The notes under the pieces were generated by a model. That model did not search any database. It saw nothing but the letters and a program-made list of their open reading frames with translations, and was not told the origin of the DNA. Shown in pieces: positions 1 to 64,000 of a stretch of DNA of 64,000 bases. Made by a program: the position numbers and the translations under genes. The stretch comes from Thecaphora thlaspeos (Eukaryota; Basidiomycota; Ustilaginomycetes; Urocystidales; Glomosporiaceae): NCBI GenBank assembly GCA_900291925.1, contig UWYS01000008.1, forward strand, positions 248,001 to 312,000. The letters are read 5' to 3'. The first letter of the stretch is position 1; every line of letters starts with the position of its first letter.

Positions 1-2223
1 CTTGATCTCCTCGAGCAGCGCAACCGCAGCGAAGCTCCTGGCAAAATTGTCGAGGTCCGCGAGACCGCTAAAGGCGTCGGCCGAATCGGTCGAGTGCGAG
101 CCCGACTCGTAAGCGTCGGTCCCTTCCCGGTCGAGTGCGCCCAGCTTGCCCGTGCTAGGTCCCGTAGTGGCTGGGTAGGAGTTGAGGTCGAAGTTGTCGA
201 TGCTGAGGTCCAGCGGCGGGCGCGGCATCGACATCGAGAAGCTTGTCCTCGCCGCCGGTGTCCTCGCCGCAGTGCCCGGCTGCCGAGAGGCGGTCCTCGG
301 GCCGGCGTACGGCGTCCTCGCCGCGTGTGAGCTCCGGTGCAGGCGTGCGGCCGACGACGAAGAGATGCGTACGCTCGCATTGCCCGGCGCCAGCATGGCC
401 TCGTGCGTCGTCAGCGCGTGGCTCTGCCGGCGCAGCCCGTCGACCGTCTGTGAGACGTTGCCGTTCATCGTGCGGTCGCGCGCGAGCGAGCCTACGTCTT
501 CGGCGCGGCCGGTCATGCGTCGCTCGCTGTTGCCGGCGTGCATGGCGCTAATGCGGCGGCTGCGTCCGCTCGGGTCGCGACCCATGGGGACCGACTTGGC
601 GCTAGAGCGCCTCTCGAGCTCGATCCGCCCGCTCTTGCGCGTCGAGGGCAGGCCTCGCCCTATGCCGCCGCGCTTCGAAGAGCTCTGCGGATCGTGGGAC
701 GTCTCGTCGGCCTCCATCGACGCAGGGTCGATGCCCGCCAGCGAAGACTCCTGCGTCCGCGCCTGCGCTTGATGACGATGATGTAGATGACCGCCGACCT
801 CGGCCGACTGGGAGATGGGGCCCGAGGGTGCGTCACTCGAGCCGTACGCCGACGCCGTCGTCGCGAGGCGGGACGAAAGGATGATTGACATCGAGACGGG
901 CCGCGTCGGGGTGGCAGAGAAGGCATAGATGCGGATCGAGCGCGAGCGGTGGCTGGCCGTCACCAGCACGGGAAGCGGCGACTGCGTGGTGCACTGCGAG
1001 ACAAAGACGATCGTCTCGTCCACCTCGGTGAATGGCGTGGCCGGCCCGTAAACGAGATGGCGGCGGACACGGCTTTCTGCAGTACCTGAGCCTGCGCCAG
1101 AGCTGGGGACGGGGTCAGGCAGGGACTCGGAGATCTGGATGTAGCGGTCCACTTGAGCCAGCTCATCAAAGGGGCGGCGGAGGTGGAAGGCCATCGGAAG
1201 GATGCTCGAGGCGAGCTCGCCCTCATCGTCCTCGTCCATGATGTCGGAGGGCGGCGCAAAGGGCCCGAAGTCGGACGTCTGCGGACCCAGCATCGATGAA
1301 GCTACGTCGGGAAAGGGATAGCCCATTGCGGACGCCGAAGACGAAGACGACGAAGCAAAAGCGTGCCGCCCCAATCTTCCCTGCTGCCGCTGAAGGCGGT
1401 CAGCAATCTCGACGTCCTCCTTCTCCGTCTGGCGAAGGACAAAGAGGCCGATCGGCAAGGGAAAGGCACGGGCAGGGCGGAAAGGAAGATCGATGCGGTA
1501 CTCTTGGCCGCGGTGGGCAAGGTGGATCAGGATGCCCTGCTGAAAGAAGATGCAGAGGGCGCGCTCGAGGCTCAAGGCTTCGGGATCGTGTGAGACGCGA
1601 GCGCCGTCCGTGTCCAGGGAACTGTGAAGAGCATCGCTGCGACGACGCTGGAGGGCGGAGAAGGCGCCCCTGCCCCGCAGGAGGGCGCGAGAGGCCTGGC
1701 GTTCGGCTGACTCGGCAGCATCGCTGGTGGCTCGGCCTGTGCGCATAGCAGCGCGCTTTCCCGGAGCTCTCTCGATTGAGTCCGGGCAGCCTACCTCGAA
1801 CCAAGTCCAGAACGCCTGTAGAACGGGCTCTGAGAAGGTAAAGGTACGGACGACCTTGCAGCCGCGGGACCAGGTGAGGACCTTGTCGCGCCAGCACAGC
1901 TCGGTGAGCGCGGTGTCGGTGTCGGTGTCGGGGCGCTGGCGGGATGCTGCTGCAGAGGCGCTCGAGCCAGCATAGCTGCCTCTGGTAGCATCTGACGAGG
2001 CGGTGGAGATTCGGGCCTCGTCGGTGATGGAGCTGCCCTCAGTGTCGACTCTGGCCTCTGCTCTGATACGGCGCAGCCGGTTGATGAGTGTCGACGAGTT
2101 GGTGCCGAGAACGCTGGCTATCTCAGCATCAAGGGCGTTGGCGTCGCCGGTGTGGCTGCGCGCTGCCCTTTTCCACCTCTGAGCGAGTCTGTGTGTGGCA
2201 ATATCTGCCGTTGTGGGAGCCAT
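1..2223 (-). CDS. APC1: Anaphase-promoting complex subunit 1 (N-terminal part, cut by window edge)
   Basis: About 741 residues are read without a stop or intron from the ATG at 2223 down to base 1, so the C-terminal part lies outside the window. APC1 is the largest scaffold of the anaphase-promoting complex (APC/C), the nuclear ubiquitin ligase that triggers sister separation and mitotic exit. The call rests on the N-terminal beta-propeller-like pattern: a WSRGCKVVRTFTF segment near residue 114 followed by a short aromatic stretch, then RIDLPF and LFVLRQTEKED blocks, a HLVYGP block near 390, and VLVTASHRSRSIRIYAF near 425. A long serine/arginine-rich insert follows (roughly residues 450-650), as is usual for fungal APC1. 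The ATG is the first in the frame after a pyrimidine/purine-rich leader. Known: APC1 family architecture. Inferred: identity, from remembered family patterns without an alignment. Confidence 0.72.
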   Translation of the reverse strand, partial: MAPTTADIATHRLAQRWKRAARSHTGDANALDAEIASVLGTNSSTLINRLRRIRAEARVDTEGSSITDEARISTASSDATRGSYAGSSASAAASRQRPDTDTDTALTELCWRDKVLTWSRGCKVVRTFTFSEPVLQAFWTWFEVGCPDSIERAPGKRAAMRTGRATSDAAESAERQASRALLRGRGAFSALQRRRSDALHSSLDTDGARVSHDPEALSLERALCIFFQQGILIHLAHRGQEYRIDLPFRPARAFPLPIGLFVLRQTEKEDVEIADRLQRQQGRLGRHAFASSSSSSASAMGYPFPDVASSMLGPQTSDFGPFAPPSDIMDEDDEGELASSILPMAFHLRRPFDELAQVDRYIQISESLPDPVPSSGAGSGTAESRVRRHLVYGPATPFTEVDETIVFVSQCTTQSPLPVLVTASHRSRSIRIYAFSATPTRPVSMSIILSSRLATTASAYGSSDAPSGPISQSAEVGGHLHHRHQAQARTQESSLAGIDPASMEADETSHDPQSSSKRGGIGRGLPSTRKSGRIELERRSSAKSVPMGRDPSGRSRRISAMHAGNSERRMTGRAEDVGSLARDRTMNGNVSQTVDGLRRQSHALTTHEAMLAPGNASVRISSSSAARLHRSSHAARTPYAGPRTASRQPGTAARTPAARTSFSMSMPRPPLDLSIDNFDLNSYPATTGPSTGKLGALDREGTDAYESGSHSTDSADAFSGLADLDNFARSFAAVALLEEIK

Positions 2224-2652
2224 GGCGAGCGGAGGGAAGCTCTTGCGTGCGCGTAAGGAGAAAGAGGGAGGTGGCGTGTCTGGCTGGGGAGCTATAGGAC
2301 ACGCGGAAGTGCTGCCATGCGACGAGAGGCGATGGAGATGATGGTGACGATGGTGGTGGAGAGCGAAGCAGCAGTGGCGGAGCAGCGCCTTGGAAAAGCC
2401 GAGAGACCAACGCCTTTTCGCCTGCGCCCGACTGCGGCGCCCGACTGCGGCGCCCGTGCCACCCACCACCACACACAGCGCACGTCAGACACACGAGCCC
2501 ATCGTCGATGCGTTTACTCCTTCTGCATCACTGCAGCCCCATCTGCTCATCGAGAGTCAACAGGCAGGCAGATATATATATATAGAAAGAGAGAGAGAGA
2601 CTGACAGCGGGCTCCCAACTGGACGGCGACACACAAAGGCCCGTCCTGCCAA
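2224..2652. other. Intergenic region, promoter of APC1 and 3' flank of the UBX gene
   Basis: There is no coding frame I can support. It carries an AT stretch followed by a GA run at about 2571-2600. Both flanking genes are on the minus strand, so this region holds the APC1 promoter and the 3' end of the UBX gene. Confidence 0.6.
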
Positions 2653-4494
2653 TCAGGCAGACGATGCCTCGAGCGCCGCGTTCGGCACCAGCCCCAGCTC
2701 CCGCAGCGTCTTGGCCGCGTCCGATGCATCAAACATCTTGCGCGGGAACGTCATCGAGAACTGCGCCACGCACGAGCCACAGAGGTCGCGGCACTCTCAT
2801 GTCAGTCTCGACGTGTCTCTCACGTACCCCATATATCTAGGACGGGCCATCCCATCTCTACTCACCTTGAGCTTCGCCGCGCCGCCTGCCTGGCCGTCCG
2901 CCCGCACCTTGTCCTCCAGGTCCTGCAGCGTGGCGTCGGCGCTCAGCGTGCCCTGCCACATGCCGCCGGGTGCTCGTACACGCAGCCGAGCCTCGTTGGA
3001 GCTGCTCGTCGATGCCCGCGGCCCTGCGCTGGCGGCCAGAGCGGCCGCGCTTGGTCCTGCGGCTGGTGTGGCTTCGAGCGTGGCTGGCGTCTTGCCCTCT
3101 CGCGCCGCCTTGTCGGCTGCGGCCTTGGCCGCTCGTTCGCGCTTGTCGGCCTCGATCTGCGCTTTGACCTTGGCTTTGAATGCGACCTGCGGTGTGTCGA
3201 GCAGGTAGACAAAGAGGCCATCAGGGAGAGGCCCGTGAGCTTCCGGTACAGGCGCGCTCTCGGGTCGCAGGAGGCTGGGGGATTCTTCTCACCTCTTCCG
3301 CCTTTTCCTTTCGCTTCCTTTCTGCTTGCTTGATTTGTTCTGCGGGGTTTGGCAAGCCGGGGTAGAGATGACGGCGGATCAGCACAGGCTTCAGACAGCG
3401 TTACAAACGGCCATGACCGTGGCACGACGGCCTCTCACCTTTTCTCTTCATCTCTTCGCGGATCTCGCCCATGTCCTGGCCGGCCTTGCGGCGGATCTGT
3501 GGGGCGCGAAAGCGGCCAGATGGCATCATCAACATTCCATCGCTCGCTTCCTTGTCCGTCTCCGATGGCACCGCAAGCTCACCTTTTCGTTGGCCTTTGC
3601 CTGTTCGACGTCGACCTTGCTCTGTGTCGCCCTCTTGGCGGCGAGTTTGGCCTTGACTGCAGAGCGGCCAGCGAACGAGTGCATGGTTATCAGCGGCAGC
3701 GCGTTCAAGGGGAGTCGACTGGTGCATCGAAGCTCTACTCACGCTCTTCCAGCCGGGCCTTCTTCTCTTCCTCGGTAAGCGGCTTGATCTGTGAGATAGA
3801 GATAGGGTATGATATGGAACTTGGCGTCTCAGCGATTGTGATGAGTGACGAGCGAGCGAGCCGACACGACGAGCATGATGCTTCTCACCTCTTCGGTGCT
3901 CTCTTCGAACGACGTGTGGCCCGACTTTTCGGCGTGGAAGGATGCAAAAGCGGCCGACTTGAGGATCTTGCCGCATTCCGTACACTTGATCGACTTTGCC
4001 TCTCCGACGTCGTTGACCATGTTGTCGCCGGCCTGCTGGCCCTTTTTAGCGATCATGTCGGCGAACGCCGCCTGGTCCTCTGCGTCGTACTGGCAGACGG
4101 TGCGCGGGGACGGGAGCGACGAGCTTGGCATCAGCAGTCACTCTGAGATGAGGGTAGCATCGCGAAGAGCTTCCAGGGACTCACCTCATCGTCGGCGGCC
4201 GTGGAGCGGGAAGCGGTGGCTGCAGGCTGCGAGCTGTAGTCTGCGGGCATGGGACTGTCCTGATTGGCCCCGAGGTGGTCGAGGGCGGGCTGGAGGCCCT
4301 TGTCTCCGGTAGCACAGAGAGCCCATTCCACGCGCTCGGCGGCGAAGCCCATGTCGAGGACTGGCGGCAGTGCGGATGGAGCGGAGAAAGGGAAGGACAT
4401 AATTGCGAGGCAGGGATGATGGGGTGTCAGTGTGGACAGCCTGGAGCCTGCTGTTGGTACGAGGGCTGTACTCACGCATCTGGCGGTCGCCCAT
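2653..4494 (-). CDS. UBA / C2H2 zinc-finger / UBX domain protein (UBXN1/SAKS1-like Cdc48 adaptor)
   Basis: Nine exons join in frame to 349 residues: 4476-4494, 4185-4360, 3889-4089, 3743-3788, 3583-3656, 3439-3496, 3293-3339, 2866-3186 and 2653-2760. All introns are GTGAG...AG. The first splice gives MGDRQMLLDMGF, a normal start for a UBA domain (residues 7-45, core GFAAERVEWAL). A single zinc finger follows (CTECGK near residue 101, with histidines in SFHAEKSGH), then a charged coiled coil opening KPLTEEEKKARLEEL, and a C-terminal UBX ubiquitin-like fold (about 268-349, with TFPRKMF). In the UBXN1 family the UBA binds ubiquitin and the UBX binds the Cdc48/p97 ATPase, linking ubiquitylated clients to degradation. 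It is divergently transcribed from DML1 and, with eight introns, is by far the most fragmented gene here. Confidence 0.86.
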
Positions 4495-4849
4495 GCTATC
4501 GCGCGGAGGTGTTTTGAAGGGGGTGGAAGCTAAAGCGGTCGGAGGGAAGCGTTCGGTAATGTCAAGATGGCGGAAGAAGAGGTGAATGAGGGTGGTGGTG
4601 AGCAGGACGGAAGGGTGGCGTCAGCGCGAGCGTATGCCGTGTGGCCGCTGCTGTGCACAGACCATGCGTGGCCGCGCGCCTCTCTCTGCGTACGACACTT
4701 TGCGCTCTCTCTGTGTGGAGGGCGGCGGCGGCCGCAGCCTGATCGGCCCGATGCCCGATACTTGGCCCGATCGCCAGCATTCTCGACGTCGTCCTCGTAT
4801 TCGCTTCCCGCTCCTCCTCCTCCTACCACCATCATCGCCAGGCATCGCC
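4495..4849. promoter_or_regulatory. Divergent promoter between the UBX gene and DML1
   Basis: These 355 bases separate two start codons pointing away from each other. The stretch just before the DML1 ATG is C/T-rich (around 4800-4845), as in many fungal leaders. I see no clear TATA box. Confidence 0.5.
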
Positions 4850-7155
4850 ATGTCGTCCCAGCAGCGCGAGATCATACACCTCTCCTTTGGCCCTTTCTCG
4901 AACCACATCGCTACACACTTCTGGAACACGCAGCAGTCCTACTTTACCTACGACTCCACTGACCTCTCGCGCTCTACCACAGACCGTCGCAACCGACAGG
5001 ACAGAGACAACGACGACGACGGCGACCATGACCGCGCAGACGATCCCTTAGTCGACCACGACACATCCTTCAAGGCAGGAAAGGGCGCAGACGGACAGGA
5101 TACATACAGTCCCAGGACGCTCATCTTCGAGACGCAGCAAGAGCTTGGAAGCCTCAGGAAGCTCAACCCCCTCTACCAGAGCCTTCAAATCGCCGACGAG
5201 GAAGAGCAGCAACGCGAAGAGATACTCAGCCAGCTAGCAGCTCAGTCAGTCACTACATGGGGTAGTGCCGCCCACGTTCAGAGCGCCCAACGCGTCCCCA
5301 AGAGCAGCTACCAGCGCAGGCTCGAGCTCGAGGACGAGGGCATCGAATACCGTTCTCAAGACGACGACGACGAGGGGGAGCAGCAGAAGGAGGCGGAGAG
5401 CGATCAATCCATACGACGTGGCCGCGACGCAGCAGCAGCAGCAGCAGCAGCGCCGCCAACCTCATCGACCGGACCGACCAAGAAGCGCTCCATCCGCTCG
5501 CGCTTCCGCTTCTGGTCCGACTACTCGCGCGTCTACTATCACCCCAAGTCGCTCATCACCGTCGGCGGCCAGCTGATGGCACCCATGTCCGGCTCCTACA
5601 ATGGCGACGCTTCGGCCGACGACGCACAGGACGGCCGCACCCGCTTCGACCGCTTCGAGCAGGGCCACGCCTTCTTCAAGCAGCTGGAGCGCGACTCGGA
5701 CACGCTCGACGACAACCTGCGCTGGTTCGCCGAGGACAGCGACGTCCTCCAGGGCTTTCAGCACACGATCAACACGTCGGACGCCTTTGGCGGGCTCGCG
5801 GCGGCGTACGTCGAGGCGATCCAGGACGAGTACCCCAAGGTGACGCAACTCGTGTTCGGCGCGGTGTGGGGGTCCGAGACGCCGCGCGACGACGACGACA
5901 GGCTGTCGAAGCTGCGTAGGATGAACAACGCCCTCGCACTCGCGTCGCTCGTCGAGAGCGCGGCGATGTACGTCCCGCTGCGCGCACCGACGTCGATCAA
6001 GACGATACCCGGCCTACCGCAGAGGGCCGGCTGGGCGAGGGGGATCGAGAGGATCGATCTGGACGATATGCACCATGTCGGAGCGCTGCTCTCTGCGCAC
6101 CTCGAGACGGCGACGCTGGGAAGTCGGTACGTTTTTTGGGTTGTCTAGAATCTGGCAGACCAGTGTTGGAACGCTGACGCTCGACCGTGTGCATGCTGCC
6201 GCCCACGCGGCACAGGTTGCGCACACGACCCGAATCGCTCTCGTCGCTTGTCTCCCGTCTCAACTGGCGCCGCGACACGCCGATCGCGCACCTTGGCGGC
6301 TGTCTCCCCTGTCCGATCAGCTCCGGAGCGACGTCACCGCGTCCGACGTCGTACGATCCGATCCAAGCTCTTCTAGCCTCCCGCGGCTACGCTCCACGTA
6401 CTCACAACGGTCCTACCGAATCGCTCGCGGAACAAACGAAACGCGGTGCGAAGAAACTCGAAGAGGCGTGGCTCGATCTGTCCGTCGAGCCCGAGACACG
6501 AATGACCAAGAGGGAGTCGATCCTGCGCGGTATCAAGGAACCCTTTGCGGCGAGTCTAATGGTACGAGATGGAGAGGTGGATAATGTAAGAAGTATCCTT
6601 GGGGCAGTGGATGGATTTATCAAGCTAAAGGAACCGTTGGCAAGGGGGTGAGTTGTTATCGTTCCTTTTTAGCGATCTCTGCGAGTATACGTGGGTGTGG
6701 CTTTTGCTGATCTTAGCAAATCTTTCCCTTGATCCATTACACGATCGCTCTCCAACAGACTATTCACACCACTACCCTACAACCTTCCCACCTCCTACCC
6801 ACATATCTTCCCGACTCGACCTTCATCCATCGCGATGATCTCATCACTCTCTACGCTCCCATCCACCGTTCGTCTCCTTCTCAGCGCCAAACGAACCATT
6901 TTATCCGTCATAGAAGGTCACGAACCTCTTTCGGAATACGGTTTGGGAAATGTAGGTGCGGGGTCAGCGGCAAATGATGAAAGTGATGGGAAGATAGGTG
7001 GAAGGGATGGGTTGAAAGAGGTTAGAGAGAGGTTGGAGAGTTTGATTGATTCGTACGGTGGCGATGGTGGTGATGATGACGAGGAGGGGAGGGGAGGGGT
7101 GGGAACGGATGAAGAGCATGAGATTCAAGAGGAGGATGTAGATTTGGATTGGTAA
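4850..7155 (+). CDS. DML1: DML1/Misato mitochondrial inheritance protein
   Basis: Three exons (4850-6126, 6216-6647, 6759-7155) give 701 residues. The N-terminus has the Misato signature EIIHLSFGPFSNHIATHFWN. The middle contains the tubulin-like Misato segment with PKSLITVGGQL and a conserved run around LRWFAEDSDVLQGFQ, and the last exon opens with LPYNLPTSYPHIFP, where family members share a Pro/Tyr-rich block. An acidic tail ends the protein. In yeast Dml1 is needed for partitioning of mitochondria and mtDNA, and human MSTO1 acts in mitochondrial morphology. Donors are GTACGT and GTGAGT; the acceptors CACAG and AACAG keep the frame. The frame is open upstream to 4586, but 4850 is the ATG that begins the family's N-terminal block. 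An acidic/basic disordered insert lies at about residues 45-210. The stop is only 67 bases from the stop of the convergent allantoicase gene. Confidence 0.85.
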
Positions 7156-7222
7156 GACCGCTCGAAGGGATAGGTTGAGGGTTTCAGTTTTTAGCGCGAT
7201 GGGAGATACGCTTGGACGACAG

Positions 7223-9723
7223 TTACACTTCCACCTCGTCGCAGTCGAGACGCGGATCGACGTCGCTTTCGTTGACGATGCAGGCGAACGAAGTGGCCGC
7301 GTTGCCCAGTGTCAGCATCGGGTGGTGCCAGCAGCCCGGATGGTAACTGAGCGTAGACGTGCGCGACGCAAAAGTCAACCGAGTCGGGAAAAGAAAAAGA
7401 AAAAAAAAAGAAACCCCCCCCCAAAAAAAACCATATCAGTGACCGACCATGTCTCTCGCAGACATCCAGAATCCAGCCTGCATGAGATGTGTGCGGTCCC
7501 GAATCAAACTTACGAGATGGCCTGTTCGGTGCTTGCGTAGAAAGCGGCTAGCGTGCTTAGGTCTGGCTTGTCATCTGTGTCGGTCATCGAGTGACGATGT
7601 AGGTGGGGAAAAGGGAGCAAAGAGAAAGAAAAGAACACAGGGATCGCGGCTCAGCGATCCAGCTCAGAATGCAAGAATAGATCATGCTGGCTCGCCGAAT
7701 GAGACCGTCCCGATCTGCCCTCCTACCGGCATCCTCACCCTTCGAGTTCAACGCAACAACGACGAGGTACCCCTCCTGTCCCTTTCCCTCTCCTCCCCCG
7801 GCGGCGGCGGGGGTCATGGGGATGAAAGCCTGCGTGGTGAACCTGTGTCGTTCCAGCAGCTTGACCTTCCACGGCATCCCACCCTTTGGCACGGGATCGC
7901 AGTGGTAGACATGCACGTTCGTCCTCGCCGCTGCGTCGGCCGGGTAGTTGTTCGTGACGGGCGCGAGGCTGACAAACTTCTTCGCCGTACCCTGATTGAC
8001 GATTTTAAAGGGGGCCTTTGGCTCGCTCGAAGACGGCGGCGTGTGGATGACGCAGCCGTACGGCGCAAACGAGGAAGGCGTGAGCGGCTGGGTGGCGATG
8101 AAGCGTTCCGCACCGCCAGCACCGTCTCGGATGGTGCAGCCGAGCTGGCCGTTGCTGACGTCGCTGCCGATCGGGGAGCCAGCGGTAGAGGGGATCGTCG
8201 ACGTCGTCTCGTCCAGCAGGGCACTTACGGGTGCAAACGGATCCGAACTGGCAGAAGGCAGAGGGTCCTGGATGTCCTGCGGCACCGCGACCTGCGGCAG
8301 CGACGAGAGCGCCACGTTGGCGGCCACGAGGGGCGCAGCGCGCCGACCGACGATGCGCACGCGCTTGATGCCGCCGTCCGGGTGCATCTTGACCATGACG
8401 TGGGTGTAGGGGAGCGAGTCGACGTTGGTCAGCTGGAAAAAGTGGCGGCAGCCAGGTCCCAGCTTGGTTCGCGGGAGGATCGTGGTCCACTGCGCGTCGG
8501 CGGGCGGGAGCTGGCCGTCAAAGGACGTGGCGAGAAGCTTGCCGCTCTCTGGGAAGTTGCCCAGGAAGTGGGCCGTGTCGATCTCGGCGTAGTTTAGGAG
8601 ACCCGCCTCGCCGCTGCAGAGGGAAGGAAGGGCAAGGGAGTAAGAAGGAGCGACGGGAGACGGCTTAGCAACGACCGTTTGAACCGCTCGACGTGGCCAT
8701 GCTGCCAACTCACAGCTTGATGATGGTCCAGTTAAAGTGTCCCTTGCCTCGCGAACGCCTCGTCTCCCATCCGTCGCCCATATCCTTGCCGCGCCCGGGG
8801 AGGACAATGTTGGTGCCGAAGCCAAAGTGCTGATCGTCGGTGCTATATGCCAAGAGAAGGGAGGAGTGCAAGGCAGAGAGAGTATCGGGCGTCGGTCAGT
8901 TTGCCTGTCGAGTCGCGAGCTGCTAAAGGCGAGGCAGGGCCACTCACAAGACGACTCGGCCGCCGTTGAGGCAGTGTGCGAGGTCGAGAGTACTAAGCTC
9001 GGGCTGCTGAGAGTCGGCGGACTCGCCCTCGCCCTGGCCGAGAGGTGGGGCGGGGATGGTTCCGTAGACACGGAAGCGGGCGATGCCGCCGTCTGGGATC
9101 ATGTGGAGCTTGATGTGGGTGTACGTCTTTGGCGAGGCGGCGTCCGAGAGGGCAAAGAGGTGTTGCTGCGACGGACCGCAGGGCACTGTCGGGATCAGGT
9201 TCTCCCACTGGAGGCGTGAGCGAGGAGAGGAGACACGAAAGGGTCGAAGGACGAGGGTCAATGACGCTTGCTCGACTGACCGTCGAGGGAGGGAAGGAGG
9301 GGCGGGGCCACGACTCACTCTGGGATCGTACTCTGCAAGCTTGTCGCCCTCGCTCTGCTCGTCCTGCGGGCTGAGCTGCATGGCGTAGATTTCGACCTCT
9401 GGTGCCTCGTTGCCGTTGAAGTTTGCGGTGTCGACGTCGAAGCCTTTGAGATGAGCGCCTGATTTGGGACCGAGGCGGAGGACGACCCAGTCGTAGGTGG
9501 GGCAGTGCCTGCGCGTCTCCCAGCCGTCAAAGAGGGCGCCCTTTGGGCCGAACTGGCCCTTCATGGAGAGGGCGGGCCCAACCTTGAGGAGGCTGGCGGC
9601 GGGAGCGAACCATTCATCGGAGCAGGAGAGGATGCGCCCGCCGAGGGCGACGGAGGAGACTTCGGTCGAGGTGGCGCCGAGGACCGAGGCGACGTCTTGG
9701 AGTGGGACGGGGCGGAAGGACAT
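7223..9723 (-). CDS. DAL2-DAL3: Bifunctional allantoicase / ureidoglycolate lyase fusion
   Basis: Six exons (9319-9723, 8948-9207, 8714-8842, 7727-8613, 7514-7574, 7223-7346) give 621 residues. Exon 4 could instead end at 7739 with a stronger donor and the same phase (617 residues). Residues 1 to about 400 are a complete allantoicase with its two repeated halves: one with DEWFAPA and GALFDGWETRRH, the other with DDQHFGFGTNIVLPGRGKDM and GDGWETRRSR. Residues from about 430 to the end are ureidoglycolate lyase: PYGCVIH, a region ending HRFTTQAFIPM, KPDLSTLAAF, and the active-site-type block YHPGCWHHPMLTL. Known: allantoicase splits allantoate into ureidoglycolate and urea, and the lyase then releases glyoxylate and urea, the last steps of purine-nitrogen recovery. 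In yeast these are separate genes (DAL2, DAL3). The two domains are joined by a low-complexity linker within one exon, so the fusion is not a gene-prediction artefact. Confidence 0.87.
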
Positions 9724-10727
9724 GGTGATGGCCGGTGGGGCAGGGGGGATACAAGGGTTGTGGTGGGGAGTCAAGAGCCAAGCAAAGGAGGGGAAGGAGG
9801 GGAAGGAGGGAAGGAGGAAAGGAGGGAAGGAGGAAAGGAGGAAAGGAGGAAAGGAGGGAGAGGGGGACGCAGCTGGCGCCGCAGCTGGCGCGGTGCCCTG
9901 TGCGCTCGGTCACGTGCGCGTCGGACGCCAGTTCGCCAGCGAGGCAGCCCTACCTACCTCTGCGTAGCCCAGTCATCCTCCTCCTCTCTTCCCTCGATGA
10001 CTTCCTTCTCTGCTGACGTCGCCCACACGCCGGCAGCGCTTGCTTTGCCCTCCCTCCTCCCCTTCGCCTTGTCTGTTTGTCGCATGTACTCGCTCCGTTC
10101 TTTGTTCTCGCGCGCATTGCGCTCCTGCCTCGCTACCATGCGGCGCTCGACCAGCCGCGCCCTTACGGCCTAGGCTGGGAGCTCGCAGCGACTCTTCCCG
10201 GAGCTCGGCAAGCTCTCTTGACTTCTATGCTGTTTGTTTCCCTCTCCTGTCCGTGTTGGTCGCCGGCGAGTTGGTGTTCGCTACGTACGCTGGTTGGAGC
10301 GTGGCCTGTCCTAAGTACTGTGCCTACCTGGCAAACATGGCAAATATAGCGTCGCCATTGCGCCGCGCTGGACGCCGTCTCCCGTCCGCCTCTGCCTCGT
10401 TCGTCCGTCTCCGGCACGCCGCAGACTCGGTCGAGTTACCGCGCCGCGCCTCACGCCCGCACACCAACAACACATCCAGTCACACCGGCGACAGCAACGA
10501 CACATCAGATGTTAATTTTGTACCGAATTGCGATTGCGATTAAACGAGACCTAGCGAATGGAAGTTGTATGAATCGCGATTAGACAGACGAGACCCAGCA
10601 AGTGCAAGGCAGTGGCACGACTGGCGACGTGTGTCGACACAGTATCCACGCACCGCCGACCGCACACACGCGACCGAGGCAGAAGAAAACCCAAACAAAG
10701 CCACAGCGACGGCGCGAGCGCGCCGCC
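9724..10727. other. Intergenic region upstream of the allantoicase fusion
   Basis: No supported gene. It contains a purine minisatellite (9785-9861) immediately upstream of the fusion gene's ATG, so it may lie in the promoter or leader. Around 10500-10585 there is an AT-richer patch with repeated GCGATT-like words near the 3' side of the next gene. Confidence 0.5.
9785..9861 (+). repeat. GGAAGGA-type purine minisatellite
   Basis: Irregular tandem units of the form GGAAGGAGG/AAAGGAGG. It is a pyrimidine tract on the strand of the allantoicase fusion gene, about 60-140 bases upstream of its start codon. Confidence 0.85.
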
Positions 10728-11335
10728 CTACTGTCCCAGCACGGTGAACTCCATGTCCTCGAGCACGCCGGCCGAGACCGAGTCAAAGTGTCGGAAGACG
10801 CCCTTGGTCACGTCGATCCAGTTGGGTGTACACGCTGCGCAGTAGTCGACCATCGTCACCACCACCGACTGCTCGCCCCGTGAAATCTGGATGCGATCGC
10901 CACACTTGGCCGGCGGAGCCACGAGCGAGATCGCTGCCGTCATCGACCAGTCGTCCGGCGTTGGCATGCCGGGGCACGCCTATTGTTTGACGTCGAAGAA
11001 ACAATTCGTACAACGCTACGTCAGTCCCTGCCATCAACAAGCCGTCAGTCTATGCCACCCCACCTCCCATCTTGACTCACGGGTCGAAGCAGCTGATCGC
11101 CATTGTACCAGGTAAGCTTTCCACCGTGCATCTTCTTGTGTTTGCGGTGGTGTCGTCCCCTCGCCTCGAGCTCGTCAAACTTGGACGTCACCAACATGTC
11201 CCCCCCTACGAACCCGCCCTCCCGATCCGCTCCAGCGTCGGCGAGCGTTTTCGCCATACTGACCGATGCCGAGAGAACCGTCGAAGAGGTGGCCAGTAGC
11301 GCGGCGGCGACGCTTGCGAGTGTTGTAAACTTCAT
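10728..11335 (-). CDS. Small secreted double-psi beta-barrel (RlpA/barwin-like) protein
   Basis: Two exons (11081-11335, 10728-10979) give 168 residues. Residues 1-23 form a clear signal peptide (MKFTTLASVAAALLATSS core). A propeptide-like segment ending in a dibasic, histidine-rich stretch (RGRHHRKHKK) suggests Kex2-type processing. The mature part starts GGKLTWYNG and contains ACPGMPTPDDW, AISLVAPPAKCGD and VTMVDYCAACTPNWIDVTKG, the usual order for fungal DPBB proteins, with three to four cysteines. Such proteins are secreted. Relatives include expansin-like proteins, cerato-type cell-wall proteins and protease-inhibitor-like forms, so the exact activity cannot be told from sequence. The C-terminus is short and lacks a carbohydrate-binding module. 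The intron is GTGAGT...AATAG. A possible TATA element (TTATAA, 11605-11610) lies about 270 bases upstream. Confidence 0.8.
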
Positions 11336-11346
11336 TGTGGTATGTT

Positions 11347-11372
<26 letters not shown>
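11347..11372 (+). repeat. (TG)n microsatellite
   Basis: An uninterrupted TG dinucleotide run just upstream of the start codon of the secreted DPBB gene, in its leader region. Confidence 0.95.
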
Positions 11373-11377
<5 letters not shown>

Positions 11378-11722
11378 TATCAGACGGTGCCGGCGTTGGT
11401 GCTGGTGGTGGCGATGTTGGTAGTGGTGAGGTGAAAAGCGATTACTATTGCAGAAGACAGGATGGCGTCGGACTGTTGTTCAGGTTGGTTGGCGACGTCG
11501 AAGGCTGTCTTGAAGAGGTGAGATAGTGAGATTCTTGAAGAGGCGATGGATGTGGTTAGAGGAGCGAGGAAGTGTCCCACTCACCGGGCGACAGGAGGGG
11601 GGGCTTATAAGGCAACGAGGCGGGCTTGCTGGCCTATCTGGTCCCCAATCAGGGACGGGACCTAGCGACGAGCCCAGCTCGTCTTGCCCTAGCGACGAAC
11701 ATGGATGAACAAGCAGCCTTGC

Positions 11723-11749
11723 AAAAAAAAAAAAAAAAAAAAAAAAAAA
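11723..11749 (+). repeat. Poly(A) run of 27 bases
   Basis: A pure homopolymer. On the minus strand it is a T run upstream of the DPBB gene. It could be a promoter dA:dT tract or the tail of an old retroposed copy; no flanking element is recognisable. Confidence 0.95.
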
Positions 11750-12591
11750 GCGGCACAACAGATGGAGTTCCTCCCCCCTCCAGCCCGACCATGCGCTCGG
11801 TAGAATCAACCATGCAACAGATCGGTACGGTCAAAGAGCATCATTGTCGTGCTGTAGTCGAGAGCGATATGTGCATGTGTGAGTAGGGCTGTACGATGTG
11901 TAGTGTACGTTGCAACCTCGACTCTGAAAAGCCTGTCGTTCCCCGTTCGCATCCATCGCATGACCTCACGCGGAAACATCAAGGATCACCGATATAGTCT
12001 GACAAAAGTCAATGCCTTGAACGCCGAAGTACGTCCATACACCTTCCGTGCCTACTTACAGGACAGCTTGGAAGGCGTTGATACATCCTCCATCACCGTC
12101 ATCTTGATCATCTACCGTCTAGCTATAGGGGAGGCACCTGTCAAAGAAGAAGAAAACTCGCGCGCGCCAACAAAGGACGACGCGTCGGACGCGCCTCGTC
12201 AACCAACACACCAACACCCTCCGGCATGTGCGCGACCATCGCATGAGCCATGTTTGTTCGTCGTTTGTCGCTCGTCCTCATACCTACCTACTCGCCGACC
12301 GACACCGTCGATACGAGGAGATAAGAGACACGGCGTCTGCGTGCGCTTGACGACAAAGCGCCTGTACGTCACCTACTCGCAGCTCGACGAAACCATGCAA
12401 GCTTCAATTCACACCCTCCTGTATTCTCGTCCCATCTTTCTTCCCTGCACGCTCCAGCCAGCGTCGACATAGGACAGGCACTCGAGTAACACGCATACCT
12501 ACCCTTGACTTACGTCTGGCTGCTCGCGCAGTGTCTGGTGTTACACTCGACGTGCAAAAGTCTGGCATTGCGCGCGGCGTCCGACTGGTGA

Positions 12592-15192
12592 CTACGATCC
12601 ATTGCCACCACCTCCTCCTCCTCCGGCACCGCCGCCTTTACTCGCCGTAGCTGAGGGCTTTGCACGCGGAGGCGGAATCGGCATCGAGCCAGGAAATGGC
12701 ACCCTCAAGTTCCAGTTTCGCTCTGCGCACACAGCAACGATGACAAGACGCATCGACGAAAAGAGGACAGTGAGTCCGCCGCTCAGGGACGACAGAAGAG
12801 AGCGACATGGGAAAGAGAGGGAAAACTCACCGAGGTGTAGCTGGACGTCCCGCACTTCTAGCTTGTCGCCTCGCCGATGTTTGGCAAGATGACAACCCAT
12901 CTGCGTGACACTCTCGATGAACTCGTCGGCAATCTCGAGCAGCAGCTGTGGGGCCAAACCCGTGGTGGGGCAGACACGTCGCGGGCTCAGCGCAAGTGTC
13001 CAATGATTCTGGCCGCGAGAGAGAGAGAGAGGGGAGAGGGGCAGGGCGGTTTAGAACTCACATCTTCAACATCGCCCTCGAGCCTCTCGTTTGCGTCAAT
13101 CTCGCCGATCAGATCCTGGATCTTCCTCTTGGTCAGCAGACGGTCGTCCGCCCCTCCCACGACACCGGCAGAGTCTGCACCGTTTGCCGTCGCGCCGCCG
13201 CCCAGGTTTCCCGCAAACCCTGCGCCGAGACCGTCGCTCGCACCAGCCAGTCCGCCGCCCGCTGCCGTGTCGGTGCCAAAAAGGTCATTGCCGTCTCCGC
13301 CTGCCATGCCGCCTTCGCGCGCAGCGATGCCCAGCAGCTCCTCCCAGCTCGTAGAGGCTCCATCTTGCCCACCGCCTCCGCTCGCGCCCGTGCTCCCGTC
13401 GGGCCCCACTCCACCGTTGCCGGCCACAGACGCTTCGTCGCCCCCGCCGCCATTGCCAGGGCCGAGCGGGTTGGGGCGTTGCAGGACGGCGGGTGTGCCC
13501 AGCACCGGGGCCGTGCCCAGCCCTTGCGTCAGAGTGGGACGCGGGCCGGCCGCGTTGGGAAAAGGCTCCGGCCTTACCGTAGGCGAGACGTTGAGCGTTG
13601 TGGGGATCACGCTGACGCCGTACGCGGTCGACGTCGCGGGCGTAGCGGAGACCGCTGCCGCAGGTGTGACGGCCAGCGGTTGACCGGGCGCCACACCCGG
13701 CGGAGGGACAGAGCCCGACGGCGTGGTGCCGATGCCGCCGCCATCAAGGGGCGGCGATCCTGCTGCACCAGGAGCCGGCGAGGGCTTGGCTCCACTTCCA
13801 GGCCCGGCGCCACCAGGCCCAACGCCCGGTGCACCCGCCGCCGACGGTGGGCCTGCCGCCTGCCTTCCGACCGCTGTCACCGCTGCCATAGCTGCCGCTG
13901 CCGCTGTGGCGGACGCTCCCTGCGCATGGGCAGGCACGGGGCCCTGGATACCAGCGGCCGAGGTCGGTGGTTGTGGCTGTGCCTGCGGGGATGGCAGGGG
14001 CAGGGGTTGCGCCTGGCCTGGACCGCCCGAGCCTGGTGCCAGTGACGCGGCGGCGGGCGAAGCAACAGCGCTAGCTTTGGCAGCGGCGGCCTTCTTGGCG
14101 GTCGTCTCCTTGCCTCCTGCGACCTTGCCTCCTGCGGCCTTCTTGCCGGTCACCTTTGCCGCCGGCTTGGCGGCAGGCGTTGCTGCGGCCGCCTGAGGTG
14201 TCGCCTTCTGTTGCTGCTGTGCCGGCGTTCCCGCGCCTCCGCCGGCCTGCTGCTGCTGCTGGGGCGTGCCCGGTAAAGCCTGGCCCTGCACCTGAGCCTG
14301 TGCTTGCTGCGACGTAGGACCGGCTGGCGCGGGCGACTGGCTCTGGCCAGCTTGTGCTACCTGAGCCTGCCTGGCGGCGGCGGCCTGTGCCTCCTTCTGG
14401 CGCATCGACTCGCGCAGCAGGTGGATCTGCTTGGCCAGATTCTGCAGCTGTGTGCGCGACTCGTTGAGGGCGTTTGTGTACTGCTGCCGCTGCTCAGGCG
14501 TCAGGTTCTGGTTCTTGAGCGCATTCTCAAGCGCCTGAACTTTCATCCGCATCGGCTGCGAGAAGCGGTTGAACTGCTCCATCAGCGCCGCCTCGTTCTG
14601 CGGTCCCGCAGCCTGGCCTGACGTGCCGGGTGGTGGCCTCGCCGCTGTGCCGGACGCGGCGTCACCGCTGCCGGAGTGTGGCGGCCGCACCATGCCCTGT
14701 TGCGGTTGCGGTTGCTGTGGCTGGTGCTGGGGCTGTGACTGTTGCGAGGGATTCTGGTTGGGTTGCATCATAGCAGCCGGTGGTCTCGGCATCTGCTGCT
14801 GCTGAGCTTGCTGTACCTGCTGCTGCTGAACCTGCTGGATCTGCTGCATCATGGTGTCGGCCATCTGAGGATTGACCTGCTGCTGTTGCTGTTGCTGCGG
14901 TGTCTGCTGCTGCTGCTGCTGCTGCTGCGGTTGTGGCGAGATCTGAGGCATTCCCTGTTGCTGCTGCTGAGGCGGGCACACCTGCTGCTGATGCTGCTGC
15001 TGCTGCTGTTGCTGCTGTTGGGCCTGATGTGCGCCAAGGAGGACGCGGAGCTGGGCCAATTGTTCCTGGCTGACCTTGCCCTCCCTCGCCGCGTTGACAA
15101 AGGCTGCGAGACGCTCCGGATTGTTCTGGAGTAGAGCCTGGAGGCCCTGAAGCCCTGGCACTTGGCCAGCAGCCTGACCCTGCTGCTGTTGC

Positions 15193-15242
<50 letters not shown>

Positions 15243-15602
15243 GAAAGGAAGTTGCTGCTGATGGTTCTGCTGCTGCTGAGGTGGCTGAGGCTGGCCATTA
15301 GGCGGGCGCGGTTGCGCCTGACCCGGATTGCGACCTTGAGCCTGGGCGGCCTGTGTGGTGCGCATGGCCTGAAGCTGCTGCTGCTGTGCCTGCAAGAGGG
15401 AAGCCTTGTACTGCTGCGCTTGTAGTGCCCCGGCGTTCTGGCCCTGCATGGCAGCCATCTGTCCGGGCTGCTGCTGCTGCTGTTGCTGGGGGGTTCCGAG
15501 CTGCGGCGTCTGTTGCGGTTGCTGCTGCTGCTGCGGTGAGATTCCAGGGGTCCCAACGGTGGGCTGGCCGCTCGGACCGGACGGTTGGTCTTGCTGGTTC
15601 AT
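12592..15602 (-). CDS. TAF12: Transcription initiation factor TFIID/SAGA subunit 12 (TAF12) with very long polyQ N-terminus
   Basis: Three exons (13062-15602, 12831-12945, 12592-12722) give 928 residues. The C-terminal histone fold is diagnostic: [15 protein letters not shown], then across intron 1 [13 protein letters not shown] and [21 protein letters not shown], and after intron 2 [13 protein letters not shown]12 pairs with TAF4 in TFIID and with Ada1 in SAGA through this histone-fold heterodimer, in the nucleus. About 800 residues precede it: long glutamine runs (CAG/CTG repeats around 14800-15240), a basic alanine/lysine patch (KKAAAAKAS area) and proline/glycine-rich stretches typical of activator-binding disorder. 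TAF12 in yeast is 539 residues, so this is an unusually long version. The tail after the histone fold ends in a glycine run. The ATG at 15602 is the first in frame. Confidence 0.9.
15181..15242 (-). repeat. Coding polyglutamine repeat in TAF12
   Basis: Tandem CAG/CAA codons (CTG/TTG on the plus strand) encode about 20 glutamines, the longest of several such tracts in this gene. Confidence 0.95.
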
Positions 15603-15832
15603 CGTGTCGGCAGTGGAGTGGGGACGGTAGATGCGACGTGGAGGCCTGGAGAGCTAAGCAAGGCAGCGCAGACGAGGAACCTGGACGAGCGAGCGATCAG
15701 AGGTCGTCAATGGGGCGGAGAAGCTCAAGGATGGACCGCTCGAGTGGCACGCGCTTTGAGAAGGGGGGGGATCGTCACACCTTGGCGCTGGCCAGACATT
15801 GAACTGCGCGGCGGTGGCGGCGGAGGAGGCGA

Positions 15833-15858
15833 AGAGAGAGAGAGAGAGAGAGAGAGAG
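15833..15858 (+). repeat. (AG)n microsatellite
   Basis: A pure AG run about 230 bases upstream of the TAF12 start codon (CT on the coding strand). Confidence 0.95.
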
Positions 15859-15935
15859 TGAGTCACCGCAGGGATGAGCAGCAAGGGTGACGAGATCCGA
15901 TTGAGATCCAAGAAGGCCGGATGGCAGGGTGACGG

Positions 15936-16038
15936 GGAGAGGAAGAGAGGAAGAGAGAAAGAGAGGAAGAGAGAGGAAGAGAGAAAGAGAGGAAGAGAGA
16001 GGAAGAGAGAGGAAGAGAGAAAGAGAGAAAGAGAGGAG
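15936..16038 (+). repeat. GAAGAGA-type purine tract
   Basis: About 100 bases with only purines, built of GGAAGAGA/GAAAGAGA units. Such a tract can form triplex (H-DNA) structures. Confidence 0.9.
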
Positions 16039-16076
16039 GGAAGGCGTGGGAATGTGAGGAAGGATGGGCGAAGAAA

Positions 16077-16117
16077 AAGCCGGTCAAAGCCGGTCAAAGC
16101 CGGCCAAAGCCGGCCAA
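16077..16117 (+). repeat. Four copies of a 10-base repeat AAAGCCGGYC
   Basis: Four head-to-tail units, two ending GGTC and two ending GGCC, in the TAF12 upstream region. Confidence 0.9.
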
Positions 16118-16435
16118 CGCGCGACGCACCTCCCTCGCCCAAATCGGGTCACCGCGCAGTGTTGCATCGGGGTCCTCCCCGTTCCTCGCCCTCATTAGCC
16201 ACCGCCACGCATCGCCCTGCCTACTCACGCACAACTCAGGCTGGCACGCAGGCAGGCAGGCAGACGTCAGGCGCCACCAGTCAGAGAGAGAGCGGAAGGG
16301 CAGTTTGCAAGTGTATGCAGTGGTAGTGGTAGTGCAGAGGACACAGGTGGTGCGCGAGCAAGGCGACTTCAGTGCTACCCATCGTGCCTCGGCGCATTGT
16401 CCGCCCATCAGACCGGCGCGTCCAGCTCAGCCGCC

Positions 16436-16557
16436 TCAGTAGCGAGGAGGCGGCGGCCCTTTGCCTTCGAGCTCCTTTATCCAGTGCGGCTTGAGCCGCT
16501 CCTGGTTTCGCCTGCTGTCCAAGTCGGCGGCACGAATCGTCAGAACCGCCTCTTTGT
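16436..16557 (-). CDS. Downstream exon of the next gene, in frame behind a TAA
   Basis: This 122-base open exon follows a good acceptor (pyrimidine tract, CTCGCAG) with a branch-point-like CTGAC about 70 bases before it. Spliced to the GTGAGT donor at 16691 it encodes 41 further residues, including AVLTIRAADLDSRR and RLKPHWIKELEGKG and ending PPPPRY. It has good GC3 and is clearly protein-like. The catch is that the upstream exon reads GTG TAA G before that donor, so the normal reading stops one codon before the junction. I list it separately because it is either a readthrough/alternative C-terminus or the lost end of a gene hit by a nonsense change. The end is not SKL-like, so it is not a peroxisomal signal. 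Confidence 0.55.
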
Positions 16558-16692
16558 CTGCGAGCAGGGGCAGGCCGAGGTGCCGGCACAAAGCATAAAC
16601 ACAGGCGTAAGAAGCGACGCAAGCGAAGCGTCAGCTGATACTCCAGACTAAAGTGGCCAATGAGAAAGGCGGCGAGAACTGAACGACTCACC

Positions 16693-18735
16693 TTACACCG
16701 TGGTGCCGTCGGGCTTGTTGACGTGGAGCAGCATCTCGTCGATATTAGCACCAGACGCGGCGAGGTTGACGAGCCTCTTCCGGCTCCGCAGCATGTCTGG
16801 CACCGCATCCTTGAGGTAGCGCCGATTGGCCGCGACGTTGAGCGTGAGTGGCTGGACGTGCGGCGAGGTCCAGTGAATGTAGCTGCCCAGCCCGGCGACG
16901 CGGTCGGGATGCAGCTTCTCGGCCCGGCGCTCCTCGGGGTCCATCAGCCAGCGAAACGGCCTCGGCTCGGTCGGCGGGGTCTTTGATCCGCGTGTCGTCG
17001 AGAGGGCGGCGAGCCGTTCCTTTTCCGCCGCAGTGTATGCTAGTGTCTGCGGGTCGACGTGCGAGATGCGGTTCATGTAAGCCTCGCGCTCGTCGCGCTC
17101 GAGCGCGACCCAGTCGGCGTCCTCGAGCAGCTCGCGGCTCTTGTACATCGTCGCCCACGAGACCGGCAGCTCCACCGTGGCCGCCTCCATGGCGTGCGAG
17201 AGGAACGTCTCGTTGACCTGAATCCTGTTCAGCTGGCGCCCTTCCTCGAAGAGCCGCTCCTCGGCCTCCTTGTCGACCTTTTTGCCAAGCCCGTACTCCT
17301 TTCGCCGCTTCTCATAGTGAGCGTCGACCTTTTCGTCGTAGCCGATCTGCCGCTTGCGTCGCTCCTCGTCGGCCGCCGCCCGCTCCTTTGCAAAGTATTC
17401 GTTGAACGGGTTCTTGATGGGGAGTCGTGGGAACATGTCGATCATCGAGACATCGAGCGGGAGCGGATGGCGCTCCGTCCAGTCCCATCGCTTCTCGCCA
17501 TGCTTGACAGCGACCGACTTGTGATTCTCGCTCCACGCCCCTATTGCGTAGGTCACCGACTGGGTCTGACCGTCGGCGTCGGCGTATGTGAAATTGGCGA
17601 GGTGGAGCGGCATCAGAATGGGATAGGCCGCCAGCACGTCGACCTTGAGCGTCTCCGGCTCGAAGCGGATGGGCGGAAGCTGGCGCCCGGCTCCGATGAA
17701 CTTGCTCCAGGCGGAGCCCGTGAGGCCAGAGTTCTGCGGCATCGCGTAGTCCTTGGGGAGCGTCGCGGCGAAGGTCGCGTCCTGCTGGCTCAGCCGGCTG
17801 CGCAACAGCTCGGGAAGGTGGAGCGGTGAGAGGGTAAAGGGGAGCGGCTTGGGTATCCCGCCCTTTATCTCGACACCCCTCGACTCGAGGTGTTTTTCGG
17901 CGTCGTAGGGTTCGTAGTCGACCATGAGGAGGTAGTCGCGCTGGTCTGGGTCGAGCGTCTGCTGTTGCTGCTCGGGGCTGGGTGCAGCATTGCTGGGAGT
18001 GGGCGGGAACACTGGCATGCTGTCCATGGGCTTCCACGAGTTGCCGGGGAGGCGGCTGTTGATGGTGATGAAGGTCGAGTCGGCCCTTCCGTTCTCGCCG
18101 CGGCACTTGATCTCGACCGATGCGTCGACGACCCAGACGGGTAGGTAAAGGGCAGAGATCTTGCCCGGCTTTGCGATGTGGTTGAGCATCTCGCCTGGGC
18201 TACAATGTTCTGTGAAGAGGAACCAGGCCATGCGGATGCGCTCCCATATGGTTCTGTGCTTTGCGACGACCTCCTTGACGACGTTGTCGTGGAGGAAGGC
18301 CTTTGCTTCGTCTGTGCCAAGGCGAAAGGGCAGGACGTCTACTTTGGACTGGTAGCGCTTGGGAAGCGCCGAACTGGGCCGCGTCGGTGTGTTGGAGGCC
18401 GAGGAGGAGGAGGGAGATGGGGATGAGGACGGGGAGCGATGCTGTTCGGCGGGCTGCTGCTGATTGCTGCATTGTGAAGACGCGGTGGATGCGGCAGGAG
18501 CGCGTGCAGATATGCATGATCCCGCAGACCTCTTGTGGCAGGATGCGGAGAGGGTAGGACGGCGATGGACGTGCCTTGATGGCCACGGCGGTGTGCGTGT
18601 GGTGGAAGCATGTCGTGGCGATGGCTGTCCGGGGGAGGGCAAGCTTGATGGACCAGGCAACGACAGGGATGGCGGGCGGTGGAGGGACCTGGCATGGTGA
18701 GCAGGGGAGCACAATACAGCGCTGGCCGCCGGCAT
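16693..18735 (-). CDS. Conserved-looking fungal protein, probably mitochondrial; function unknown
   Basis: A single open frame of 680 residues runs from the ATG at 18735. The frame is open further upstream to 18936 but has no other ATG. The first 110 residues are rich in Ser, Pro, Arg and His with almost no acids, like a mitochondrial presequence. I do not recognise the family. Visible landmarks are WERIRMAWFLFTEHCSPGEML, ISALYLPVWVVDASV, DYLLMVDYEPYDAEKHLESR, AYPILMPLHLANFTY, a basic coiled coil around ERRKRQIGYDEKVDAHYEKR, and LGSYIHWTSPHVQPL near the end. The YLPVW and PILMPLHLA strands suggest a beta-rich fold acting on or near a membrane, but no membrane helix is certain. Its start is 269 bases from that of HEM13, pointing the other way. 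The stop at 16693 is followed immediately by a perfect donor (see the exon at 16436-16557). Confidence 0.72.
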   Translation of the reverse strand: MPAASAVLCSPAHHARSLHRPPSLSLPGPSSLPSPGQPSPRHASTTRTPPWPSRHVHRRPTLSASCHKRSAGSCISARAPAASTASSQCSNQQQPAEQHRSPSSSPSPSSSSASNTPTRPSSALPKRYQSKVDVLPFRLGTDEAKAFLHDNVVKEVVAKHRTIWERIRMAWFLFTEHCSPGEMLNHIAKPGKISALYLPVWVVDASVEIKCRGENGRADSTFITINSRLPGNSWKPMDSMPVFPPTPSNAAPSPEQQQQTLDPDQRDYLLMVDYEPYDAEKHLESRGVEIKGGIPKPLPFTLSPLHLPELLRSRLSQQDATFAATLPKDYAMPQNSGLTGSAWSKFIGAGRQLPPIRFEPETLKVDVLAAYPILMPLHLANFTYADADGQTQSVTYAIGAWSENHKSVAVKHGEKRWDWTERHPLPLDVSMIDMFPRLPIKNPFNEYFAKERAAADEERRKRQIGYDEKVDAHYEKRRKEYGLGKKVDKEAEERLFEEGRQLNRIQVNETFLSHAMEAATVELPVSWATMYKSRELLEDADWVALERDEREAYMNRISHVDPQTLAYTAAEKERLAALSTTRGSKTPPTEPRPFRWLMDPEERRAEKLHPDRVAGLGSYIHWTSPHVQPLTLNVAANRRYLKDAVPDMLRSRKRLVNLAASGANIDEMLLHVNKPDGTTV

Positions 18736-19004
18736 GCTGTGTTGCGGGAGGCCAGGCGGGGAGAGACGGCGATGGGAGGGGCGGGGGTAAGGAGGTGAGG
18801 AAGGCAGGGAAGGGAGACACGGAGGGACGAAGGGACGGAGAAGCAAAGCATCAAAGGAAGCAAGCGCGGAGTGACGGCACAGGCAAGGTGGAGGCGGCGC
18901 TCGCCCTTCGGATCCGCCGTCGGTCAAAGCTGGCACGGTCCTCCGTGCTTTCTTTCTTCCTTCCTTCCTTCCTTCCTTCCTGCCACCACCACCACCAACT
19001 CCTC
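18736..19004. promoter_or_regulatory. Shared divergent promoter of HEM13 and the unknown mitochondrial-type gene
   Basis: These 269 bases lie between two opposite start codons. A TTCC tandem run (about 18955-18980) lies just before the HEM13 start. Both products appear to be mitochondrial, so shared control is possible (inference). Confidence 0.5.
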
Positions 19005-20591
19005 ATGATGTCCTCTCTCGCGCGCACCTCAGCCTCCAGGCGCCTTTGTGCCGCCATCACACGCTCCCAATCCGCCCGAGGCAATGCTACCCGCCATCAC
19101 AGCAGCAGCAGCTTCTCCTCATCCGCGTCCTCTTCCTCTTCCTCTTTCACCGCGTCGCCCTCCGCGAACCGCCTTGCCACCTCTACCGCGGCCCTCTTAG
19201 CCTCCCTCACCGCAGCCTACGCGCTCCACTCCTTCTGGTCTCCCCCCCCGCGCTCATCCCTCCTCCACTGCGACGCTCCATCCCAGCCCCAACGCCAACC
19301 CACGGCCATCTCGAGCACCAAGGGCGGCAATCTCTCTGACCTGCCCGATATCGAGCACCTCGACCCCTCCCTCCTGAACAAAGTCGACGCGCCCATGCGC
19401 ACACGCATGGAGACGTACGTCAAGCTGCTCCAGCACCGCATCGTCTCTTCGCTCTCCCAAGAGGAGCCATCGGCGCGCTTCCTCATCGACAGCTGGCTGC
19501 GCAACGAAGGCGGTGAGGGCATCTCGTGTGTTTTCCAGGACGGCTCCACCTTCGAAAAGGCAGGAGTCAACATCAGCGTGGTACACGGCACCCTCCCGCC
19601 CGCAGCGCTCAGGCAGATGTCGGCCGACCACGCCGGATTGATGGAAAAGTGCGGCTACAAGCTCCAAGGTCCCGATGCCGAGGTCAAGGGTCTTCCCTTT
19701 TACGCCGCGGGTCTCAGCCTGGTCGTGCACCCAAAGAATCCATTCGCACCCACCGTCCACTTCAACTGCCGCTACTTTGAGCTCACGCATCCCGAGAAGC
19801 TCGCAGACGGCTCGCCCAACCCGCGTCACCCTTCCAACCGCACCGGCGACGCAGCATCGACAAAGGACGAGCCAATCGCCTGGTGGTTTGGAGGCGGGAC
19901 CGACCTGACGCCCATCTACCTGTTCGAGGAGGACGCACGTCACTTCCATCGCACGCTCAAGGCGGCCGCCGACGCACACGATCCCTCCTTCTACCCTGCC
20001 TGGAAGAAATGGTGCGACGTCTACTTCCAGATCCCGCACCGCGGCGAATCGCGCGGAATCGGAGGAATCTTCTTTGACGACCTGACGCTGCCACGTTGGT
20101 CGAAAGGCGGTTCTTCGAGGGGGAGCTACGTCCCTCTTGGCGACGGTGGGAAAGGCACTTTGTCGACACCTCTCTCGTCGTCCCGACCGCACACGCAAGA
20201 CAGCCTCTTTTCGACGGTCAAAGCGCTGGGAGATTCCTTCTTGCCCGCCTACCTACCCCTCGTTCAGGCGCGCAAATCCACACCCTACACACAGGCACAC
20301 GAGAGATGGCAGGCATTGAGGAGGGGTAGATATGTAGAGTTTAACCTGGTGTACGATCGAGGAACAAAGTTCGGTCTACAGACTCCCGGAGCGAGGATAG
20401 AGAGTATCCTGATGAGTCTTCCTCTCAAGGCGAGATGGGAGTATATGGAGAGGTACAGCGGTGGTGGAGCACAGGGAAGAGATGGTAAAGCTACGCTCCA
20501 AAGTGATGGAACTGACCAGAGCGACCAAGAAGAGGCAAGCGAGGAGAGCAAGATCCAAAACGTCCTTAGACAGCCTAGGGAGTGGGTATGA
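19005..20591 (+). CDS. HEM13: Coproporphyrinogen III oxidase, mitochondrial type
   Basis: An intronless frame of 528 residues. Family motifs are unmistakable: FHRTLKAAADAHDPSFYPAW, KKWCDVYFQIPHRGE, RGIGGIFFDD, RYVEFNLVYDRGTKFGLQTP and ESILMSLPLKARWEYM, plus GISCVFQDG and FNCRYFE in the first half. The enzyme oxidatively decarboxylates coproporphyrinogen III to protoporphyrinogen IX in haem synthesis, using oxygen and no cofactor. The first 85 residues are a Ser/Arg presequence followed by a hydrophobic stretch (LATSTAALLASLTAAYALHS), which points to the mitochondrial intermembrane space as in animals, unlike the cytosolic yeast enzyme. An insert of about 60 residues between FDDLTLPRW and AHERWQALRRGRY replaces a shorter loop, and a 40-residue acidic tail follows. 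Two ATGs are adjacent at 19005 and 19008. Confidence 0.96.
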   Translation: MMSSLARTSASRRLCAAITRSQSARGNATRHHSSSSFSSSASSSSSSFTASPSANRLATSTAALLASLTAAYALHSFWSPPPRSSLLHCDAPSQPQRQPTAISSTKGGNLSDLPDIEHLDPSLLNKVDAPMRTRMETYVKLLQHRIVSSLSQEEPSARFLIDSWLRNEGGEGISCVFQDGSTFEKAGVNISVVHGTLPPAALRQMSADHAGLMEKCGYKLQGPDAEVKGLPFYAAGLSLVVHPKNPFAPTVHFNCRYFELTHPEKLADGSPNPRHPSNRTGDAASTKDEPIAWWFGGGTDLTPIYLFEEDARHFHRTLKAAADAHDPSFYPAWKKWCDVYFQIPHRGESRGIGGIFFDDLTLPRWSKGGSSRGSYVPLGDGGKGTLSTPLSSSRPHTQDSLFSTVKALGDSFLPAYLPLVQARKSTPYTQAHERWQALRRGRYVEFNLVYDRGTKFGLQTPGARIESILMSLPLKARWEYMERYSGGGAQGRDGKATLQSDGTDQSDQEEASEESKIQNVLRQPREWV

Positions 20592-20945
20592 TGCATTCTT
20601 CTTCCCAAGACGGGAAAACGTCGTCCTGCCGCCGCGTTCTTGTTTCTCACCGCTCCGTTCTCGTACCGTATGGCATGCAATACAAAGGTCATCATCCTCC
20701 GTTAAAAAAGCGTATCCCGGAGATCGACCGCCGCACAGGCAAGGCACAGACAGGCAAGGAGGAGGCATAATGGGTTGCGGGCAGGAACGGCAGAGGACCT
20801 GAGCTCGAGAGGGCTCCCAGCACGCCGGAAGAACACTGGCGTGCCGGTCGAGCGCCGAAGAGCGGCAAACGCAAGCGAGGGACAGGGTGGGCAAACGACA
20901 AAGAGCACGCCGATGGCGGCGGCGACGAAGAGGAAGAGATATGGT

Positions 20946-20981
<36 letters not shown>

Positions 20982-21395
20982 GGGAGAGAATTAGATAGAT
21001 ATCGTACAAAGCCACCAGTCCTCACAGCCAATCCTCGCGCCTCGCTGGGTTCTACCGCGCGCGAGCCTCCATCCGTCGACTCTATGCTCCCTTCGCCTAT
21101 ACTCATATTGCCCTTTCTGGTTCTTCGACTTCTCGGTCGATCCTTCCCTCTCTATTCCACCCGCCGCCGCTCCAGTCCCCGTACCAGCCGTGGTAGAAGT
21201 GTCTTGTGACGACTTCTTCCTCCCGCCTCCTCGAGCTACATGACCCTGATGCATCGGTAGAAGCGATTCGGTCGTAGAGCCGTAGGAAGAAGAAGGTCTC
21301 GCATAGTTTTGCGGCTGCGATGAAGCGGCGAGGGAAAGTGGTGGTGGTGGTGATGTGGAGAGGAGGAGGTAGTGACCGGGACTCAGACCGGTCGG
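20592..21395. other. Convergent intergenic region
   Basis: The 3' flanks of HEM13 and of the NIPA relic. It contains an AG run (20949-20978). No gene is supported. Confidence 0.55.
20949..20978 (+). repeat. (AG)n microsatellite
   Basis: An uninterrupted AG run in the 3' intergenic region. Confidence 0.95.
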
Positions 21396-22294
21396 TCAGT
21401 CCAGGTTGATCAAACCGATACGTGGCGTCCTAACACCCATCGAGGTGGAGAGTAAACCTGTCGACGTAGCTGCTGATCGAGAGAGATCTTGTCGCCCACC
21501 GCCGCTGTTGGTCGGGAGACGACTCGGTGACGAGGTGCGAGATCTCTGCCGTTGAGACGCTGCCCGAGCGAGGATGGAAAAGGGCACTGAGCCCGTCGTT
21601 ATCGCCAAAGGGACGGGAGAGGGGCCGGGTCGATTAGACGACGACGACGACGACAAGGGAGAGACTCTGGTCGGCGTGTGGATCTTGACCAGCTTTCGAT
21701 TGCCCGACGACGGCAGGGTGCCAACCGGCACGACCGCTACCCGTCCGCGGCTTTCGGACCTCTCGCCCCTCTTGTCGCCGCCCTGCCAAGAGCGAGAGAG
21801 CAGCCTCTCGCGCTCCCCCGCGTTCACCTCCTCGCTCTCGTCGTCGTCGTGTCGCTGCTGCGCCGGTCCGTCACAGGCTACGTCCTTCTTGCGCGTCAGC
21901 ACAAACACGCCAGCAAACGTGGTGAGGCAGCCAAAGAGGAAGTCGATCAGACGATCGGCGTCGGTGTCCTCAAAGTCGCGGTAGAGGATGGCCGAGCCGA
22001 CAATGGCCAAGATGGTGAAGAGGACAAACTGCGTCGGGATCACCTCGCGGCTGTCGAAGCGCTGCAGGGCCTTGTTGAGGTAGGTGATCTGGATCACGGC
22101 CGTCACGGCCAGGACGGCGACGAGGACGTAGGTGATGGGGGTAGCGCAGCCGAGGAATGGTAAGGCCGGTCGTCGACGGCGTTTTGGCGGTGGAGGCGGA
22201 GGTGTGCGAGTTTCTGGCAGTTCAGAGCGAGGCTGATTGTGACGTTGCCGGCGACTGCGACGACTACACCGACAAAGGATCGGGTCGAGGGCAT
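21396..22294 (-). pseudogene. NIPA-family (DUF803) magnesium transporter with internal deletion and frameshift
   Basis: From the ATG at 22294 the first membrane helix of a NIPA transporter is read: FVGVVVAVAGNVTISLALN then CQKLAHLRLHRQ. Without any GT...AG intron, another frame then takes over at about 22140-22160 with the family's late helices: TPITYVLVAVLAVTAVIQI, LNKALQRFDSREVIPTQFVL, AIVGSAILYRDFE and FGCLTTFAGVFVLTRKK, followed by a normal hydrophilic tail to the stop at 21396. About 200 residues that normally carry helices 2-6 are absent, and the first and last parts are out of frame. A working nine-helix channel cannot be made. NIPA proteins are Mg2+ transporters of endosome/plasma membrane. 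The long open frame upstream of the join (to 22721) has no membrane helix and starts with a non-ATG codon. Assembly collapse is an alternative explanation. Confidence 0.7.
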
Positions 22295-23315
22295 GACGTT
22301 CGTATTGAGGCAGAAGGGATGGGAAGCCTCCTGCGAGGGTGCCGGACGGGTGGGTAGTCTGGCTAGCTGGCGAGGCAGTGGAGCGAGGGCATGAGCGCCT
22401 AGCCCGGCACAGCGTTGAATGGAGGGAGGGAGTGCAGTCGCCGGAAGGAATCGAGAATGGCGTCGTGGTGGTCGCCGTCGATGCAAGCTCGAGGAGAGAG
22501 AGAGAGAGAGAGAGAGAGACGCCGCGCATGGCCAACGCGAGGAGGCACAGAGAGGGCAAGCGTGGGCCGTGCGCGGCGTCGACGAGCTTCGAGCGGGTGT
22601 GGACAGGCTCGGGGCCGAGCTCAGAGGCCTCGCTCCTCTGCCCGCAACCACGCCCGTCTCCCGCCCAATCTGTGATTGTAAGCCTCTTTCTGCCTCCGCG
22701 CGTGACCGACAGCACGCCCAAATGCTGACGCGCCGTCGCCGTCGCCGTTTACTACCCTGCTAACTCCACACGCGCACACAGCATGCCGTCAAGCTCTACA
22801 TGTGCTAAGGTGAGTTAACCATGGCCTTACCAACCAGAATCGGCATTCTCAGCAGTCAGACACAGCGACGACGGCATGCTATAATGATACAGGGACACAG
22901 TGCGACAAGCCACTGAGAGCGAGCTGCGTCGCCAAGGGTAGCGTGCCACGCACGCAACAGCAGAGATCTAAAGAAAGAGCGACACCGAGAGCGAGAGAGA
23001 AAGAGGGACGGCAGGGTTGCACTGCGTGGATGATTGCCGCCGGCATTCTTTACCATGGCGGCACAACGTCCGGTATTAAACGGGCCAGTGGATTATGCAG
23101 AGCTTCCTTGGTGCGCGTGTGCGTTGGTCGAAACGAGACGTCGAGAATCAAAAAGGGCAGACGCTGAACACCGTTGACTGGGACGCGCGCAGACGGTAGC
23201 TGGGTCGGCGTGGGGCTCGCGGCGATGTTGTTCGTCCAGAGGCGCCGAATTAGATCGAGGCGGAGACCAACACCGTGGCGAATTGGTCGTGCAAATACAG
23301 ACAACGCCAAGCCGT
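22295..23315. other. Intergenic region
   Basis: No supported gene. It contains an AG run (22494-22519) upstream of the NIPA relic, and the 3' flank of the zinc-finger gene from about 23050. Confidence 0.5.
22494..22519 (+). repeat. (GA)n microsatellite
   Basis: A pure GA run about 200 bases upstream of the NIPA relic's start (CT on its coding strand). Confidence 0.95.
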
Positions 23316-25348
23316 CTACCAGAGGCCGGTCGGCTGCTGCATCATGACGGACGCGCCCAGCGAGTCGGGCGAGCCCTTGTTGACGCCAACGCCACTGCTG
23401 GGGCTGAGCATCTGCCGCGGCTGCTGCGGCTTGCTGAGCGCGATAGGCCCGCCGAGCGACGTCTCCGAGATTGAGCCATGGCCCTTCTTCGACGCCGCGG
23501 CGTGGGCGGCGGCGGCGGCGGCAGCGGCAGCAGAGTGCGCAGCAGCGTGCGGGTCGTGGCGGGGCTCGCTCGATCGGAACTTGTCGGCGCCCGTCGCCAG
23601 CGAGAGGAGCTCCGACGAGCGACCGACCAGGCCCGCCGGTCGGAAGTGCGTCTTGAGGTGCTGCGCCAGGTTGTCGGAGCGCCCAAAAAACTTGCCGCAC
23701 GACTCGACGGGGCACTGGTGCGGGCGCTCCTGGGTGTGCGTGCGGTTGTGGCGCTTGAGGTGCTCCATCCGCTTGAAACGCTTGCCGCAGTGGCAGACGT
23801 GGAGTTTGTCGGCCGAGCTGACAATCAGCGGCGGCGGGCCCGTGATGCGGGCCCGGCTGCGCGGTGTGTTGCGCGTGACCGAGCCAGACATGCTCCGGCT
23901 GCGGCCATCGAGCAGCGAAATCGGCGAGACAGCGCCGGGCGACGCGAGCGAACCGGTACTGCTGCGCGAGAACGACATGTTGGGTGCACTGAAGTAGGCG
24001 TCGTAGCCGGGCGAGGGCGGGACGCTCCCGCCGGGCGTCGTCGAGTACATGTTGGCCTTGCGGAAGTCGATGCCGCCAAACGAGACTGAGGTTGGCGTCA
24101 TGGGGAACGAGCCCTGCGACGAGCTGCCCGAGGATGAGCCGCTCCGTGCCGTGTGGTGGGCCGGGGCAGAGGCGCCGCGTGCCATCGCTGGCGCGCCCAT
24201 GCCGCCAACCATGTCGGGTACGCCGCCGCGGTGAACGGGGAACGAAAGCGCGCTCGGCGGCTCGTGGCGGTAGAAGGCGTTGTCGACGGCCGAGGCGTTG
24301 TCCTGCTTGATCCCGTGCAGCTTCGAGAGGGTGAGGAGCGCCGGCGGCTCCTTCGTGCACGGTGAGGTGCCGAGGTTGCGGTCGGCCTCGGCGTCGTAGC
24401 TGTCGGTACGCTGCATGCATGCCTGCGACATGCCTGCGGTGTAATAGGGCGAAGTCTGGGCGGAGCCGAGCCCGCGGACGGAGTGGTTTGGGGTGGTGTT
24501 GGACGAGTAAGAGTGACCGGGCGTCGCGTAGGAATATCCCGGTCCGCTGTACGAGGCACAGTGGCCCGTCGTCTTGGGCGTCACGGGCGAGTGACCGTGC
24601 TGCTTGAACGAGTCGCTCAGGTCGTTCGAGGGGAAGCCGGCGAAGGTGCCGGTCGACGGTGGCATCGGCGTCGTCTCGTCGGCACCGTCCGAATCGACGA
24701 GGGCGGGCATCACTCCTCGCCCGTGGTGGTGATGCTGGTCGTCAAAGCTGCTGCTGTGGTGTGAGTGCAACATGCTGGCGTCAAATGACTGGATTGCGCG
24801 GCGCTTTGTCATGGGCGGTGGCATCTCGCCGCCGACGCCGCGTCCCTGCGAGAGGGCCATAAGCGCGTTGTGCTGGCTGTGGGAGAATGGCGATGAGTTG
24901 AGGTTCGACCGGTATCCGTGGAGCTCCGGATGTTCGGGGCTCCCCGGGGTGCTGATGGCGAGTCCCGAGATCGACGAGAGCGAGCTTGGCAGGTCGGCCG
25001 GCGAGGCGTTGGTGTGCGTGGATCGCGGCGAGTACGTCCCGTGCTGCGACTGGTGCGACTCGGATAGGGTGTGCGCGCTGAACGACGACGACGAGGCGGA
25101 GCTGATCGAGCCGCGTCGCGAGCCGTACTGGACGGGGGCGTAGCCATTGCTGTTGCTGTTGCTGTTGTTCGAGAAGCTGAATGCCGGGCTCGAGTGCGAT
25201 TGCGACATGGCGACCGACGAGGCTTGGTACTGTGGGTTGAAGCTGTCGAGCAGACCGAGCGGATTGCCGAGGAGGCCGTTGTTGAAGGCAGCGCTCGGCG
25301 GCGTGTGAACGGCGCTCATGGAGCTCGAGTGGCCGTGGCCGTGAGGCG

Positions 25349-25379
<31 letters not shown>

Positions 25380-25445
25380 ATCCTTTAGCGACTGAGACTG
25401 CGCCTCGCTGTCGGAGGGAGAGAATGGCTGTCTCTGAGCGTCCAT
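23316..25445 (-). CDS. C2H2 zinc-finger transcription factor with two tandem fingers near the C-terminus
   Basis: A single exon of 709 residues; ATG at 25445. Residues 1 to about 530 are disordered, with a polyQ run near the start (QQQQ, residues 23-32), Ser/His/Pro-rich stretches and many SP/TP sites. The two fingers lie at about 557-610: VCHCGKRFKRMEHLKRHNRTH followed, after the linker TQERP, by CPVESCGKFFGRSDNLAQH. The EHLKRH / RSDNLAQH specificity helices resemble those of stress- and development-type fungal regulators such as Msn2/Com2. A polyalanine run follows (about residue 650). It is expected to act in the nucleus on AGGGG-like sites (inference from the finger helices). Odd point: the first finger has Cys-His-Cys, only one residue between the two zinc-binding cysteines instead of two to four. 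The target pathway cannot be told. Confidence 0.85.
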
Positions 25446-27869
25446 TATCGGGGTGAGGTGTTCCTCTTGAACCGTCTAGTGAGCGACTCTGTGGCGTTCG
25501 AGGGATTTCGGGGACGTGCAGTGTGAGCTGAATGGAGCTGCTGCAGTGTGGCGAGTGAGGTGCGACGAGGCCAGTGGCGTAGACTGGGCGTTTGAGTGGG
25601 TCTAGTCGTCAAAGTGTCCTGTCCGGCTGTCTTAGATGGCAGATGTATGCGGCGATGGCGGCGGCGGCGGCGGCGGCGCGAATGGCGGTGTCGTGAGAGG
25701 AAGGGAGCGGGAAGGGAGGTGACGTCGACGTTGATGGCTAGGAAACAGTCGATGGAAAGATGGAGGTGGATCCTGAATGAGGGGGAAAGGGGGGAAAGGG
25801 GGAAAGGGGGAAGAAGGAAGGGGTAAGGGGGGGCGTGAGATGGCGGCAAGGGTTATGTATCCTGACACTCCTGTCCGGGCGTTGCCTTTGGCGCCCGTGT
25901 GAACGGAGAGAGGGAGCGCGAGGGGGCGAGGGGGCGAGGGGGCGAGGGGAGGGGGTGGACAGAGGGCACCCAAAGCAAGGCGGGGCAGGGCAAGGCAGGA
26001 GGCGCTCACGCTCAGATGGCGACGCCGTCGGCCAGCCCGAAACAGCAGGCCGACAGGCAAGACGACAGGCGCCCGCTCACACCGACCTGTCGATTTCCGC
26101 CAGAGAGAACCGGAAAGGCAGGCGCGGCAGCGAGGCGAGGCGAGGCGAGGCGAGACCAGCAGAGCGCGAGCGGGGCAGCACCCGTCTACCCATCCGCCCG
26201 CCGTTTCTTTTCCTACACCGCGACGACACAGACGGGAGCGGGCCGCCTGTCAAACGGGCAAACGGGCAGGCCGTCTATGGCCACGACAGAAGCATGGAAG
26301 CGGCAGAGGCACAGGCAGGCAAGGGTCGGGAAGCGTTCTGCCACTCTACGGTGCTCGCCTGTCTGCCTGTGCCATCATCTACAGTGCAGGGCCTGCTACT
26401 CAGTCTGATTTCCAGTCCTGGGTGCTGCCTGCCCAAGTTGCAGACGGGGCAGGCGAAGGTGAAGGCGAAGGCGAGGGAGAACTCTAGCACGTATGCACCG
26501 TGGAGTAGACGGGGCCAGGAGAGGGAGAGGTGGATCGCATGGTGGGCGCAACGTCGAGCGAGGTACTGTACGCGTTCAGCCAACCCTGGGCATGGGAAGG
26601 AAGGAAAGGGCGTGATGCCCAGACAGCAGCTTGGCTTTCAACTCGACCTCTTCCATCCGCCCGGCCCTGAGTTCGATCGCGAAAGAGCACACAACGCATG
26701 CTCGACGCTCTGCGTGTGGGCTCCTCGCGCCGCACACAAGACCAGAACAGGTCAGAGGCCGGCCGAAAGCAGTCGTCTCACGAGGTGTCCAAGGGCGTAC
26801 GCCTGGCACCGCCGTCACTTGCCGTGCCTTCGCGCGCTCTTTCGCCGCCGTCGTCATCGTCGTCGTCGGCGTTCCGCGCACGCATATACGTCGAGGTGCA
26901 ACGTCTGCTTCTCCACCACCCTGAGCCCAAGAGGACCCGAGGCGCTCGGCTCCTCTATCCTGCTGAGGACGAGACAACCAAGACCATATGGATCTGGCTG
27001 TATACCGGTGTGATGCTTTGGCGGACGGCGTGTTATGGGTTTGCACTTCTGCAACGAGCAAGCTCACGCCAGGCGGGCAAAGGCCTTACATAGCTTGATG
27101 AAGTGCTCAGGGCAAGATCTGCAAGTCGAAAGCACATTGCTGACGGAGATCGATAGGATCCGGGCCTTGGAATACAGCCCTGGCCTGTGCCGCCATGACA
27201 CGGCATCGGCCCGAGCAGCAGAATGCGCGACTACGCCCCTTATGCAGAGTAGTGTAGCTTGTCAAACGCCAGAGCAACCGGCTGCCCAACAGCATACAGA
27301 GAGAGTAACTATATGCTCTTAGGCAATCCCTTCAGCCACGATTCTCTGCCCTGAAGCTGCAGTGACGAAATTGTGTTGCCTAGGCTCGCGGATTTCGAGG
27401 CGAGCTCGATAGCACCTGTAGCGTCCAAGTGCTGGCGTCTTGAGGTCAGAGTCGTTGCCATCGTCGTCGATGGCTCTTTTTTGTTCATCGACTGTATCTC
27501 TGAGGAACCATGACCGCCTCTCTAGCCGCCCACCGCCGTCGTGGTAACTTACTGTAAGAGTTGCTCGAGAGGTGATTTAGGTAGTCAGCCTCCAAGTTCC
27601 TCTAACTATCCCCTAAGCATCTTAGCTCAAGCTTCCTATGCACGGCGCCTTTTCTCACACCTCGCATGCTCGCTTGCCCCGGATCTCTACATTTTTCCTT
27701 TTTCGACCAGAGCATGACACTCACCGCCGGATGCTGGGTCTGCCGTTGGCAGCCGACGCTTTTCCGGGTCTGAGAGAAGCCTTCCTCTTGTAGCGCCGCA
27801 GAACGGACTCGAGGTCTGGACGTGTCAGGTCCAAATGGCACCAGGAACTGACGAGATCTCGACAGAGGC
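25446..27869. other. Long intergenic region upstream of the zinc-finger gene
   Basis: No gene is supported. It contains a G-rich GGGGGAAA repeat (25781-25830), several A/G/C-biased patches and many stop-free but domain-free frames, the longest being 25835-27013 (plus, starting GTG). The long upstream space is usual for regulatory genes. CpG frequency is still high here and falls abruptly at its right end. Confidence 0.45.
25781..25830 (+). repeat. GGGGGAAA repeat, G-quadruplex-capable
   Basis: At least five G runs of four or more separated by AAA/AAGAA. It lies about 350 bases upstream of the zinc-finger gene start. Confidence 0.85.
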
Positions 27870-30760
27870 ATGGCAGGACTTCTGCCACTACTTTTCTGGT
27901 CTATGGTGGATTTGGTAGTCTGCCAGCCAAACCATGAGGAGCAGGACCAACACCTCTTTGCCATGTCTGTCCCTTGCTGGCAGCCATACCATGTTAGTGT
28001 ACTGTATGAACCACACCTCTAAAATGGCCAGTCATGGTAGCCAGCCAGCCAAGCTCAGACACAGCTGCAACTTGAGCCTCTGCAAGATATGTAAGTGTTC
28101 ACTGGCAAAGCAACAAAAAGCTACAGGTGTATCCAAGGCATCAAAGCATAGGCCAAACCTATTGTCTTGTCAGCAATGAAGGTAGCAAGGGTACAGCATG
28201 AGCTAGAGACCACAGGTGCCCTTTCTCTTGTTGGAGTCAGATGCCTTGCATCTCATTGTGGAGCAATCATCAGAAACCCTTGAGATACTAGTATCCTGCC
28301 TCCACTGCAATCCCTGGGAGCCAGCAAAAAGGTGGTGGTCCCATGTGAGGTGTCCCTCAAAGCAGATGGAGGGGGGGGGGGGATTGGGGAATTGAGACCC
28401 CCTTGGACTTACAGTGTGGGGACAAATTGAATACGGCTGTCATGCTATGTAAGAAGCCTGTAGCATGTCATGACCTGAAGTGTTATACTGTACATGTTGG
28501 AGTTCTTGCTCTGCCAAAGCCATTTGGTGGCCACTAGGCCAGGGGGCATTTGCCAGCTCCTGTGTGGATCTTGGTTGCTTGGGTGACAGCAAGTGGTCAA
28601 GTGATTGGCAATTGGAAGGGTCTGTGCTGTTCCTACATACAGCATACATAGGTACCAGACCATGAGATGACCTACAGTAGCTTGGGACCCCTTTTGCATT
28701 GCTTTGTATGCATCCACTTTGAGGTCATGTACTGCACAGTACAATGATCAAGTGTATGTGGTGGTGGCTTGTTTGAGCCCCTTGCTGTAGGTGGCATTCC
28801 TGGATCTGTGCCCCATCTTGTGCCATCTGGTTGCATGACAGTACTGTATGCGGTGCTTATTGTCACAGAGAGGAGCTGGAAAGTGAGATCCCTCATACTT
28901 GGACCTGACAGAAGTGCTGCCTTGTTGGCCATGTGAACACAGCAAATGCCGTTTGCAACAGCATATCTGAATCTGCTGTTCACACAGATGAGCCCTGACA
29001 GTCAATCTCCATTGCAGATGTCCAAATGGGCAAAGCCAGTGGCCAATATATATGTATAGTACAGTACACTTGCCTTGAGGCCTGCACACTCTATCTTTGA
29101 CAGAGCAGACACAGTCAGTTACAGTCAAGGCATCAAACAATTGGCAGTGTTGACCCCTGCAATTGCTTGTCAAATCCAGCATTGATGGTGGTGACACTGA
29201 AATGTGCCACAATTTTCCACCCTTTTTTCATCATGTTTTCCCAGAGTTGGTTTGTGACAATAGCAACAGGATGGCTGTGCCCAGCACTTTTCACTGCCAC
29301 CAAGCAGCACAGCATGGCTGACCTGCACTTGAGAATGCTCAACCTTTTTTTTTTTAGACTACATGGCCCCCACACACCTAGCAAGGACAAGTTAACTATA
29401 ACAAGCATGACCAAGTTGTGGTCCAGCATTGCCACCACAGCACAGGACCAACAAGAGCAATGCTTCACAAATGTCTGTGGCATTGCTGGTTGATGGCAAC
29501 CAATTTGTGTCTGTTGTACAGCAATGGCAAGTACAGCAATAAAAGCGGTAGTGTGACTAGCTGTGGGCATTGCCCTTTCTACCCATTGTAATGGCTCTAG
29601 TTAAACTTGGTGCTGCACCATTTCTTGAAAAGGTTTCTTGGCTCTATCCAGACCCCGGGTCTCAGAAGCTTGGCGCAATCCACATGCCAGACTGCAAGGG
29701 GGGAAAGAACTCTGCAACTGCTGCAAGCCTCCATCTTGCATTGACTTTTGGAGAGGCAGGCTATGCATTGTATGTAAAACCAGAGACAGAAGGGAATTGG
29801 CAGTGAGGCTGTGCACTGTGCAGCATGGCTGCCTTTGCTTCCTTCATCCCAAGAAGACCAATGACACTGGCATGAGATGGGAAAGCAAACAATAATGCTG
29901 GTACACTTTTGTCAAGAAAAGGTGTGATCTTGACCCAGGAGGATGGTGTGATGGGATTGCTTTCTACTGGCCAGCAGGTGAGGTGGGTACATACCAGCAT
30001 GCAAGTGTATGTAGTTACCCACAGATGTATGTATGCAGCACATGCATAGGGCATACACATCTGGGGTGATTGGCCACTGCCCTTGGACCTTCTTTTCCCC
30101 CTACTTTTGGCCCTCTTCCCTCCTTCCTTCTCTTGTTCTCTTGACGCTAAGAGGCTAGTCTGCAGGTCATGTGTGCAATCATCTTAGCAGGAGAAAGCAG
30201 CTGTCATCCAGCAAAGTCCCCCAAGGTGGGTGAATGAATGTCAGGAGTTGTACCTTGCAAAGATGCTGTCATCACCAAATTGCAAGTTTCTGCTGTCTCC
30301 CATCTTGGTGCAGCTGTTGCCTGCCATTGCTCCTCTGTCCAAACAGGCCCAAGACTCCCAGCATACATGTATGACCTTTGCACTCCCATCCACAGGATTT
30401 GGCACAGCAGACAACAATGACTGCCAAAGCATGTGCCAGGTCTCACTCACTGCCTCCCCTGGAGTCTAAAGTTTCTCAGCTATGTGTGAGATGCTGCATA
30501 TTCACCATAGCCCTTTCTGCCCCCTACCCCAAGCCCTCAACAACCGTCTCCTCTAGTCAACTTTGTCGCTCCAAGATTGTCTCTGTTGCCACCATGTCAT
30601 CCTTCTCCTACCTGCCTTGGCTACTGAGTTCACCTCTACAGGTACATACACTCACAAACCATATCTACAGAGTACCACAGTGTCTCCTGGACCCAGACAG
30701 GTCCCAGTCACCCTTGGCCCCAACCATTGGGGATAATGTTTCAGTGAGTTGTCATACTCT

Positions 30761-30780
30761 ACATACATTACAGTGTATGT
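30761..30780. repeat. Short inverted repeat ACATACA...TGTATGT
   Basis: A 7-base perfect inverted repeat with a 6-base loop inside the CpG-depleted island. It could be part of a transposon end; no matching partner was established. Confidence 0.5.
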
Positions 30781-32009
30781 ACAACAACAACAATCACAAC
30801 AGTCACCACAAGGGAGAGTCTCAGTCTTCACCAGCGATTTCCAAGTGCCTATTTTACACATGATGCCTGGCAGAAAGCTCAGAGCCTGCTCAAGTCTTAC
30901 ACATGACTATGCCACAGATGATGGTGACTACATCCACAAATCAAATTATATGTCCCCAGATCTATAATTGCCTATTGTGGGAAGTAGGCCATATGCAACT
31001 GTACAGTAGTTACAGTTGTTGGAATACAGATTAATCCTAGCTATTAACTGTTGATCCAGGTCAATTTTGTGTAGTTGGTTCTCTTCAACAGTAACCTTGG
31101 CATTGAGTCATTGATGGGCTGTGGAGGATTTGCTGACATCTGTTGTTTCTTCTCACACCACCAGGCTGGGCTCATACTGTGTGTAGATATGAACTGCTGC
31201 CCCTGCTACTTTCCGCAATTGAAAGAAGTTGCCAGGACCTTTGGATCCTGGAAATGACAAGGTTGTCTCTCCCTGGATACCATGACAAGTTGCCTTGTGT
31301 CACAGCTGGGCAGTGTGGGCAGCAACTTGCTCTCTGGCAAGCAAGTCTCTTGTCAGGGTACAGAGACTTCCTTGCCACAGGACCAAGTCCATGGGGAACA
31401 GCAGGTTCAGGACAGCAGTAAAGACAATCATGCATGGTGGGCAAACAACACAGCCAGAGCTGGACATCAGGCAGGTATTGGGAAGGGCCATTGGGGGCAA
31501 GGCACATCAAGCCAGTGCACCAGGCATTTTTGGGACAAGTGGGGCAAGGGCTATTGTTACTGGGTGCAACCTCCAGGCAACAGGATATGAAGACAAGGTG
31601 TCTGCTTGTATATATAGCTAAGCCGCTCTATGGATGAGGACTGGGTCCAGCATCCAGTCTAGTCAATACACAGTTGTTACAAGCTTGCCACACTGCCCAT
31701 GGAGAGCCTGACAACACATTGCTAGCTTTGCCACAACTGTCAACATGCATTGCAACATCAATACAAACCTGACCATCTCCCCCACATGCACAACATGCTT
31801 GCAAACAGTGCCTGTAAGCATTGCCAACCAAATTTGACCACCACCAAGTGTCGCTCTGCCACCAAGTGTTGCTCCACCCTCTGACATGGGCACCAAAGTG
31901 GCAACAGCCCTTGAGCAAGAGCAACTTCCTTGGCAGGGAGCAAGTAGGCCTGTAGACTTCCTCCCAGTTGAGCAAGTTGCTGTGCCTGACAACTGCTGCC
32001 ATTACATCT

Positions 32010-32664
32010 CCTGTGTCCCAGCATGCACCTTGAACCACCTCTCTTTTGGCCCTGCTGGCATGACAACACATTGCTGAGCTCCAACTCCCATCACAAACCC
32101 TGTCTCATCCATGTTGAAGATCATGTTGGCTCAGACGTTGTACTCATGTATCTTAGCCTTGAAAGCCAGGAACCACTCCCTCACCCCCTCTTCCATGACT
32201 GCCTTGATCTGCGAGTTGTTGAGACATTGAGAGAAGTGGCTGCAGAGGTCTGGGTGTTGAATGAGGAAGCCTTGTAGCCAGCCTTGCCCTAGGGTTCTCT
32301 GCTGCTTGTGCCCATTGACTGTAGGTAACATGATGGTCTCTGCAAGGTTGTGGATGCTGGCAGTTGTCAATGGGAAGCCACACAATGTGCACTGGGTGAT
32401 GTGGGAGGCAAGTGTGGCTTCTGCGGCAGCCAATAGAGCTTGAAGGTGTTCATGAGATTTGAGCTTCAATATGCAGCCATTGACCCAGTTGCTGAGCATT
32501 TGTGGGGCAATGCTGTTGGCTCTGGCAGCAGCAGCAGCACTACAGTGCATACCAGAAGCCAATGCTCTCATGGCCTGCTTGATCCAGACCTCTTGCTCTT
32601 GCCATTGTTGAGCTGCTTTGATATGGTTGGTCTTTTGACAGGGCAAGACCTGTGTTGGCAGCAT
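32010..32664 (-). mobile_element. Decayed pogo/Fot1-type (CENP-B HTH + DDE) transposase fragment
   Basis: The frame at 32131-32664 encodes a CENP-B-type helix-turn-helix protein: an alanine-rich HTH region, SIHNLAETIM, then LGQGWLQGFLIQHPDL, the Tc5/CENP-B DNA-binding signature of pogo-family transposases. It continues to HEYNV and hits a TGA, directly followed in the same frame by ANMIFNMDETGFVMGVG, the first catalytic Asp block of the DDE domain, then further residues before another stop near 32010. The rest of the DDE domain, including the second Asp and the C-terminus, was not found. The TGA can be explained as CGA to TGA by loss of a CpG. Pogo elements move by cut and paste and insert at TA. 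Terminal inverted repeats could not be fixed. Confidence 0.75.
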
Positions 32665-33030
32665 GTTGTTTTTGAAGGCTGGGGGTGCTGGATTGAGGTG
32701 GAGTGCTGGCCATGTGTGTTGTGCAAGTCTGTTGGTGTCTGCTGATAGTGCTGGGTGGAGGATGTGTAGAGGACATAGTAGAGGTGATCACAGCCAAAGG
32801 TGTTGGTGGTGCAGAAGCAAAAAAGGCAGGCAGGCAGCATCTGAGCTGTACATGCATCCAGGCTCTATGTCAATCACATTAGTTGGAGGTCAAATCTCTG
32901 TGTGCAATTAGGCCTAGGAACCAAGCTATATCTTCCCACCAGTAACAGCATCCTCTTGCTTCAAGACACCTTTTTTTCTTTTTCTTTTTGCATTGTTGCA
33001 GGCTAAGTATTACTGTACTACATAAGTTTG

Positions 33031-34522
33031 TTGGCGAGCAGGGCAACATGCAAGTGAGCCTGGTCATGGCATCGCAAATGGCGACAAGCGTTGCCTACGC
33101 TTGGCTGTCAGCTGCGAGATGCCCACCCGCCTCCACCCACGGACGGCAAGGAAACCACAACTTGCTCGCTCGGCGTGGAAAGTGAGGCTCACGGTCTCCT
33201 CGATGTGCGCGTCCCACATACATGGCACACGCTACCAGTACAGTGGTATTCATGATTGTGCATCGGGCTCGTCAAACGTTCGAAATGCTTCTCATCGGGT
33301 CCCGAGGGAACCGCGGTGTGGGGTGGCCCTCTGACGGCTACGTGACGACGCGATGCAAGACGCCTGTACGGTGTCGCGACGCATGGGAACTTTTCGCCAA
33401 TCTCAAGCAGTCCGGGCCTTGGCAAGCAGTTGACTAGAGCCATCCATCACCAGCCGTTCCCATTTACTTGTCTGTCTGGTGGAGATTCGGCTGAGCACAC
33501 AGAGTCTGGGTGATGCCGTGCGTCACTTACAGACCAGACCAGAGTGTAAGTGAGAGGACCTCACCGGCCTCGCAGCAGCGACTCAAGCGCGTCGCGACGG
33601 CCTCGTGTGAGCCGCGGAGGAGAAGCTGGATCGCGCCCCACCCATCGAAGACACTCCAGAGCTCTGGATTGGCTTCTTTGTGTACAGCGGCCATATGAGC
33701 ATTCCTCCTTGCGCGGCGTCATTGCCTCCTGCGATCCATCCAAGATTAAGTCTTGTATAGATGAGTTTTCATCAACCCTTTCTCCCCGCACTTCGAGCGG
33801 TAGGGAGGCCATGGCAGCGAGCAGACTGCGCTGCCTAGGCCAACTCGAACCTAGACGACTGGGTGGCGGCGCCGGGGCTCGTAGCGTCGTCGAACGAAAA
33901 CAGGACAATAGGTGATGCAGCAGATACTTGGGTCGGCTGGGCTGGACTGAGTTGTTCGCGTGTTTTACGCCGTATCATTAGCTATACATGGTCTGAGACT
34001 TGTAGCAGGAAGTCAGCGGGGGAAGCTGAGGGAAGAACAGATGCGACTGAGTGCAAAGGGCGGCCAACGCCAGGGCCGAGGCCGCGCGGTCGAGCAGATG
34101 TCTTGTGAGCAGCTACCAGAGAGTGAAGGGAGAAGAAAAAGGACAAAAGGACCAAAGAAATCGATGGAAAGAAGCCGAGGCACCACCAGCAAGAAGAGAG
34201 CCGTCTCGTGTTCCGGGGAGCCGGCAGAGAGGCCGAGGTGCCAAGTTGGAGAACAAGAGAGAGCCCTTGGTGCAACCAGAAGCGGGAGAGGACGAGGGAC
34301 GCCGTCGCCATTGCCGATTGGCCACAGCTAAGCCGTCAAGTCGACACAGCTTAAGGAAAATCCCTGCATGTGCCGCGACTGCACACTGGTCGCTCTTCCT
34401 TCGCAGCGGCGCAATTCATCTTTACTTGTTTCCTGGCCCGCTCTGACCGACCACGGGCATCGGTGGCATACACTTTGGAAACACGGGCGCGGGGCGTGGC
34501 GCAAGCGAGGTACGCGACCTTT
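33031..34522. other. Intergenic region, right flank of the island
   Basis: CpG content is back to the genome norm from about 33030. No coding frame with a recognisable domain; the frame at 33561-33908 (minus) is the longest with ordinary composition, but it has no domain. Confidence 0.45.
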
Positions 34523-37500
34523 TCACTGGCCCCAGTACTGTCGGGCGTAGGGGTAGTTGCCGTAGGAGCCCGAGGTGTGGGCCTGGTGGCCGTAGGCGCC
34601 GTACTGGTGGTAGTACTGCTGCTGCTGTTGCTGCTGGTGCTGCTGCGCCTGCTGCTGATGAGGAGTCGACTGGCCCTGAGTCTGCATGCGGTTCACTTGA
34701 CCGGCGGTGACATTCTGGTTCGACGCCTTCCCGCCATTAGCGTCAAACTGCCTGTAGCTGTCGAGCGCGCTGCCGGATGAGGCGCCGGCCTTCTGCTGCG
34801 AGCCAAGGTGGGGCGTGCCTGCGCCGCCGGTGCCGGCGCTCGCCGATGCGCCTCCCATGCCGCTCGTCTGCAAAGGGGGAGCGCCACCACTTGCCCCGCC
34901 ACCGAGGAAGCCGCCGAGGCCGGGGATGGCATTGCTGTAGATCTTCGAGTAGTCCGAGGCGCCGCCAAGGCCAGGCATGCCCTGCATGCCGCGGCTGAAG
35001 CCCTGAGCGTCGTACGAGGCCGAGAGGCCGGCTGAGCTTGGGGTCTGTCCGTAGTGGCTCTGCGCGCCGTACGCACTCACATCGGCGCTCTGCGGACCGG
35101 CCTGGCTGTAGGGCGAGGCGAGGTTGGCGGGCGTGCCAGGCTTCGACGGGTGCTGGGGCTGACCGGCAGGCTGGCCGTACATCGGGTACTGGCCGTACCC
35201 AGCGGTCGGCTGAGCGTACTGGAATTGGTTGGGCATGTAGTAGTGAGGATAGTAGTAGGGCATGATGCCGGGGAACTGCTGCTGCTGAGGGGCCTGCTGC
35301 TGCTGTTGGACGCCGGGGGTGGTGCCCTGGCCCTGCTGGTGCTGCTGCTGGCCGGACGCCTGGTGTTCCAGAGCCTGCTGCTGCTGCGGCTGCGAGCTCG
35401 ACTGTTGGGTCTGGCTCTTGTCCTCAGTGCGCTGACCGAACGAGCTCGAGGTCTGGTCGTAGCCGCCGTAGAAGTGAGCGAGTCGCTGGGTGTCGAGACC
35501 GCCGTACATCGAGTAGTCCTGCAGGCCCTGCTGAGGCTGCTGGGAGGCCTGGGACTGCGAGTGCTGGTTGACATGCGACTGGGACTGTCCGACCGAATTG
35601 AAACCCCCGTAGCCGGAGAGATGGTCCTGGTGGTGGTGTTGCGGCTGCTGGTTCTGCCCCGAATCCTGCGAAGCCTGCTGCTGCTGCTGCTGCTGCTGGC
35701 CCGCAAAGTTGTAGGCAGAGCCCTCGAAGGCGTCAGACTTGAAGCCCGCGTAGGGGCCGGCCTGCTGCTGCTGCTGAGAGTACGAGTGCTGGGTAGGGTT
35801 TGGCTGCTGCGCAACCGGGACCTGACTCTGGGCAAGGCGCTCATGCAGACTGGGCTGGGGCTTGGAGGCGGCAGGCGAGACAGCCTGTGCCTCGGGGACA
35901 GCGGCGGCCTGTGGCGCCTGTTCGACCTCGGCGCCAACGGGCTCTTCCGCAGCGCTGGACTTGTCGGCGGCCTCGTCCTCTCCAACAAGGAAATTGAGGC
36001 TTCCAAACTGGACGCCAAGGTTGTCCAGCTGCGAGCTACCGCCGGGCATGACTACGGCTGCATCCTGCCTGGACCTCTGGCTGGCGCGCTGGCTGAGAGA
36101 TGCTCGCTGGGTTGTCGGCTTGCTGGATCCAAGGCCAGGCGGGCCGGCGACCGCCGGAGTGCTCTGCTGGGCAGGGGCAGCGGCAGCGGCCTCCTGCTCG
36201 GCGACGGGTTCGGGAGCCGACTCGGCGGCGGCCGGGGCAGCGGTTTCCGCTTCGGCGACCGGGGCCTCGTCGATCTGTGCAGGGGCCACCTCGGCAGCAG
36301 ACTCGGACGCCTCTTCTTGGACGGCCTTGCTGCCCTCTGTCTGGGGTTCATCCACAGTCCAGGAAGCCTGCTCGACAGCGTTCTGTACCTCTTCGTTGAC
36401 TACCGGCGCTTCCGACTTCTCCTCTGCGGCAGCAACGGCCGGCTCCGCGGTAGGCGCGACGGGCGCAGGCTTGGGCGCCTCCGACTTGCGAGCAATCTGA
36501 GCCCAGCTCATGGCCGGCTTAGTGGCGGCGCCAGCCGGGGCCGGCACCTTGACGGCGGGGACCGACTGTGAGGTGGCGGGCACTTCGGCAGCGGGGATCG
36601 TGGAGGCTGCCTCCTTCTGTACCTCGGCCACGGGCTCTCCAAGATAAGGAGCGTCGGCTGTCTCGGCGAGCGCCGGAGCGGCGACGGGACCATGGACGGC
36701 AGGAGGGGGAGGACCGGCAGCGACGGGCGCCTGAGCACCATTCTGCTGCTGCTGCTGCTGCTGCTTCGACTTCGAGAGGGCCTCGGCCCAGCTGGTGCCG
36801 CTAGTCGGATTGGCGATCGGCGCAAACGACTGAGCAGGCATCTCCTCGACCGTCTCGGGCGACATAGCGGCGTGGCCATTGACCTGCGGGGCGATGCCTC
36901 CACCTCTTCCTCCGACGGCGCCACGGAAACCACCTCGTCCTCCACGAGCACCTCGAACCGCAGCTGAGCCAGGCAAGGCGGATGGTGGTAGGTTTACAAA
37001 ACGGAAATTGGAAAGGAAGAGATGGCACGAAAGGGAACACAGGTCAGTGTTCAGAGAATCCTTTGCGTCTTCTTCGGAGGCGGGCCTCGCGCGCTTGGCT
37101 CACCTCCGCCACGGCCGCGGCTGCCACCTCGATCCGAAGCGACATGACCACCACGGCCTCGTCCAAATGTGGAAGGCGTGGAGCTCGACATCGAGTTCCA
37201 GCCAGATCCATTGTTGAGTGCTGGGGCTGTGGTAGACTCCTTCTTGACGTGCTTCTTTGACTTGACGGACGAGAATTGCTCGACTTGGCCTGCAACGTGG
37301 ACAAGACAAGGAGGAGGAGCGTACAGGCAGAGGACAAGCAGAGGAAGGGGGCAGCGAAGGGTGAGCAGCGACCGACGGAGGGACTAAGACGAGACGAGGG
37401 CGGGCGGCGGCTCACCTTCACTGATTCGGACAACGGCTAGCTCGAGGTCGCCGCCGGCGTCCTGGAGGGCAAAGAGGAGGTCCTCATCTGTCCAGGTCGG

Positions 37501-37623
37501 GAAGAGCTCGCGGATCATCTCGAGGCGGTCCAAGTACTTTGCGCGAAGGTTTCGGACCTCCTCTGTGTCGTCGAGGGGCTGCTGTGAGCGACCCAAGAGT
37601 CGGCGTGGAGCTGCTGCCGACAT
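34523..37623 (-). CDS. DEF1: DEF1-like CUE-domain protein (RNA polymerase II degradation factor)
   Basis: Three exons (37416-37623, 37104-37289, 34523-36963) give 944 residues. The N-terminal CUE domain (about residues 22-68) reads KYLDRLEMIRELFPTWTDED then LLFALQDAGGDLELAVVRIS, followed across intron 1 by VEQFSSVKSKKHVKKES, as in fungal Def1. An RGG-rich segment spans intron 2 (GRGRGG, GARGGRGGFRG). The rest is low complexity: GTSWAEAL, polyQ, alanine/glutamate-rich repeats (EAETAAP type), then a Tyr/Gln/Gly-rich prion-like tail ending YARQYWGQ. In yeast, Def1 binds ubiquitin through CUE and helps recruit the elongin-cullin ligase to stalled RNA polymerase II; its glutamine-rich tail is cut off to allow nuclear entry. 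Domain order and length fit. Another CUE/RGG RNA-binding scaffold cannot be excluded. Confidence 0.76.
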
Positions 37624-38381
37624 GGTGGCGGTATGTGTGTTTTGTAAGTGCGTGTGTGGACGGTGGGCGGTACGATGGGGTAAGAGAGCCGAGCCGAGCC
37701 GAGTCGAGCCCGCGTTTTTCGAGAGGTTTTGAGAGGGGATGCGACGACGACGGAGACCCTTTATACCAGCCGTGGAGCCGAGCGAGCGATGACCAGGACG
37801 GCGAGTAGGGCTGAGCTGAGGTCGGAGCTTGCTGACGAGGACCTGACGACCCGATGGAAGCACAGCGTTGGAAGGGAAGCTCTGTCGACCGGGCTGCGGC
37901 AGATCGATCCACTCGAGGGCCGATGGGACGGGTGAGGGATGGGTGTGTGTGTGGATGTAGATCCAGAGTGCCGCTGAGCTGGCCTACCCGCTTTTATGAT
38001 GATGTGGCTGTATAGAGAGAAAGGAAGAGGAGGTTCGCGACAGGCGAGGATCGGAAGGTGAGTTGGAGTTGGTGGGTGGTGGGAAAGGAGATGAGCCTAC
38101 GTGCGATGCAGCAGCAGAAGAGGCAGGAGACGGGCGCTGTGAGTGCGCGCGTTTTCTGAAATGGAAATGGACGGGCGACGAGCAACAAGCCAGCACAGCT
38201 CAGCACAGCTCAGCACAGGCGCAACAAAGAAAAGCCAACCGGGCCAGCGCAGCGGCTCACACGCGAAACACATGCGCCCAGAGAGGGCAGGGCAAAGCAG
38301 AAGAGGCAGGCGGACAGGCAGGCAGGCAGGCATCATCACCGTCTCAGCCGACCGCGCCCGTCAGTCAGCCCCCCTTGCGTC

Positions 38382-38410
38382 GTCTGGTCTGGTCTGGTCT
38401 GGTCTGGTCC
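38382..38410 (+). repeat. (TCTGG)n pentanucleotide repeat
   Basis: Five to six copies in the DEF1/phosphatase upstream region; a related CTGGY repeat occurs at about 63930-63960. Confidence 0.9.
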
Positions 38411-38723
38411 TGTCCTGCCCTGCCTCTTTGCCCTTCTTCCCCTCGGTTTTGTATTTGCGCTGCCCCGTGACCGGTCCATTTTGTATTCGACCCGCGGGAC
38501 GCGTGCATGGGCTTCAAAATGGTACTCATCAACCTAGGAAAAGGAAAGAGGTAGAGGCAGTCGAATCAAAAAAAAGAAAAGAGGCCAGCAGAGGCAGGTC
38601 GACGGAGGATGAAAGAGCCAGCGCAGGCCGCTTTTCGACCAAGACCAAAGACAGGCGCTGAAATGGAGCCCAGAGTCACAACGAAGCGCACCGATCGTCC
38701 ACTGCCTCCATCCCCATCTCCGC

Positions 38724-38758
38724 CTTTCCCCTTTCCCCTTTCCCCTTTCCCCTTTCCC
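38724..38758 (+). repeat. (CCCCTTT)n repeat, G-quadruplex-capable on the minus strand
   Basis: Five C runs of three to four separated by TTT. The minus strand reads GGGGAAA repeats, like those upstream of the zinc-finger gene at 25781-25830. Confidence 0.9.
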
Positions 38759-39930
38759 GGCGTCCGCTCGCCACAGCGGCACGGCGACCTCAGAGCTGAC
38801 GGACAAGGCCCAAGGAGAGCCTCTACGCTGTCGGGCGCCGGCAATGTACTCTTCTTGATGCGATTGTCGGCCTACGTGTGTAGAGGATGTACTGCAGCAA
38901 TCTCGCCTAGCAAGATCGGGGAGTTGGGATCCGATCGCCCGATACGGCGTGTCCACATCTCAATGCAGGCTTTCCGCAGTCGCATGACAACCCGGCCCCG
39001 GATGCACCTGGCGGAAGCCCCTACCTCGGCTCCGAAGCAGCGGGAAAAGGCTGAGGTCGAGGCAACTTGATGGCGGACGACGCTCGACTCGCTGTGTGTC
39101 ACGGCCGACTCTTCTACCTCGTGTCGGCGGTCGGCTGTACTGCAACAAGGCGGTGGCAGCCAATCCACAACTCCACTAGACTGGCGACTCGAAAGCAATC
39201 CAAGATCTTGAAATAGGTGGGGCGAGGCGAGAGCGCGGCGCGCCAGGGTCTTGCTTGCCAGCTTCTACAGTACCTGATGTGCAGGAGGGCACGTGATCGC
39301 GGCTCCGATTCGACCTTGCACCACGATATGGTTGCCCGTCCCCCTCTTGCACCGACTCAGCCTCCCCCTTGACCCACCTCGTCCTCATCGTCGAATCCTC
39401 CAGCATCTTCCACGACGGCGCTACATACGAAGCTGGTAATTCTCGTCTGAGATTCTTCATTGCTGCACGACCAGCTACGATCGGACGGTTTCTGCTCGTC
39501 GTCGTCGCAATCGTCGTCGGCTCGACGCTCTCTCGCAGCGGTGGACTCCCTCGCCGCTACGCACTCGACTCGCCCTTCGACCAACTACGCACGCACCTGC
39601 GCGACCCGAGCCACCTGCCTCGTCATCTTTGCTACGACACGCTCGATCGACATAGCCGGTACCTTGCACATCTTTTCATCAAGCTGCTACCCTTTGTCTC
39701 GTCACCAGACGGCCCAGCACGCAGCCCACCGCGTTCGCAGTGAAGCTAATCGACCTCGTCCATGCACTGAAGCGCTTGGCTGTCCAGCTTCCACGCTAGC
39801 TTTTTGACGGGCAGCCTGGATTCCCTGCGCGCTCCCAAGACACGGCCTCTCCATCGCGATCCGCTCGCAGAGAAGCCCTCGGCTTTGTTACGGCCGTCGG
39901 GAAGGCCTCTCCGCCTCTTCTACTGCAGCT

Positions 39931-42900
39931 ATGTCTCCACACTTGGCACCCGATGCCACCTGTCCCAACTCAAGTTCGATAGCGGCGAGGAGGCAGGAGT
40001 CGTCAACCTCGTCCGAGGAATCCCCGAGACAGCAACACGATTCACGCGAGGGGCAAAGTGGCTGCCCTGCGCCGTCTCCTCGCACCGAATCCTCGGCCCT
40101 GCCCGCTATTCGTACCACCTACCTCGTCTCTTTACGCGGCCCAGATTCTGCTTCCGACCTCGACTCGCCCTCGACAGTGGCATCGACCTCGATCCTGATG
40201 CCGCAATCTGCGCTTAGGACTCTGCATTCGGCGCTGCGCTCATCTCACAAGCACCTGGCCGATGTGCGGCCGTCCTACCTGGAAGCAGATGTCCACCATC
40301 CGCCAGAGACGTGGTTGTTACTTGGCCCTCACCCGTCGCCGAGCCTTCCACACGACATCTTCGGAGCCAACACCGAGCCCAGGCTCGCGATGCCCGGCAC
40401 GATGGACGGCGGACTTGCGGGGCGGCGAGCATCGGGCCCGAAGCCAGGGGCAGTCCAGCTACCGCTCGATCCCACTCGATGCGAGGCCGAAGAGCTAAAA
40501 CGAGCAAGTGGCCCTTACGAGGGCCACAGCTTTGCCTCGAGAGCCGGCTCGCCTTCCGCGCTGTCGAGCGCTTCCCGCACCAGCACCAGCGAGTCTTGCA
40601 ACAGAGGATCAAGCTTCACAGATCGCCTCCTTCTGTATTCATCGGGCAGCGAGGTCTCGTCGGCGTCCCAGAACAGCTCCGAGGGAGCATATGCCCACGC
40701 GCTATCGGACGGAGAAGGGCATCCGCGCCCTTGGCTCGACCCAGCTACAGGCTGGCCATCGCAGAGGGCCATGGTGTCGCCAATGGGCGAGGACGGACCA
40801 GCTACTGCGGCGTCAGCGCACTGCGGCTCGATGTATGCCTTGAGTGACATTCTGTCAAGTCGTCTCTCCGACTCACCCAGGCCGCAGCGTATCACGCGGA
40901 CGCCAGACTTTGCGACAGGGCCCATCAAGGCGAGTGGTGCCGCAGCGGACCCCTCCAGCGTATCTGGTCTTGGCAGAAACAAGGCGGACAGCTCCGGCCA
41001 CGACGGCCGCGATGCGGACTCTCACACGGTCCAGGGTCTGCGGCGACTTGCGGTGCCCATCCAACCCGAGCAGCTGCTCTCTAGGCTGCTATATTGTGAC
41101 CTCGGTTCCTCGACCTTGCAGCTTCCGTCAGCGTCCGCATCTTCGTTCAGGTGAGCCATCGCTTTCAACCCTGCTCCTACATGTGTAGGGCCAGCTGCGC
41201 AGCACGCATCTCCTCGTCCGTAGGCGTCCGAGAAAGCTGGCACTTCGGGATCGCGCTACCGTTTTGCAAGATCTAAACCGACCCACGCGCTGCCTGTCTC
41301 CCTTTTCTACAGATCCTCTTCGTCCGCTCCTGGCACGGCCAACGGCTCACCCATGGGGCGGCGCACCGTACATTCGCACCAGCAGCGCGAGCAGCCCCGG
41401 CTTCCCGAAGCCAAGGCGTGTACGCGACAAGCGGTGGACGCAGTCGCGCAGCCGCGCACAGACGTCGACGGATGTCCGGCCCTATCTGGGACCCCGGCCT
41501 CCACTTCGTCTCCGCAAGGCCACGGTGTGCCGGATTTAAATCATTTCGATGCAGCTTCAAATGGGCCTCATCGGCAGCGGCGTCTTGGGCCTAACCATGA
41601 CTTGAATATCAAACTGGACGGCGGACGCGCCCGGCCGCTGCCCGTGCCGCAGCCGCGCCCTGCTAGTCCAATGTTGGCCGGCGGGCGCAGCGAGGTGGAG
41701 GAGCAGCAGCAGCACCATGCGGCTGCCGAGTCTCGCACCGCCACGGCCAACAGCCTGGCGCTCCCACATTGGCGCTGCGCCCGCACGGCCACACCCGCAA
41801 CAGCATTGGCGCCAGCACAAATCGCAGCTCCTGCTGCCACCGCCACCGCCACCGCCACTGCCTCCACCACCACCATTACGGGCGACCGGACTGCACTCCG
41901 GAAGCACCTCCGAACGACGCCGGGGTCGTCATCCTCCTCGGCTCCTCTACCTCGATCCTCGTCTTCCTCGCGCCCACCTTCAGCGCCTCTGTCATCATCA
42001 TCGCTGCTGCCACCATCGCCGGTCCTGCCTTCTTCAGCCTCCACCCTCCGGCCTGGGTCAACATCGCCGCGGTCTGTTGACGGTAATCATCATTGCAACG
42101 GCACTTCTCCTGCGGCCTTTTCGACTTCGCCCGAGGACTCCAAGGTCGCCGCTGCCGCCGCCGCTGCCGGACCCTCTCGCGACGCCGTGCAGGAAGATCT
42201 TTTGGCGCCCCCGTTCGACATCGCGTCGCCCGAGCCCCCGCTCATCATTGACCTCAGATCGCTCGACGCGTACCTTGGCTTGCCCTCACTTTTAGAGCCA
42301 TCCTCGACAGTAGTGACCGGCCGCATTAGGTCTTCGATCAACGTCTCACTCCCCAAGCTGATCCTAAGGCGACTTTCCCGGTCCTGCACGGCCGGATCCG
42401 GGCTCGCCGTCTCGTTGCCCCTGGAGTCCTTCGTTTCCACACAGGTGGGAAAGCGCCGTTTCGCCGAAGTCATCGACGCCGCATCGCGATCTCGGCAGGA
42501 CCAGGCGTTGAAGCGTCATCAAGCGGTCTCGAGGTCAGACGAGCTCGGCAGTCATCGCGCAGAAGCTGTTTCGAGATCGAAAGACATGGCCGCGCTCGTG
42601 CAGCCAAAACCCCTGCCAGCTTCCGACGTCGGCTTACCGTACTGGAACGCCGATGTGGTGGTCGTCTATGACGAGGCAGACTCATCGCTCCGCGTCGGGT
42701 CCGGGGGAAGGGCACCCGGCGGATCCGACGCGCCAGCGGAGCGCCCCGACGAGATCTTGCTGAGAGCGCTCGAGAGGGTCGGCCCCTGTAATGCTTCGGA
42801 CCGTGGGGGTGGTGTCTACTACGTGCAGGGCAGCATGGCCGAGGTCAAGGATAAGCTGGGTCCTCGGTTTTGGCTCCCTTCGGAAGACACAGAGCAAGAG

Positions 42901-44643
42901 CCTTTATCGCCCAGACAAGGCTGGACCGGACAGTCGCTGCCGTTGGGCGATCGCAGGGCAGGACCGAGCTCGCTGCCCGACGTTTGCGGCAACGCGATTG
43001 CACAGCCAGAAGCCCGGCCGCCATCTCCCTCGTCCTCGGCACGGTCACCTGTCTCAACCGTCGACAGGGCATTGCCTGCGACTAGGAGCCTCTCGCCCTT
43101 AGCACCGGCTGACAGCTATAGGGGTGCACCGCGCTTGGATCCACGCGGAGAAACCCTGTCGCCTTCGGCGTTCACCCTCAGCATTTCTTCGCAGAGCGAT
43201 CTGGACGGAGTCTCGCCACCGCCGAGCCTGTCTCCCGCTGCGGCTCGACCAGGACGCCCGGTACGTCCCTCTCTGGCCCGCCTGGACACCTCGGAGCGCA
43301 TCAAGCTGGCCGACTCGTCGGCAGGGCCCGTCCGTGGCCTGGCAAGAAGGTCGCCCAACACTATGCGACTGCAGCTCGACACCACCGTCCCGAAGCGTTC
43401 CGCGACGATGAACGCATATGAGCCTCCCAGGCGGAGCGTTTCCCGCGAACTGAGCCCGAGGGTGCCGTCGCTGGTCCTAGCGCCGCCTCCTGCCGCCGCA
43501 GCAAGGGACGACGACGTCCCGCCGACGCCCGTCCTCGCTCAATCACTGCAAAGCCTCTGCAGGCTGCAGTCACGGCTCCCGCCTTCAGCATCTTCATTTG
43601 GAGACATGTCCCTGCTGCCTGGAGCCAGAGGGACATTCGGCTTCGGTGCGCACGATGACCAGGGTCAGCCGCACCCTGCCGAGCTGGATTTTGAGATCTC
43701 TACAATCCTGCCCGGTTTCCTCTACCTCGGACCCAACGTCCAGACGCGTGCCGACCTCGAAGAGCTTCGCAAGCGTGGGGTCAAGCGAATTCTCAACATG
43801 ACCTACGAGATCGAAGAGGGCGGCTCCGACTTGAACTTGGCGAGCGAGGTCGATCGATACCTCAAAATTCCCATGACAGACAGCGTCGAGGCCGTCGGCG
43901 TGCAGAAGAGCATCGAGGAGGCCTGCCGCTACCTTGACGACGCACGTTTGCACTCGTCGCCGACCTATGTGCACTGCAAGGCGGGCAAATCGCGCTCGGT
44001 GACGATCGTGATAGCGTACCTCATCCACGCCAACCACTGGACGCTGCGCAAGAGCTACAGCTTTGTCGCCGAGCGGCGCAATGCCATCAGCCCCAACATC
44101 GGGTTTGTCGCCGAGCTGATGAAGTTTGAGGAGAAGGTGCTCAACCTCTCAAAGAGCGGCGGCATCATCGGCGGCGGCAACGATGGGGTCGGGGACGCGT
44201 CGTCAGGAGACGGCGGCTCGAAGAACAACGAGGACAGCAAGAAGGCCGGGGGACGCGAACACGTGAGAGAGTCGATGCCGCCCCTCAGCCGGGAGACGCT
44301 TGCGTCCCTGTCGTCGTCCGGCCTCACTTGTTTGGGCTTTGCTTCAGACGTGGCGCGCTCTGACGAGGGCGAACCTCTACCTACCAATGCCGGGCAGAGA
44401 GAGAGGGAGGGGGAGAGGGAGACAAGCCTTGCTTCGACCATCTCGTCGTCATCCGACTCGCCTTCGCTGGGTTTTGCCGAGTTGATGACCCACCTTGGTA
44501 ATGGCGGACGGCAAATTAAGATCACAGAAACGGGAGAGGTGCGAGGGTCAGACGGTCGGTATCGATCTCGCAGACCGTTGCCCGTCGATGAGGTCAACCT
44601 TGCGCCCGGACGGAGAGCCACCATGGCCGGCCTCGGGAAATGA
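39931..44643 (+). CDS. ROK1: Dual-specificity (MAP kinase) phosphatase with rhodanese-like region, Rok1/Msg5-like
   Basis: Two exons (39931-41150, 41313-44643) give 1516 residues; the intron is GTGAGC...CTACAG. The catalytic domain is at about residues 1198-1350: ISTILPGFLYLGPNVQ, KRILNMTYEIEE, and the P-loop HCKAGKSRS (nucleophile Cys near 1295), then AYLIHANHWTLRKSYSFV and the ISPNIGFVAELMKFE end. A rhodanese/CDC25-like segment near residue 717 (LIIDLRSLDAYLG ... RIRSSINVSLP) is the usual MAPK-docking region of MAPK phosphatases. The remainder is Ser/Pro/Ala-rich disorder, including about 400 residues encoded by exon 1. In Ustilago maydis Rok1 removes phosphate from the mating/virulence MAPKs Kpp2 and Kpp6; yeast Msg5 acts on Fus3/Slt2. 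Orthology to Rok1 is inference. ATG 39931 is the first in frame. Confidence 0.83.
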
Positions 44644-45069
44644 GGCCACGACCGACATCGCCGCTGCCATCAGCGTCAGCATCATCTCCACGCCGGCGAT
44701 GGACCTTTCAGAACGCCGCCTGGCGCTGTCGCACCGCTCGACCTGCTTTCAAGGCATGTTCCTTTCGTTTCGTCTTGCTATCAGTTGTTTCGTGCATTTT
44801 GCGGAAAGTTACCATTTTGGGTTCCACCTATTCCATGTTACCGCGCTCCTTTCCACCGTCGTCCTCGCTCTACAGTTGGTCCTTTCTCCACTCTTCCATC
44901 TCTATCCCTTCCCTGCGCACACTTCTGCATCTCGTTGTACTCTCACGCATCATCATACTCCCATCCCTCCATGGACTACCGGGCCGCCAGCTCTTTTCAC
45001 CTACCGCGTGCTCGCGTAAACTGTTGGAATACGGGTCAAAGAAGGCAGCTTCTGCCCGTTTTCCGCTTG
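44644..45069. other. Convergent intergenic region
   Basis: The 3' flanks of the phosphatase (plus) and dephospho-CoA kinase (minus); T/C-rich, with no gene seen. Confidence 0.55.
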
Positions 45070-46165
45070 CTACAACTTCGACGGCCTCTTTAACCTCTGT
45101 TCCGTCGCCCTCCTCCGCGTATAGGCAGTCCAGACGCCGCTCGCGAGTCCAAGGGGCGGTAGGATCCACTGCATCAACCACCACAGCCTACCCGTCCCGG
45201 ACTTGTACCGCTTGACCCAGCCATTGACGAGCCTATCGACTTGTTCCTTCAGTTGAGGCGACGCAGAGATGTCCTTGGCCCACGTTGGTTCTCTGTCGGA
45301 TGCGGAGGCGGAGGAGGGAGGTGAAAGGGCAGAAGAATTGTCGAGGACAACATCGGCGTAGGGTAGTTTCGATGTCAGCCTGAGCTGAGAGTTGAGGCGG
45401 TTGGTGGCGTCCTCTGCGGTGAGACCGCGGGAGGAATCGCGTTGGAGCATGCGAGAGTGCTGGTCTTCTTCCGAGCTGCGGCGATAGATGTGTGGTCGTC
45501 GTCAGCATTGCCCCGCGCCATGTGACGCCTGAGAGAGGGAGCGAGAGAGAGAGAGGACGTGGGCTGAAAGAGGAGCAGGACTCACCACCAGACCAACACC
45601 ACACTCCCACAAAATTTCCACATCCCCGCCTCTACCAACAGGGGCGAGTCGACCACTACAACCTTCTCCCCCTTTAGCCAGTACTTGATCAATAGCCATG
45701 CCATCCTCTTCCTGATCGCACCGTGGGTAAGGCAGTTCAGCGTCTTTGTCTTCTCTGGGTACCCGAATACTTTACGACCCAGCGCCCGTCTATTCAGGGT
45801 CCCATCTGGTGCTAGGATGTCGTCGCCAAACTCGGAGACGAGAGATCTCAGCGTTGGTTCACCCGGAGAAACTACTTCGCGAGCTAAGACGTCTAGGTCG
45901 ATGAGGGGGATGTTGGACGGGTGCGATGAGATGAGACGTGAAGCGGTGCTTTTACCTGTGTAGGAAGAGCGATGGGGAGGAAACAGCGAAAGGAGTCGGT
46001 TTGAGGAGCACAGCAAGCGTAGAGGCGAGGGGGGAAAGGGGGGACATACCGGAGGCGATACCGCCCGTTAGACCAACGACTGCGAGGGGCGTATATGCGA
46101 GGATGGGTCAGTAGTCAGAGTCCACTGTCCATACGTGCCTTGTCCGTTCTTAACTTACTCAACAT
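45070..46165 (-). CDS. CAB5: Dephospho-CoA kinase
   Basis: Four exons (46159-46165, 46050-46079, 45586-45955, 45070-45475) give 270 residues. The first exon is only seven bases (ATGTTGA) and splices with a GTAAGT donor to give MLIVGLTGGIASGKST, a textbook Walker A start. The second intron falls inside the P-loop. Further motifs are LIDLDVLAREVV, RALGRKVFGYPEKTKTLNCLTH, VVVVDSPLLVEAGMWKF, QHSRMLQRDSSRGLTAEDA and PYADVVLDNS. The enzyme phosphorylates the 3'-OH of dephospho-CoA with ATP, the last step of CoA synthesis. The C-terminus has a probable membrane helix (LWWLMQWILPPLGLASGVW), as in many fungal and animal relatives that attach to mitochondrial or ER membranes. The short exon makes automated prediction likely to miss the true start. 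Confidence 0.92.
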
Positions 46166-46862
46166 GGCTGGCGATGTCTTCGATGCGATATGTCTGGGTC
46201 TAGAAAGGACGAAGAAATAGACCAAGAAGGAACGGGGGCCCGGGGGTGATGGAGCGGAGACAGGGCGAAGGCGTCGGGCCAAGCTCGAGGCTGCGTGGAG
46301 GCAGAGCGCGCGCGGGCACGATCCACCCCGACCCCGCCACCGCCACCCTAACCATCTTACGTGCGGCACCGCTTGCACACGCACATCGAGTCTCGATCTC
46401 GAAGTCTCATTCTATCATGCTAATTATGTTGCTTCTGCTGGATTGTAGGTTGTGGATTTGCTTTTGCTTCGGTTCCTCCTCCTTGGCTACAGCGTCAAGG
46501 CCGATCTGATCAGCCTTTTTCATCGATGATGACGGCGCGTGCGGAAGGGAGCTCGCTGATAAACATTTAGGGAGGACGAGCCAGTGAATATGCTGCTTGC
46601 TACTATTGAGTGAGAGAGTTATAAAAATGATGACTGCGGGCGCACAATGGTGCTGCTCACGGTATTGCTATGTATACACTAGCTCGGCTTTGCGGTTTCA
46701 CTTTTCAGCAGTCGCTCCCTCCGCAGGAGCAGACGCTGACGCGGTCATGTCGATCGGGACGTCGATGTGCCCAGAAGAGGTTACTGCCTTCGCCGTTGTC
46801 GCCTCGAGAACAGAAGCAGCAGCAGCGCAAGCTCCGTGCTCCGCCTTCCCTTGCTTCTTTGT
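46166..46862. other. Intergenic region between the nucleotidyltransferase and dephospho-CoA kinase
   Basis: Both neighbours are on the minus strand. Promoter of the kinase and 3' flank of the nucleotidyltransferase; AT-richer at 46410-46680. No gene seen. Confidence 0.5.
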
Positions 46863-49800
46863 CTACTCGATGACCGAGTTCGGCAGCCTCAGGGAGCCTC
46901 GTGAGGGCGAAGCAGGCACCTCGCCGGCGCCGTCGTGGTCGGCGCCCTTGACCGACTTCGTGGCCACCAACTGGGGCGAGGTCGTCTCCTCCGAGTCGAT
47001 CGCCGACAATCTCGCCAGCTCGTCGAGCGTCGCCTCGCTGATCAGGGAACACGCATCGTCGTTGTCCAGCTGTGCGAAACAACGAGCCTCCGTTTCGGCG
47101 GTCTCGCTCGCACGTCGGAGGTACTCTTGCAGTATCGGACGCGTGTCCAGCACCAACGGTTGACGCTGCGGCTGCTGTGCATGCTGATACGGCTGGCGTG
47201 GCTGCGGCTGTTGCTGGTCCATTTGATGGTAGGAGGATTGTTGCTGCGAGTGCTGCTGTTGTAAATGTTGAGCCACGCTAGAGTGCTGGTGATAGGAGTG
47301 ATGTTGCTGCTGCTGCTTCTGCGTCTGCGCATAGGGAAGCGAGCTCGCAGCGTGACCGTGTGGATGCGAATGGTGGTGAAACGAGGATGTCGTCGATTGC
47401 GATCCGCGCCGCTGGCCCGTACCGGGTTGCGCAAAGCTCCATGTCGGGCTGGTAGAATAGTAGTGGGGTTGGGGCGTCCCGTTGATGCCATCGGTGTGCA
47501 TCGACGATGATGCGTGGCTCGAGTTCGACAGGCGCCGTTTGCCCTCTGAGCCGGGAAGGACCGGCAAGCCGGCCACTTGGCCTTCGAAGTCGTCCGATGA
47601 CGTGGCGGCGGCGTTCTTGGCGCAGAGGTAGGCAGCGTGCGCGGCCGGCAGACTTATGCCCGCACTTGGCAGAGTGGTTCCCGGCCGACTAGCAAACTCG
47701 CCGTTGGTGGCGGCACCGGCGGCGGAGGAAGAGGCAGCAGCAGTGGCCGCAGCTGCTCCCCGTGGAACCGACTTGGAGCGGTTTAGCGATTCGGACAGGC
47801 TGCGTGCCGTCTTTGTGCGCGAGCCGACCATGTCGTCTCGCGTCACGCTGACAGCCTCGGGTCCAAAACTGATCTCGGCACCGTAGGCGAAAGCCTCCTG
47901 GGCATTGGGACCGCTCGAAGGATGGAGCACGTTGGGCAGGGCGTGCTTGAACGAAGGCGAGGTACGCGCCGAGGCGTGGCCGACGCTGGCGCGCAAGAAG
48001 CCGTCGTAGCTGCTCGGCGGACCAGTATCGCTCTGGCCCGAAGAGATGGCAATCGTCTCCTGCTGGTTCGCGAAGCGAGGCGGCTGCGGCTTGGAGCTAA
48101 GGCCGTGGATGCGCGACAGCGGCGCCAGCATCGCCGTCGTCGGCGGAAAGGCGATTCCTTGCCCAAGACCGCGCGCCATTTGTTCGAACGCAAAGCTGCC
48201 ACCGTAGCCGCTGAAAGCTGGTGCATCGTACCGACGCGGGTTGGCGTACATGTCGCGATAGGGCCGGCCGTCGACGCCCGCAGGCCCATTCTGCTGGTAG
48301 CGCGGCCGTGGGTAAGGGCCATCGGGTGCCCGGCTAAGGCCGTCCTCGCGCTCCTCGCACAGCTCGGCGATCAGCGCCGAGACTCGCTGCGACTTGGGCT
48401 TCATCAATATCCTGCTTGCACGCATGAACTCGCCGCGAATGGTGTAAAGGCCGTCTTTGGTTACCGTCCGGGAGACGTTGTAGCCCATCTGAAACGGATC
48501 CTCGATGCACAGCTCGGCGTTCCAGCTCTTGCCGTCCTTGGAGAGCAGCCCGACTTCGGTGCGCAGGCTGACGACGTCCTTCGAGTAGCTGAACTCTTTG
48601 GAAAAGTAGCGGAAGAAGTCAATCAGCAGCTCGCCGACGTTTTCCGTGTTTTGCGAGCTCCACTCCTTGCGTAGCGTCGCGACGTCGTCGTAAAAGTAGA
48701 TGTTATGGCCGTCGAGCTCGAGCTCCTCGGGCTTCAGCTGCCGCGTCGCTGGGATTCTCTGCAGATTTGGGAGGACCGCGGGGCGCTTGACATGCGTCAG
48801 GAAGTAGAGAGCGAGCAGTGTGTAGCCATACGAGGACAGCGTGCCGGTGTAGGGTGAATTGAGCTTCCGCCTCTTCGACCAGACCTTGAGGAAGAGGACC
48901 AGCGTCCGGAGGCGCGGCGGGTCGACCATGGCGTAGCTCAGCAGCAGCCGCGTGTTCTCAAGGGCCAGCCTATTTTCGAAGCCGATGTCGCACGAGATCT
49001 CGTAGGGCAATTCGGCAGTTGGAGCTGGAAGGTGCGGAGACAGCCGTCGCATGAAAGTCGTGGTCGACGAGGCAATCGCTGGTTAGCTCGTTGAATGAAG
49101 CACACGACAACGAGCGCCTGTTCGCGAGCACAAGCCAGCCACGGCGGCGTTGCTCACCTCGACTGATCTTGATGATCGGGATGCGAGCTCTCGGTAGCGG
49201 CATGACGTTGAAGTCGGTTTCTGCAGATTGGCGGAAGATCGTAAAGAAAAGACGTCGGTCACCGATCAAGTGGTACAACGATGGGTGGGCTAGGGCGAGG
49301 CTCGTTGGTTTGAACGGCTTCCCACACCCTTTGAGTGCAGTCCTGCAAGCTTGTGGTGCTCACCCTCGCGGATCAGCTGGCTGAGGATCTCGACCAGCTC
49401 AGAGGGAGTATGCTGCGTCGCAGGCTGACCGTTCCTTTTCTTGGTCAGGCAGCAGAGGTCCATGTCTGGTCCGGTTAAAGATCGAAAAAGGAATCGACAT
49501 CAAGTTGGAGAAGGTTCAGTCTCGAGTTTCAGGGAAGGAAGAGAGGCCAAAGGAAAGGAAAAGGGGTGGGGAGCGAAGCGCGTCCAAAGCCAACGAAGTG
49601 GGATAATGTTCAGATGCTCACCCGAGTTGCGGAGTGCAAAACCGTTGGCCATGCTGCCAAATGCCAGCAGCTTGGCACCTGGGCTGACCTTGGACGCCAG
49701 ACGCTCGAGCTGCCGCCGCGTCGCTTCCTTGATCCGATACTCCTCCTCCGTCGGCAGGATCGGGCTGAGAAAGGCGATAATGCAGTTGGTCAGCTCTGCC

Positions 49801-50657
49801 GTGTGCCGCTCGTAGGCGGCAGCGCTCATCGTGTTCTGATGGCCGGGGGGATGAGAAAACACAGGGAAGGCTGCCGGCGCCGCAGCCACACTGTGAACCG
49901 ACATTCCGCCAAGCGTCAGTATTGGCGGCGGGTGCTGGCCTGCCTGAGCCCGCAACCTGGGCGAGCTGCGGCTGCTCTGGCTCGATGACGAGTAGTGCGG
50001 AGGCGGCGCCATCGCCGAGTGCGGCGCGGAGCTGAAGCCCGACGTCGAGGCCCGAGCCCTGCTGTTTGCGGCCGCCGCCCCAGTGCTGGCGATGCTGCCT
50101 GTCGCACCTGGGCTCGAACCGGGCGTTGATGGTGTCCGGCCCGATGCCGACATCAAGGGAGCGGCATTGAGAGCCGCACTCGACGTCGCATCAAACGCTA
50201 GCGGGTCCAGCGACGTTTCGCTACGCAGCGGGACCCGCGGAGGGTTCGATAAGGGGCTCCACTGAGTTGCGCCTGCACCTGAACTGCCGTCGGCTCCTGC
50301 GCCCGGAACGTCGAGATGGCTTGTGGTGGACGGCGTCATCTGCGAGGCGCTGAAGCTAGCTCCAGAGAACTTGGCCGTCCCGATGTCGGCGAGGGTGGGC
50401 GAGGCGGACAGTGTCGCCCGCATCTTTGCACCGGCTTCCGAACGTGCGCTGGCCTTGCTCGGGGAACAGCTGGATGCTCGCGCGGGCTGTGCGGCCGCCG
50501 CCGCTTGATTCAACGCTGGGTCGCTGCTGAATCGCTCCTCGCTGGTCTGCACCCTGCTAGCTGTCTGCGCTTCGCCTTCGTTGTCCAGCGACAGATGGGA
50601 CGGGCCACGGTGGGGGTTTGAGCAGACCTGCTCTACGCTGGTCCTTGCGCTATTCAT
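46863..50657 (-). CDS. Cid1-family terminal nucleotidyltransferase (poly(A)/poly(U) polymerase)
   Basis: Four exons (49622-50657, 49364-49465, 49158-49220, 46863-49024) give 1120 residues. The catalytic fold spans three introns: LASKVSPGAKLLAFGSMANG, FALRNSG joined to DMDLCCLTKK (the metal-binding Asp pair), then VMPLPRARIPIIKI and the third Asp-bearing strand LPYEISCDIGFENRLALENT. The central domain follows with LVLFLKVWSKRRKLNSPYTG then LSSYGYTLLALYFL, and the PAP-associated domain with VGELLIDFFRYFSKEFSY and LCIEDPFQMGYNVSRTV. Cid1 relatives add U or A tails to cytoplasmic RNAs to steer decay or translation; base preference cannot be told here. About 290 disordered residues precede the fold, and a long Ser/His/Gln-rich tail with polyQ (around 47200-47330) follows. 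ATG 50657 is the first in frame; coding-like sequence continues upstream in other frames. Confidence 0.86.
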
Positions 50658-51540
50658 GGCAGGTTCTTGCACGTCCCGTTGAAGGCCGACACTGGCGATC
50701 GGGCAGGGATAACAGTGCTTGTTGCGGGATAGCCGAGAACGCTGTGATCACGTCGGCGTCTGCCGTCGAATAAAGGGGGCCTCCCTTTGTGACTGCGGCA
50801 GATAAGAGTCGCCTTGTGTTCGAACAGACGTTGGCGGCTCCAGTGGCGTGTCGCAGGTCGTAGAAGTCTAGCGGCGGGGCCGAAGGGCGAGAGTAGCTGC
50901 CGGAGACCTCGGGCAAACGAGGAGAGTTGGCACGCGTTGCGCCAGTAGTCCCGAGCTGCTCCGTCCAGCTTGTTGGTCGAGAAGGAGCTAGGTCGATGGA
51001 TCCGTAAACGTTGCCGGAAATGCGGCAGCGAGCTCTTCGCGGGCGGCGGCCAAACCTTGTGCAAGGGTCTGCGTCAGCGAGGACACTGAGAGGGACTGGC
51101 CTAGCTGTGAGAGGAGAAGCTGATCCAATGTGTGACGTTCGAATGAGTTCCTTCCTGGTCCGCGGCGCTCTTGGCTGAGGGCGTAGGGGATGGACGCGAG
51201 AGGCGGAGGTGGACGGCTCGCCTTGGCTGCAGAGAGCTGCGTCAACGAAGGCCGATGCCACGGGGGAGGGGAGGAGAAGAGCGATGCGGCGATTGATGGA
51301 AGTCGGGCCTCATAGGCGCTTGCAACTGGCGCTCGCTGGACGTTCACTGGCAGGCTGATAATATCAGAGAGGTCTGGCGGTCGCAGTGCGGAGTCGACCT
51401 TATGGACGCCGAGTGAGGTCGGATCACGCTGCTGCCGCTGACTGCGAGTGCGGTGTGCGGGCGATAGCAGAGGGGGGAAGTCCGACGAGCCGGTGAGGGT
51501 GGGCGTCGATCGAAGCGGTGCCGCTCCGGGAGTAGGTCTC
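50658..51540 (-). other. Coding-like frames without a start, upstream of the nucleotidyltransferase
   Basis: On the minus strand a frame with good codon bias runs from an acceptor-like CTGCAG at about 51541 to the TAG at 50988. It includes PDLSDIISLPVNVQRAPVAS, FERHTLDQLLLSQLGQSLSV and LAQGLAAAREELAAAFPATF. A second frame with similar quality then takes over (VYGSIDLAPSRPTSWTEQL, PPLDFYDLRHATGAANVCS, ADADVITAFSAIPQQALLSL) to a TAG at 50650. Neither has an ATG in a plausible position, and I find no GTRAG donor in the interval. This could be a small gene, or the true N-terminal part of the nucleotidyltransferase broken by frameshifts or sequence errors. I do not recognise a domain. Confidence 0.35.
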
Positions 51541-52675
51541 TGCAGGCAGAGAGGAAGGGTCTTGAAGACTCCAGGTGGTCCAAGGTGGCTGTCCAGCGTG
51601 GAGCCGGAGAATTGAAGAGGGGAGATGGGCCAGTGACCAAGATGGAAGCCCAGGAAGGGGCAAAAGGGGAGAAGAGAGAGAAAGAGAGAGGATGGAGGGA
51701 CGCTGGACGATGGTGGTAGAGTTGGTGACGATGAAGAAGCTCTGCTGGATAGCGAGGCAGAGCTGTGTGTTTGCGGAATGGCGAGGGGTTGCTGTAGGAA
51801 TGATGAGCGGCGAGCATTTTTGTTGCCTCTCTGTGCTGGCCTGTGCTGGCCTGTGCTGGCCTGTGTTGGCCTGTGCTGGCCCCTGTGTGTGTGTGTGTGT
51901 GTGTGATCTCTCGTTTTGGCGGCACCGCCTGTTGGCTGACGTTGGCGCGGGCGCTCGCCCTGGCCGACGGCTGGCCGACGGCTGGCCCGGCCGTCGGTCC
52001 TAGCTGAGTCTTACCCACTCTTCCTCACCTTGCGCTGCTGCGTCCAGCGAAATCTTTCCCCGATTCGTACACTCTAGAGTCTCTTCTGTCACGACCGGCG
52101 CGAGCGTGCGTGCCGCCTGGCGTCTCCCTCAAAGACGCTCGAGAGCATGGCACGGCACAAGGTAATCTAGAGTAGTCGTGTCGTACGGCAGAGCACCACG
52201 CATGTGTTTCCCTTGCTCGAGCTTCGCCACATCATTGCTCAGCTCTAGTTACTCTGGCCCTAACTAACCAGTACACACACCCTCTCTGGACGTCATACAT
52301 CACCACAAGGCTTCCTATGACCTGCTTCGCGGCCAAAAGAGGAGAGCAAAGGACCGGAGGGCCGGGAGCAACTCTACAGACTTTGTAGCCCAAGTCCTGC
52401 GGCTCCGACTCCTCACCCGCTCCAAGCATCAAGAATCGCTCGCACGTACGTCTTTCGCGTCCATCCGGCAACTCATCCGCCGCGTATTGTTGCAATATTG
52501 TTAATGCGGCTGCTACTCTTACTACTCCACTACTTTCTGCATGCATGATATCATGGAAGCACAATCGTTGATAAAGTCGGAAGGGCAGATGACCAGGTGG
52601 ACGCAGTCCTTCCTCGATGGCCTAGTAAGCGAGGATAGAGAAAAGGGTATAGAGAGGCCGGCAAAATAAAGTGCC
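51541..52675. other. Intergenic region with tandem repeats
   Basis: No supported gene. It carries a 10-base repeat and TG run (51831-51905). GTGAGG and GTAAGA donor-like sites on the minus strand near 52005-52030 may belong to an upstream non-coding exon. It ends in the 3' flank of the PAK-type kinase. Confidence 0.45.
51831..51905 (+). repeat. Tandem CTGTGCTGGC repeat followed by (TG)n
   Basis: Five near-identical 10-base units (one with CTGTGTTGGC), then a TG run to 51905. Confidence 0.92.
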
Positions 52676-52981
52676 TCAGCCTTTGGTGGAGTCGCTGTTC
52701 CAGCTATCTCGCTGCCGGTCGTGTTCGCTGCCGACGCCGCCGTGGCCGTGGCCGTGGCCCGCACTGGTGCCCTTCCCGTCGCCATCGTCATCGCTATCAC
52801 CGCCGTCGTCTTCCGCCTCGGCTTCGATCCTTCGCGCCTCTCTGAGCAGCTTGACGATTTCGGAATGCTCGCACGGACTGGACAGGAACTCGCTCTGTTC
52901 GGCAGACGGAGTGGAGCAAGGCAGACAGATTGGGTCAGCCACAGAGGGTTACTTTGATGTAACAAGTGGAACATCTGTCTG

Positions 52982-53029
<48 letters not shown>

Positions 53030-56000
53030 GCTCACCATGGCGAGCGTCTCGGCGTCCGGCCGCTTGTCTGGATCCATCTTGGTGGCCCAGTGGAGGAACT
53101 GCTTGAGTTCGTACGAAACCGCAGCAGGGTCGCTGAGAGGCGGCAGGCCCATCTTGGCAGTCAGCGTAATGGCTCGGAGTGGCGGAAAGTCGACCCGCGG
53201 TGGATCGCCCTCGATCATCTCCCACAGCACCACGCCGAGCGACCAGATGTCGCAGCGAACATCGTACAAGTCGGCGCGGATCACCTCGGGCGCCATCCAG
53301 TACGGTGTTCCCACAACCGAGCGTCGGCTGCCGTTTCCCGGCCCCAACTGGCTGGCGTGGGTAAAGTCGCTGATCTTGGCCGTTCCCGCAGGCGAAAGCA
53401 TAATGTTGTCCGAGCGCACGTCGCGATGTATGATCTTGCGCCCGTGCAGGTACTGGAGCGCATCGACCAGATCCGCAGTGACGCGACACATGTGCGCCTC
53501 TTCGAGCTCCATGCCGGAACCCTTGAGCGCGATTAGGTCGGCCAAGCTGCGGTCGGCCAGCTCTTGGACGATCCAGACGGCGTCGTCCTGCAGGAAAACG
53601 GCGTCGAGGCCGGTAAGGTTCGGATGAACGCAACTTCTCCACAGCTCCACCTCTTTGGGCAGATCATGCAGCCGCAGCGACGTCTCCTCAGTTGGCCCGG
53701 GCACCTGCACTACCTTGATTGCCACTCGGTGGCCTGTCCTGACCTTGGTGGCCGCGTAGACCGGGCCGCTCTCACCGTCGCCGATCATCTCGATGTCTTC
53801 GAAGGTCCCGGCTGGCGGCGAGGCTGTCAGGATGCCCTCGAGGTGAACAAGCCTCTCGGGGAACCGAGAGGCGAGGGGAGCCTCAGCCTCAACTGCTGGC
53901 TTCCCGTCCGCCGCTTCGGTGGCGGTAGCCTCAAATGCGGGTGCTCGCTGTGCGGCATCGCTGCCTCCTCTCCCTTCTCGTTCTCCTGGCGGGGTTTGGC
54001 GATGAGGCGACGACTGATTCTCAACCGCAGGTGCCGGAATCTTTGAGGCGACGGCCGTAGCGAGTTCCTTGGGCGGGGGAAGGGGAGGCACCGGCGGCGC
54101 GTCTTCGAGGTCAATGGACATGGGCATCACTTCGTCAAGATCCATCGATTGGCGCGCCAGCATCAGCTCCCGGAGTGTCCGGATCTTTTCGTTGTCGTCG
54201 CCAAAGACGGAGTCGGTATCGAAGCCACTGGCATAGTGCATCGAGACGGGGAAGCGTCGAACGTCGCTGCTGACGCGATGGGCTGGGGTAACCTCGCGGC
54301 CTTGATCGCCGCGATAATTGGTGCCGTCGTCGTCCTCCAGGTATTCTGCTGCTTTTTCGCCGTCTTCCCACTCGATACCGTCGTCAGCGGGGCGGCCCTT
54401 ACGGTCGCTGTACCTGTCGCTCTCGCGGCGGTCAAATGATGGGACGGTCGATCGGGAGGCTGCGCCGGCATGCGGGCTGGTCCTTGCGGTCGCCTCGGAC
54501 ACCGGCTGACTGGTGCTGCTGCGCGGCGACTGCTCGGCAGAAGACCCTCTGGCCGATGCCGCGGACTGAGCTGCGGTCAGGGCACCCAAGACTCGATCCC
54601 CGCTGCTGGCGTGCCGCGATGACGGAAACACACGGTGGGCACTTTGATGCACTCTCAGGAAGCCATCCTCAGCAAGCTGCTGCTGCAGTTCTTGCTCCGT
54701 CTTCAAGTCTGGCGACCGCGTCGAGCCGGGGCAGGGCGGCTGGAAGAACGGTGAGGTCCGGGCGTACTCGGACGGACTTTCCGGTGCATCCGCAAACGAC
54801 GGCGTCCTGGTCGAAGATCGGGTGGACTGGTCGTCGTCAAGCCACTCCTCCACCGCGTCATCGAGATGGCGCGGATCGTTCGAGGGCGACGGCAGCATGA
54901 TAGAGTGCGGGGAAATGATGTTTTGACCTGCCGCCTCGCTACTAGCGCTCCTCGGCCCACCGCCGCTAGTGGGCGGCAGAGAGTAGAAGCCGTCGGCTCC
55001 GGGGAGGATGTACTCGGGCTGTCTGATGACGGCCACCTTCGGCATCTTCGGCGGCAGATGCGGCGGCGGAGGTCCCATCGAGCTGCGCACCGAGCTGAAC
55101 GAGCCCGAGCTCGAGCCCGAGCAAGGCGCGCTGCTGTTGTTGTTGCTGCTGCCGTTGTAATTGTTGGCGCCGACGCCCGTCGAGCCCGGAAAGGTCGAGT
55201 AGTTGTGTTGCAGGTCCGACGAGCGTGCGAGCGAGCTGTGCGACTGCATTGATGCCAGCTCATTGTCGGAGGTGAGGCTGCGCGGCGAGGCCCTGCCGTG
55301 CCCGTGGGAAGAGACGCTGGGAGGACCCGCCCCAGCGCCGGCACGGACGTGGTCCGGGGTCCGATTCCGCTCATATAGGCTCTCCTGCTGGGTCACCCTG
55401 GCCAGGCTGTCCTGCGACGTCTTTCTGCCCACGAAGTTCGACGGGGCAGCGACCGCCCGCCTAAAACCAGATCCGTGCGGCGAGGCGGCCTCTTCCGATG
55501 AAGCCGAGGCGGCGGACGCGGCAGCGTTTGACCATCTCGTCACGGCCGTGGAGGGTGGGTAGATGCGAGGCGGGATGTTACGTCTCTCGCGCAGCCCGAG
55601 CCTGCGGGAGCGGTTGTGATTGCTATCTGACGAGCCGCTTTGGTGGGCCTGGCTGTGGTTCTGGCTGCTGTGGCCCTGGCTGCCATGGGCCTGATGGCTC
55701 TCCGAGCAGCTCGAAGCAGCGGAGGCGGACTCGAGGCGCGTCCAGCTCTCTTGCGTCTGCGAGCGGGTCGGGATGCGGGGCGACAGCGCCCCACTGACGG
55801 CGGGGCACCGCGTCGGTGGCGCTGGCATGGCATTGCCAAACACAGACGACCACTCCGACCCGTTGGCCCAGCCGCTAGCCTGGCGACCAGCCAGCGGCGG
55901 CGGCCAGTCCTTGGGCGGCACGACGGGCGATGCGGCGGAGCGATACGAGCCGCCGAAGGACGCCGGCGACCCGGGAGGCATTGCGGCGTAATGGCTTCCG

Positions 56001-58207
56001 CCGCTCAGCAGCGGCGAGGGCTGCGATGGCGATCGTGCCGAGTTTGAGAGGCCGGGACTCAGGTTGCGAGCGTAGCCCGAAGAGTGACCGGACGAGCTGG
56101 CGCCACCGGGCGAGGATGCTCCATCGCGGTCCGCCGCACCACGCCACCCGTCGTTCGGAACCTGGAGGGGGGCCGGGCTGTAGCCAGGCCGCGCAAGGAT
56201 GCGCCTCTCTGCAGCCGTCGGCGGCAAGCCCGTCAGGCTTCCCGCCTGAGCCGAATCATGGATGCTCGTCGCTGCTCGCGACGAATGGCTGTTGGCCGAG
56301 ACAAAGTCGTTCACCGATGTGCTGGGACTCACGCCCGGGCTGGCGACGTCGGCCGTCAGTCCCGCCGGAGAGTTGCGGCGGCTGCTCAGCAGAGAGGCCG
56401 GTATCGGCGTCGGCTTGCCTTTGGTAGCTTTGGCGACCTGGGCGATCTCAACAGTCTCTTCATCGTCGTCGTCATCATCCCTAGCCGTTCCCGGTGTCGT
56501 GCGGCGCACAAACCCTTCGTCAGGCTCCCCGCCGTCCCAGTCCCGTGCTGTGCCGCTTTTGCTGCTGCTGCTGCTGCTGCTGCTGCTACCGGCGAGGGCA
56601 CGGACTGCAACCGGAGCTTGCCTAGAGGGCGAAGCGAGCTGCGCAGATCTCGCCTGTTGCGATCGACCGGTGCCCTGGATCCCCAGGCCACCGAATCGGG
56701 ATGAAAGTTGGTCTGTCGAGGAGGAAGCGGTGATCGTTTGCGTCTTGATGGCCGCCGAGGCCTTCTGCTGAGGAACGCCCTCCGGCTCGGCGGCGGGCAG
56801 CGAACTGAGCAGTGAGGAGGCCCAGTCGTCGTCAGCCTTGAGGTCGGGAAGCTGCGGGCTTTTCTCAAAGACCGGCGAGAACTCGGCGCCCTCGGTGAAG
56901 ACGCCTTGCGGGCTGAAATCCCACGCCTGCTCGAGGACGCTGCTGTACGATGTGCTGGCAACAGAGGCTCGATTGTGCTGCTGCTGCGGCGACGAAGACG
57001 AAGACAGCTGCGAGGCAGTTTGTGCAAAGTCGAGGTCTGCCCGGCCCTCCTGCCTCAGCTGCCCGTGAATCTCGTTGTGGGTCAAGACGGGATTGCGGCC
57101 GTTTTCGACCTTCTTGCGCAGATAGTGCTCGTTCCTCTCCTGTATGCACTCGGCGGCTGCAGCCAGATTATCCCTCAACGTGTCGGCGTCCATGCCGTGA
57201 GAGCTGAGCACCTGCGCCCACGAACTCGGCAGCCCTGTGTAGCCCTGCGGCCCGACGTCGACGTGCACATTGTGCGAGACGTCGTAGGGCAGGCCGATCC
57301 GAGCGTCGGCCTCGTCCTTTGGTTCTTCGTCGGCGAGCCCAGCATAGGCCCGCGCCTGCTGGCCGTCATCCTCGGATCATGCTGCTGCCGGCGCCGTCTT
57401 TGCTTGCTGAGCGGCCTTCTGGAAGAAGCCCAAGCCCAACCCTGCCCCTGCCCCTGATCCCAATCCTGACCCGGACCCTGTTCCTGATGCAGACGTAGGC
57501 CCGACACCTGCTCCGGCGGTAGGCCCCTTCCCAGCGCCTCCGTCCCGCGCCGTCACGGGACGCCGCAGTGCGGCCGCTGAGGCCTTGCCTAGCTTCTTCA
57601 GCCCGGCGCTGACGGTGGCAGAGGTGGCAGAGGCGCCGAATCGGATCGACTGGAGTGTCTTTGGCGTATCCGGAGCCGTCAGGTGCGTGCTGGGAGCAGC
57701 CGCGGCCGCGTGCGGACCATCGCTGTCGGCGCTATGCAGACTGCTGCCGTTGTTGTAGGACCCTCTCGAGCGATGGCGCGACTGCACCTCAGCCTGCGAG
57801 CGCCAGCTCAACTGCGATCCGGCGGCGCCAAAGTCGTATGCGCCGTCGCGGGCCTCCGGGGGTAGCTCGGGCAAATCTCTGTGCACGTTAAGCCCTGGTA
57901 GCGGTACCGATGCCGGTGTCGCTTGGTGTGGCCGCAAGGTATCGGAGCTGGTCGTCAGCTGATGATAGCGCTCTTCTGGGCTTAAGTAGCGCTGCCTCTC
58001 ATACGGGTCCAGCCTTCGCAGGTAGGGAGTTTCACCGGCGGCTTGCTCCGGCCTTGACCATTCCTGCACAGACCCCTCGCGGCGGCCGGAGCCGCACCGT
58101 TGGTCGATCGAGGTGGTGCTCGAGTTGTGCCAGCGCAGCTTGGAGAGCCTGAGGGCGTTTCCCGACTTTGGCGTCCTCTCGCCTTCTTTTGCGGCCGAGC
58201 TGAGCAT
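52676..58207 (-). CDS. PAK-family protein kinase with CRIB domain; in-frame UGA near residue 277, atypical DFG
   Basis: The frame from ATG 58207 runs through a single TGA (57377-57379) to the donor ATG|GTGAGC at 53036. An exon at 52676-52894 adds SEFLSSPCEHSEIVKLLREA and an acidic/His-rich tail. Total 1797 codons including both stops. After the TGA comes a CRIB/PBD (about residues 300-350: IGLPYDVSHNVHVDVG, GYTGLPSSWAQVL), the Cdc42/Rac-binding region of PAKs. About 1100 disordered residues follow, then the kinase domain (about 1470-1720): GDGESGPVYAATK, VAIKVV, IIHRDVRSDNIML, ISDFTHASQLG, GTPYWMAPEV. HRDVRSDN has Arg where PAKs have Lys, and DFG is DFT. The first ATG after the TGA lies inside the CRIB, so a downstream start would lose GTPase binding. 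PAK kinases act at the cell cortex in polarity and mating signalling. Which PAK this is remains open; no PH domain was seen. Confidence 0.78.
52985..53025 (+). repeat. (CT)n microsatellite inside the kinase intron
   Basis: A pure CT run of about 40 bases just after the GTGAGC donor of the last kinase intron; on the gene's strand it is an AG run. Confidence 0.95.
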
Positions 58208-59922
58208 GTGGGCGGCCTCGCAGCGGACCGATCGAGGCGGCCGAACGTAGGAGCGGAGCCGTGCTTGCGCCTATGCCTGTGCGGAGGTGGGAGGGCGGGA
58301 GGGAGCAAGGGGGACGTCTCGGGGTCGTTCGTGTACACTTGCAATCGAGCAATGGTGAGGTCGAGGTGGTGATGGGGGCGACGGCAGCGGGGGGCGGTGG
58401 CGTCGGCGGTGGTGATTTAAGCTCGAATTCCAGGGCCTAGGTCTTGGATGATGAGTGATAGGGGCGAGCAGGTTGATGAGATATGGGATAGCCGACCTCG
58501 CCGCATCTAAAGAGGGAGAAGAAGGTCCGGGCGAAACGAGCCAGCAAGGGGAGAGACAGATGCGGTGTCCAGCCGATTCGAGCCCACTACTAAAGACTGC
58601 CTCTGCAGAGTACTGCTCTCCTGCTGAGACGAGCCGCCGTGCCCAGAAGTCCAGCAACAACGCGGAAGGGCCGAGAGGGGTGGGGGTCGGAGGCTTGCTG
58701 CGTCGAAGCAAGATCAAGACCTGCTACGGGCTGGGCGTGCCTCAAACCTGTGTGATAATATAGAGTCAAGAGAATAGTAAGCATTCCAACACCTCAAGAC
58801 TCGGTTCGGTGGCCGTCTGGACGCAGTCGTCGTGGGGCGGGCGGGTGGAGAGACAAGATTGGCGATGCCTGTGGGCAGCGCGGAGAATCTGAGGGTATGT
58901 CGAGGATTCAAGGTCGGGCTGACCGGAAAGCAGCAGCTGTTGGACGCGTCTAGGGGGGTCCATCCCCCGGCGTGGGGTGGAAGTCAAGGTGCGGTGTGGT
59001 GGCGTGCGGTGATGCTGGAGACGGCGCTGCGATGGTGGTGTCTGGTCTCTTGATGGCGACGGTCTCGGGACTGGGATTTCGAGCTATCCGCGAGAGGGGG
59101 CAGGCACGATCTGTTCCGCAGGCGGAGGGGAGAGCGCATGTCAGGCGATGCAGGAAACGGCCACACGCCCACACGGGCCCGAGGGCCAGAGAGCCAGAGA
59201 GCCAGAGAACCAGAGAGCGAGGCGGTTGCAGCCAAAACGTGAATATCTGCAGGCGCTTCGCAGACGGGGCAGGAAAAGAAAATAAGAAAATAAGAAAAAA
59301 TCGAGCACACGCACGCAAGCACGCACACCGACTCTCTCTTGACGTTCTCGACCCCCGGGGCACGCCGCGAGACAAGACCAACCCTCACCCTTCGCCTCGC
59401 CGCACCGAACAGACCCACGACCCCGAGCGCGTCATCCGCCGGCCTCGTGCCATCGCGAGCGTGGGGAGGGGCAAGAGACCACGCCCGACAAAGACCCGCC
59501 TCCGGACCTGCCTCCATCCCGACCATCCGAGATGCCACAACAATAATTGGCCGTGCCTATTCCGCCTGTCCTCCTTGGTCCGGCGTCGTCGACGTGCTCT
59601 GAGCGACGTCTGGAGAGGTATGCGTGCAACCATGACGGCTCGTGGCCTCTCGCTCGCCGCAAGCTGGAGCCGGCTTTGCAATCGAGCCAGCAGAGACGAA
59701 GCGTCTGACAAGATGGGACGAGAAGTAGAGAGAGTGCACCATTCAAGAAATTGGGGATGAAGCAGAAGATGATGGTGGTTCAGAGACTACTCCGAGACAG
59801 CACCTGCGCCGGCCCGACGCGAACAAACAAACGATCAAAGGGACAGACGAACAAATACAGGAGAGTCGACCAGAGAACTAAGGATCCTCTGAGGCCACGG
59901 CCGCCCCGTCGCATCTGACCCT
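58208..59922. other. Intergenic region between the PAK-type kinase and the TCO89-like gene
   Basis: 1.7 kb. The plus-strand frame at 58972-59760 has no domain and Arg-rich shadow-like composition. Promoter of the kinase and 3' flank of the TCO89-like gene. A tandem AGAGAGCC-type run lies near 59180-59220. Confidence 0.5.
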
Positions 59923-62900
59923 TCAGGAGGCCTCAGTCAACGCAGCCAGTCCGCCCCTGGCCAATCCACCGCTCCAGACCCTCTTGAGGCTCCGCACGGG
60001 ATGCTCGGCCGCGTCGACCAGGTGCGCCAGCTGCCCCGCCAGATGGCTGTGCAGCTGCGCTCCCTGTCCCCCTCCGCCAGCCGTCTGCCTCTGGAGGTGC
60101 TGTTGGCGCAGCGATGTGGAAGACGCGTCCGACGTCTGCCGCCGCGCAAAGCCCGGCCGCTCAAACATCCCGCCGGATCCAGCTCGAAGTCCGCCGGGGC
60201 TGGTAGGCGCCGTCTTGCGGCGGCGGCCGCCCCACCGACTTCCCGGGAGGCTGAGGGCGGGCGACGAGGGCGTGTTGACGGACGCCTGGGGTATCAGGCC
60301 CCACTTGCCCGACGAGCGAGCCATGCGCTCGAGCGACTCGCGCATCGGATCGGCGTACCGTCGCGTCACTACGTGCGCGCGGTGCGTGGAGACGGCATGG
60401 CTCGTCATCGCTACTGCCCGGATCAGCGCTGGATCGACGAATTTGACCGCCGCGGGGGGTGCTGCGGTGCCACTGGCGGCGTCAACGGGGCCGAAGATGT
60501 CGCCGCCCTCCTGTAGCGCCGGGATGTCGGAGGGGTCGAGCGGGAAGGCGGAGGGAGACGTAGTGGTGAGGCCGTGGATCAGATGGAGCGGTGTCGAGTT
60601 TGGCCCAGTGACCGACGTCCCCGTATCGTGAGGTCCAATGCCAAACTCAGACTCGGCGTTGCGCGACGGGTGCCGCATCGACCGCGAACCCAGACCTGCG
60701 GCGTTGGCCAGCGCCGGTGCCCAGCTCGATTCAAAGTCGTCCATGTCGAGGCTCGGGCCCAGCAGCGCGTCCGAGAGCTCACTCTTCTCGATCGGCGGTC
60801 CGCCCAGCCCGCTCGGCATCACGTAGCGGTACACGCTCCGGTGGGCGAAGCCGCCCTCCTCCCTGCTTTCGTGCGGCCGCGAAAACTGGCGCGAAAAGAC
60901 CGACTCGTACGTCACCGGCAAGGGCTGTGGCGCCTCACCTGCCGCCTGGTCCTTGGCAAAGTTGGAGATGACCGGCTTGTTGTACTTCTCAAGTCGCGGG
61001 TTGGAGCTCTGGCGCAGACCGCCGGCGAGGAAGCCACTGGCGCTTGCCCCTCGTAGTGCGTTGGCGGCCGAGTGCTCGTCGATCGAGTCGCGTGCCAGGC
61101 GCAGCTTTGCCGCCAGCCGGGCCGCGTCGGCCGCCGTCAGGCTCTGCGTGCTCGTGGTGCGGCGGCGATCGGGCGAGAGGACGCCCGATGACTCGGTACT
61201 AACGTTGCCGTCGGTGGCGAGGCCGGTGATCGAGCCGTGAGGGCCGCGACGGGCCGTAACCGAATTGAAGTCGTTGGCGCCGCGGCTCGCCGTCGTCGGG
61301 GCGATATTGCCAATCGATGGCGATGGCGAGGGGAGGGTGATGCCGGAGCCGTTCATCGAGCTCATACTCCCCTTCCCCCGGGCCTGTGACTTGGCAGAGG
61401 CGGACTCGGTCATCCGCGAAAGGCCGTCGGGGAACATCTCGTCGAGCCCGACTGGTTCGCTCGCGCTTGGAGGCAGACCGCCCCGATGTCCTAGAGCTCG
61501 CGATGGACCGACAGCGTCTCCACGATCCTCGTGTCGAGCGCCCAGCGCACCGGCCAGCGCGTTGTGCGTGTCGAGCTTGGGCGGCACGATGCCTTGGTTT
61601 TCGCGCGGATAGAGCATGTGCAAGTTGGACAGCACCGACGTCCGAGAGCGCAGCGAGCCGGGAGACGACGTCATCGGCATTGAGCTTCGAAGGGTGCGGT
61701 TCGACGCGGTCGAGGGGACGCGTCTGTGGGATGTCGCGGGTCCCGCCTCGGCAGGGGTCGCCGACGTTTCGGCCTCCAGCATAGTCGATGTGCTCTCGGA
61801 ACGGACGCGTCGAGAACGCGCCTCGTCGGACGGCAAGAGCGAAGGATCTTCGCGCTCTTCGGTGGCGGTAGACCGGATGTCGTCGACGTCGAGCCGAAGT
61901 TTGTCCGTCCGGCGAGCGGGCGTCGAAGGCGACTTTGGCCCTTGCGACAAGATATGCGGCGCTGGTACTTTGTGGTCCGACGACTGGCTCCAAGAGCATT
62001 TGTGCTCTGCGTCCTCACTGCAGTCGCGCAACGTCCTTGCCGTGTCTCCGCAGTGAAGCGGTGGCGGTCGCACCTGCGTGGCGACGTGGCGGTGATCGTC
62101 GCGGATGCTCTGGCCGCCTTTTGCTACCGTCAGACCCGCTTCTTCAGCCAAGCCTTGCCCGTTGCCGTGCTGCGATCCGGTCGCAGCGACCTGCGCCACA
62201 TCTTCGCCGGGAGGCGCGGCCGCCTCGCTCAGCACGCTGGCCTGCATCGGCTTCGGTTCCTCCGCCATCTGGGTGGCGCTGAATCTTGGCGTCTCTGAGC
62301 CCTGCCCGGACGTCGTCCTGGCCATGTCAGTCCGCTGCGGCTGCGGCTGCTGCTCCTTGTTGCTGCCCGCGCTCTTCTCCGCGGCCTTTCGCTCATTGTC
62401 GGCATCGTGCTGCGGACGCTGCTGCTGAGGGGCGTGGCGCTTCTTGAAGCCAAGCACCAGCCCTTCGTCCACTTGGCTGGTCGAGGGGCTCGCCTCGATG
62501 CTGTCGATAGATGTGCCCGCTGCGCTAGCGCTGGTCCAGCCTTGGTCAGATTCCTGCTCGATGGGCCTCTGCCTGCTGTGCTCCTTGCGTCGGCCGGCCC
62601 GCTCGTCGTTGGCCATAGCGAGCTGCGTACTAGATTTTGACCTCTTGGCGCTCGATAGATTGGAGCTGCTGCCGCCGCGGTGGAGGCGGTCACTCGACTT
62701 GTTGTGCCGCGCTGCCCTCTCAAGCGCCTTGAGGCCGTCAACGCTCTTTCGCCTCGACCCAAATTCCGGCGCCCTATCTCGAGCAGCGTTGTCGCCGTCG
62801 CCTGAGTTGGTGGACATCATCAGGTTAGGGTCGAATCTAAGCAGGGAGCAGGTGGAGCACATGCGAAGGGAAGATGAATGTCGACTCGCTGAGCCCCCTT

Positions 62901-63073
62901 GCGCTCTGCTCGAAGTTGCTGAAAAAGGCCGGGAAGAGAGCGAGGGAATTGGAAACGTACCTGCCGCGAACACCGTTCTGCTTGCCTACAGCCGGTCTTC
63001 TACCACCGTGGTCGGATCCCGCACCAGAGCTGCCGGCGCGATGCAGGCTGCGAGATCTTGAGGTGGCTGTCAT
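59923..63073 (-). CDS. Large disordered protein, candidate TORC1 subunit (TCO89-like)
   Basis: Two exons (62961-63073, 59923-62836) give 1008 residues; the intron is GTACGT...CTTAG. The start MTATSRSRSLHRAGSS at 63073 is supported by the splice (GVRG|RFDPNLMM). Nearly the whole protein is low-complexity Ser/Ala/Pro. Possible landmarks are RRKSVDGLKALERAARHN, SDRLHRGGSSSNLSSAKRS, DQGWTSASAAGTS, LDEMFPDGLSRMTESASAKS, TAADAARLAAKLRLARDSID, YESVFSRQFSRPHE, and RYADPMRESLERM near the end. The KS-DGL / SS-NLS / W-SASA order resembles fungal TCO89 proteins, which help TORC1 respond to nutrients at the vacuole, but the similarity is weak and from memory. If it is not TCO89, it is an unassigned phospho-regulated scaffold: many RRxS and SP sites are visible. 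Confidence 0.62.
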
Positions 63074-63600
63074 CTTGCTGGCTTGGCCGGAGGTATGCGA
63101 CGATGCCGTGGCAGAGTAGCCCGAAAGACGAGACGAGGTATCTCTGGTCGTTCTGATCGGCTCGGTGGAGCAAATGTGACCGTAGTGGACGATGTCTACA
63201 GGTAGGCTTCGTGCAGGTCGAGGGGGAGATAGGTCTGAGACGGTGTGTGCGGTTTGCCCCTCGAGCGAGGAAGGCCGAGTGTTCAGACGGCCTATTAGGA
63301 TGGCCGGATGGATGGGCGCGGCGGTAGAGGCTCCAGGCGGGTTTGTAACTGTGCGGAAGGCGGAAAGGACAATGCAGAAGACGAGATGGCCGGAAGAGAA
63401 AGCTGGCAATGTCGAAAGGTCGACAGGGCTCTGCCGGGTCGAGGTGGGATGAGTTCACAGCGGTAAGACTTCCGTCGGTCCAGCTACGAATGGAGCAGCT
63501 CGGTATGGTCTTGTGGGGCTGAGTAGGGACCTAGGCTGCGCCGACTGCGGATCCGAAGCGCCGCCGCCGTGCCGTGGTCGAAAGGCGGGATGAGTGTGTA

Positions 63601-63644
<44 letters not shown>

Positions 63645-64000
63645 GAAGAGAGAAGGCGTGCCGTGACTGCTTGCCTGACAACCGGATCGACGAGGGGCAG
63701 CGAGGTTCACCAACTACCTAACTGCGTGGCGGCGTGGTGGGAGGAGGGCTAGGGAGAAAAGGGGCGTTGGCAGCCAGGCGGGGCACTCTGGGTGACAAAC
63801 GCGCGACGGTTCCTGCCACGGTTGGTGTCGACGATAAGAGGAGAGAGCCAAGCTGCATGCCGTGAGACGTTGCAGCAAGCCAAGGCGGAAAAGAGAGGCC
63901 GCCGCCCCGCCTGGCCCCGCCCCACCTGACCTGGCCTGGCCTGGTCTGGTCTGGCCTGGGGCCTCTGCCTTGCTTTCTGGCCCGCCCGCCCGCCCGCTCG
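63074..64000. other. Upstream region of the TCO89-like gene, to window end
   Basis: No supported gene. It contains a TG/AG compound microsatellite and, at the very end, CTGGY repeats and GCCC runs. Confidence 0.5.
63597..63643 (+). repeat. Compound (TG)n(AG)n microsatellite
   Basis: A TG run directly followed by an AG run, about 530 bases upstream of the TCO89-like start codon. Confidence 0.95.

What the first reader, a model, noticed from the sequence alone, without database searches (positions are those of the whole stretch)
27870..33030. Sharp-edged CpG-depleted island: footprint of CpG methylation or a RIP-like process
Seen: about 5 kb with almost no CpG (four in 28201-29580) and excess TpG/CpA inside a CpG-rich genome, with boundaries within about 100 bases. 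Known: deamination of methylated CpG gives TpG/CpA, and RIP-like CpG mutation has been reported in some basidiomycetes. Inference: this species has, or had, CpG-directed silencing of repeats, and this island is its record. The surrounding genes keep normal CpG, so the process was confined to the repeat.
Basis: partly seen in the sequence, partly recalled or inferred. Interest (0 to 1): 0.8.

Follow-up and report, generated by a model that had tools for sequence, protein, structure and literature searches.

The report
CpG-erased transposon island in smut fungus
A 5-kb stretch around dead transposons in a smut-fungus genome has lost nearly all its CG letter pairs through C-to-T changes favouring the triplet TCG, most likely the scar of DNA methylation used to silence transposons; such scars are known in fungi, but this TCG preference had been tied to a different fungal group.

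Summary
Window 27861-33034 has CpG observed/expected about 0.05 against 1.04 outside, TpG/CpA about 1.7, and edges within about 100 bases. The genome is smut-clade (DNMT5 83% identical to Thecaphora frezii). Paralogs give direction and specificity: of 56 CpG in an intact LTR copy, 52 are TpG or CpA in the island and 1 is kept; non-CpG C>T is 9/146. Depleted copies lost CpG independently and without strand runs. Where one strand alone reads TpCpG, that strand mutated in 86 of 95 cases (8 of 8 sites by majority). Young CpG-rich transposons show the same bias, and one recombinant LTR lost 10 of 40 CpG with 0 of 407 other changes, so the process acted recently. 'Confined to the repeat' is not supported: two thirds of the island is single copy in this assembly. 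Best explanation: CpG methylation of transposon-seeded heterochromatin followed by TpCpG-biased C-to-T mutation. DNMT5 is the only open C5-methyltransferase found; a DNMT1-like gene and an SRA gene look broken. Known kind (basidiomycete 'RIP-like' CpG loss), new variant: TpCpG bias outside Pucciniomycotina. No methylation was measured.

The parts
27861..33034 (.). CpG-depleted island (16 CpG; o/e about 0.05; TpG/CpA about 1.7; GC 49%)
   Evidence: HMM and maximal segment put the right edge at 33072, the last base before the first outer CpG (33035) is 33034
27862..31290 (.). Fully depleted DNA with no second copy in the genome except three matches of 71-109 bases; no protein family recognised. 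Host intergenic DNA or a transposon remnant too old to recognise
31298..32006 (+). LTR-like repeat (TGTCAC...TTACA, 709 bases), one member of a family with more than 25 places in the genome; 1 of 56 CpG kept relative to intact copy C23:150936-151629. This copy shows no target duplication of its own
   Evidence: perfect 5-bp target duplications read by eye at 4 of the 12 other copies printed (L008, L013, L021, L023)
32007..32879 (-). Truncated Tc5/pogo-type DNA transposon ending in an eroded terminal inverted repeat followed by TA (32880-32881); 86% identical over 831 alignment columns to a CpG-rich copy at C29
32131..32664 (-). Remaining 177-codon frame, weak match to HTH_Tnp_Tc5 (E 2.5e-4, 21.4 bits, just under the 22.2-bit cut-off)
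32882..33034 (.). 153 bases beyond the transposon end without CpG: overshoot of the depletion to the right edge

Best explanation
The island is the mutational scar of CpG-directed cytosine methylation of a heterochromatic patch seeded by transposons in an Ustilaginomycotina (smut-clade) fungus. Model: transposon insertions nucleate a methylated domain that also covers adjacent single-copy DNA; CpG methylation is maintained by DNMT5; methylated cytosines turn to thymine, fastest where the base before is T, until almost no CpG remains; unmethylated genes next door keep CpG, giving sharp edges. Shown by sequence: CpG-only loss, independent loss in different copies, both strands, TpCpG bias, extension over DNA that is single copy in this assembly, recent action in one LTR, an open DNMT5 gene. 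Inferred: that 5-methylcytosine was the intermediate, that DNMT5 placed or kept it, and that the domain is or was heterochromatin.
For: Direction and specificity: C29 transposon copy versus island, 52 CpG become 25 TG, 22 CA, 2 CG, 3 other, while non-CpG C>T is 15/162 and G>A 6/200; LTR copy L013 versus island, 56 CpG become 24 TG, 28 CA, 1 TA, 1 CG, 2 other, non-CpG C>T 9/146 and G>A 9/147, transversions 2.5%. Independence: TG/CA choice agrees between copies in 0.636 of sites (sd 0.064), 0.613 expected from context alone, 77 pairs; the context rates were fitted on the same copies. No strand runs: z from -1.24 to 1.22 in 16 of 16 depleted copies tested. TpCpG: at CpG on which the three intact copies agree, the mutated strand is the TCG strand in 86/95 and the GCG strand in 16/90 copy-by-site cases; by sites, the TCG strand has the majority in 8 of 8 and the GCG strand in 1 of 8. 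Fitted rates relative to GCG: T 6.8 (95% CI 4.4-12.0), A 1.9, C 1.6. No TpC excess at non-CpG cytosines (after T 4/242, A 20/421, C 17/411, G 34/709). Recent action: L015 equals L013 over 487 aligned bases except at CpG, 10 of 40 CpG lost against 0 of 205 non-CpG C/G and 0 of 202 A/T sites. Single-copy spread. Machinery: open DNMT5 frame with DNMT and SNF2 domains; best solved match 7r76 (1292 bits, listed as 'DNA repair protein Rad8'; that this is Cryptococcus DNMT5 is recalled); Argonaute frame open.
Against: No methylation was measured. An SRA (UHRF1-type) gene and a DNMT1-like gene in the same genome look broken, so methylation may be reduced or gone today. A several-fold TpCpG preference is not what I recall for plain spontaneous deamination of methyl-CpG in mammals. 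The single-copy part could be an old transposon whose relatives have decayed beyond detection. In L015 losses cluster at one end of the fresh patch (9 of 19 CpG against 1 of 21, p 0.003), but the other end also borders depleted DNA and shows no such loss.
Confidence: 0.72

Rival explanations
1. A true RIP-like process: a homology-triggered, perhaps premeiotic enzyme mutates CpG (favouring TpCpG) in duplicated DNA and leaks into neighbouring single-copy DNA; methylation is not needed or comes later.
For: Repeat linkage and bimodality: LTR copies at similar non-CpG distance keep either most or almost no CpG. TpCpG matches the signature described for Pucciniomycotina (passages). Fast CpG loss with no other change in L015. 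Leakage of RIP into neighbouring single-copy DNA is described (passage).
Against: 3.4 kb of DNA single copy in this assembly, as depleted as the repeats; no strand runs; intermediate copies (L007 0.35, L019 0.19, L033 0.32); CpG-rich multi-copy elements 93-99% identical to each other are far from saturated; no RID-type gene recognised among the two C5-methyltransferase genes found, though no tree was built.
Confidence: 0.2
2. An APOBEC-like deaminase or other TpC-preferring mutator acting on exposed DNA.
For: Preference for a 5' T at CpG.
Against: At non-CpG cytosines TpC is the least mutated context (4/242), and loss is concentrated at CpG.
Confidence: 0.03
3. Foreign DNA acquired from a CpG-poor source.
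For: Sharp composition edges.
Against: The island's repeats have CpG-rich paralogs in the same genome and differ from them mainly at CpG, independently in different copies.
Confidence: 0.01

Closest known systems
RIP-like TpCpG hypermutation of transposons in Pucciniomycotina (Microbotryum; Horns et al. 2012 is not held here; known from passages of PMC5381629 and PMC4014442)
   Same: C-to-T at CpG with a strong 5' T preference, in transposons, both strands (here; passages)
   Different: Here the host is Ustilaginomycotina, nearly every CpG in all contexts is lost, and DNA that is single copy in this assembly is included. PMC4014442 describes the TpCpG bias as specific to Pucciniomycotina (passage).
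CpG methylation followed by deamination in basidiomycete transposons (Masc2/DNMT1-class link, PMC4352252)
   Same: CpG-only C-to-T signature in species without a RID gene (passages)
   Different: That study tied it to a Masc2-like DNMT1; here the DNMT1-like gene looks broken and DNMT5 is open. Of base contexts beyond dinucleotides I saw only a mention of TpCpG in Microbotryum.
RIP marks reported in Ustilago hordei repeats (PMC4081816, citing earlier work)
   Same: A smut genome with mutated repeats beside complete elements (passage)
   Different: No base context is given in the passage I saw.
Cryptococcus/Kwoniella DNMT5 with loss of the de novo enzyme DnmtX (PMC11185503)
   Same: DNMT5 kept while a BAH-plus-DNMT type enzyme is lost (passages)
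   Different: Here the DNMT1-like gene is still visible as a broken gene, in another subphylum; its orthology to DnmtX is untested (26% identity to an 800-residue Kwoniella protein that may or may not be DnmtX).
Neurospora RIP
   Same: C-to-T decay of repeats
   Different: CpG, not CpA, context; no strand runs; no RID gene recognised

Membership tests
Basidiomycete RIP-like TpCpG hypermutation | C-to-T concentrated at TpCpG on either strand | tested here: met
   TCG strand hit in 86/95 cases, majority in 8 of 8 sites, fitted rate T 6.8 relative to G; other CpG contexts are also nearly exhausted
Basidiomycete RIP-like TpCpG hypermutation | confined to repetitive DNA | tested here: not met
   3.4 kb single-copy part of the island and two of two further depleted flanks are single copy in this assembly; old unrecognised repeats not excluded
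Basidiomycete RIP-like TpCpG hypermutation | host in Pucciniomycotina | tested here: not met
   DNMT5 nearest to Thecaphora, Pseudozyma, Testicularia, Violaceomyces, Ustilago
RIP sensu stricto (Neurospora) | CpA context | tested here: not met
   non-CpG C>T in depleted LTRs: CpA 34/600, CpC 23/601, CpT 18/582, against near-complete CpG loss
RIP sensu stricto (Neurospora) | RID/Masc1 methyltransferase homolog | tested here: inconclusive
   two C5-methyltransferase genes found: DNMT5 and a DNMT1-like gene; no tree was built
RIP sensu stricto (Neurospora) | homology-triggered, premeiotic | not testable with these tools
   needs crosses
5mCpG deamination footprint | CpG replaced by TpG or CpA about equally, others largely spared | tested here: met
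   25:22 and 24:28, CG-to-TA 0 of 52 and 1 of 56
5mCpG deamination footprint | 5-methylcytosine present at CpG of the domain | not testable with these tools
   no methylation data
5mCpG deamination footprint | CpG methyltransferase encoded in the genome | tested here: met
   open DNMT5 frame at C4; its CpG activity is known for the family, not tested here
DNMT5 | C5-MTase domain plus SNF2 ATPase in one protein | tested here: met
   PF00145 and PF00176 in one frame, 2306 residues held of 2575 open; 7r76 aligned over residues 419-1974
DnmtX-type / DNMT1-like enzyme (C21) | BAH plus DNMT domains in a short protein | tested here: inconclusive
   DNMT pieces clear, BAH weak (17.7 bits, cut-off 30.8); frame interrupted

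The most novel reading that the evidence does not exclude
In this smut the only working C5-methyltransferase is the maintenance-type DNMT5; a DnmtX/DNMT1-like enzyme and the SRA partner have recently died. Old transposon domains are still methylated by inheritance, spread slowly into newly recombined DNA (the L015 patch), and are erased by a TpCpG-preferring conversion of methyl-CpG, so the basidiomycete 'RIP-like' TpCpG signature would be a property of DNMT5-type methylation rather than of a dedicated RIP enzyme.
Probability: 0.2. Interest if true: 0.75.

Novelty: new variant of a known kind. Interest (0 to 1): 0.5.

Why it matters
Whether 'RIP-like' mutation in basidiomycetes is a dedicated mutator or the by-product of CpG methylation is, as far as the passages I read show, open. 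This genome separates variables that often go together: no RID gene was recognised, the DNMT1-like gene looks broken, DNMT5 is open, CpG loss covers DNA that is single copy here, and the TpCpG preference described as Pucciniomycotina-specific is present. The recombinant LTR L015, with CpG losses and nothing else changed, is a natural experiment that times the process and shows it acting recently. If DNMT5-type methylation itself carries the TpCpG signature, old mutational scars become a record of methylation for genomes in which it can no longer be measured.

Tried and rejected
Horizontal transfer or a composition oddity: rejected for the repeat part because CpG-rich paralogs in the same genome differ from the island mainly at CpG. 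An APOBEC-like TpC mutator: rejected because non-CpG TpC is the least mutated context. Amplification of one already depleted master copy: rejected, since TG/CA states agree hardly more than context predicts, except for related sets (L011/L012/L014, L009/L017/L018 and L073/L074). Pfam scan of ten of the 15 frames listed for the single-copy part (one of the ten runs into the LTR) found nothing meaningful (best E 0.15). Residual CpG context in 69.6 kb of depleted DNA shifts only modestly (T 144 and G 317 of 836 sides; in ten CpG-rich transposon or LTR loci T 509 and G 787 of 2396), weaker than the alignment result. Tet_JBP search found nothing, but no control genome rang, so it says nothing. Depletion edges inside LTR copies were considered as domain edges; L032 may be recombinant, in L025 both halves are nearest to the same subtype, so I do not lean on them. 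Literature: TpCpG with repeat-induced point mutation gave 4 papers, none by title on Ustilaginomycotina; searches showed no report of TpCpG bias in a smut in their listings (several capped at 20 rows) or in the passages I read. No paper was read whole; most subscription papers are not held, and Horns et al. 2012 is not held.
Full report
What was checked. CpG o/e falls from about 1.0 to 0.00-0.12 in each of the ten 500-base windows between 28001 and 33000 and returns at once outside. The island holds 16 CpG between 27861 and 33034; TpG and CpA rise to 1.68 and 1.72. Twenty 2.5-kb tiles from 19 contigs show o/e 0.88-1.22, with no 200-base window under 0.51.

What lies in it. The right third is repeat: an LTR-like element at 31298-32006 (ends TGTCAC...TTACA; family found; perfect 5-bp target duplications can be read at L008, L013, L021 and L023 among the 12 loci printed, none at the window's own copy) next to the truncated end of a Tc5/pogo-type transposon, 32007-32879, closed by an eroded terminal inverted repeat and TA, with a 177-codon remnant weakly matching HTH_Tnp_Tc5, just under its cut-off. 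The depletion runs 153 bases beyond that end. The left two thirds, 27862-31290, have no second copy beyond three matches of 71-109 bases and no recognised protein. Two of two other depleted flanks tested (673 and 911 bases) are also single copy. Old repeats whose relatives have decayed are not excluded.

Which organism. The DNMT5 protein is 83% identical to Thecaphora frezii, 81% to Pseudozyma flocculosa, 70% to Testicularia and Violaceomyces and 67-69% to Ustilago relatives: Ustilaginomycotina, species not named. Four of four contig ends looked at carry TTAGGG repeats.

What happened to the DNA. CpG-rich and CpG-poor members of the same families coexist. Against a CpG-rich transposon copy on C29, the island changed 47 of 52 CpG to TG (25) or CA (22), kept 2 and has 3 others; non-CpG C>T is 15/162 and G>A 6/200. 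Against LTR copy L013, 52 of 56 CpG are TG or CA and 1 is kept, with 9/146 and 9/147 at other C and G sites. The ratio of CpG to non-CpG loss is thus at least about 65 for this pair (my arithmetic: -ln(1/56) over 18/293). L008 has kept 0 of 56 CpG at 7.3% non-CpG divergence, while L024 and L021 keep 40 of 54 and 32 of 56 of L013's CpG at transversion distances of 4.4% and 4.1%. So loss depends on the copy and its place, not on age alone. Among 28 LTR loci (L007-L034) 24 overlap a depleted segment by more than 15 bases; of 15 DDE_1 loci fetched (of 46 matches) 7 do. These shares are biased by how the loci were found: a depleted query for the first, best protein matches for the second.

Different copies lost CpG on their own. 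The choice of TG or CA agrees between copies in 0.636 of shared sites, 0.613 expected from context alone (77 pairs; context rates fitted on the same data), and shows no strand runs in 16 of 16 depleted copies. Where exactly one strand reads TpCpG, that strand mutated in 86 of 95 cases; where exactly one reads GpCpG, it mutated in 16 of 90 (13 copies, sites on which the three intact copies agree). By sites that is a majority in 8 of 8 and 1 of 8. Fitted rates relative to G are T 6.8 (4.4-12.0), A 1.9, C 1.6. Young CpG-rich transposons show the same bias, 27 of 31 (overlapping pairs, not independent), and already a several-fold CpG excess (for example 11 of 62 CpG against 4 of 401 other C/G sites between L064 and L076). 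Outside CpG there is no TpC excess. Residual CpG in depleted DNA lean the same way only modestly.

A natural experiment. LTR L015 is a recombinant: its first third differs from L013 at 32 of 158 non-CpG sites, and the remaining 487 aligned bases are identical except for 10 of 40 CpG lost (0 of 205 other C/G sites, 0 of 202 A/T sites; Fisher p 5e-9). Nine of the ten lie among the 19 CpG nearest the 3' end, against 1 of 21 elsewhere (p 0.003). CpG loss therefore acted after a very recent exchange. It may have crept in from the depleted neighbour at that end, but the other end of the patch also borders depleted DNA and shows no such loss.

Machinery. DNMT5 (C4) is open over 2575 codons, with MTase and SNF2 domains and a strong match to solved chain 7r76 (listed as Rad8, recalled as Cryptococcus DNMT5). 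A second C5-methyltransferase gene (C21) matches DNMT1 and a 912-residue Testicularia protein (40%). Its frame is interrupted by an in-frame stop between the weak BAH-like and the methyltransferase parts and by a frame shift after motif IV (motif number recalled), where relatives read on; a short intron over the stop is not excluded. An SRA gene (C18) has an in-frame stop and a frame change, judged by eye against the recalled family pattern, not against an aligned relative. Both have normal CpG. With DNMT5 and Argonaute open, assembly error is an unlikely but untested reason. Two UDG/TDG-family matches are present.

Interpretation. CpG-only, two-strand, locus-wise loss over transposons and adjoining single-copy DNA is what methylation of heterochromatin would leave; the TpCpG bias and the speed are what has been called RIP-like in Pucciniomycotina. 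I put the first at 0.72 and a RIP-type trigger at 0.20; the two overlap, since a methyltransferase may itself promote the change. The link to DNMT5 is inference from gene content.

Known and new. RIP-like marks in a smut (Ustilago hordei; passage), CpG-type decay in basidiomycetes (passages) and TpCpG in Pucciniomycotina (passages) are in print. I found no report of TpCpG in Ustilaginomycotina, with the limits of that library and of capped listings. PMC12543289 (passages) concludes that RIP-like defences share a CpA preference, which this genome does not follow. DnmtX loss with DNMT5 kept is described for Cryptococcus (passages).

Limits. No methylation data; under 2% of the genome seen, most of it through repeats, so the total extent is unknown; counts over related copies are not independent, though near-duplicates were dropped from the context counts.

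Noticed in passing
L001 (C21:100353-103628, minus strand): DNMT1-like methyltransferase gene with an in-frame stop and a frame shift while DNMT5 is open: perhaps a dying second methyltransferase.
   Followed up: partly
L077/L078 (C18:458029-459061, minus strand): SRA (UHRF1-type) gene with an in-frame stop and frame change, judged by eye; pieces of a young CpG-rich transposon lie just downstream at C18:456713-457600.
   Followed up: partly
L027, L028, L029, L030 (contig ends of C21, C19, C22, C17): Subtelomeres carry LTR fragments in CpG-depleted DNA running up to the TTAGGG repeats.
   Followed up: partly
L073/L074 (C18:134622 and C18:138366): Two inverted copies of a depleted transposon, 99.9% identical over 1534 bases and about 3.7 kb apart; in L074 the depletion edges lie within about 25 bases of the copy ends.
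   Followed up: partly
L018 (C3:4971-5660): The two 5-bp target duplications of one LTR read CCGAC on the CpG-normal side and CCAAC on the depleted side.
   Followed up: no
L025 (C21:444717-445159), position 1806: Depletion edge lies inside one LTR copy; both halves are nearest to the same subtype.
   Followed up: partly
window 14501-15500: Milder CpG dip (o/e 0.45-0.67) with GC 63% and TpG up to 1.89: probably biased coding sequence.
   Followed up: no
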